A stretch of DNA of 23,731 nucleotides, from positions 1 to 23,731 of IMG/VR virus record IMGVR_UViG_3300047564_000944; one strand, 5' to 3'. Both the position numbers and the translations under genes were made by a program. The stretch comes from a virus. Under the pieces are notes generated by a model. That model was not told the origin of the DNA. It did no database searches and was given only the letters and a program-made list of their open reading frames with translations. Of this stretch, positions 1 through 23,731 are shown piece by piece. Within the stretch, counting starts at the first letter, position 1; every line of letters starts with the position of its first letter.

Positions 1-1296
1 ACGAGTTCGCCAAGTTATCCGCTTCATGTTCAGTTTTCCAGCGCGGTTGCTTATAGTTCTTCCGATATGTCTGCGGCTGGCATCACCGCGTTTTTATATA
101 ACTCGTCGGTCACAGACAGTACGGCGACCACTTTATATATGGGCGTAAACGGAACTAGCACTGACGCAGCGGCGGCCATAAGCACTGTTTACACCTCGGC
201 TAGCAATGGTGCGTTAGCTTTTGGAACAAGAGGTGGCGGCAATGTTATTGAACGCGCCCGCATCGACTCCTCCGGGCGGTTGCTGGTAGGGTTGACCTCA
301 ACTAACACCGCATTTGGCGGGAAGCTGCAAGTCGAAGGTACATCAGACGCTGTTGCAAGTCTTGTACGGTATAGCTCTAGTGCTGGTGGTGCGCCTCAGA
401 TTTATTTGGCTCGTTCAAAGAGTGCAACTTTAGGGACAAACACTATTGTTGCTTCTGCGGATACCCTTGGAACGCTTGTTTTTTCTGGCGCAAACGGAAC
501 TGGGTATAGCGATGCCGCTTATATCCAAGGATTTGTAGATGGTACTCCCGGTGCTTCTGCCGACATGCCCGGTCGCTTGGTATTCAGCACATCTGCTGAT
601 GGTTCTGCTACCCCGACTGAGCGTATGCGTATCGACTCCAGCGGTAATTTGCTGGTGGGGAAAACGGCTGCAGACAACAGTACACAAGGGTTTAGGGTAG
701 AAGGTAGCATTGGGTTTGCATCTTGTGTTCGTAGTAGTGGCCCCGGCTTAATGGTTAATCGTTTAACCGATGATGGTGAACTGGTTTTATTTTTTCAAGC
801 GAATACACAAGAGGGTACGATCTCCGTCTCCGGCACAACCGTTTCTTACAACGGCGGTCACTTGTCGCGTTGGGCGCAGATGCTCACTAAGCCTGACCTG
901 CTCAAAGGAACAGTCATGTCCAACCTTGACGAGATGAATGAATACTTTGATGCAGACGGCAATCCTGTTCCGAATGAACAGCTAAACAAGGTCAAGGTGT
1001 CCGACGTTGAGGGCGATGCAAATGTTGCTGGTGTGTTCGTGAATTGGACGCATGACGAAGCGCACGATGTTGACGAAATCAACATGGCGATGACGGGTGA
1101 CATGATTATCCGCATTGCCCAAGGCGTGACTGTTGCCCGTGGTGACTTGCTCATGTCTGCTGGTGACGGTACTGCCAAGCCTCAAGGCGACGATATTGTG
1201 CGCTCTAAGACTATCGCAAAAGTCACATCCAACCACGTTACTTGCACATACGACGATGGTTCGTACTGTGTGCCTTGCGTACTAATGGCTTGTTAA
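1..1296 (+). CDS. Tail fibre / receptor-binding protein, 5' end cut by window edge
   Basis: The frame is open from base 1, so the first in-frame ATG at 67 need not be the real start and the N-terminus probably lies to the left. Two copies of a repeat typical of phage fibre shafts are visible: RIDSSGRLLVG and, about 120 residues later, RMRIDSSGNLLVG, each followed by a short linker and a Val-Glu-Gly. Ser, Thr, Gly and Ala dominate, as expected for a beta-structured trimeric fibre. The last 150 residues change character (Asp-rich, ending in two Cys around TYDDGSYCVPCVLMAC) and resemble the conserved C-terminal domain of many phage fibres that may act as a folding or autoproteolytic unit; that assignment is from memory and not certain. 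The role would be host recognition at the virion surface. It leads the late operon, 12 bases ahead of the next gene. Confidence 0.8.
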   Translation, partial: TSSPSYPLHVQFSSAVAYSSSDMSAAGITAFLYNSSVTDSTATTLYMGVNGTSTDAAAAISTVYTSASNGALAFGTRGGGNVIERARIDSSGRLLVGLTSTNTAFGGKLQVEGTSDAVASLVRYSSSAGGAPQIYLARSKSATLGTNTIVASADTLGTLVFSGANGTGYSDAAYIQGFVDGTPGASADMPGRLVFSTSADGSATPTERMRIDSSGNLLVGKTAADNSTQGFRVEGSIGFASCVRSSGPGLMVNRLTDDGELVLFFQANTQEGTISVSGTTVSYNGGHLSRWAQMLTKPDLLKGTVMSNLDEMNEYFDADGNPVPNEQLNKVKVSDVEGDANVAGVFVNWTHDEAHDVDEINMAMTGDMIIRIAQGVTVARGDLLMSAGDGTAKPQGDDIVRSKTIAKVTSNHVTCTYDDGSYCVPCVLMAC

Positions 1297-1308
1297 TAGG
1301 AGAAATAA

Positions 1309-1596
1309 ATGAACATCACCTACACCATCGACAACCTCGACCGTCAAACATCTGATGGCCTAGTCACCACCGCACACTGGCGCGTGTCTGCCGTAGATGG
1401 CGAACACACTGCCGGTGCTTACGGCTCCGTCGGCTTTACCCGTGGCGATAGCTTCACGCCCTTTGAGGAGCTGACCGAGGCGCAGGTTATTGCTTGGGTC
1501 AAGGAGCAACTGGATGTGGCTGAGATTGAAGCCAATCTTGCTGGTCAGATTGCTGTATTGAAAGCGCCGAAGACAGCATCCGGTCTGCCTTGGTAA
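1309..1596 (+). CDS. Small fibre-associated phage protein, function unknown
   Basis: A 95-residue protein with a good AGGAG ribosome site seven bases before the ATG. It opens with a predicted beta strand (MNITYTIDNLDRQTSDG), has a Trp-containing strand (AHWRVSAVDG), then an amphipathic helix (LTEAQVIAWVKEQLDVAEIEANL) and ends in Gly-Leu-Pro-Trp. Small proteins of this layout are common next to phage tail fibres, but I cannot name a biochemical function. Position between two fibre genes suggests a virion accessory or fibre assembly role (inference). Confidence 0.7.
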   Translation: MNITYTIDNLDRQTSDGLVTTAHWRVSAVDGEHTAGAYGSVGFTRGDSFTPFEELTEAQVIAWVKEQLDVAEIEANLAGQIAVLKAPKTASGLPW

Positions 1597-1609
1597 TTAG
1601 GAGTAAGAC

Positions 1610-1939
1610 ATGGGAACACAAGCCTTTACGAAGCTAGGTAATACGGTTGCCTTTACTGCCAATGTCGCAGCGCCTACGCCCGTACAGGCTGTTTCTACGA
1701 CCTTGGGTGGCAATCAGTACCGCATTATTAACGCTGGCTCTGTCACCGTGTTTCTAGGCTATGGTGCAACGGCTTCTGACGCATCCAACAATACGGCGAT
1801 AGTAACAACGACTAGCCCGTCAATACCGTTACTGCCCGGTACGGATGAAATCCTGACGTTTGTGCCAAATGCTTACTTTACTGGCATTACAGCCAGTGGC
1901 AGCGCACAGGTTTACATTACGGCAGGTGATGGCCTCTAA
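1610..1939 (+). CDS. Small beta-rich virion protein, paralogue of the 13235-13570 gene
   Basis: A 109-residue protein, Thr/Ala/Val-rich, with no charged stretches and a predicted all-beta fold. It has an AGGAG site six bases before the ATG. It shares overall plan with the 111-residue protein at 13235-13570: a start of about MG/AIT-G-AF--G, a central QYR/QYQ-I/V-N-S/A segment, a turn leading into a LLPGT/VLPAS strand, and a near-identical end (YITAGDGL against FVTPGEGL). Such small beta sandwiches are often head decoration or fibre-tip proteins. The gene lies inside the fibre cluster, which favours a surface role. No enzyme motif is present. Function is inferred only. Confidence 0.7.
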   Translation: MGTQAFTKLGNTVAFTANVAAPTPVQAVSTTLGGNQYRIINAGSVTVFLGYGATASDASNNTAIVTTTSPSIPLLPGTDEILTFVPNAYFTGITASGSAQVYITAGDGL

Positions 1940-1949
1940 GGACTAAGCC

Positions 1950-3077
1950 ATGTTAAAGACCGTATCTTCATTTAGCAACATTATTGGCGCTCTTAATTAC
2001 AAGGGGACATGGAATGCTTCGTCCAATATGCCAGCCCTTGCATCCGGTGTCGGTACTAAGGGTGATTATTATGTTGTGTCTGTTGCCGGTACAACTAATC
2101 TTGATGGCGTTGATTTTTGGGGCGTTGGGGATTGGGCAGTTTTTAACGGCACTACTTGGCAGCGTGTCGAAGGTGGCAGCGAGACTGATACGGATGTAGT
2201 TGTTTTCAATACGGCGGCTAATGTTACGCCAACTATTGCTGAATTGACATGGAACAATGACGATCAGTTTAAAACATTGTCATTCGGTATGGCAAATGGC
2301 GATATTCAGCGCATTGGTTTAGAACAGTATTTTAGGATTAAAGCATCGTCTGCCATTACCAAAGGTCAGGTAGTGATGTTTAGCGGCACTGTTGGCGCTT
2401 CTGGCGGCTTGCAAGGCGCTCCAGCGGCGGGATTGCAACCAGAACAAGCAAACTACATTCTAGGCATTGCCAAAGATACATTAAGCACCAATGATTGGGG
2501 CAATGTTCAGTTTTTTGGCGAAGTCAAAGGCATTAACACTACGGGTGGTGCAGAGAACTGGGTACAAGGCGATTTGCTGTATTACAACCCGCTGGTAACA
2601 GGTGGATTGACTAAAATTAAGCCTACGGCTCCCGCTGCAATCGCTACCGTAGCCGCTGTGGTGCATGTAAGTGCCAGCAATGGCATATTGTTTGTGCGCC
2701 CAACATACGGTTCAGTGCTTGGTGGCACAGATGGCAACGTTAATTTTAACAATCTTGCAACAAACAATTACATTGTTTACAACGGCACATCAAATGTTTG
2801 GACGAATCAACCGCCAGCCAACGTAGTTGCCGGAGTTAATCTGTCTGGCGGCGGATTGGTGATTGCCAATACGTCGGTGACCATTAACTTGGATGACAGC
2901 ATTAGCTTATCCAATGTAACGGCAAACAATGTTGTTATTGAAACAACGCTTACAGCCAATCTGAATACGGCAAACACCGCTGCAATGACTGACCCGAGTA
3001 TGATGTTGGCCCCTGAAGGTTACATAGAGGTCAGCATCAATGGAGCAACCAAGAAAATCCCTTACTACGGAGTCTAA
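1950..3077 (+). CDS. Second tail fibre protein
   Basis: A 375-residue protein. Near the N-terminus it carries the familiar fibre module LNYKGTWNASSNMPALASG followed by GTKGDYYVVSVAG and a FWGVGDWAVFNGTTWQRV strand, a pattern widely seen in phage tail fibre and collar-type proteins. The middle has a G-Q-V-V-M-F segment and YILGIAKD, resembling a domain also found in structural proteins that cap fibres. The C-terminus (GYIEVSINGATKKIPYYGV) matches the short beta hairpin that ends many fibre proteins. The ribosome site AAGGA lies seven bases before the ATG. With the partial fibre upstream it probably forms the receptor-binding apparatus. Confidence 0.8.
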   Translation: MLKTVSSFSNIIGALNYKGTWNASSNMPALASGVGTKGDYYVVSVAGTTNLDGVDFWGVGDWAVFNGTTWQRVEGGSETDTDVVVFNTAANVTPTIAELTWNNDDQFKTLSFGMANGDIQRIGLEQYFRIKASSAITKGQVVMFSGTVGASGGLQGAPAAGLQPEQANYILGIAKDTLSTNDWGNVQFFGEVKGINTTGGAENWVQGDLLYYNPLVTGGLTKIKPTAPAAIATVAAVVHVSASNGILFVRPTYGSVLGGTDGNVNFNNLATNNYIVYNGTSNVWTNQPPANVVAGVNLSGGGLVIANTSVTINLDDSISLSNVTANNVVIETTLTANLNTANTAAMTDPSMMLAPEGYIEVSINGATKKIPYYGV

Positions 3078-3079
3078 AA

Positions 3080-3301
3080 GTGGAACCGCAATTCCTGATC
3101 AACATTCTTTTTGCTGCCGCCGGAGCCGCTTTTGGGTGGATACTCAACAGTATCTCTCGCTCAATCGTTCGGATAGAGGACAGAATTGCGGAAATGCCCA
3201 TGATGTATGTCAACCGTGAGGATTACCGGGAAGACATCCACGACATCAAAGGCATGTTGGGCAAAATCTTTGATCGTTTAGAAACTAAGGCTGACAGATG
3301 A
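3080..3301 (+). CDS. Small single-pass membrane protein with coiled-coil tail
   Basis: A 73-residue protein starting at GTG, with GGAG eight bases upstream. Residues 5-26 (FLINILFAAAGAAFGWILNS) form one hydrophobic helix rich in small residues, followed by an amphipathic, charged helix that includes NREDYREDIHDIKGMLGKIF. It looks like an inner-membrane anchored protein with a cytoplasmic or periplasmic coiled coil. Similar small proteins sit beside tail fibre genes or in lysis regions of many phages, where they are usually annotated only as hypothetical. Its last four bases overlap the start of the next gene (ATGA). Its position at the head of the ACP-ketosynthase block could mean a membrane tether for that block, but this is speculation. 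Confidence 0.65.
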   Translation: MEPQFLINILFAAAGAAFGWILNSISRSIVRIEDRIAEMPMMYVNREDYREDIHDIKGMLGKIFDRLETKADR

Positions 3302-3645
3302 GCCTGAATATGGATGCGCTGGCTACCCCGATATTTGGGGAGCCAGATAGCCTCCGTGACTTTCTCTTTGAAAATGGCATACAGCATCAAGTCTTTTGGG
3401 AAAGACTGACTGACGCTGGCTTTTACGTTCCACGCTACCCCATCACTGATGCTGATCCGCAGGACTTGGATGATTGGCTACTAATCCATCAACAAGAACA
3501 CCAACGCTACGCATCAATTCTTAACCTTAACGACCCCTTTAATCTGCTAGACTTGGATTTCAACCAAGAGGATGACTTTTACGATTGGGTAAATAGTCAT
3601 TTGTTAATTCATGAGCAGATAGCACGTACACTGGGGGTGACATGA
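3298..3645 (+). CDS. Acidic protein with duplicated DWxxxHxxxH helix, unknown function
   Basis: A 115-residue acidic protein overlapping both neighbours by four bases (ATGA), so probably translationally coupled to the ACP gene that follows. I see an internal duplication: DWLLIHQQEHQRYASILNL (residues about 62-80) and DWVNSHLLIHEQIARTLGV (about 97-115). Both copies share Asp-Trp, His at +6, His at +10, Ala at +14 and Leu at +17. Regularly spaced His and acidic residues on a helix could bind a metal or simply pack a helical hairpin. I do not recognise the family. Its tight coupling with an acyl carrier protein is the best clue to function. Confidence 0.7.
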   Translation: MSLNMDALATPIFGEPDSLRDFLFENGIQHQVFWERLTDAGFYVPRYPITDADPQDLDDWLLIHQQEHQRYASILNLNDPFNLLDLDFNQEDDFYDWVNSHLLIHEQIARTLGVT

Positions 3646-3935
3646 TTTCTGATGAGGATTTTTACCGTTTATTTAATGCGGCTGCTGCTGCTGCCAAGCC
3701 TTATGGAAAACCAGCAATTCCAGCTACTAGCATGGAAGATCGGTTTGAGAACCTTGAGATAGATAGTCTGGATGGCTTGATTATGGGCATGTATCTTTGC
3801 GATGCTTTTGCCGTGTCTGAGGCCGAAGGAAAAGACATGAAGCCTGAAACGGTAGGTGACATGCGAGATTTTCTAGTAAAACACGCAAGAGTTAGTAAAA
3901 TTGATATAGAAAAAGCCATTGAGGTGATGAAATGA
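3642..3935 (+). CDS. Acyl carrier protein-like
   Basis: A 97-residue acidic, helical protein. The segment FENLEIDSLDGLIMGMYLCD (residues 35-54) contains the DSL motif in which Ser42 would receive the 4'-phosphopantetheine arm; the hydrophobic pattern after it matches helix II of acyl carrier proteins. PETVGDMRDFL (about 68-78) matches the conserved helix III/IV stretch TVGD-x-x-D/E-h. It is longer than the usual 77-80 residues, mainly from an N-terminal Ala-rich extension and an insert after helix II. The gene starts at an ATGA overlap and ends in another overlap with the ketosynthase gene, which strongly supports functional pairing. It would need a phosphopantetheinyl transferase; none is visible here, so the host AcpS would be used (inference). 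Confidence 0.85.
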   Translation: MISDEDFYRLFNAAAAAAKPYGKPAIPATSMEDRFENLEIDSLDGLIMGMYLCDAFAVSEAEGKDMKPETVGDMRDFLVKHARVSKIDIEKAIEVMK

Positions 3936-5056
3936 GTCTGTTTCTTACCTTTGGTCATACTGTATCTACAACTCAAACGACCTTGATGGAAGACATTGTG
4001 CATCCACAACGGACGCACTTCATTCCTGAAAGCTATCAAGGCACCAAGCACGGCTACAAATACGCACCGCATAACCTTGCCAACATGGTCTTGGCACCCG
4101 CCACGTTGGAGTGGCTGCGACAAAACCCGGCACTGGGCAAAACTGCATTTATCTTGGCTTCTGGCAACAGTCACTTTGCTGGCATCAATCCAAGAGACAA
4201 TCAAACGAATACGCAACTGCACTACATCTACAAGTTTTTGCCTTTTTCCTTAACGCAAGTAATGGCTGGCAGACTAGCAAACCAGATATGTGAGCCAGAT
4301 TACATTGCTACCGACGCTACCGCTTGCGCGTCCAGCTTAAAAACGCTTATGGACTGCATCATGCTGGAAGCCTTTGGCTATACCCGTTTTATTATCCTAA
4401 CCGTTGAGGATGCCGTCTCTAACTCCGTATTAGAGTTCTTTGGCGATTCTAAAGCTAGCCTGACACTAAAGGAAGAAGGCGACGGAAACGTGCTGCCCAG
4501 TGCGTTTGATCGTAAAAATGGGGGGTTTTACGTCGGGCAAGGCGCTGCTTTTGCCGTCTTGCAATCTGAAGGCGAGGTGAACTTCTACAACCTAAAGCCT
4601 AAAGCCAGATTGGTCAGCGCTTACCATGCTGCCGAAAAGCATACAAACGCCATTGGTCAACGAGAAGATGGTCAGGGCTACATCAAGGCTATTGAAGGTG
4701 CCATATTGTACGGCGATGTCCATGCTGATGATATTTCCATAGTAAAAACACATGGCACCGGTACCGAGTCAAACAATGAGTCAGAGGCAATGGCGCTTTA
4801 CAAGACATTAAATAACTTTATAGCAACATCATTTAAACCAAAAATAGGTCACACAATGGGCGCTTCGGGCTTGCTTGAAACGCTACTTTTGCTTGACAAT
4901 CTAGTTTATGGTGTTGTACCTGCTATCCCTAACCGCACGGAAAAGGACGATGTTTTTCTGTCGCAGGATTGTGAGGTACCCGATGGTTTAATAATGAGTC
5001 TCGCGGCAGGTATGGGCAATGTTTATACCGCTGCGATCTTTGATCCCGTGAGGTAA
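3932..5056 (+). CDS. Beta-ketoacyl-ACP synthase (FabF/FabB-like condensing enzyme)
   Basis: A 374-residue thiolase-fold condensing enzyme. Key residues are present: nucleophile Cys132 in DATACASSLK, His274 in KTHGTGTES, and Lys302/His307 in SFKPKIGHTMGASG, in the order and spacing of FabF-type synthases. The segment PSAFDRKNGGFYVGQGAAF (about 189-207) matches the family's RPFD-x-x-R-x-G-F-h-x-GEGA block. It is about 40 residues shorter than E. coli FabF, chiefly at the N-terminus, and the usual C-terminal N-S-FGFGG loop is replaced by SLAAGMGN, so substrate gating may differ. Cys at the active site argues against a chain-length-factor-like inactive partner. A GAGGTGA site lies just before the ATG, which overlaps the ACP stop. 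The reaction would be decarboxylative condensation of malonyl-ACP with an acyl chain, on the adjacent ACP. Confidence 0.9.
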   Translation: MSLFLTFGHTVSTTQTTLMEDIVHPQRTHFIPESYQGTKHGYKYAPHNLANMVLAPATLEWLRQNPALGKTAFILASGNSHFAGINPRDNQTNTQLHYIYKFLPFSLTQVMAGRLANQICEPDYIATDATACASSLKTLMDCIMLEAFGYTRFIILTVEDAVSNSVLEFFGDSKASLTLKEEGDGNVLPSAFDRKNGGFYVGQGAAFAVLQSEGEVNFYNLKPKARLVSAYHAAEKHTNAIGQREDGQGYIKAIEGAILYGDVHADDISIVKTHGTGTESNNESEAMALYKTLNNFIATSFKPKIGHTMGASGLLETLLLLDNLVYGVVPAIPNRTEKDDVFLSQDCEVPDGLIMSLAAGMGNVYTAAIFDPVR

Positions 5057-5058
5057 AA

Positions 5059-5511
5059 ATGGCGAAGATGGTGGACAGCCGAGAGCAAGAGTTGAGTGCA
5101 GAGGACATTGTTGCCATTGCAGCCATGAACACTGATGCTGGCGTTGATCGCAGTAAAGCGATTCAGATGATCAATGCCGAACTCAAAATGGATGATACCT
5201 TGTTCATACGTCAAGGTAACACACTTTTTATTCTTCACAAGTCGGCACCAAGAATCGGTTGGTTCCGCGCTTTGAATGCTGACACTGCTGCAAACTTCTT
5301 GCAAAACGGTATTGAGTTTATCAAGGCTGCTTACAAAATGGGTTTTGATACGGTAGCTTCTACTTTCAACGATCCGGCAATTATTGCTGTTTTCCGCTAC
5401 ATCTCAAATAACCCGCCCAATCCTGAAATGGGATACGAACTTGAAGAAATGGATGATGGTTCGTTTATGGCGACTGTAAAAACGGGGCCATCTCGCGGAG
5501 GTGAAGCATGA
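5059..5511 (+). CDS. Putative GNAT-fold acyltransferase-like protein
   Basis: A 150-residue protein two bases after the ketosynthase stop, with GAGG before the ATG. The middle has a strand pair (DDTLFIRQGNTLFILHKS), then a long helix (TAANFLQNGIEFIKAAYKMG), a strand (FDTVASTFND), a helix (AIIAVFRYISNN) and the ending MGYELEEMDDGSFMATVKTG. This order, ending in the G-Y-x-x-E-x-x-DG-x-h strand pair, looks like the second half of a GNAT acyltransferase fold. The acetyl-CoA loop (Q/R-x-x-G-x-G/A) is not obvious, so activity is doubtful. Phages often carry such a gene ahead of internal virion proteins. Next to an ACP and a ketosynthase it could move an acyl chain to protein, but an inert structural role is equally possible. 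Confidence 0.45.
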   Translation: MAKMVDSREQELSAEDIVAIAAMNTDAGVDRSKAIQMINAELKMDDTLFIRQGNTLFILHKSAPRIGWFRALNADTAANFLQNGIEFIKAAYKMGFDTVASTFNDPAIIAVFRYISNNPPNPEMGYELEEMDDGSFMATVKTGPSRGGEA

Positions 5512-7247
5512 GCGCTGTTGTCGAGTTTGTTCAAGATGTTGGCAAAGCCGTTGGCAATGTAGTTGAGGCAGTTGGCGATGCCGTTGAAAAGGTCGGTGAG
5601 GTTATTGTTGATACCGTCAAATACGTTGCCGAAAACCCCGAGATTATTGTTATAGCGGTTGCCGCGCCCTATGCCATAGCTGCTGCTGGCGCTGCCGTAG
5701 GCGCTTCTGCGGCAACAATTTCATTGGTAACACAACCAATTACTGCGGCTGCTATTAGCGCATCCCAAGGCGGTGATCTTGAAGACATTGGTAAGGCAGC
5801 ATTAGGCGCTTACATTGCCCCAAGCATTGCTCGCCCCGTAGCTGCTGCAACAGGTAGTGCGATTGGTACAGGTTCGGCGGCACAAGTTGCTTTGGCAAAT
5901 GCCGTGGGTGGCGCTGTTGGTTCTGCTGCGGGTGCTGCGGCAGTAGGTACTGATATTGGTGAGGCAGCATTGTTAGGTGCTGCTGGTTCTGCTGGCGCAT
6001 CGTTGGCACGTTCTGGCGCTGCTGAGTTAGGCATTGATGAAACAGGCAAAGCGGCAGGCTTTACCGCAGACATTGGCGAAGCTATTGCTAGAGGCTCAAT
6101 AACTGGAGACATTGGTGGCGAGCTTGTTGGTGCTGGTATTGGCGCTCTAGCAGGTGAGGGACAGCAAGCATTGCGCGAGCTAACCACTCCGACCATTAAA
6201 AATGCAACCGCTTATTACCCGCCTATTTCCCCTGAAATGGCTGCATTAACTGGATCAACCATTGATGGCTCACCAGTTACCGACGTTCCTTTAGTTGAAG
6301 GGTCACCAAAATCAGCGCTAATGTTTCCTGAAGGCGACATGGTTGTTTCTTCCAACGCAAAAACAGGAAGTATTTACACTGTTAAAAACGAGCAAGGAGA
6401 AACATTCCAAGCGCGTGACGTAACTTATCAGGATGGCACGGTTAAACGAATTATTTTTGATCCTAATACACAGCAATATCAACAGCAAGTTTTAAAGCAA
6501 CCGTCTATTGATGCTGGTGGGGATCGCTCTTTGCCGGGAATAACTGTTGAGGCAGAAAGGTTTACTGCCGGAGAAGATGCTCGTACAGGTCGAGTAACTG
6601 ATATTGCAAAAGCAGCGACCGGCGGCAGAGAAACTACCGCACCCGCAGGTGGAGCTGCTACCGCACCCGCAGGTGGAGCTGCTACCGCACCAACACCCCC
6701 TGCTGGCCCAGAAACAGGTGGCACTACGGCGGGTGACAGAGGTGAAGGTGAAATGGTTGGCGATGGTGAGCGCGAGATGGCAGGTGGCACTCGCCCCGTT
6801 GAGGATATGACTGGCAACGAACTGCTTGGCGATGCAATGGCTGGCGAGGAAGGCGGCGCACCAAGAGAAGGTGGTGGTGGCGGTAGGGGTGCCGGTGAAG
6901 GTGGCGGTGGTGGCGAAGGATTGGCAGAGCAACCGGCTGATCTTGAGGCAATGACGGATGAAGAACTGTTGGCATTGCTGGAAGACTCAATGGACTTTGA
7001 CGTTGAAGAAACGCCATTAGTTCCTCCTGATGATATTGGTGAGTTCCAACCATTGGATGCAAGAACCGCAGGTGGTAGCCGTCGTGGTACGCCGTATCAA
7101 AGTTCTATTAGCGCACGGGCTGTTGGCTCAAGCCCAACGGCAGCGATTGTTGGTAATAAAGAACCCATTTTTGGTGGCGATGAAGGCGTACAAAGTGAGG
7201 CGTGGAACACCCGTTCTTTACGTCTTAGAAAGGCATTGGGAATCTAA
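5508..7247 (+). CDS. Large Ala/Gly-rich virion protein with glycine-zipper helices (ejection-type)
   Basis: A 579-residue protein with an excellent GGAGGTG site before the ATG. The N-terminal 30 residues are an amphipathic Val-Gly-Glu helix (VVEFVQDVGKAVGNVVEAVG). Residues about 40-230 contain Ala/Gly-rich hydrophobic stretches with G-x-x-x-G spacing (GAAVGASAAT, AVGGAVGSAAGAAAVG), typical of proteins that insert in membranes during DNA ejection. After a globular part (230-370) comes a low-complexity linker of Thr-Ala-Pro and Gly runs (about 380-490), an acidic stretch (MTDEELLALLEDSMDFDVEE) and a basic end. It opens the series of four large proteins, comparable in place to T7 gp14-gp16, but no sequence identity to them is claimed. 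Confidence 0.65.
   Translation: MSAVVEFVQDVGKAVGNVVEAVGDAVEKVGEVIVDTVKYVAENPEIIVIAVAAPYAIAAAGAAVGASAATISLVTQPITAAAISASQGGDLEDIGKAALGAYIAPSIARPVAAATGSAIGTGSAAQVALANAVGGAVGSAAGAAAVGTDIGEAALLGAAGSAGASLARSGAAELGIDETGKAAGFTADIGEAIARGSITGDIGGELVGAGIGALAGEGQQALRELTTPTIKNATAYYPPISPEMAALTGSTIDGSPVTDVPLVEGSPKSALMFPEGDMVVSSNAKTGSIYTVKNEQGETFQARDVTYQDGTVKRIIFDPNTQQYQQQVLKQPSIDAGGDRSLPGITVEAERFTAGEDARTGRVTDIAKAATGGRETTAPAGGAATAPAGGAATAPTPPAGPETGGTTAGDRGEGEMVGDGEREMAGGTRPVEDMTGNELLGDAMAGEEGGAPREGGGGGRGAGEGGGGGEGLAEQPADLEAMTDEELLALLEDSMDFDVEETPLVPPDDIGEFQPLDARTAGGSRRGTPYQSSISARAVGSSPTAAIVGNKEPIFGGDEGVQSEAWNTRSLRLRKALGI
6635..6690. repeat. 24-bp in-frame tandem repeat, 2.3 copies
   Basis: Two perfect 24-base units start at 6635 and 6659 (each begins TACCGCACCCGCAGG), then an 8-base partial unit at 6683. 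Each unit encodes an eight-residue Thr-Ala-Pro-Ala-Gly-Gly-Ala-Ala block in the flexible linker of the surrounding virion protein. Identical codons in both units point to recent slippage. Confidence 0.9.
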
Positions 7248-8453
7248 ATGAAGACTATTCAAATGATGGCGGGTGGTACTGGCATGGGCGGCGCTAAAGA
7301 GATGGCTGAAATGCTGCGTCGCATGGGTCGCAATGGCGATACGATGTTAGCTCACATTACGCCAGAAGAAGCCGAGTTGCTGGCTGACTTGGGTGGCGCA
7401 GGTACATCGAATCCTGATACTGGCTTGCCAGAGTTTTTTAATGTCACTGATTTTGATTCTTATGACAGTGCTTTTAATCGAATTCCAGACGCAGACATTA
7501 ACGATATAGTCGATCAGGCGCGGCTTGATCGAGCAAGAAGTCGGCAACCTGTTAGTGCATATCAAGAGACTGAACCTAACACAGACATTTTTAGGCAAGA
7601 TTATAGTCAACCTCGCCAAACAACAATGTTTGACACTGGTGCATCCTCTTATCGCGGCGTTGATGTTCCTAGAGATATTTTTGCGCCTCGCGCTAGAACT
7701 GGTGACACCATTTCTGCTGATTATTTGCGTGACACCAATTTGCGTGGCGGTGGCGATTTTGAGCAAATCCCGGCGCTTCGTCAGCCAGCATCCTCACTGG
7801 GAACTTATCGTGGCGTAACGGTGCCAACAGATATTTTTGCAAAATTTGAGCCGTTGCAAGATCAAACCGCCGCACTGCAAGCGCAAGAAGAACCGGGGTT
7901 TGCTGCCCGTGCTGAAGGCCGACTAAAGGAATTGCAGGATGTATTGAATCAGTATCCCAACTTGACTCGCGCTGGAACGGCTGGCGCTGGCATATTGGCG
8001 CAAGCATTGTTATTCAATCGCGCTAATCGTGCCATGAAGCGTGACATTGAAGAAACCCGTCGTGCTGCTGAACCATTCCGCGCTGCACAAGCAGAGGCAA
8101 TGGGTCGTGCAACTGGCGGTGGTTTGACTCCAGAACAAGAGCAAGACCTTGAGATTGCTCAAGCCCGTGCGCGTCAGGGTTTGGGTGAGCGTGGATTGCA
8201 AACAGGTAGTGCCGCATCCGGCGTTCTTGCAGCACAGCAGCGCCGTGCGCGTAGTTTGGCTCGTCAAGAAGGATTCCAAGAGGCATTACGTCTTGCTAAC
8301 ATTGCTGACCAGTATGATCGTCGCGCACTAGAAATGGAATTGCAGCGTGATCAGCAGTTAGGCCAGTTGTTCGCAAGCATTGTTGGTCGTGAGGTACAGC
8401 AAGCGCAGCGCACAAACGCGCCCGCTACTACTACGACTACTCAGCAACCATAG
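7248..8453 (+). CDS. Virion protein with LAHITPEEAELL / NPxTGLPEF motif and helical tail
   Basis: A 401-residue protein starting directly after the upstream stop. Residues 30-65 carry GDTMLAHITPEEAELLADLG followed by G-A-G-T-x-NPDTGLPEFF, a motif that recurs in many phage virion and lysis-related proteins near internal or tail genes. An internal repeat appears as YRGVDVPRDIFA and YRGVTVPTDIFA (near residues 137 and 188), separated by a disordered-looking linker. The C-terminal 200 residues are strongly helical and Arg/Gln/Ala-rich (RAAEPFRAAQAEAMGR, LTPEQEQDLEIAQARARQG), ending in a Thr tract. It probably belongs to the internal or ejection proteins. Catalytic residues are not evident. Confidence 0.65.
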   Translation: MKTIQMMAGGTGMGGAKEMAEMLRRMGRNGDTMLAHITPEEAELLADLGGAGTSNPDTGLPEFFNVTDFDSYDSAFNRIPDADINDIVDQARLDRARSRQPVSAYQETEPNTDIFRQDYSQPRQTTMFDTGASSYRGVDVPRDIFAPRARTGDTISADYLRDTNLRGGGDFEQIPALRQPASSLGTYRGVTVPTDIFAKFEPLQDQTAALQAQEEPGFAARAEGRLKELQDVLNQYPNLTRAGTAGAGILAQALLFNRANRAMKRDIEETRRAAEPFRAAQAEAMGRATGGGLTPEQEQDLEIAQARARQGLGERGLQTGSAASGVLAAQQRRARSLARQEGFQEALRLANIADQYDRRALEMELQRDQQLGQLFASIVGREVQQAQRTNAPATTTTTQQP

Positions 8454-8461
8454 GAGTCATT

Positions 8462-9883
8462 ATGGCAACTCAAGTATTAAATGATGCGCTAGGCACTTCG
8501 CCATCTTTGATTCGAGGACTTGGCGAGAAGTCTGGATTAAAAGAACGGGCGACGTTTGCCCGTACCAAAATGCCGGAAACATTTGAGGGCATAGCTAAAG
8601 CCGAAGAAGATGCGGCAAGAACTCAATTTGGCATTCAACAAGGGCAAATCAAAAAAGAAGCTGAAGCAGAGGGCGCTTTGGCAGCGCAGTCGCGTCAAGC
8701 CACTACTGAAATGGAAGCTGGCATTAAGCCCTATGAGGAATTTGCAGCGCCAGAAATTAAAGCGTCAGATTATGCAAAGAGCGCCGGTATGCGTTTGTTG
8801 TCTGCTTTAGTTATTGGCGGGATTGGTGGCGCATCAGGCAAATCACAGTTAATGGCAATCCGTGAAATGCAGGATGCTGAAGACCGTGGACAAAGAGAAC
8901 GGTTTGCTTCTGCCAAGCTCAAGTTTGATGAGGCTGACCGCGCTCGAAAAGACCATAATCAAATGCTCAAAGATCGTTTTGAACGCATGTTGAATTTATT
9001 GTCTAAAGATCGCAATGCAGCAATGGTTGAAGCCAAGCTAATTGAAAGTCAAACTGGCAATGGTTTAATTTCTGCACAACTTCGCAAGGGAAATTATCAA
9101 AAAGCCTATGATTTATTTAATAAGGCGATTGAATCTTCCGATAAAGCTGACATAGAACTTGAGAAGCAGCGCACAATCTTTGAGGAAAAGAAAGCCTTGA
9201 AGATGACTCCAAGCGGCGGAAAAATGGGCGGCGGTGGAAGCGGCACAGGTAAGCGCAAGATTGAACAAATACCGGCGGCGCTTGAGAAAAAAATGGATAA
9301 CGCTGCGGAAGCAGGGATTGCATTGAATCGCGCTAATTCCACAAGAAAGCCGCAATATTTTGGTATTGCACCTAATGCAGAGGTTGCCAATTTAATTATT
9401 AGCGGTGTTGAAAAAGGATTGCCAACAGGGGACATTATGGCCTCGTTAGGTTCTAAAGCGCCAAAAGTAACTAGAGAAACTGTGGCTTGGTGGAAAGACT
9501 ATGACGCATTTCTTGCTGTTGTTAGAAACAAATTGTTTGGTGCAACACTGACAAATAATGAACAAGCAAGTTTTTTAAAATTTACGATTACCCCAGCAAC
9601 GTCACCAGAAGTTGCTGATATGTATTTTAAGAATCAACAAAAAATTGTTAATGATGGAATTGCAAGAGAGCGTCGCAAAGCAAGTGCGCGTGGTGTCAGC
9701 GATGAAACAATAAGTGCTTACCTTGATTTGCCTGAAGATGAAGCGTCTCAAGATCAAACGCCCGCACCTGCTGCACAACCCAAAAAAATTAGCACTAAGG
9801 CGGAGTACGATGCTTTGCCGCCCAATGCTGAATATATTGATACTCAAACTGGTAAGCGCGGCAGAAAACCCGCAGCGAGGTAA
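8462..9883 (+). CDS. Helical internal virion-type protein
   Basis: A 473-residue protein with AGGAG before the ATG. It is mostly charged helix (residues 25-95 and 150-250, for example KLKFDEADRARKDHNQMLKD), with one short Gly/Ala hydrophobic segment near residue 115 (LLSALVIGGIGGASG) and a Gly-rich hinge (KMGGGGSGTG) near 255. The last 30 residues contain KAEYDALPPNAEYIDTQTGK, a motif at the C-terminus of many phage structural proteins (AEYDALPxGxxYIDP-type). Its position between two other large virion proteins supports a role inside the particle or in DNA ejection. No enzymatic motif is seen. Confidence 0.65.
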   Translation: MATQVLNDALGTSPSLIRGLGEKSGLKERATFARTKMPETFEGIAKAEEDAARTQFGIQQGQIKKEAEAEGALAAQSRQATTEMEAGIKPYEEFAAPEIKASDYAKSAGMRLLSALVIGGIGGASGKSQLMAIREMQDAEDRGQRERFASAKLKFDEADRARKDHNQMLKDRFERMLNLLSKDRNAAMVEAKLIESQTGNGLISAQLRKGNYQKAYDLFNKAIESSDKADIELEKQRTIFEEKKALKMTPSGGKMGGGGSGTGKRKIEQIPAALEKKMDNAAEAGIALNRANSTRKPQYFGIAPNAEVANLIISGVEKGLPTGDIMASLGSKAPKVTRETVAWWKDYDAFLAVVRNKLFGATLTNNEQASFLKFTITPATSPEVADMYFKNQQKIVNDGIARERRKASARGVSDETISAYLDLPEDEASQDQTPAPAAQPKKISTKAEYDALPPNAEYIDTQTGKRGRKPAAR

Positions 9884-9885
9884 CT

Positions 9886-12243
9886 ATGGCTAAAGACCGT
9901 TTTGGTGGTGAAAGTGTAGATGAAGGCCAGACTGATCGCTTTGGCGGTAGTCTGGTTGAGCAAATACCCGGCCCTTCGCCTGAAGAATCTGCGGCTGCTC
10001 GTAGTGCGGCAGAACGATTTGGCAGGGTTGAGTCTCCATCAATAATTGAATCTGGTTTGCAAGCTATGGGTGCCATTCCCGTGCTTGGTGGCGTGTCCAA
10101 AGCGGCTCAACTTGCATCTCGCGGCTCTAGGGTTGCGCCTTACGCGTCCCGTGCGGCAGAAATGTTTATTCCCCGCACTGGTGGCGAACTTACTCGGCAA
10201 GGTGCATTGGCTTTTTTAGGAGGTTCTGCGGCGCAAGGCGCTAGTAATATGCTGCCTGAAAATACCGGAGCCTTTCCTAGATTCTTAGTCGAAACTGGCG
10301 CAGGTTTAGCTACTGAGGGTTTGGTTTCTAGTCTTCGTTCTGCTGCAAGAGGGTTTCGCCCCATGACACCCGGTGGCACTCAACGCGCTGCTGAACGTGT
10401 TGTGCGTGATATGACACCAGAGCAGATTGCTGCCCTGCCGCAAACCGTAGAGTCTAAGACTGCGCTAGTACGTCAGGCGCAAGAGCGTCTGCGCGGCAAG
10501 CCTTACAGTGAGCCAGTAGATGTTGCTGAAGTTGCAAGGCTGTTAAATATTGAGTCTGTTGCTGGAAGGCGGCGTGGCGAAGAATTGGCAACTCGGTTAA
10601 TGACTGATGCTGAGCAACGATTAGCCGCGATTAGTCAGCCCCGCACAATGGAAGCTGTTGGCGCTGAAGCCCGTGACATTGTTTCAAAGCGTTTAGAAAG
10701 ACTAAAGCAAGAGCGCGAAGTCATTACAGATGTTAATAAAAAAGACATGATGGATGAGGCGCGTCGCAAAGAGCTTGCCGGTAATGGAGTAGAAAATACT
10801 CAAGCATTTAAAAATGCGGAAGTACAACTTAAAGCGTTTGAAGTTGATCCAGCAACGGGAAGAAAGTTATTAACTGGAGACACAAAATCTCAGTTTGATC
10901 GGGTAAAACGAGAGCTTACTGGTATTGAGCAAGACCAATTTGGTAACACTAGTCGAGTTAAAGTAGGCTTTGAGCGACTAGAGCGTTTGCGTCGTGAGCT
11001 AGGTGATCGCGCTTCTGGATTGCCGGTTGAGGGTTACAGTGCAATTAGCCAAAACGATGCAAAAAATTTAAAGAAGCTAGTTGAAGGTGTGATGTCGGAG
11101 TTTACCGGCAAGAAGTTTGACAAGTATCTTAAAGACTATGAACGCTTTAGCCAGCCAATCAATCGGTTTGCCTCTGAGGTTGGCACCTATTTGACTGCGC
11201 CAAGTGCTAATGTGCGCGGTGAATTTGCAACTCAAACATCATTGTTGCCTAACAAAATTTTTAGCACGCCTGAAAACGTCGATAGTTTTTTAAAGTTGAT
11301 GGGCGGCAACGTAACTCAAGTGCAAGCCTTGGCGCGTAACTATGCCAGCACAGAGTTGGCAAATAAAACGCCAGCGCAAATCAATAGCTGGCTGAGAACC
11401 AATAGCGAATGGCTATCGCGCTTCCCGCAGCTAAAGAAAGACTTTGCTGACTTTGCAAGAAAGCAAGAGCAAACCACTCGCGTTACTAAGCAGACGGAGA
11501 AGTTGACTGAGCAACGTGCCAAGATGTTTGAGATGGGCGGCACACAGACTCAGCAAGCAGAAAACTTTAAAAACCTGATGATGGGTACTGGCTCATCCCG
11601 TGATGTGGCTTCTGCCGCCAAAGTACTTGGTAGAACGCCGGAAGGTGCTGCCGCATTTAAATCGAGCGTCCGTGACTTGATTGGCACCTTGCCGCCGGGA
11701 AGTATTGAGCGCAGCTATCGTGACCGTATTAAGCCGTCCATGCAAGCAAGCGGCCTGTACACGCCAGATGAGCTTCGGTTCGTTGATGATGCGATTGCCG
11801 ATGTTGTCAGCATACAAACAGCGATTAGTCGTGCATCTCAAAACATTGGGCGCACTCCCGGCACGGAATCATCAGCGCAAGAGTTGACTCGTTTAATCAA
11901 CAATGAGATGTCACAAGTTAAGAAGGGCGGTGCTATTGCTGGCTTATACACGGCTGGCTTGGCTGCGCTGTCTGCAAGATTTGGTTTGCCGGTAGAGGTT
12001 GGCGGCACAACGGCTGCGGCTGGCGCAATGGGTGGTGCATTTGCCATTGACCGTTATCGTCAATACACTGCCAATATCCGTGCTGCTGTCAGCGACATTG
12101 TGACTGACCCCGTTAAGCTCAAAGAAGTCTTGAAGTCTCCACCAGACAAACGGCAAGGTGTTCTTGCCAGAATGATAAGGCAAACGGTGGGTACACAGTT
12201 AGGCGCAGAAACGCCAGAAAGGATGCAAAATGCCCCTCAGTAA
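9886..12243 (+). CDS. Largest internal virion / ejection-type protein
   Basis: A 785-residue protein with GAGG before the ATG. The N-terminus repeats DRFGG twice (residues 4-8 and 17-21). Residues 50-160 contain short hydrophobic Gly/Ala stretches (ALAFLGGSAAQGAS, GAGLATEGLVSSL). The bulk (170-690) is helical, with Arg/Lys/Glu/Gln-rich segments such as KRLERLKQEREVITDV and RVTKQTEKLTEQRAKMF. A second hydrophobic region lies at about 695-740 (GAIAGLYTAGLAALSARFG, then AAAGAMGGAFAI). Size, helical content and terminal hydrophobic patches fit a DNA-ejection protein of a short-tailed phage. No lytic transglycosylase Glu motif was recognised. The end overlaps the next gene by 14 bases. Confidence 0.65.
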   Translation: MAKDRFGGESVDEGQTDRFGGSLVEQIPGPSPEESAAARSAAERFGRVESPSIIESGLQAMGAIPVLGGVSKAAQLASRGSRVAPYASRAAEMFIPRTGGELTRQGALAFLGGSAAQGASNMLPENTGAFPRFLVETGAGLATEGLVSSLRSAARGFRPMTPGGTQRAAERVVRDMTPEQIAALPQTVESKTALVRQAQERLRGKPYSEPVDVAEVARLLNIESVAGRRRGEELATRLMTDAEQRLAAISQPRTMEAVGAEARDIVSKRLERLKQEREVITDVNKKDMMDEARRKELAGNGVENTQAFKNAEVQLKAFEVDPATGRKLLTGDTKSQFDRVKRELTGIEQDQFGNTSRVKVGFERLERLRRELGDRASGLPVEGYSAISQNDAKNLKKLVEGVMSEFTGKKFDKYLKDYERFSQPINRFASEVGTYLTAPSANVRGEFATQTSLLPNKIFSTPENVDSFLKLMGGNVTQVQALARNYASTELANKTPAQINSWLRTNSEWLSRFPQLKKDFADFARKQEQTTRVTKQTEKLTEQRAKMFEMGGTQTQQAENFKNLMMGTGSSRDVASAAKVLGRTPEGAAAFKSSVRDLIGTLPPGSIERSYRDRIKPSMQASGLYTPDELRFVDDAIADVVSIQTAISRASQNIGRTPGTESSAQELTRLINNEMSQVKKGGAIAGLYTAGLAALSARFGLPVEVGGTTAAAGAMGGAFAIDRYRQYTANIRAAVSDIVTDPVKLKEVLKSPPDKRQGVLARMIRQTVGTQLGAETPERMQNAPQ

Positions 12244-12421
12244 AGGTAAGAGCCAAAAGACCATGAGCAAGAACATCGGTGAGATGGTTCGTGGATTTAA
12301 AGAATCTGGCAAGATTGGCACTAGCCGCCCTGCCAACACTCGCAAGGCGGTCAAACAAGCGGTGGCTATTGCTTATTCAAAAGCGGGTAAATCTCGCATG
12401 AAACGGGGGAGCAAGCGATGA
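12230..12421 (+). CDS. Small basic protein, DUF6496-like
   Basis: A 63-residue very basic protein. MPLSKGKSQKTMSKNIGEM at the start and KQAVAIAYSKAGKSRMKRG near the end match a small family widespread in phages and prophages that I recall as DUF6496; its function is unknown. High Lys/Arg content suggests nucleic acid binding or packaging inside the capsid. It begins inside the 3' end of the previous virion gene and overlaps the following small gene by four bases. Confidence 0.75.
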   Translation: MPLSKGKSQKTMSKNIGEMVRGFKESGKIGTSRPANTRKAVKQAVAIAYSKAGKSRMKRGSKR

Positions 12422-12591
12422 ACTACGACAACGGCAGCGACATGGATAAAATGAATTCCGGTGTAGAGGAATTGCGAAAGATGAAAGAAACTGCGAAGCA
12501 ACAAGCAGACAAGCGCGGCTCCAGTATGTTGATTGGAAACCGCATGACTATGATGCGTCAGAAGCGTGACAACAGGAAAATGGAGAGATGA
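12418..12591 (+). CDS. 57-residue Met/Lys-rich small protein
   Basis: The frame opens with ATG at 12418 inside the previous stop (ATGA) and ends at TGA 12589-12591, again overlapping the next ATG. The peptide runs from MNYDNGSDMDKMNSG through a charged helix (ELRKMKETAKQQADKRG) to MTMMRQKRDNRKMER. There are nine Met in 57 residues and it is basic overall. No family is recognised. Coupled overlaps on both sides are the best evidence that it is real. Confidence 0.65.
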   Translation: MNYDNGSDMDKMNSGVEELRKMKETAKQQADKRGSSMLIGNRMTMMRQKRDNRKMER

Positions 12592-12797
12592 GCAAAAGAC
12601 AAAAGGGGCTTAATCCAGAGCTTGAGCAAGCTATTTATGACCTGCTAAAGCAAACGATGAATGATTCAACGGCATCACTAACGGACAAGACAAAGGTTCT
12701 TGACCGGGTTTTAAAGCTAGAACAAATCAAGCAAAAGATTAGTGATGATGAATGGGGCAAAGGGTTTTTTAATCCTGACGATGAAGGAGATGAGTGA
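12588..12797 (+). CDS. Small helical phage protein with DDEWGxGF end, possible packaging factor
   Basis: A 69-residue protein: basic start (MSKRQKGLNPELEQAIYDLL), a middle helix (KTKVLDRVLKLEQIKQKI) and an acidic end, DDEWGKGFFNPDDEGDE. The D-D-E-W-G-x-G-F tail occurs in short phage proteins close to packaging or lysis genes. A small terminase-like role is possible, but there is no HTH I can point to and the large terminase is not adjacent. Overlaps by four bases upstream and by one base with the next gene. Confidence 0.6.
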   Translation: MSKRQKGLNPELEQAIYDLLKQTMNDSTASLTDKTKVLDRVLKLEQIKQKISDDEWGKGFFNPDDEGDE

Positions 12798-13009
12798 TGG
12801 TGGACGGGGCTGCGTTGAGAATTATTAACATTGCAATGGATGTGTTGTCACATAAGGTACTGACATTTGTTGCATTGCTTTTTAGCTTTGTGTTGGCTTG
12901 CTGGACGATGATTATGCCAACATGGGAAAGAATGGCAATGGCTGCATTCTTTGCTATTTTTATTTATTTGCCGTGCATGATCGTGGAAAGGAAATCACAT
13001 GAAAATTAA
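12797..13009 (+). CDS. Small two-helix membrane protein
   Basis: A 70-residue protein with two hydrophobic helices, LTFVALLFSFVLACWTMIM and MAAFFAIFIYLPCMIV, separated by a short Pro-Thr-Trp-Glu-Arg turn. The start is taken at ATG 12797, which shares its A with the upstream TGA; a GTG three bases earlier is also in frame. The topology resembles small holins or holin partners, but a typical holin is already present at 14214. It may be a class II holin, antiholin or inner-membrane infection protein; the sequence cannot decide. Confidence 0.6.
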   Translation: MVDGAALRIINIAMDVLSHKVLTFVALLFSFVLACWTMIMPTWERMAMAAFFAIFIYLPCMIVERKSHEN

Positions 13010-13235
13010 CATCAGCAAGAGCAGCACAACCGTGATGATGAACAACAACAATCACAAAGGCAGTGCTGGCGAAGCATACCGTCCAACATCCATTTCTGAC
13101 ACTTATGGTCGTGGCAAGCCAACTCGCACCAATCCTATGGGCTTCATGGGTATGCAGTGCTTCTCTGGCTCACCTGACCAAAAGAAGTCGCCCACTTCCA
13201 AGCCCGGTAATGCCGGAGGAAAGGATATTATCTAA
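12999..13235 (+). CDS. Small Asn/Gly/Ser-rich protein, unknown
   Basis: A 78-residue low-complexity protein, rich in Asn, Ser, Gly, Lys and Met, with a four-Asn run near the start and TNPMGFMGMQCFSG in the middle. It has GAAAGGAAATCAC before the ATG, overlaps the membrane protein by 11 bases and touches the next gene as TAATG. No family or fold recognised. It is probably a virion-associated or accessory peptide given its company. Confidence 0.6.
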   Translation: MKINISKSSTTVMMNNNNHKGSAGEAYRPTSISDTYGRGKPTRTNPMGFMGMQCFSGSPDQKKSPTSKPGNAGGKDII

Positions 13236-13570
13236 TGGCTATTACTGGTGCCTTTCAGCCTATGGGCAAGACCTTTAAGGTCACTGCCAACACTGCGGCT
13301 GTCTCTGCAAATGTTTCGTCAGACTCACCTGTTGCTCAGTATCAGGTAGTCAACAGCAGTACAACTGACATTGCTTACGTTCGCATCACACCTTCGGGCG
13401 GTAATGCTGCCGTGCCGGGTGCAAACGCTGAGTACGGTATGGCAGTCTTACCTGCAAGCTCTGTCATTATTACTGGCCCTCAATGCCGTAGTGGATCGAA
13501 TGTGGTGGTATCTGCTATCTCTGCGGCGAATACACCGTCAATCTTTGTGACCCCCGGCGAAGGATTGTAA
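13235..13570 (+). CDS. Small beta-rich virion protein, paralogue of the 1610-1939 gene
   Basis: A 111-residue Ala/Val/Ser-rich, nearly uncharged protein with predicted all-beta structure: FKVTANTAAVSANV, AQYQVVNSSTTDIAYVRI, EYGMAVLPASSVIIT, and the end SIFVTPGEGL. The order of strands and the ending parallel the protein at 1610-1939 (residue plan VAFTANVAAPTPVQAV, QYRIINAGSVTVFLG, IPLLPGTDEILTF, VYITAGDGL). A head or tail decoration protein is the best guess. The start ATG overlaps the upstream stop, and an AGGAAAGG stretch lies about 12 bases before it. Confidence 0.7.
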   Translation: MAITGAFQPMGKTFKVTANTAAVSANVSSDSPVAQYQVVNSSTTDIAYVRITPSGGNAAVPGANAEYGMAVLPASSVIITGPQCRSGSNVVVSAISAANTPSIFVTPGEGL

Positions 13571-13594
13571 ATGTAGTGTAAAAGGAAGAAGGAA

Positions 13595-14212
13595 ATGATT
13601 GACCCTGTAACTATTGGGCTGGCAATACAAGGCGTAAAGTTAGTGGTCAACGGCATTAAAGCTGCTGCTGACGAGGCCAAGGAAGCATTCGATAGCATCA
13701 ATGAATGTGTTGAGTCAGGGAGAAACTTAGCCGAATCACTTTCTCCGGTGAAAAAGTTTTTCTCAGCGGCAGGGAAGTACGAAACAAACAGAGCGCAATT
13801 AGAAGAAGCAAAGGCAGCACAGGAAGAAGCGGCAGAGCGCGGTGAAAGCGTAGCAGATCATATGTCCGATGCCGAATATGTCATGGAGTTAATGGCAATC
13901 GACCGGCAGATCAAGCAATACTACGATGACATCAAGCACATATTCATCTATCACTTCCAAGAAGCTGGGATGTGGGATGAGTTCTGGCAGCGGATGGGTA
14001 AGCTACGCGCCGACAGGGAAGCCAAGGCAGAGGCCAAGCGCCGTGCCGAAACAGAGAAGCGGCTGCAAGAGAAAGCCGCTGCGATGAAGAAGCGTCGTGC
14101 CATTGCCAAGCGAGTTGAGGCAGTACAAATGGTTTTGGCTGGCATTGTGATTTTTTGTTTGTGCGTTGGTTTTGTTTTTTTTATGCGCTGGATGATTCAA
14201 CAAGGAGGCTAA
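13595..14212 (+). CDS. Coiled-coil protein with C-terminal membrane helix
   Basis: A 205-residue protein with AAGGAAGAAGGAA before the ATG. The N-terminus is a mild amphipathic helix (DPVTIGLAIQGVKLVVNGIK), the centre is acidic helix with Trp (HFQEAGMWDEFWQRMGKL), followed by a Lys/Arg/Glu/Ala coiled coil (residues 140-172, EAKAEAKRRAETEKRLQEKA). Residues about 178-200 (MVLAGIVIFCLCVGFVFFM) form one clear transmembrane helix near the C-terminus. It lies immediately before the holin (one-base gap). A lysis-accessory or spanin-like role is possible, but a tail-anchored orientation is unusual for i-spanins. Similar proteins in other phages are mostly hypothetical. Confidence 0.65.
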   Translation: MIDPVTIGLAIQGVKLVVNGIKAAADEAKEAFDSINECVESGRNLAESLSPVKKFFSAAGKYETNRAQLEEAKAAQEEAAERGESVADHMSDAEYVMELMAIDRQIKQYYDDIKHIFIYHFQEAGMWDEFWQRMGKLRADREAKAEAKRRAETEKRLQEKAAAMKKRRAIAKRVEAVQMVLAGIVIFCLCVGFVFFMRWMIQQGG

Positions 14213-14213
14213 G

Positions 14214-14627
14214 ATGCCATTTGGACTGGACGCGCTGCTAGGCATTGGCGGCAAGTTAATCGACAAACTAATCCCTGACCCTGAACAAAAGGCAAAGGCG
14301 CAGCTAGAGCTGGCTAAGATGGCTCAAGATGGTGAGCTTGCCAAGATGGCAAACGACACTGAGCTATACAAAGCAGAGCAAGATAATCTGACTTTACGCC
14401 AACAAGCTGACATGGCTAGTGACAGTTGGCTCTCCAAGAACATCCGTCCTATTACGCTAATCTATATTCTTGTTGCTTACCTTGTGTTGGCAATTCTTGA
14501 TGCTGCCTTGATTGACATAGCCGATTCCTTTGTGGAACTTCTTGGTCAATGGGGAATGTTGGTTATGTCCTTTTACTTTGGTGGTAGGACGCTTGAGAAG
14601 ATTATTGATATGAAGGCAAAGAAATGA
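14214..14627 (+). CDS. Holin, 3TM / GTA-holin-like family
   Basis: A 137-residue protein with the best ribosome site in the block (AAGGAGG, five bases before ATG). It begins MPFGLDALLGIGGKLIDKLI, then IPDPEQKAKAQLELAKM and an acidic helix, then SDSWLSKNIRPITLIYILVA, the signature of the holin family called 3TM (GTA holin). Two hydrophobic helices are clear at about 79-101 and 108-124; the N-terminal amphipathic helix may be the third. It would make lesions in the inner membrane and release the endolysin encoded four bases of overlap downstream. Confidence 0.85.
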   Translation: MPFGLDALLGIGGKLIDKLIPDPEQKAKAQLELAKMAQDGELAKMANDTELYKAEQDNLTLRQQADMASDSWLSKNIRPITLIYILVAYLVLAILDAALIDIADSFVELLGQWGMLVMSFYFGGRTLEKIIDMKAKK

Positions 14628-15043
14628 TTAACTCTCGCAAAATTGAAGATTTGCTTCCGGTCGTGCAAGAGAAGGTTCGCAAGTTCAAAGCCTTGTGTGA
14701 AGAAAATGACATCGACCTGCTAATTACATCAACTTACCGTGACCATGAAAGCCAGAATGCTTTGTATGCTCAAGGTCGCACTGCGCCCGGCAACAAGGTA
14801 ACGAATGCCAAGGGTGGTCAAAGCTGGCATAACTGGCGCTGTGCTATTGATGTGGTTCCATTGATTAACGGCAAGCCTTGCTGGGATACTAAAAATCCTG
14901 TGTGGCAAAAGGTTGGCGCATTAGGTAAAGAGGCTGGTCTGGAGTGGGCTTGGGAGTGGAAGACATTTAAAGAGATGGCGCACTTCCAGTACACGGGTGG
15001 CATGACCTTGGCTCAGTTGCAAAGTGGTGAGCAAATTGCCTAA
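14624..15043 (+). CDS. Endolysin, M15-family L-alanyl-D-glutamate / D-Ala-type peptidase
   Basis: A 139-residue zinc peptidase. ITSTYRDHESQNALYAQGRT (about residues 34-53) matches the start of the VanY/M15 fold, and the zinc ligands are His69 and Asp76 in SWHNWRCAIDV and His120 in MAHFQYTGG; Glu117 is in the place of the usual catalytic acid. It lacks a signal peptide or membrane segment, so it depends on the overlapping upstream holin to reach peptidoglycan. Length matches T5-type endolysins (about 137 residues). It cuts the peptide stem of Gram-negative peptidoglycan. Confidence 0.9.
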   Translation: MINSRKIEDLLPVVQEKVRKFKALCEENDIDLLITSTYRDHESQNALYAQGRTAPGNKVTNAKGGQSWHNWRCAIDVVPLINGKPCWDTKNPVWQKVGALGKEAGLEWAWEWKTFKEMAHFQYTGGMTLAQLQSGEQIA

Positions 15044-15299
15044 GAAGGGTGTCAGTCTGGCGATTGGGCGTGGCGAGAAGCTGCCTGTCAGCAAGGGTGC
15101 TGGCTTGACTGCTAAAGGCCGTGCCAAGTACAACCGTGAGACTGGCAGCAATCTGAAGGCACCAGCGCCTAACCCTCGCACTAAGAAGGATGCAGGGCGC
15201 AAGGCTAGTTTCTGTGCGCGTATGGGTGGCGTAGTAAAGAAAGCCAAGGGGCCAGCAACAAGGGCTAGAGCTTCGATGCGGAGATGGGGATGCCGGTAG
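15024..15299 (+). CDS. Small basic protein, DUF6321-like
   Basis: A basic protein of up to 91 residues with the motif GLTAKGRAKYNRETGSNLKA and, later, SFCARMGGVVKKAKG and RARASMRRWGC, matching a small family common in phages and prophages (recalled as DUF6321; function unknown). It overlaps the endolysin end by 20 bases. The start is uncertain: GTG at 15024 or 15027, or TTG at 15036, which has GGTGAG at a fair distance and gives an MPKKGVSLAIG start. Two Cys may bind metal. Confidence 0.75.
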   Translation: MVSKLPKKGVSLAIGRGEKLPVSKGAGLTAKGRAKYNRETGSNLKAPAPNPRTKKDAGRKASFCARMGGVVKKAKGPATRARASMRRWGCR

Positions 15300-15865
15300 C
15301 AGACAAAGACATTATGGATGCCGTAGCGCAGGACGTTGACCCTCGCCTATTGGATAAGGCAAGGGAAGAATATCCTGTGCTACGCAATGTTGATGTTGAC
15401 TATAAGTATTCACCGAAGCAAGACATTGAGAAGTACGGCAAGCTAGAGTTTTTTCCTTCCGATGAGCCGGGTTCTCCAGAGCGCCCCCGCCCCAAAGAAT
15501 TTCCAGTTGGCAGACCGCTTGTCGAAGTTTACGACCCAAAGACTAGGCCAATAGATATTCTTGGCGACATTGCAAGTCACTACATGATTGAGCAAGACCC
15601 AAGAGTGCAGGGCTACTACAACCAGTTTCAAAAGTCTTTGTTGCCCGGTCAGTATGATCGCTTACGTGGTCAGTATCAGTTTGCCCAAAAAAATTATGGC
15701 GAAGATCGTCCTTACGAAGATTGGTATGAGCGCACTGGATTGCCCGGTTACTTCCGTGGATACCCATTCCAGCAATGGCCTGAAGAATTTAATGAGATGG
15801 CTTATACGCCAGAGCAGCGCCAGTTACTTGATGAGATGATGCAATACTTTCGGACAGGCGAATGA
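15290..15865 (+). CDS. Acidic protein with FRGYPFQQW motif, unknown
   Basis: A 191-residue protein. ATG 15290 is chosen over ATG 15284 because GGAG at 15280-15283 lies six bases from the former and touches the latter. It is rich in Pro, Tyr, Asp and Glu. Notable segments are DILGDIASHYMIEQDPRVQG, then YEDWYERTGLPGYFRGYPFQ, which recur in phage hypothetical proteins. His in ASHYMIEQD could belong to an active site, but no metal-binding pattern is complete. It overlaps the methyltransferase gene by four bases. Confidence 0.65.
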   Translation: MPVADKDIMDAVAQDVDPRLLDKAREEYPVLRNVDVDYKYSPKQDIEKYGKLEFFPSDEPGSPERPRPKEFPVGRPLVEVYDPKTRPIDILGDIASHYMIEQDPRVQGYYNQFQKSLLPGQYDRLRGQYQFAQKNYGEDRPYEDWYERTGLPGYFRGYPFQQWPEEFNEMAYTPEQRQLLDEMMQYFRTGE

Positions 15866-16374
15866 GTCATCAGGCGCAGTTGGATTTTGTAGCAAGTTTG
15901 CGAGACAGGTTCCCAGACTTCTTCATTAGAAAGAATGTGCTGGAGGTGGGTAGCCTAAACATTAACGGTTCTATAAGACAGTTCTTTCAACAGTGCAACT
16001 ATGTTGGGGTTGATCTTGGCGCAGGACAGGATGTGGATGTCGTTGCCAAGGGCGAAGACTTATCCTATGGCGATGGTAGCTTTGATGTGGTCGCAAGTTG
16101 TGAATGCTTTGAACATAACCCTGAGTGGGCTAAGACGCTTCAAAACATGATCAGGATGGCTGGCAGCTTGGTCTTCTTTAGTTGCGCTACGACGGGAAGG
16201 CCGGAGCATGGCACAAGGCGTACAAGCCCACAGGATGCACCATTTTGCGGAGACTATTATCGCAACTTAACGGAAGACGATGTAAGGCAGGAAGTAGATT
16301 TATCGGCTTTTAAAGTCTATGAATTTATAAGCAATGATAAGGCTCACGACTTATACTTTTGGGGGATCAAATGA
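15862..16374 (+). CDS. SAM-dependent methyltransferase, type 11-like
   Basis: A 170-residue class I methyltransferase. Motif I is VLEVGSLNINGSIR (residues 26-39), the acidic ribose-binding residue follows at Asp51 in YVGVDLGAG, and motif IV-like FDVVASCECFEHN is at 74-86. The D-Y-Y-R-N-L segment near the end is common in phage versions. It lacks a DNA recognition domain or an N-P-P-Y/D-P-P-Y motif, so it is unlikely to be an adenine DNA methylase; the target may be a small molecule, a protein or a cell-surface group. It is in the late operon behind the lysis genes. Confidence 0.75.
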   Translation: MSHQAQLDFVASLRDRFPDFFIRKNVLEVGSLNINGSIRQFFQQCNYVGVDLGAGQDVDVVAKGEDLSYGDGSFDVVASCECFEHNPEWAKTLQNMIRMAGSLVFFSCATTGRPEHGTRRTSPQDAPFCGDYYRNLTEDDVRQEVDLSAFKVYEFISNDKAHDLYFWGIK

Positions 16375-16526
16375 AGACAGGACTCTACGCAAACATCAAC
16401 GCCAAACAGGATCGTATCAAAGCAGGTAGTGGTGAGAGAATGAGAACGCCCGGCAGTAAGGGTGCGCCAACTAAGGCAGACTTCGTGAAGTCAGCTAAGA
16501 CTGCCAAGAAGCCCACCCGTAAATAA
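16371..16526 (+). CDS. Short conserved GLYANI phage peptide
   Basis: A 51-residue basic protein, last gene of the rightward operon. The ATG overlaps the methyltransferase stop and TAA is at 16524-16526. Its sequence pattern (G-L-Y-A-N-I-x-A-K then RIKAGSGERMRTPGSKGAP and a Ser-Ala-Lys-Thr-Ala-Lys tail) is a very common small phage protein; its function is unknown. High basic charge suggests it binds nucleic acid or the DNA-packing interior. It ends 30 bases before the terminator stem. Confidence 0.8.
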   Translation: MKTGLYANINAKQDRIKAGSGERMRTPGSKGAPTKADFVKSAKTAKKPTRK

Positions 16527-16556
16527 TTGCTTGGCGCGTTTCCTTCTCGCGCTTTC

Positions 16557-16584
16557 CCCCGCCATGTCTCCGGCGGGGTTTTTT
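16557..16584 (+). terminator. Intrinsic terminator of the rightward late operon
   Basis: A perfect 7-bp GC stem, CCCCGCC (16557-16563) and GGCGGGG (16572-16578), with an 8-base loop, runs straight into six T. It follows the last + gene and abuts the stop of the leftward unit, so it separates the convergent operons. The T tract exists only for + transcription. Confidence 0.9.
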
Positions 16585-17311
16585 ATTCGCTAGACAATAG
16601 TCCACCCTCAAACAAATACGTTCCCATGTGACCCATTTGGCACCACGGGGCAGCGTAGATCGTGCCGCCAATCTTGCGCCACTCATGGCAGAAATAATAG
16701 TCCTCAGACAATAGCCGCTTAGTATCAGGATCAATAGGATCAAGGTAGAAAGCGTGTATCTCTTGCCCTGCAAGGTGTGTCATATCACTGACGTAAGTGG
16801 GCGTATGCGGCTTTAGCTTCTCAAAGACTTCCCGCTTAACCAACATAAAGCCCGTGCCAATACCAGACACCTCGCAAGGCTTATCCACTGGCACCGTCAT
16901 GGAAGGTTCGGCGTTCAACAGGTTGACCACAAAACTGCCGGTGTGGTTTCTCAGGTTCTCTTTGCCTTCTACCGCTGCCCGCTTAACGGTTTCCCAATTT
17001 ATTTCTTTCTTTGGATAGATTCCGCCTATCACATCTACATCAGCCTCAAGCATTCTCAAGGCATCCTCTGCGCGGAACTTAATGTCAGCGTCAATCCAGA
17101 ACAGGTAGTCTGCATCGCCCTGCAAGAACTGGTGCGCCATATTGCACCGTGCGCGGGTAATCAAGGATTCATTGAACATGAAGGCGCAGGAAGTCTTATA
17201 GCCTTTGCTGCCCAATACGCCGATTAGATTGATCAATGACTGCACGTACACGCCAGTGCATTGCCCGCCATACATAGGTGTTGCGATAAATATATGTTTT
17301 TGCTTGTCCAT
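16583..17311 (-). CDS. Glycosyltransferase, GT-A fold
   Basis: A 242-residue protein started at the ATG 17311 with GGAG five bases upstream; a longer in-frame start (17389) would run into the upstream gene and has no such site. IATPMYGGQCTGVYVQSL opens a nucleotide-sugar-binding Rossmann fold, and DYLFWIDADIKFRAEDAL carries the metal-binding D-x-D (Asp74, Asp76). VIGGIYPKK and GTGFMLVKREVFEKL match family blocks of GT2-like enzymes in phages, and SEDYYFCHEWRK probably holds the catalytic acid. The acceptor is unknown: modified DNA bases, a virion protein or host envelope are all possible. It is the last gene of the leftward recombination unit. Confidence 0.75.
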   Translation of the reverse strand: MDKQKHIFIATPMYGGQCTGVYVQSLINLIGVLGSKGYKTSCAFMFNESLITRARCNMAHQFLQGDADYLFWIDADIKFRAEDALRMLEADVDVIGGIYPKKEINWETVKRAAVEGKENLRNHTGSFVVNLLNAEPSMTVPVDKPCEVSGIGTGFMLVKREVFEKLKPHTPTYVSDMTHLAGQEIHAFYLDPIDPDTKRLLSEDYYFCHEWRKIGGTIYAAPWCQMGHMGTYLFEGGLLSSE

Positions 17312-17326
17312 GTTATCTCCGAAAGT

Positions 17327-17354
17327 GGGGCGTGTTGCAGTAACGCTGCGCCCC
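17327..17354 (-). other. Stem-loop between nuclease and glycosyltransferase genes
   Basis: GGGGCG at 17327-17332 pairs with CGCCCC at 17349-17354; inside the loop GTT at 17334-17336 can pair AAC at 17342-17344. It lies in the gap upstream of the glycosyltransferase. There is no T run, so it is more likely an mRNA processing or stabilising hairpin than a terminator. This is a weak call. Confidence 0.35.
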
Positions 17355-17363
17355 GCAACGCTC

Positions 17364-17723
17364 CTAACTATCCTCGGGAGAGGATTCATCCTGCAACTGA
17401 TGGGGGTCTAGTTCATTACCAAGAAGCGTCAACAGATCGGAGAAGCGCAACAAGGCCAGCGATTTGCCGCCATCCTCGCGCATGACAACCAGCGGTATTT
17501 GTCCTGCTTCACAGGCTTTCTCTGCCTGTTCCACGAAATCATACACGGCTATCTTGCGTCTGCGTTTGCATTCAATGAGATATTTCCCCAAGATCAGATC
17601 GCCCTCATCCTTGACCTGATACTGCTTTAGGTTGCGGCGAATACGAATGCCTAGCTTGTCAAAAATCTCATTGGCTACTTCACGCTCGTAGCTTGCGCCC
17701 CTCTGTCTGTTGAGCTTACTCAT
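17364..17723 (-). CDS. PD-(D/E)XK nuclease, Holliday-junction-resolvase-like
   Basis: A 119-residue protein with the order of active residues expected for the fold: Glu15 in SYEREVANEIF, Asp42 in KDEGDLIL and Glu51-x-Lys53 in YLIECKRRR. The opening S-K-L-N-R-Q-R-G-A-S-Y-E-R-E resembles phage Holliday junction resolvases and small restriction-endonuclease-like nucleases. It probably cuts branched DNA made by the exonuclease-annealing system upstream in the same operon. Its ATG shares one base with the stop of the cysteine-rich peptide gene (TGATG). Confidence 0.75.
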   Translation of the reverse strand: MSKLNRQRGASYEREVANEIFDKLGIRIRRNLKQYQVKDEGDLILGKYLIECKRRRKIAVYDFVEQAEKACEAGQIPLVVMREDGGKSLALLRFSDLLTLLGNELDPHQLQDESSPEDS

Positions 17724-17869
17724 CAGTAACAGTTCGTTTGGCAGTTATTACCGTAGCAACAGGTGGTGCAGCTTACGCAGCGTCCTTGATCGCAATAGGT
17801 GTTGTAAGTACAGGTGGCATAGACAAAAGGCGCGGTCACTGCCAACCAAATAGCGAATAAGTATTTCAT
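17723..17869 (-). CDS. Secreted cysteine-rich micropeptide
   Basis: A 48-residue peptide, ATG at 17869 with GAGGAG six bases before it, stop at 17723-17725 overlapping the nuclease start. Residues 1-18 form a signal peptide (Lys2, then hydrophobic LFAIWLAVTAPFV, cleavage likely after Val-Tyr-Ala). The predicted mature part is about 30 residues and holds eight Cys, at positions 20, 26, 31, 34, 37, 38, 43 and 47, with little else but Thr, Tyr, Asn and Gly. Even number and dense spacing suggest four disulfides formed in the periplasm, or metal binding. I do not recognise a family. Coupled signals on both sides make it likely to be translated. Confidence 0.7.
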   Translation of the reverse strand: MKYLFAIWLAVTAPFVYATCTYNTYCDQGRCVSCTTCCYGNNCQTNCY

Positions 17870-17879
17870 TGCAGTCTCC

Positions 17880-18146
17880 TCAAAAGGGGATTTCGTCATC
17901 GTCCTTACGCTTGGATGGCGTAGGATTCATGTTGCCGCCAACGGGTGGTTGCCAGTTGTCTTCTTTTAAACTGATCAGTACGCCGCCAGTCGTATCCTTA
18001 GTCCATGCGGAGATTTTAAGCGTTTCTCCAATGACATAGTTTCTGCTTACTTTAAGTTCGCCTACCCAATCAGGGTGTGCCGCGCTTTTCTTCTTCCGGT
18101 TTGTGTAAAGAACGCCAGTGCCGGGGTTTCTCTCTTTATATTCCAT
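17880..18146 (-). CDS. SSB-like small protein with acidic DDDEIPF tail
   Basis: An 88-residue protein. GTGVLYTNRKKKSAAHPDWV then a beta-rich part with KISAWTKDTTGGVLISLKED looks like a small single-domain beta barrel, and the end KRKDDDEIPF matches the C-terminal tip of single-stranded-DNA-binding proteins, which recruits partner enzymes. It lacks a full OB-fold signature of canonical SSB. It sits with the annealing protein and exonuclease, fitting a replication or recombination role (inference). It overlaps the upstream HTH gene by 11 bases. Confidence 0.6.
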   Translation of the reverse strand: MEYKERNPGTGVLYTNRKKKSAAHPDWVGELKVSRNYVIGETLKISAWTKDTTGGVLISLKEDNWQPPVGGNMNPTPSKRKDDDEIPF

Positions 18147-18348
18147 CTTTAATTCCTTTCGTTAATGAATATCTTGCGAACTCTTTGTTGCCCACTCTGA
18201 CTGACTGGGTAATGATTGTGTGACCGTCTTTCCTAAGTTCTTCGACACGCGCTGCCAGCCGTAACACGCCGTAAAGTCTCAGGGAATCCAATGCCGTGAT
18301 GCTTTGTCCGGTTTGAAGGTGTTGCAGTACCATCTTGTTCTGCGTCAT
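18136..18348 (-). CDS. Small helix-turn-helix protein (HTH_39-like)
   Basis: A 70-residue protein started at ATG 18348, which has GGAG five bases upstream; the longer frame starts at 18369 without one. QNKMVLQHLQTGQSITALDS followed by LRLYGVLRLAARVEELRKDG is a winged HTH pattern seen in a phage family with the plan I-T-x-x-x-A-h-x-x-h-G-h-x-R-L-x-x-R-I-x-x-L. It is probably a DNA-binding regulator of the leftward genes. Confidence 0.75.
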   Translation of the reverse strand: MTQNKMVLQHLQTGQSITALDSLRLYGVLRLAARVEELRKDGHTIITQSVRVGNKEFARYSLTKGIKDGI

Positions 18349-18368
18349 CTTGTCTCCGGTGGCTGGCA

Positions 18369-19202
18369 CTACAACTTTTTTGTTTCTTCCTCCAAGAAGG
18401 TGCGTACCGTATTGATGCCGCGCTTGAAGACTTCAGCCAGTGCTTCATGCTTGGTTTCAATCTCCAGCAGAGCTTCAGCGTTGGCTTCTTCTAGGCTGTT
18501 GATTTTCTCCAGCTTCTCCCCGGCATTAAATTTTTTCGAGTTATGGATAGCTTCGACCATATCCAAGATGCCACTGACCAAATCGTCATAGTTGGCGTAA
18601 TGGGTGTGAGCTTCACCGTTAGGCAGCAAGAACGGAATGCCTTTGACCACAGGCTTCTCAACGGATACTGGCGCAACAGAGTCGCTAACGACTAGAGGTT
18701 GGACACGCGCCTCTGGGATCGTTTCAACTTCAGTTTCGTCAAGCATGCCGAGTCCACAATGTGCAAGAACCGACCGCCGTATTGCTTTCGTAGTTGCTTT
18801 AAGGATGGCATTAGCGAGTTTTTCTCCGGTAACATTCCCAACATCCACAGCACCTTGATTTTCTGAAACTCTGCCATCAGCGCCGGTGCATCTAACCGAG
18901 ACAATGTAAATTCCATCAACACGTTCCCGATGTGTAATCTGTGTGGATAGCTTGTGAATAGAACACAATTGCTGCGTTGCTCCAGCATTCGCATATAGGA
19001 TTTGTTTTCCATTAAGAACTAGAAGGTCAAAGGGTTTAGCAGCAGGATCAAGACCGACTTGTTTGCAGCGGTACAGGTAGTATTGTTTCTTCTGGTCTTC
19101 AGACAGGCCAGACAAGTCACCGCGCAGGACGATGGAGGCTTGGATTTCAGGGTCAAGGGCAGAGACATTGCTCTCGCTTGATAGGTTGACTACGTTGCTC
19201 AT
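18369..19202 (-). CDS. Single-strand annealing recombinase, RecT/Rad52-superfamily-like
   Basis: A 277-residue protein with GAGG before its ATG. The first 160 residues hold the conserved part: DLSGLSEDQKKQYYLYRCKQ, VGLDPAAKPFDLLVLNGKQ, then ANAGATQQLCSIHKLS and VTGEKLANAILKATTKAIRR ending in CGLGMLDETEV. This arrangement, with a G-L-D/N-P-h-x-K/R-P-F motif, resembles phage annealing proteins of the Redbeta/RecT type. The last 80 residues are a charged coiled coil. It lies seven bases after the exonuclease gene, the standard exonuclease-annealing pairing. Which subfamily it joins is uncertain. Confidence 0.65.
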   Translation of the reverse strand: MSNVVNLSSESNVSALDPEIQASIVLRGDLSGLSEDQKKQYYLYRCKQVGLDPAAKPFDLLVLNGKQILYANAGATQQLCSIHKLSTQITHRERVDGIYIVSVRCTGADGRVSENQGAVDVGNVTGEKLANAILKATTKAIRRSVLAHCGLGMLDETEVETIPEARVQPLVVSDSVAPVSVEKPVVKGIPFLLPNGEAHTHYANYDDLVSGILDMVEAIHNSKKFNAGEKLEKINSLEEANAEALLEIETKHEALAEVFKRGINTVRTFLEEETKKL

Positions 19203-19209
19203 GTTGGCC

Positions 19210-20103
19210 TCACTTCAAAAGGAATCGACGGGAACCCGGCTGTTCGACAATAAACTTGTCGTACATGTCAGGCATAGAACTGCGGAACAGGTCTTTGCTA
19301 AACGACTTGGTAGCTTTGCTGTTCTTCCAAGTAGCAAGGATTCGACCGTCATAAGTGGATAGCTGCCCTGCTTCCATCATGAAGCCCTGTATCTTGGCTG
19401 TTAGGGCATCTTCTTGTGCTTCTAAGGCTTTGCGCTGCTCTTTGATGATCTTCAGAGTGTCACAGGCTTGCTCTAGCTCTGCGTTGGCCCAGAGGCTTTG
19501 TCCGTTGTCTTCCTTGTAGATGATCTTGGCAGCATCTCCCATTGATTCAGGGTCAAAGTTTCTGGCCTTCACTCGCCCCCAGAACTGTGCCATTTCACGG
19601 GCGTGCATATCCCATTGTTCTTCAGAGAAAGACAGGGGATAGCCGCATATCTCTTGCCCACCAAAGCAGACAATCAGGATGACGTTAGGGATTTGATGCA
19701 CCAAGGATTCATGCAAGCACTGGACACGGTAGCCAACATCAACGTCTGTCGTGCCATCGTCACCATACTTCTTGCGCTGGTGAACACCTAAGTTCTTGAC
19801 CTCATAGAGCGTCTGCCCATCTTCTGAGATGTAATCAAAGTGGCTGGCAAGGAAGGTATGCTTAGGATGATGCAGACTATATGCTGCATCTTTGAACGGT
19901 AGTTCTTTGCGCCTTGCGTATTCGCGCATGATAGGTTCTTGCATAACAAGACCCATCTGCACTGCTTCAATGTCGGAAAGATCGTCTAAAGGTTTTGCGC
20001 CTACCTTTTCGGCATAGACCTCACCGGCTCTGCCTTCGACAAATCGACGCGCATCGTTAGACCATAGTGCGGTGTTCCGCACTTCCGGTGAAAAGTCACT
20101 CAT
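19210..20103 (-). CDS. YqaJ-type viral recombinase exonuclease
   Basis: A 297-residue PD-(D/E)XK exonuclease. Active residues line up as Glu56 in MQEPIMREY, Asp90 in ASHFDYI and Glu101-x-Lys103 in LYEVKNLG, followed by YRVQCLHESLVHQIPN, the Q-x-x-H/x-Q helix typical of the YqaJ/lambda-exo family. The C-terminus from about 220 is a coiled coil (KIIKEQRKALEAQEDALTAK) that may contact the annealing protein. It would resect DNA ends 5' to 3' for strand annealing. GAGGGG lies before the ATG. Confidence 0.85.
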   Translation of the reverse strand: MSDFSPEVRNTALWSNDARRFVEGRAGEVYAEKVGAKPLDDLSDIEAVQMGLVMQEPIMREYARRKELPFKDAAYSLHHPKHTFLASHFDYISEDGQTLYEVKNLGVHQRKKYGDDGTTDVDVGYRVQCLHESLVHQIPNVILIVCFGGQEICGYPLSFSEEQWDMHAREMAQFWGRVKARNFDPESMGDAAKIIYKEDNGQSLWANAELEQACDTLKIIKEQRKALEAQEDALTAKIQGFMMEAGQLSTYDGRILATWKNSKATKSFSKDLFRSSMPDMYDKFIVEQPGSRRFLLK

Positions 20104-20118
20104 ATCAGCCCCTCATGG

Positions 20119-20343
20119 TTAGGTTTCGGATTCTTTGGCTACCTGACGTTTCCGCCAGACTGATTCAGAAAGTGTATCGCCAAAGTCATACACTTCTACA
20201 ACTTCAAATCTTACATAGGTTTTGTAATTCTTGATAATAGATCGTATCAATTCTCTTTCCTGCCAAGGATAGGTATCAGCGATTGGATACCCAAGGTCTT
20301 TGGCGGTGGCAGTAATAATCTTGTCTATCAGTTCGTCAGTCAT
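20119..20343 (-). CDS. Small leftward phage protein, unknown
   Basis: A 74-residue acidic protein, overlapping by eight bases the end of the small membrane gene upstream. It includes a helical start (DELIDKIITATAKDLG) and a strand pair (YVRFEVVEVYDFGDTL). No motif recognised. It belongs to the set of short early genes. Confidence 0.6.
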   Translation of the reverse strand: MTDELIDKIITATAKDLGYPIADTYPWQERELIRSIIKNYKTYVRFEVVEVYDFGDTLSESVWRKRQVAKESET

Positions 20344-20449
20344 CGTCAGTCATCAGGGTTATGGCTAGGGCAATGCCGGTCAATAGAATGATTACGCCAC
20401 CGCCGACCAAGGCTGCGCCAATAAAGGTAATAGTGTCAAAGACTTCCAT
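20336..20449 (-). CDS. 37-residue membrane peptide
   Basis: The ATG is at 20449 with GGAG seven bases before it and TGA at 20336-20338. Residues 5-33 form one long hydrophobic helix (FIGAALVGGGVIILLTGIAL), with an acidic end Asp-Asp-Asp. It overlaps the upstream gene end by 14 bases and the downstream ATG by 8, so it is probably translated. Such peptides may act at the host inner membrane; function unknown. Confidence 0.65.
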   Translation of the reverse strand: MEVFDTITFIGAALVGGGVIILLTGIALAITLMTDDD

Positions 20450-20813
20450 GATTCTTCTCCTTCAGCTTGGTTTCGATGCGTTCGATTGCGTCATAGGCAT
20501 TTTTTGAGCCTTTCAACACATCTTCTTTCTCATCATCCGTCAGCCCTTGCCATTCACGCTGTGGTGGGGCGGTGTAAAGTGGTACTGATTCATCTCTGTG
20601 CATTCCCGGCGTGTCTAACGTCTTAGCAAAGCGCGTATCACCCATTGAGTTGTACATCCACGCCACCGGCTCCTGCTCTGGCTGCTCCAGTCGAGCGCGA
20701 AGTGCTTCAAGTACATAGTCTGGATCGCAAGCACCATCCACTTCCCAGTCGCCAGCTTTAATCGCAGCAAGCATCACATCCAGCGCCTGCTGCAATAGCT
20801 CTCTGTCAGTCAT
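20436..20813 (-). CDS. Phage early protein with PEQEPVAW and PLYTAPP motifs
   Basis: A 125-residue protein started at ATG 20813, where GGAG is well spaced; a longer frame reaches 20846. MTDRELLQQALDVMLAAIKA, then LEQPEQEPVAWMYNS and VPLYTAPPQREWQGLTDDEK, are typical of a family common in betaproteobacterial phages and prophages, function unknown. The end is a charged helix. It overlaps both neighbours by a few bases. Confidence 0.7.
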   Translation of the reverse strand: MTDRELLQQALDVMLAAIKAGDWEVDGACDPDYVLEALRARLEQPEQEPVAWMYNSMGDTRFAKTLDTPGMHRDESVPLYTAPPQREWQGLTDDEKEDVLKGSKNAYDAIERIETKLKEKNHGSL

Positions 20814-21037
20814 GGGTCTCTCCTTACGCGGATAGCGGCGGCGCATGAAAACGCAGCCAGCGTTGCATCGCCATCGCCTCTGGCTTGTGTGTGTGTAACA
20901 AGCTCATCACACACCTTCGCACAGGCTTCCCGTTCTTCTGCAACAGCTTGCTTAACTGCAATACAGGAAGGGTTTTGGCAATCAGCATGGCAGGTATGAA
21001 TATCGTCTGGCTGTGCCAGTTCTTTCCACTTACCCAT
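20810..21037 (-). CDS. Small Cys-containing protein with EREACAKVC motif
   Basis: A 75-residue protein started at ATG 21037 with GGAGGT six bases before it. The first part has CHADCQNPSC, a compact cluster that could bind zinc, followed by AVAEEREACAKVCDELV and a C-terminal AAAIRVRRDP, a pattern repeated in many small phage proteins of proteobacteria. Function unknown. It overlaps the downstream gene by four bases and the upstream gene by eight. Confidence 0.65.
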   Translation of the reverse strand: MGKWKELAQPDDIHTCHADCQNPSCIAVKQAVAEEREACAKVCDELVTHTQARGDGDATLAAFSCAAAIRVRRDP

Positions 21038-21308
21038 TGAGTACCTCCGCAGCCTTGAGCTTGCCTGTTTCTCCATCGAAAGTCAGGCGCAGGTTGTCAC
21101 CTGTATAGCGGTTGTCGGCAGGGCCAGCAATATGATTGGGCGTGGCTTCGGCATACATAACAAAGTCTGGTTTTGGCTCAATACGGTAATCAACGCTTTC
21201 TTCCCACCATGGTGATGCCGTAGATAGCCAAATGTTACCCTGCCGATATTCAATCAGAGCGCCGTTCGCCCAAGCGACTATTAGGTCTTTGTGTTTGTGT
21301 GGTTTCAT
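21030..21308 (-). CDS. Small phage protein of the WANG/YRI type, unknown
   Basis: A 92-residue protein with a HKDLIVAWANGALIEYRQG start, aromatic ASPWWEESVDYRIEPKPDFV centre and a C-terminal hairpin. This order (H-x-x-L-I-x-x-W-A-x-G, then a Trp pair, then Y-R-I-x-P) matches a small phage family seen in many proteobacterial phages. The ending FDGETGKLKAAEVLNG may be a beta hairpin. Function unknown. Confidence 0.7.
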   Translation of the reverse strand: MKPHKHKDLIVAWANGALIEYRQGNIWLSTASPWWEESVDYRIEPKPDFVMYAEATPNHIAGPADNRYTGDNLRLTFDGETGKLKAAEVLNG

Positions 21309-21441
21309 TGCGTAGCCCCTCGCATGTATAGATGTGTTTGTGTACTGGACACGGATGATGGACGGGAGCAGGGGATAGCCACAACAGCAGCAGATAGATT
21401 GCTGTAATGCCTACCATAGCCCCTAGAAACGGTTTAAGCAT
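21250..21441 (-). CDS. Small single-pass membrane protein, overlapping frame
   Basis: A 63-residue frame started at ATG 21441, inside the stop of the upstream gene. Residues 3-23 (KPFLGAMVGITAIYLLLLWL) form a membrane helix, followed by HHPCPVHKHIYTC, a His/Cys stretch that could bind metal or form a disulfide outside the membrane. The last 20 residues run over the next gene in another frame by 59 bases, which lowers confidence in the full length. Confidence 0.5.
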   Translation of the reverse strand: MLKPFLGAMVGITAIYLLLLWLSPAPVHHPCPVHKHIYTCEGLRNETTQTQRPNSRLGERRSD

Positions 21442-21619
21442 CGAGTTCAACTAAAGACAGGCGTTGCTCTTTCAAACGCAGTACAGAGGCTTTTAAGGCC
21501 ACGACAGAGTGTCTGGCTTTGTCTAAAGCAATCTGTGCTTTGATTTCTTGGGTACGGATTTGGTCAATGAGCTTATGCTCAGACCGTAGATCGAAATGAT
21601 CCTTGGAAGATAGATTCAT
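21434..21619 (-). CDS. Small helical protein, first gene after the origin-like region
   Basis: A 61-residue protein with GAGGG six bases before the ATG. It is one long amphipathic helix (IRTQEIKAQIALDKARHSVV, then ALKASVLRLKEQRLSL). It is the first gene leftward of the origin-like region and just behind a possible promoter. No family recognised. Confidence 0.6.
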   Translation of the reverse strand: MNLSSKDHFDLRSEHKLIDQIRTQEIKAQIALDKARHSVVALKASVLRLKEQRLSLVELDA

Positions 21620-21668
21620 GGCAAACCCTCATAGTTAGGAAACGGATGTTGTGCATCAGCACACGCAC

Positions 21669-21697
21669 ACATTAGGACACATTAAAACATCTGTCAA
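21669..21697 (-). promoter_or_regulatory. Possible leftward promoter for the small early genes
   Basis: TTGACA (minus strand, 21697-21692) is followed after 17 bases by TAATGT (21674-21669). The -35 is perfect and the -10 is weak. A second TTGACA lies 21 bases further upstream (21718-21713). Just past the -10, GTGC-ATCA-GCAC at 21651-21662 is a small inverted repeat. Confidence 0.4.
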
Positions 21698-21724
21698 CCA
21701 TTTATTTTATGTTGTCAAAATGCC

Positions 21725-21788
21725 TGTGGATAACTCTGTGGATAACTTTACAGTGGGGTGTGGATAAGTTGTCAATGCCTGTGGATAA
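21725..21788 (-). promoter_or_regulatory. Cluster of four perfect DnaA boxes
   Basis: TTATCCACA occurs four times on the minus strand, read on the plus strand as TGTGGATAA at 21725-21733, 21737-21745, 21759-21767 and 21780-21788. All four have the same orientation and match the E. coli consensus at every base. Start-to-start distances are 12, 22 and 21 bases, the latter two close to two helical turns. Confidence 0.9.
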
Positions 21789-21867
21789 GTTGTTAGTGCG
21801 TGAATCCTACATATATACATATATGCCTATATCTAGATATGGTACCTATATCCTATGTTTAATATAG

Positions 21868-21883
21868 ATATAGGTACCTATAT
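21868..21883. repeat. 16-bp perfect palindrome
   Basis: ATATAGGTACCTATAT is self-complementary over all 16 bases. A second palindrome, ATATCTAGATAT, lies at 21829-21840, and the GGTACCTATAT part recurs at 21841-21851. They lie between the DnaA boxes and the iterons and may be protein-binding or unwinding sites. Confidence 0.7.
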
Positions 21884-21888
21884 GGATG

Positions 21889-22022
21889 TAGGTAATACAA
21901 AGGATATAGGGAGAATATGTAGGTATAACAAAGGGGTAATATAGATAAAAAATCTATTTCTCAAACATATAGGGAAGTTATCTAGGTATAACAAAGGATA
22001 TAGGTATAACAAAGGATATAGG
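21889..22022 (+). repeat. Iteron-like direct repeats, four copies
   Basis: A repeat with core TAGGTATAACAAAGGATAT is found at 21889-21910 (one swapped dinucleotide), 21920-21934 (short copy), 21983-22004 and 22001-22022. The last two are in perfect tandem with an 18-base period. A hairpin ATAGAT-AAAAA-ATCTAT at 21941-21957 lies between the second and third copies. Direct repeats of this size next to DnaA boxes are typical of initiator-binding iterons. Confidence 0.8.
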
Positions 22023-22241
22023 TAACATATAGCATCTATGAGCAGACAGGCGCGCGGGATAAATGCGCGTGGATATTTCCGATTTTTTCTGGCTGTCAGA
22101 ATGTCAATAGACTAGACCTGCTTACCTTGACAAACAAGCAATAAGGGCTGCGGGAATAGGGGGTCGAGGTCAATCGAACAGAGCTGGCACCACGGCAATA
22201 GGGTTTAAAACGGATTTAAGGCACCTAGAAGCAGCGCAAAA

Positions 22242-22266
22242 GAAAAAGCCGGTAACTTGTACCGGC
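22242..22266 (-). terminator. Leftward intrinsic terminator
   Basis: On the minus strand GCCGGTA (22266-22260), a 5-base loop and TACCGGC (22254-22248) form a perfect 7-bp stem, followed by TTTTTC and TTTT. It lies just downstream of the 22293 gene, so it should stop leftward transcription before the origin-like region. Confidence 0.8.
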
Positions 22267-22292
22267 TAAAGTGAAAACGCCTTAAAAGGGCT

Positions 22293-22421
22293 TTATTGGA
22301 ATATCAGGAAGAACATGACGATAATGCTATAAATGCCCAATGCAAACATGGCACCGGTTAAGTAAAAGAAAATCCCGCCCTTCTCCATCTTTTCATTGAA
22401 TCGCTTTTCCCATTCGCTCAT
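22293..22421 (-). CDS. 42-residue membrane peptide
   Basis: The ATG is at 22421 with AAGGGG six bases before it; TAA is at 22293-22295. A charged start (MSEWEKRFNEKMEKGG) is followed by a single membrane helix (IFFYLTGAMFALGIYSIIVM) to the end. It lies 10 bases after the preceding gene and 27 bases before the terminator. Likely an inner-membrane early peptide; function unknown. Confidence 0.65.
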   Translation of the reverse strand: MSEWEKRFNEKMEKGGIFFYLTGAMFALGIYSIIVMFFLIFQ

Positions 22422-22431
22422 TGCTTACCCC

Positions 22432-22626
22432 TTAGAATTTTTGATAAATGCCGATTGCCGTGTAACCCGTAGTTGTCACCTGATAACCTGATTCGGTTTT
22501 GGTGAACTGGTAACGTTTTGGGTGTGCGCGATATGCTCGAAACTTATTGGCAAGATATTGCCGATTGAAAACATAGCTAGCGAATTGCGGTTCATCTTGG
22601 AAATAAAACTTGTAACCTCTTTTCAT
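22432..22626 (-). CDS. Small basic aromatic protein, unknown
   Basis: A 64-residue protein rich in Tyr, Phe, Arg and Lys, with AAGGGG five bases before the ATG. YVFNRQYLANKFRAYRAHPK suggests one basic helix, followed by a strand pair with YQVTTTGYTAIGIYQKF. No family recognised. It lies directly after the antirestriction gene, so it could serve anti-host functions (inference). Confidence 0.6.
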   Translation of the reverse strand: MKRGYKFYFQDEPQFASYVFNRQYLANKFRAYRAHPKRYQFTKTESGYQVTTTGYTAIGIYQKF

Positions 22627-22651
22627 TTTTGCCCCTTATAGTTTAGGAAAT

Positions 22652-22668
22652 GCCCGGAACCGCCGGGC
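22652..22668 (-). other. GC stem-loop after the antirestriction gene
   Basis: GCCCGG (22652-22657) and CCGGGC (22663-22668) pair perfectly over six bases with a 5-base loop, 11 bases after the ardC stop. There is no T run downstream, so it could be a weak attenuator or an mRNA 3'-end stabiliser. Confidence 0.4.
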
Positions 22669-22678
22669 CGGTATTGCA

Positions 22679-23569
22679 TCACGCTGCTATTGCTTCGGTT
22701 ATTTGCTCTGATTCGTTGACACTGGTATTTGTCAAATAATCCATTGCTTGCTGCGCCTTTGCACTTGCTGACAAGATAAATTTCTTGTCGTTACGCAATG
22801 CTTTTAGCCACGATTCGATATATCCGGCGTGGCGCAAGTCTCCATCAATGCCGCAATGGGCGCAAAGCATAGCCGCGCCCAATTCGGCTACTAATTCCTC
22901 GAATGCGTATTCTTCAGAGCCGAATCGGGCCGGAGTGATTCTCTTTAGCCGTGAATCATGGCCTGAAGCATGTACGGATTCATGCAATAAAGTCGCATAA
23001 TAATTCTCACGAGAATCGAATGCCGCCATTGCTGGCATGACGATAGCGTCACTACTTGGCCGGAAATAGGCACTATCACCGGCATGCGTTAAGCCGCCAG
23101 AGAGATTCAGACGGGAAACAATGGCATCTGCTTGCTCGCAAGAATTCCAATCTACTTGTGGCGGCTCTGGCATGTCAGGCAGGTTTAATCCTTCGCATTG
23201 CTCTACATTGAAAACGTAGTAGTGCTTGATGAAAGCATAAGCACTGGTAACGGATTCGCCCTTATCGCCGATGGTTTCTTTGCGGTGAACATTCCAATAA
23301 ACAACTGGCGTTCCCTTCTGATCTGCTTTCACTGTACCGCCAAGGCCTTGTGCTTGTTTGAAGGTAACGTAGTGCGGTAAAGCATAGGGCTGCATGCCAA
23401 GCCAAAAGTGATTCACACCACGATATACAGTTCCAGAAGCCGGATTAAATGGCATGCCTTCGCCGGGCATGCCCTTCAAAGTGCGCCAAGGTTTTACCCA
23501 AGGCGTTGCGCCCTTTTCTAGTTCGGAAATAATGCGGTCAGTGATCAGTTGAGCAATGTCTACTTTCAT
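22679..23569 (-). CDS. ardC: ArdC-type antirestriction protein
   Basis: A 296-residue protein with AAGGGG six bases before the ATG. The N-terminal half matches the ArdC ssDNA-binding domain (DUF1738): DRIISELEKGATPWVKPW, FNPASGTVYRGVNHFWL, YVTFKQAQGLGGTVK and KGTPVVYWNV. The C-terminal half is a zinc metallopeptidase with His196-Glu197-x-x-His200 in LLHESVHASGH and a likely third ligand Glu229 in EELVAELGAA. ArdC-like proteins are known from plasmids and phages to protect incoming DNA from restriction. As the gene nearest the putative early promoter it is probably expressed first, consistent with early protection of the phage genome. Confidence 0.9.
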   Translation of the reverse strand: MKVDIAQLITDRIISELEKGATPWVKPWRTLKGMPGEGMPFNPASGTVYRGVNHFWLGMQPYALPHYVTFKQAQGLGGTVKADQKGTPVVYWNVHRKETIGDKGESVTSAYAFIKHYYVFNVEQCEGLNLPDMPEPPQVDWNSCEQADAIVSRLNLSGGLTHAGDSAYFRPSSDAIVMPAMAAFDSRENYYATLLHESVHASGHDSRLKRITPARFGSEEYAFEELVAELGAAMLCAHCGIDGDLRHAGYIESWLKALRNDKKFILSASAKAQQAMDYLTNTSVNESEQITEAIAA

Positions 23570-23592
23570 TTGTAGCCCCTTGTTTTAGGATA

Positions 23593-23606
23593 GTGCAACG
23601 ATGCAC
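23593..23606. promoter_or_regulatory. Operator-like palindrome at the leftward start site
   Basis: GTGCA at 23593-23597 and TGCAC at 23602-23606 form an inverted repeat with a 4-base spacer. It begins seven bases past the -10 box, where transcription should start, so a bound protein would block the promoter. A related element (GTGCATC with GCAC) lies beyond the promoter at 21669-21697. Confidence 0.5.
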
Positions 23607-23612
23607 AAGTTA

Positions 23613-23642
23613 ATTATAGGACAGATGTACTTATTAACTCAA
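23613..23642 (-). promoter_or_regulatory. Near-consensus sigma70-type promoter for ardC
   Basis: On the minus strand TTGAGT (23642-23637), an 18-base spacer and a perfect TATAAT (23618-23613) lie 44 bases before the ardC ATG. This is the best promoter in the window and implies immediate-early transcription by the unmodified host polymerase. Confidence 0.7.
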
Positions 23643-23650
23643 GGTGTATT

Positions 23651-23665
23651 CATATATGCCTATAT
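23651..23665. repeat. 15-bp element shared with 21818-21832
   Basis: CATATATGCCTATAT is identical at 23651-23665 and 21818-21832, about 1.8 kb apart. A partial inverted copy, TAGGCATATAT, starts at 23700. The copies lie in the two AT-rich gene-free regions. Confidence 0.8.
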
Positions 23666-23731
23666 ATATATTTGTCATATATATGGGTACTTATATATGT
23701 AGGCATATATATGTATATATGAGCAATTTGA

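Follow-up and report, generated by a model that had tools for sequence, protein, structure and literature searches.

A paired acyl carrier protein and ketosynthase form a phage-specific family in a large group of uncultured phages

The stretch of DNA analysed here, a 23.7-kb linear virus record (hereafter, the window), encodes an acyl carrier protein (ACP) and, directly after it, a beta-ketoacyl-ACP synthase (KS). These two genes form a phage-specific family belonging to a large group of uncultured phages, and sequence comparison indicates that the pair is inherited, moved or lost as one unit. Earlier listings of phage ACPs and viral fabF genes are mostly of single genes, while here a phage ACP and a KS are inherited together in more than 100 distinct sequences. 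Such joint inheritance, combined with an intact active site, makes it appear that these viruses are under selection for acyl-chain building. On balance, we lean towards considering the pair a single biosynthetic module of the NodF/NodE kind, which would channel part of the host's fatty-acid synthesis into an acyl-ACP specific to the phage; the product and its recipient are the least certain parts of this reading. If it is true, phages would steer host fatty-acid synthesis by means of an acyl carrier of their own, and what they make could be a new lipid, a signal or a virion modification.

Results

The ACP gene (97 aa, positions 3642..3935, + strand) and the KS gene (374 aa, 3932..5056, + strand) share an ATGA, i.e., they overlap by four bases (3932–3935). 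The sequence-only reading of this DNA had placed both reading frames, their overlap, Ser42 of the ACP and Cys132, His274, Lys302 and His307 of the KS correctly. A gene for a 115-aa protein (3298..3645, + strand) lies immediately upstream, its stop overlapping the ACP start by another four bases (3642–3645); it shows dN/dS of 0–0.03 against near relatives. Directly after the KS comes a gene for a 150-aa protein with a predicted GNAT acyltransferase fold (5059..5511, + strand), followed by a 579-aa gene (5508..7247, + strand), which begins a large block of presumed internal or ejection proteins. The latter gene had no match in Pfam or PHROGs, and its order is conserved in the phage record MW202545. 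Promoter and terminator signals near the locus were no commoner than expected by chance.

Several other genes of the window deserve a comment. Likely lysis genes lie at 14214–15043, where a GTA_holin_3TM match is followed by an M15 peptidase endolysin. At 22679–23569, there is an ArdC-type anti-restriction protein with a zincin-like peptidase domain (Pfam E 6e-30 and 8e-42). A possible Anp1-like glycosyltransferase, with a Pfam score under the cut-off, occupies 16583–17389 and is adjoined by a methyltransferase-like gene on the opposite strand (15862–16374).

The gene at 3642–3935 is, to judge from its sequence, an acyl carrier protein, with phosphopantetheine attachment predicted at Ser42 (codon 3765–3767), within the motif IDSLDG. 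Taken by itself, the window ACP is too divergent to match Pfam; many other members of its family, which extends down to 22% identity with the window ACP, match Pfam PP-binding or NCBIfam acyl_carrier. A profile built from 46 family members recovers solved ACPs from the PDB, aligned on DSLD (best E 5e-5), and also matches Escherichia coli AcpP (E 9e-6). Each of the 146 loci that were examined first has DS[LM]D at this site. The gene shows dN/dS of 0.08–0.14 against near relatives, and the long relatives carry one ACP per genome.

The KS belongs to the elongating beta-ketoacyl synthase superfamily (KAS I/II), and its sequence and modelled fold predict condensation activity. Ketoacyl-synt_C (PF02801) is matched at E 6.9e-14 (52.3 bits, exceeding the cut-off of 20.8), while the N-terminal domain (PF00109) reaches 16.2 bits, under its cut-off of 20.8. 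The best phmmer match in the PDB is a FabF-type enzyme (E 5.7e-18). In a fold comparison, the AlphaFold model (pLDDT 92) finds the solved structures of FabF, KasA and type II PKS ketosynthases, at E ~1e-22 and TM 0.7–0.8. Overall, the family assignments of the KS and the ACP stand far above chance. When the KS is aligned to E. coli FabF, every catalytic residue coincides, both Thr residues of HGTxT included; the codons lie at 4325–4327 (Cys132), 4751–4753 (His274), 4835–4837 (Lys302) and 4850–4852 (His307). In FabF, this Cys, His, Thr, Thr, Lys, His set is required for acyl transfer and malonyl decarboxylation, and it is invariant in all 172 distinct full-length phage sequences. The earlier description of a FabF-like synthase with a complete Cys-His-His/Lys site thus agrees with Pfam, phmmer, the fold and the whole family. 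Against near relatives, dN/dS of the KS is 0.04–0.07; together, the pair genes span 0.04–0.14, i.e., they are under purifying selection, although these values are rough for more distant pairs, where synonymous sites approach saturation. Taken together, the conserved catalytic residues, the purifying selection and the presence of a dedicated carrier speak for a functional condensation reaction on the phage ACP. As a prediction from sequence and fold, the acyl extension on ACP that had been proposed for the pair is supported.

Despite its FabF-like fold, the KS is far from FabF, FabB and NodE in sequence. Its score against the FabF equivalog model TIGR03150 is 85 bits, against a cut-off of 493.75, and the function of its PHROGs entry is listed as unknown. 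The phage enzymes do not have a part of the FabF N-terminus, and their C-terminal loop is altered. The gate Phe of the FabF GFGGTN loop is replaced by Met in 172/172 sequences (the loop being of the AGMGN type), NN follows HGTxT where the FabF motif contains Asp, and an acyl-pocket position held by Ile in FabF is Asn or Ser. All these departures could alter the substrate or the reaction; those at the N-terminus, the gate and the C-terminal loop suggest that fatty acyl groups may not be substrates of the KS. Among NCBIfam models, AmcF scores best with the window KS (E 3.2e-24, 85.6 bits); AmcF is a short KS itself (369 positions in the model), and this makes a non-fatty product a live alternative, in which a non-fatty starter would be extended just once, by C2, to give a signal or an inhibitor. 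The shortened KS and the Asn/Ser of the acyl pocket speak for such small-molecule synthesis. However, the AmcF score falls far below the cut-off of 325 and is barely ahead of that of FabF, and the genes next to the pair showed no AmcG-like partner and no adenylating or releasing enzyme. We find this alternative distinctly unlikely.

Scans of viral contigs, together with MW202545, yielded 278 loci with a KS match. These loci, among which contigs recur, came down to 172 full-length KS genes of distinct DNA sequence; the set includes the window, MW202545 and one contig from a metagenome-assembled genome (MAG). The records are metagenomic and mostly fragments, and the counts given here are of distinct sequences rather than of independent events. 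The ACP lies directly upstream of the KS in 172/172, usually at the same genomic place, a pattern that the sequence-only reading had proposed to look for in related phages; unmatched families, decayed sites or sporadic pairing, which would have spoken against that reading, were seen in none of the 172 distinct full-length copies. Within the family, neither gene was found without its partner at any locus with enough sequence.

Two conserved peptide patterns, which diverged copies could escape, were searched for in 84,980 genomes of bacterial and archaeal species; the matches came solely from phage-like contigs in two MAGs. Nearly all copies are viral and cellular genomes are almost empty of them, so a host or contaminant origin is rejected. 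One of the contigs, binned as Balneolaceae and probably a misbinned phage contig, carries the block of 115-aa, ACP, KS and GNAT genes (L146:9711-11578). The other, likewise phage-like and part of a MAG assigned to Sulfurospirillum, encodes a distant 300-aa ketosynthase with the conserved Cys and HGTGT and no adjoining ACP (L147:9392-10294); perhaps it represents a second phage KS lineage.

In 154 of the 172 copies, the pair resides in the virion operon ahead of the GNAT-fold gene, which follows the KS immediately in 153; one relative has a 218-aa ORF separating the two (L282:7100-7756). The remaining 18 copies have a helicase-like gene on one side and small genes on the other, in an operon of the replication type (the helicase and replication neighbours were read by eye). 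All 18 compose one clade (support 0.98). Such monophyly indicates that both genes moved together, in a relocation that probably happened once. In a close relative of the window, the pair has been deleted while the flanking genes are intact (L209:3012-3148): of the KS, a broken piece interrupted by three stops survives in the 137 bases between the flanks, and the 115-aa upstream gene is still present. The link to the virion operon put forward by the sequence-only reading hence stands as a description of the usual place, while strict linkage is ruled out by the copies in the replication operon. These copies and the L209 deletion also imply that a role in virion assembly is not required.

The loss in L209 might be taken to mean that the pair is a chance-acquired ordinary host gene, an assembly artefact or decaying cargo, and fabG-acpP-fabF sets have been reported in three Rhodobacteraceae prophage predictions (PMC8224337). 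We consider this highly improbable: the pair is confined to viral contigs and to the phage-like contigs in two MAGs, the KS is distant from cellular KSs, and both place and sequence are conserved across many contigs.

Sequence searches of the 150-aa neighbour (5059–5511) in Pfam, PHROGs and the PDB gave nothing useful. In its AlphaFold model (pLDDT 90), the structural elements follow each other as in GNATs; its PDB fold matches are GNAT acetyltransferases (E 4e-4, best TM 0.59, a likeness at fold level only), the third being the acyl-homoserine-lactone synthase TofI. In 52/52 members, helix 3 does not start with the Q/RxxGxG/A CoA-binding motif, three matches to which are located elsewhere. 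ApxIC, a GNAT-fold member of the acyl-ACP-dependent RtxC family, is likewise devoid of CoA-contacting elements (PMC8339906), and by analogy with it, the absence of the motif is suggestive of acyl-ACP use. From the model, we predict a GNAT fold for the 150-aa protein, which is a candidate user of acyl-ACP.

HlyC-type GNAT-fold enzymes use acyl-ACP to acylate protein lysine. It is tempting to suppose that the three genes act together, with the GNAT-fold neighbour transferring the chain built by the ACP and the KS to a virion or fibre protein. A GNAT fold without the CoA motif leaves room for such protein acylation, which the adjacency to the KS in 153/172 and the ApxIC-like lack of the motif favour. 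Moreover, two phages of the replication-operon clade, with a relocated pair, G005 (39.8 kb) and G031 (31 kb), have both the pair and, away from it, the GNAT-fold gene. However, 18 copies are in the replication operon, the GNAT-fold gene of L209 outlives the decayed pair, and the fold match is modest (TM <=0.59). The GNAT-fold gene is not established as a partner of the pair because it stays where the pair was lost or moved, and their co-occurrence may reflect only a shared phage lineage. Acylation of a virion or fibre protein, which the sequence-only reading had offered as an example, is thus possible through this neighbour and is not favoured, given the copies outside the virion operon; we regard the three-gene version as unlikely. 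A wider version, in which an acyl group made on the phage's own ACP would be put by an acyl-ACP-using GNAT-fold enzyme on a virion or host-envelope target, also seems rather doubtful to us. Nevertheless, if this wider version is true, it would reveal a hitherto undescribed kind of lipid-modification pathway in viruses.

In 18 long relatives, of which one is a complete genome, Pfam models for ACPS, FabD-type and FabG-type proteins matched nothing, while 10–13 of 14 control genomes were positive in these searches. The absence of ACPS-, FabD- and FabG-type genes rules out a complete phage fatty-acid pathway and implies that host enzymes are needed for phosphopantetheine and malonyl supply; the reduction steps, too, are probably carried out by host enzymes.

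The finding of only these two pathway genes in such searches might also fit a metabolic sink or brake, in which the pair traps phosphopantetheine, malonyl or acyl groups of the host, so that its fatty-acid synthesis falls and nothing useful is made; a KS binding acyl and malonyl groups could work in this way. Such a sink, however, would need neither a matched KS nor the full catalytic set, invariant in 172/172, and we give it little credence.

Discussion

We favour the biosynthetic module, in which the events might unfold as follows. Host AcpS would add phosphopantetheine to Ser42 of the phage ACP, and host FabD would provide malonyl units. The phage KS would then join an acyl starter to malonyl on the phage ACP, and host FabG/FabZ/FabI may reduce the condensation product. 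Finally, an acyltransferase, either a host enzyme or the GNAT-fold neighbour, would move the chain onto a lipid, an envelope sugar or a protein.

A known member of the family is MW202545.1 (phage ctpbd312, from the Manatee Spring metagenome), with a KS 56% identical to that of the window and with ACP and GNAT genes annotated as 'hypothetical'. The annotated KS start of this record (20124) lies 52 codons inside a conserved frame that begins with GTG at 19968 (L008:19968-21068), so the deposited protein does not include the conserved N-terminus. Phage-borne ACP or fabF genes are known as auxiliary metabolic genes (PMC8224337, PMC10152775, PMC12783922, PMC10653327); unlike the conserved pair, they are reported as single genes or as fabG-acpP-fabF sets in predicted prophages. 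An earlier account of a paired phage-specific ACP–KS family was not found in the literature searched, subscription journals and preprints lying mostly outside its scope.

Among cellular systems, FabF/FabB with AcpP share with the phage pair the KS fold, the catalytic residues and the ACP profile match to AcpP, while FabF and FabB are only 16–20% identical to the phage KS in the fold alignment. In cispentacin biosynthesis, AmcF and AmcG act on the ACP AmcB (PMC10698177). AmcF resembles the phage enzyme as a short KS working on a dedicated ACP; unlike it, AmcF forms a heterodimer with AmcG, and the phage KS scores far below the cut-off of the AmcF family.

Finally, NodF-NodE of rhizobia turn housekeeping fatty-acid synthesis towards special acyl chains, which are moved by an N-acyltransferase (PMC5080398, the text of which swaps the roles of NodF and NodE). 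On pSymA of S. meliloti, nodE was found by a fabF search, with the ACP gene nodF directly before it, that is, in the same adjacent ACP-then-KS layout as in the phages, and the gate residue of NodE is Met as well. Nevertheless, the phage KSs are shorter and form a separate, very long branch (100/99 support, with long branches), the phage ACP profile barely matches NodF (match probability 6.7%), and the phage system shows no relative of NodA. Orthology to NodE is thus unsupported. Overall, we see in NodF-NodE the nearest analogue in layout, a likeness of organisation rather than of descent.

Follow-up and report, generated by a model that had tools for sequence, protein, structure and literature searches.

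A conserved family of small, cysteine-rich phage proteins, probably exported, encoded among recombination and replication genes

The window, by which we mean the whole 23,731-base virus record analysed here, carries on its minus strand a 48-codon ORF whose product is MKYLFAIWLAVTAPFVYATCTYNTYCDQGRCVSCTTCCYGNNCQTNCY. The ORF lies at 17869-17723(-), with coding positions 17726..17869 and a stop codon at 17723-17725, and its product divides into a putative signal part and mature part, MKYLFAIWLAVTAPFVYA|TCTYNTYCDQGRCVSCTTCCYGNNCQTNCY, with all eight Cys in the latter. The putative signal peptide (residues 1-18; 17816..17869) has K2, a hydrophobic core and a V-Y-A cut site, and the 30 residues that would remain after cleavage (17726..17815) hold Cys 20, 26, 31, 34, 37, 38, 43 and 47. 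A ribosome-binding site, GAGGAG (17876..17881, minus strand), is located 6 nt 5' of the ATG, where it abuts the stop codon of the ssb-like gene directly upstream (17880..18146, minus strand). The product of that gene ends in the acidic tail DDDEIPF and matches PHROG 18154, single strand DNA binding protein, with E 3.7e-6. At its other end the peptide gene overlaps by one base, stop codon to ATG, a PDDEXK nuclease gene (17364..17723, minus strand; Pfam PF24608, 30.6 bits against a cut-off of 27), which also matches phrog_244 (E 5.2e-21), described there as a RusA-like resolvase. The peptide gene stands in one block with an HTH gene, the SSB-like gene and a YqaJ/RecE-like exonuclease gene (19210..20103, minus strand; phrog_434, E 1.1e-36), all of which we assign to the same early block. 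An earlier note on this DNA had described a tiny secreted peptide at 17723-17869 with a signal peptide, eight Cys, a strong ribosome site and an overlap with a nuclease gene; each of these features is borne out by the sequence, the coordinates are correct, and the strand, which the note left unstated, is minus. A longer start is present at 17899; relatives instead begin at the 48-residue start.

We considered whether so short an ORF might be a chance occurrence. Antisense ORFs occur, and ORFs with at least eight Cys alone appeared in 107/300 shuffles, and are thus not rare; when the window was shuffled by dinucleotides, a signal-like start followed by at least six Cys in an ORF of 30-80 aa turned up in 7/300 cases. 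What decides the matter is conservation. Of 123 stretches matched by an IMG/VR pattern search, 100 encode a relative; in the best 80 of these, without exception, the frame is intact and the number of Cys exactly eight. The earlier note had proposed that relatives be compared for frame, Cys spacing and dN/dS, and in each respect its claim of a real gene stands: Cys spacing is conserved, and median dN/dS in the eight-Cys set is 0.072 (Nei-Gojobori; 282 pairs, 74 different genes), with the mature part held more tightly than the signal peptide (0.059 vs 0.152). For the six-Cys set the corresponding values are 0.196 overall, 0.174 mature and 0.50 signal, and TGT/TGC codon exchange is seen at every Cys position. 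A further 80 loci were drawn by way of the gene for a 268-aa protein two places downstream, so that their selection was independent of the peptide. The family motif is present in 32/80 of these loci. Where identity is 75% or more it is present in 17/18, and the remaining locus starts 36 bases ahead of the 268-aa gene, too near to it for the peptide's place to be judged. Sensitive tblastn matched 32 of the 80 loci, identical to the motif set, and found no degraded copy among the 80. The peptide ORF is a real gene; chance is ruled out by the conserved frame together with dN/dS, and we give it a negligible probability. The 268-aa protein itself (16583-17389, minus strand; phrog_1574) has weak glycosyltransferase-like matches and is common to Caulobacter, Sinorhizobium and Synechococcus phages, occurring in at least 600 IMG/VR stretches.

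A wider pattern, C-x-x-C-C-[YF]-G-x-x-C-x-T-x-C, matches at least 120 IMG/VR stretches, and the ORFs recovered with it fall into two branches, one with eight Cys and one with six; members of the six-Cys branch follow C[ST]THTYxxNGRxVTCTTCCYGxNCxTNC[YF]. With four truncated or short ORFs left out (L116, L129, L132 and L189), the matches listed comprise 198 genes encoding 140 different proteins. The number of Cys among these 140 listed unique proteins is 6 in 70, 7 in 3, 8 in 66 and 9 in 1, where we read the counts of seven and nine as extra Cys within the signal peptide. C26 and C31 occur only as a pair: 67/140 have the two and 73/140 have neither. On a tree in which the trait's own columns were kept, and which was rooted only for drawing, their state changes once, and the pair therefore counts as a single evolutionary event. 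The six-Cys members were obtained mostly through a pattern that requires C34, C37, C38, C43, C47, G40 and T45, so that in most of them only C20, C26 and C31 were free to vary; the loci drawn via the 268-aa gene added the variants CCYNGNC and CCYYGNC, which are invisible to the wider pattern. Judged by its sequence, the window protein is a member of the eight-Cys branch inside a wider six-Cys family. One locus, L069, carries in addition a divergent tandem copy that lies upstream of the peptide gene, at a distance of 231 to 84 bases, with 19/48 residues shared, all eight Cys, its own ribosome site and no clear signal peptide. This copy, which recurs at 100% identity in 14 IMG/VR contigs (L289-L302), is possibly a cytoplasmic counterpart.

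Comparison of 70 members with family libraries gave best E values of 0.0032 in PHROG, 0.02 in Pfam and 0.0033 in NCBIfam, and none in PADLOC; ten members scanned singly against PHROGs gave no E below 0.013. In the PDB, the best sequence match (E 0.097) was to a stretch rich in Cys within an iron-sulfur protein; the family profile had no match. Comparison of folds was similarly unproductive, with a best Foldseek E of 0.69 against the PDB and a best VIA-align 2 Z of 3.7, none being 5 or higher; neither gave a usable match, and neither proves the fold to be new. A 49-aa BFVD/UniProt entry from an uncultured Caudovirales phage, A0A6J5M8Q5, named 'Lipoprotein', shares 49% identity (Foldseek E 5.6e-4) and is very likely a deposited, uncharacterised member of the family. 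Among 50,697 phage records, relatives are found in only two, the uncultured Manatee Spring genomes MW202462.1 and MW202544.1, which carry the same stretch at the same length and of which one is filed as Myoviridae. In both, the peptide gene is uncalled and an antisense ORF is annotated in its place, as the earlier note had anticipated in suggesting that gene finders might overlook it. Plasmids gave no match to the family. Cellular contigs, searched with patterns of the eight-Cys branch only, gave one locus, on a contig of phage origin within an Alphaproteobacteria MAG. A search of cellular genomes gave 1/398 (phylum), 1/385 (class) and 1/142 (order), always that MAG; nothing in these small and overlapping samples suggests that the family belongs to host genes. 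We found no description of the eight- or six-Cys phage family in the open-licence literature, and the part of a review of phage small proteins that we consulted (PMC11323111) holds nothing on periplasmic Cys-rich ones.

The N-terminal part of the protein points to export. A18 and K2 are nearly invariant across 70 diverse members, so that the signal peptide survives the comparison among relatives, and cleavage is predicted after Ala18 from a site read by eye. Among the 140 listed unique proteins the residues from -3 to 0 at the first Cys are WASC in 37, YAAC in 26, YATC in 18, WAAC in 17 and YASC in 16, with other motifs in the remainder. The cut site mostly reads [VATLS]-[WY]-A, an aromatic residue occupies -3 in most members, and the position at -1 to the first Cys is T, N or Q in part of them. 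Set against the consensus motifs for the lipobox and for signal peptidase I, these residues appear to suit signal peptidase I rather than a lipobox. We therefore rejected a lipoprotein, since the -3 to 0 residues at the first Cys in the 140 listed proteins mismatch the lipobox, and the name 'Lipoprotein' given to A0A6J5M8Q5 is not supported when judged by the cut-site pattern of the family rather than by the entry's own sequence. Taken together, the signal-like start, the constancy of A18 and K2 and the constraint on the gene support the claim of an exported Cys-rich phage protein, and Sec-type export is strongly indicated.

An AlphaFold2 model of the window protein, built from 70 rows, has a signal helix followed by strands at 19-27, 30-39 and 42-47 (pLDDT 77, about 85 over the mature part; pTM 0.42). 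A second model, of a six-Cys member built from 53 six-Cys rows only, places strands at 20-28, 31-40 and 43-48 (pLDDT 74, pTM 0.41). The two models, derived from different sets of members, agree in predicting a three-stranded antiparallel meander with middling confidence. Pairs of Cys were read off the strand boundaries rather than from coordinates, with facing positions that sum to 57 across turn 1 and to 81 across turn 2, giving predicted disulfides C20-C37 and C26-C31 in the first hairpin and C34-C47 and C38-C43 in the second. The two-residue turns set all eight Cys (in the six-Cys model all six) opposite each other, with none left over. When the register is fixed, 81/200,000 shuffles of the mature sequence pair all eight Cys; the test with a free register is weaker, in that 855/20,000 shuffles also reach 8/8. 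The AlphaFold prediction may itself draw on the Cys. Between C20 and C47 the family shows 13 length changes, every one of them located in turn 1, the sequence of which is mostly xNGx, xGGx or xQGx. Because C26 and C31, the marker Cys of the eight-Cys branch, would form one predicted cross-strand pair, this branch has apparently added one staple to a scaffold with six Cys, with gain rather than loss as the presumed direction. We also looked for a conserved binding face, and the mean entropies of non-Cys positions compared, 0.90 vs 1.41 bits, do not differ significantly.

This arrangement bears on several suggestions about what the Cys are for. Inhibitor cystine knots are likewise tiny, secreted and rich in Cys, with interlocked I-IV, II-V and III-VI pairing; in contrast, the pairing predicted for the phage peptide is a ladder of cross-strand bonds on a flat sheet, and the 'disulfide-knotted' character raised in the earlier note is not borne out by the inferred register. 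Eight Cys within 30 residues might instead serve metal or thiol chemistry, by binding zinc, copper or iron or by absorbing host disulfide capacity. The divergent tandem copy would suit such a role, as it keeps eight Cys with 19/48 residues matching and, having no obvious signal peptide, might remain in the reducing cytoplasm. However, the Cys positions match cross-strand pairs, C26 and C31 are gained or lost jointly, predicted export favours disulfides and about half of the unique members have only six mature Cys, and we consider this role unlikely. A third possibility is an accessory lysis or antimicrobial peptide. Tachyplesin, protegrin and theta-defensin are beta-hairpin antimicrobial peptides with cross-strand disulfides, and the predicted disulfide ladder and tight-turn hairpins of the phage peptide resemble this known scaffold, through which membranes might be perturbed. 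The present peptide differs in being phage-encoded, three-stranded and near-neutral: the mature charge (K+R-D-E) is 0 in 71, +1 in 67 and +2 in 2 of the 140 listed proteins, and the strong positive charge of the cationic class is absent in 140/140, so that this class was set aside. Toxin-like membrane action is thus disfavoured by the neutral mature part, the gene lies in an early block away from lysis genes, and a lytic or antimicrobial function appears improbable.

The surroundings of the gene were compared across 171 non-redundant loci, that is, the 198 among the matches listed minus 27 with identical flanks. Neighbours are on the same strand upstream in 143/168 loci and downstream in 121/166. 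Clusters of ssb-like, 277-aa, exonuclease or Erf-like genes occur within 4 kb in 129/171, and the window's own ssb-like cluster within that distance in 92/171. Two arrangements recur. In the first, seen in 61/171 loci, the end of a gene encoding an SSB tail lies no more than 250 bp upstream (median gap 11 bp), and the genes involved belong to at least two ssb clusters; in the second, the peptide gene sits between a small HTH gene, often with a 4-base overlap, and a replication gene. At L203, the phage contig in the Alphaproteobacteria MAG, reading of the ORFs places the peptide gene about a dozen bases 3' of a longer SSB of another type. A probe with ssb for further loci gave five, all on contigs already in the set. 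In MW202753.1 (L209:5455-5622) the slot between ssb and nuclease encodes another small, secreted-looking protein, hydrophobic at its start and Cys-bearing at its end, which has no significant match in PHROG and was not found in any other phage record. Scans around the peptide gene gave promoter predictions below the level of shuffles and terminator predictions near it. A cluster whose representative is Rz-like spanin occurs in 10/171 loci, and Gram-negative hosts fit its presence.

The recurring ssb, exonuclease, Erf-like and HTH neighbours support the placement of the gene in an early region, in keeping with the earlier note's idea of export early in infection, and gene order suggests that the peptide itself is expressed early. 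This setting, in which small HTH regulators adjoin in part of the loci, together with a small, exported product near-identical across many phages, would also accommodate a released signal by which phages sense other infections, serving the purpose of arbitrium but in Gram-negative hosts. Such a signal would have to cross the outer membrane, the rigid predicted fold is not that of a linear peptide, and no constant receptor-gene neighbour was noticed, outside any dedicated search, among the 171 listed loci; we think it very unlikely.

Known phage proteins offer closer precedents. T4 Spackle (gp61.3) is described as made early, sent to the periplasm by a signal that is cleaved off, and bearing one disulfide (PMC7677548), and T5 Llp as periplasmic with a C11-C58 disulfide, superinfection proteins being expressed early (PMC9586334). 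By these accounts, small disulfide-bearing periplasmic phage proteins can exclude rivals. The likeness of the phage peptide to Spackle would lie in its early-region neighbours and signal-like N terminus, both read from the genes, and in predicted disulfides; that to T5 Llp/Cor would lie in a small phage protein held by disulfides in the periplasm, where for our family both export and disulfides are predicted. The differences are considerable. Mature Spackle has 75 residues and is alpha-helical, whereas the mature peptide would have 30 and is predicted to be all-beta in both models; a Spackle-like helical bundle was rejected, as both AlphaFold2 models are all-beta after the signal helix, at middling confidence. 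Unlike the Llp/Cor lipoproteins, the peptide shows no lipobox Cys at the mature N terminus and would have no lipid anchor, and it has six to eight Cys, a predicted flat three-stranded sheet and no sequence similarity that we could find. Neither PDB sequence and profile searches nor fold comparison returned relatives of Llp, Cor or Spackle.

In the mechanism that we propose, the early gene would be expressed together with recombination and replication proteins, as gene order suggests, and its 48-residue precursor is strongly indicated to cross the inner membrane by a Sec-type route and to be cut after Ala18. In the oxidising periplasm the 30-residue product is predicted to fold flat, as an antiparallel sheet of three strands joined by two tight turns and kept in register by the four disulfides given above. 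It may then bind an envelope component that is alike across hosts, for example a receptor or another protein of the entry route, and blocking that component would keep a second phage out of the infected cell. That the mature part barely varies suggests a single conserved target, for which a host protein is an easier candidate than the virion of a rival, and a mature dN/dS of 0.059 is unlike an arms race with parts of rival phages. Strong constraint fits equally well a conserved host target that has nothing to do with exclusion. In such a host take-over, the sheet would inhibit or redirect a conserved envelope enzyme early in infection, whether a protease, a nuclease, a cell-wall enzyme or a disulfide enzyme. 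The early gene context agrees with this, as does a mature part that remains near-invariant despite differing neighbours, which is what a conserved host target predicts; against it, the predicted two-residue turns are tight and would expose no canonical inhibitor loop, and we hold enzyme inhibition to be possible but doubtful. Because a conserved host target is suggested, our tentative preference, itself short of an even chance, is an early periplasmic blocker of an entry-route component, acting in superinfection exclusion like T5 Llp or T4 Spackle, with inhibition of an envelope enzyme next. Of the three roles put forward in the earlier note, a block to superinfection, inhibition of an envelope enzyme and stress on the host disulfide machinery, the first would accordingly rank highest.

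How might so small a sheet act as an entry-route blocker? The TonB-box region of outer-membrane receptors normally pairs through TonB's own small sheet. One speculative and rather improbable version is that the stapled sheet pairs edge-on with a strand of a conserved host envelope protein and so closes the cell to other phages; in such a receptor, the plug or the TonB-box region would be an example of a site. If true, the edge-on sheet would be about the smallest rigid beta fold that a phage could export, one design serving many phages and many hosts.

The family is large, strongly conserved and probably exported, and it has been missed by gene finders and is absent from Pfam, PHROG, NCBIfam and PADLOC. 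That the gene recurs in the early region and that its mature part hardly varies suggest that these phages share a step in envelope take-over, and with 30 mature residues the peptide should be simple to synthesise and test. Should it prove to block entry, the peptide would stand out among blockers for its small size and could help to reveal which surface proteins are used by these uncultured phages. Elsewhere in the window, a beta-ketoacyl-synthase-like gene lies at 3932-5056(+) (Pfam Ketoacyl-synt_C, E 6.9e-14; phrog_35856), and 22679-23569(-) encodes an ArdC-type anti-restriction protein with a zincin-like metallopeptidase domain.
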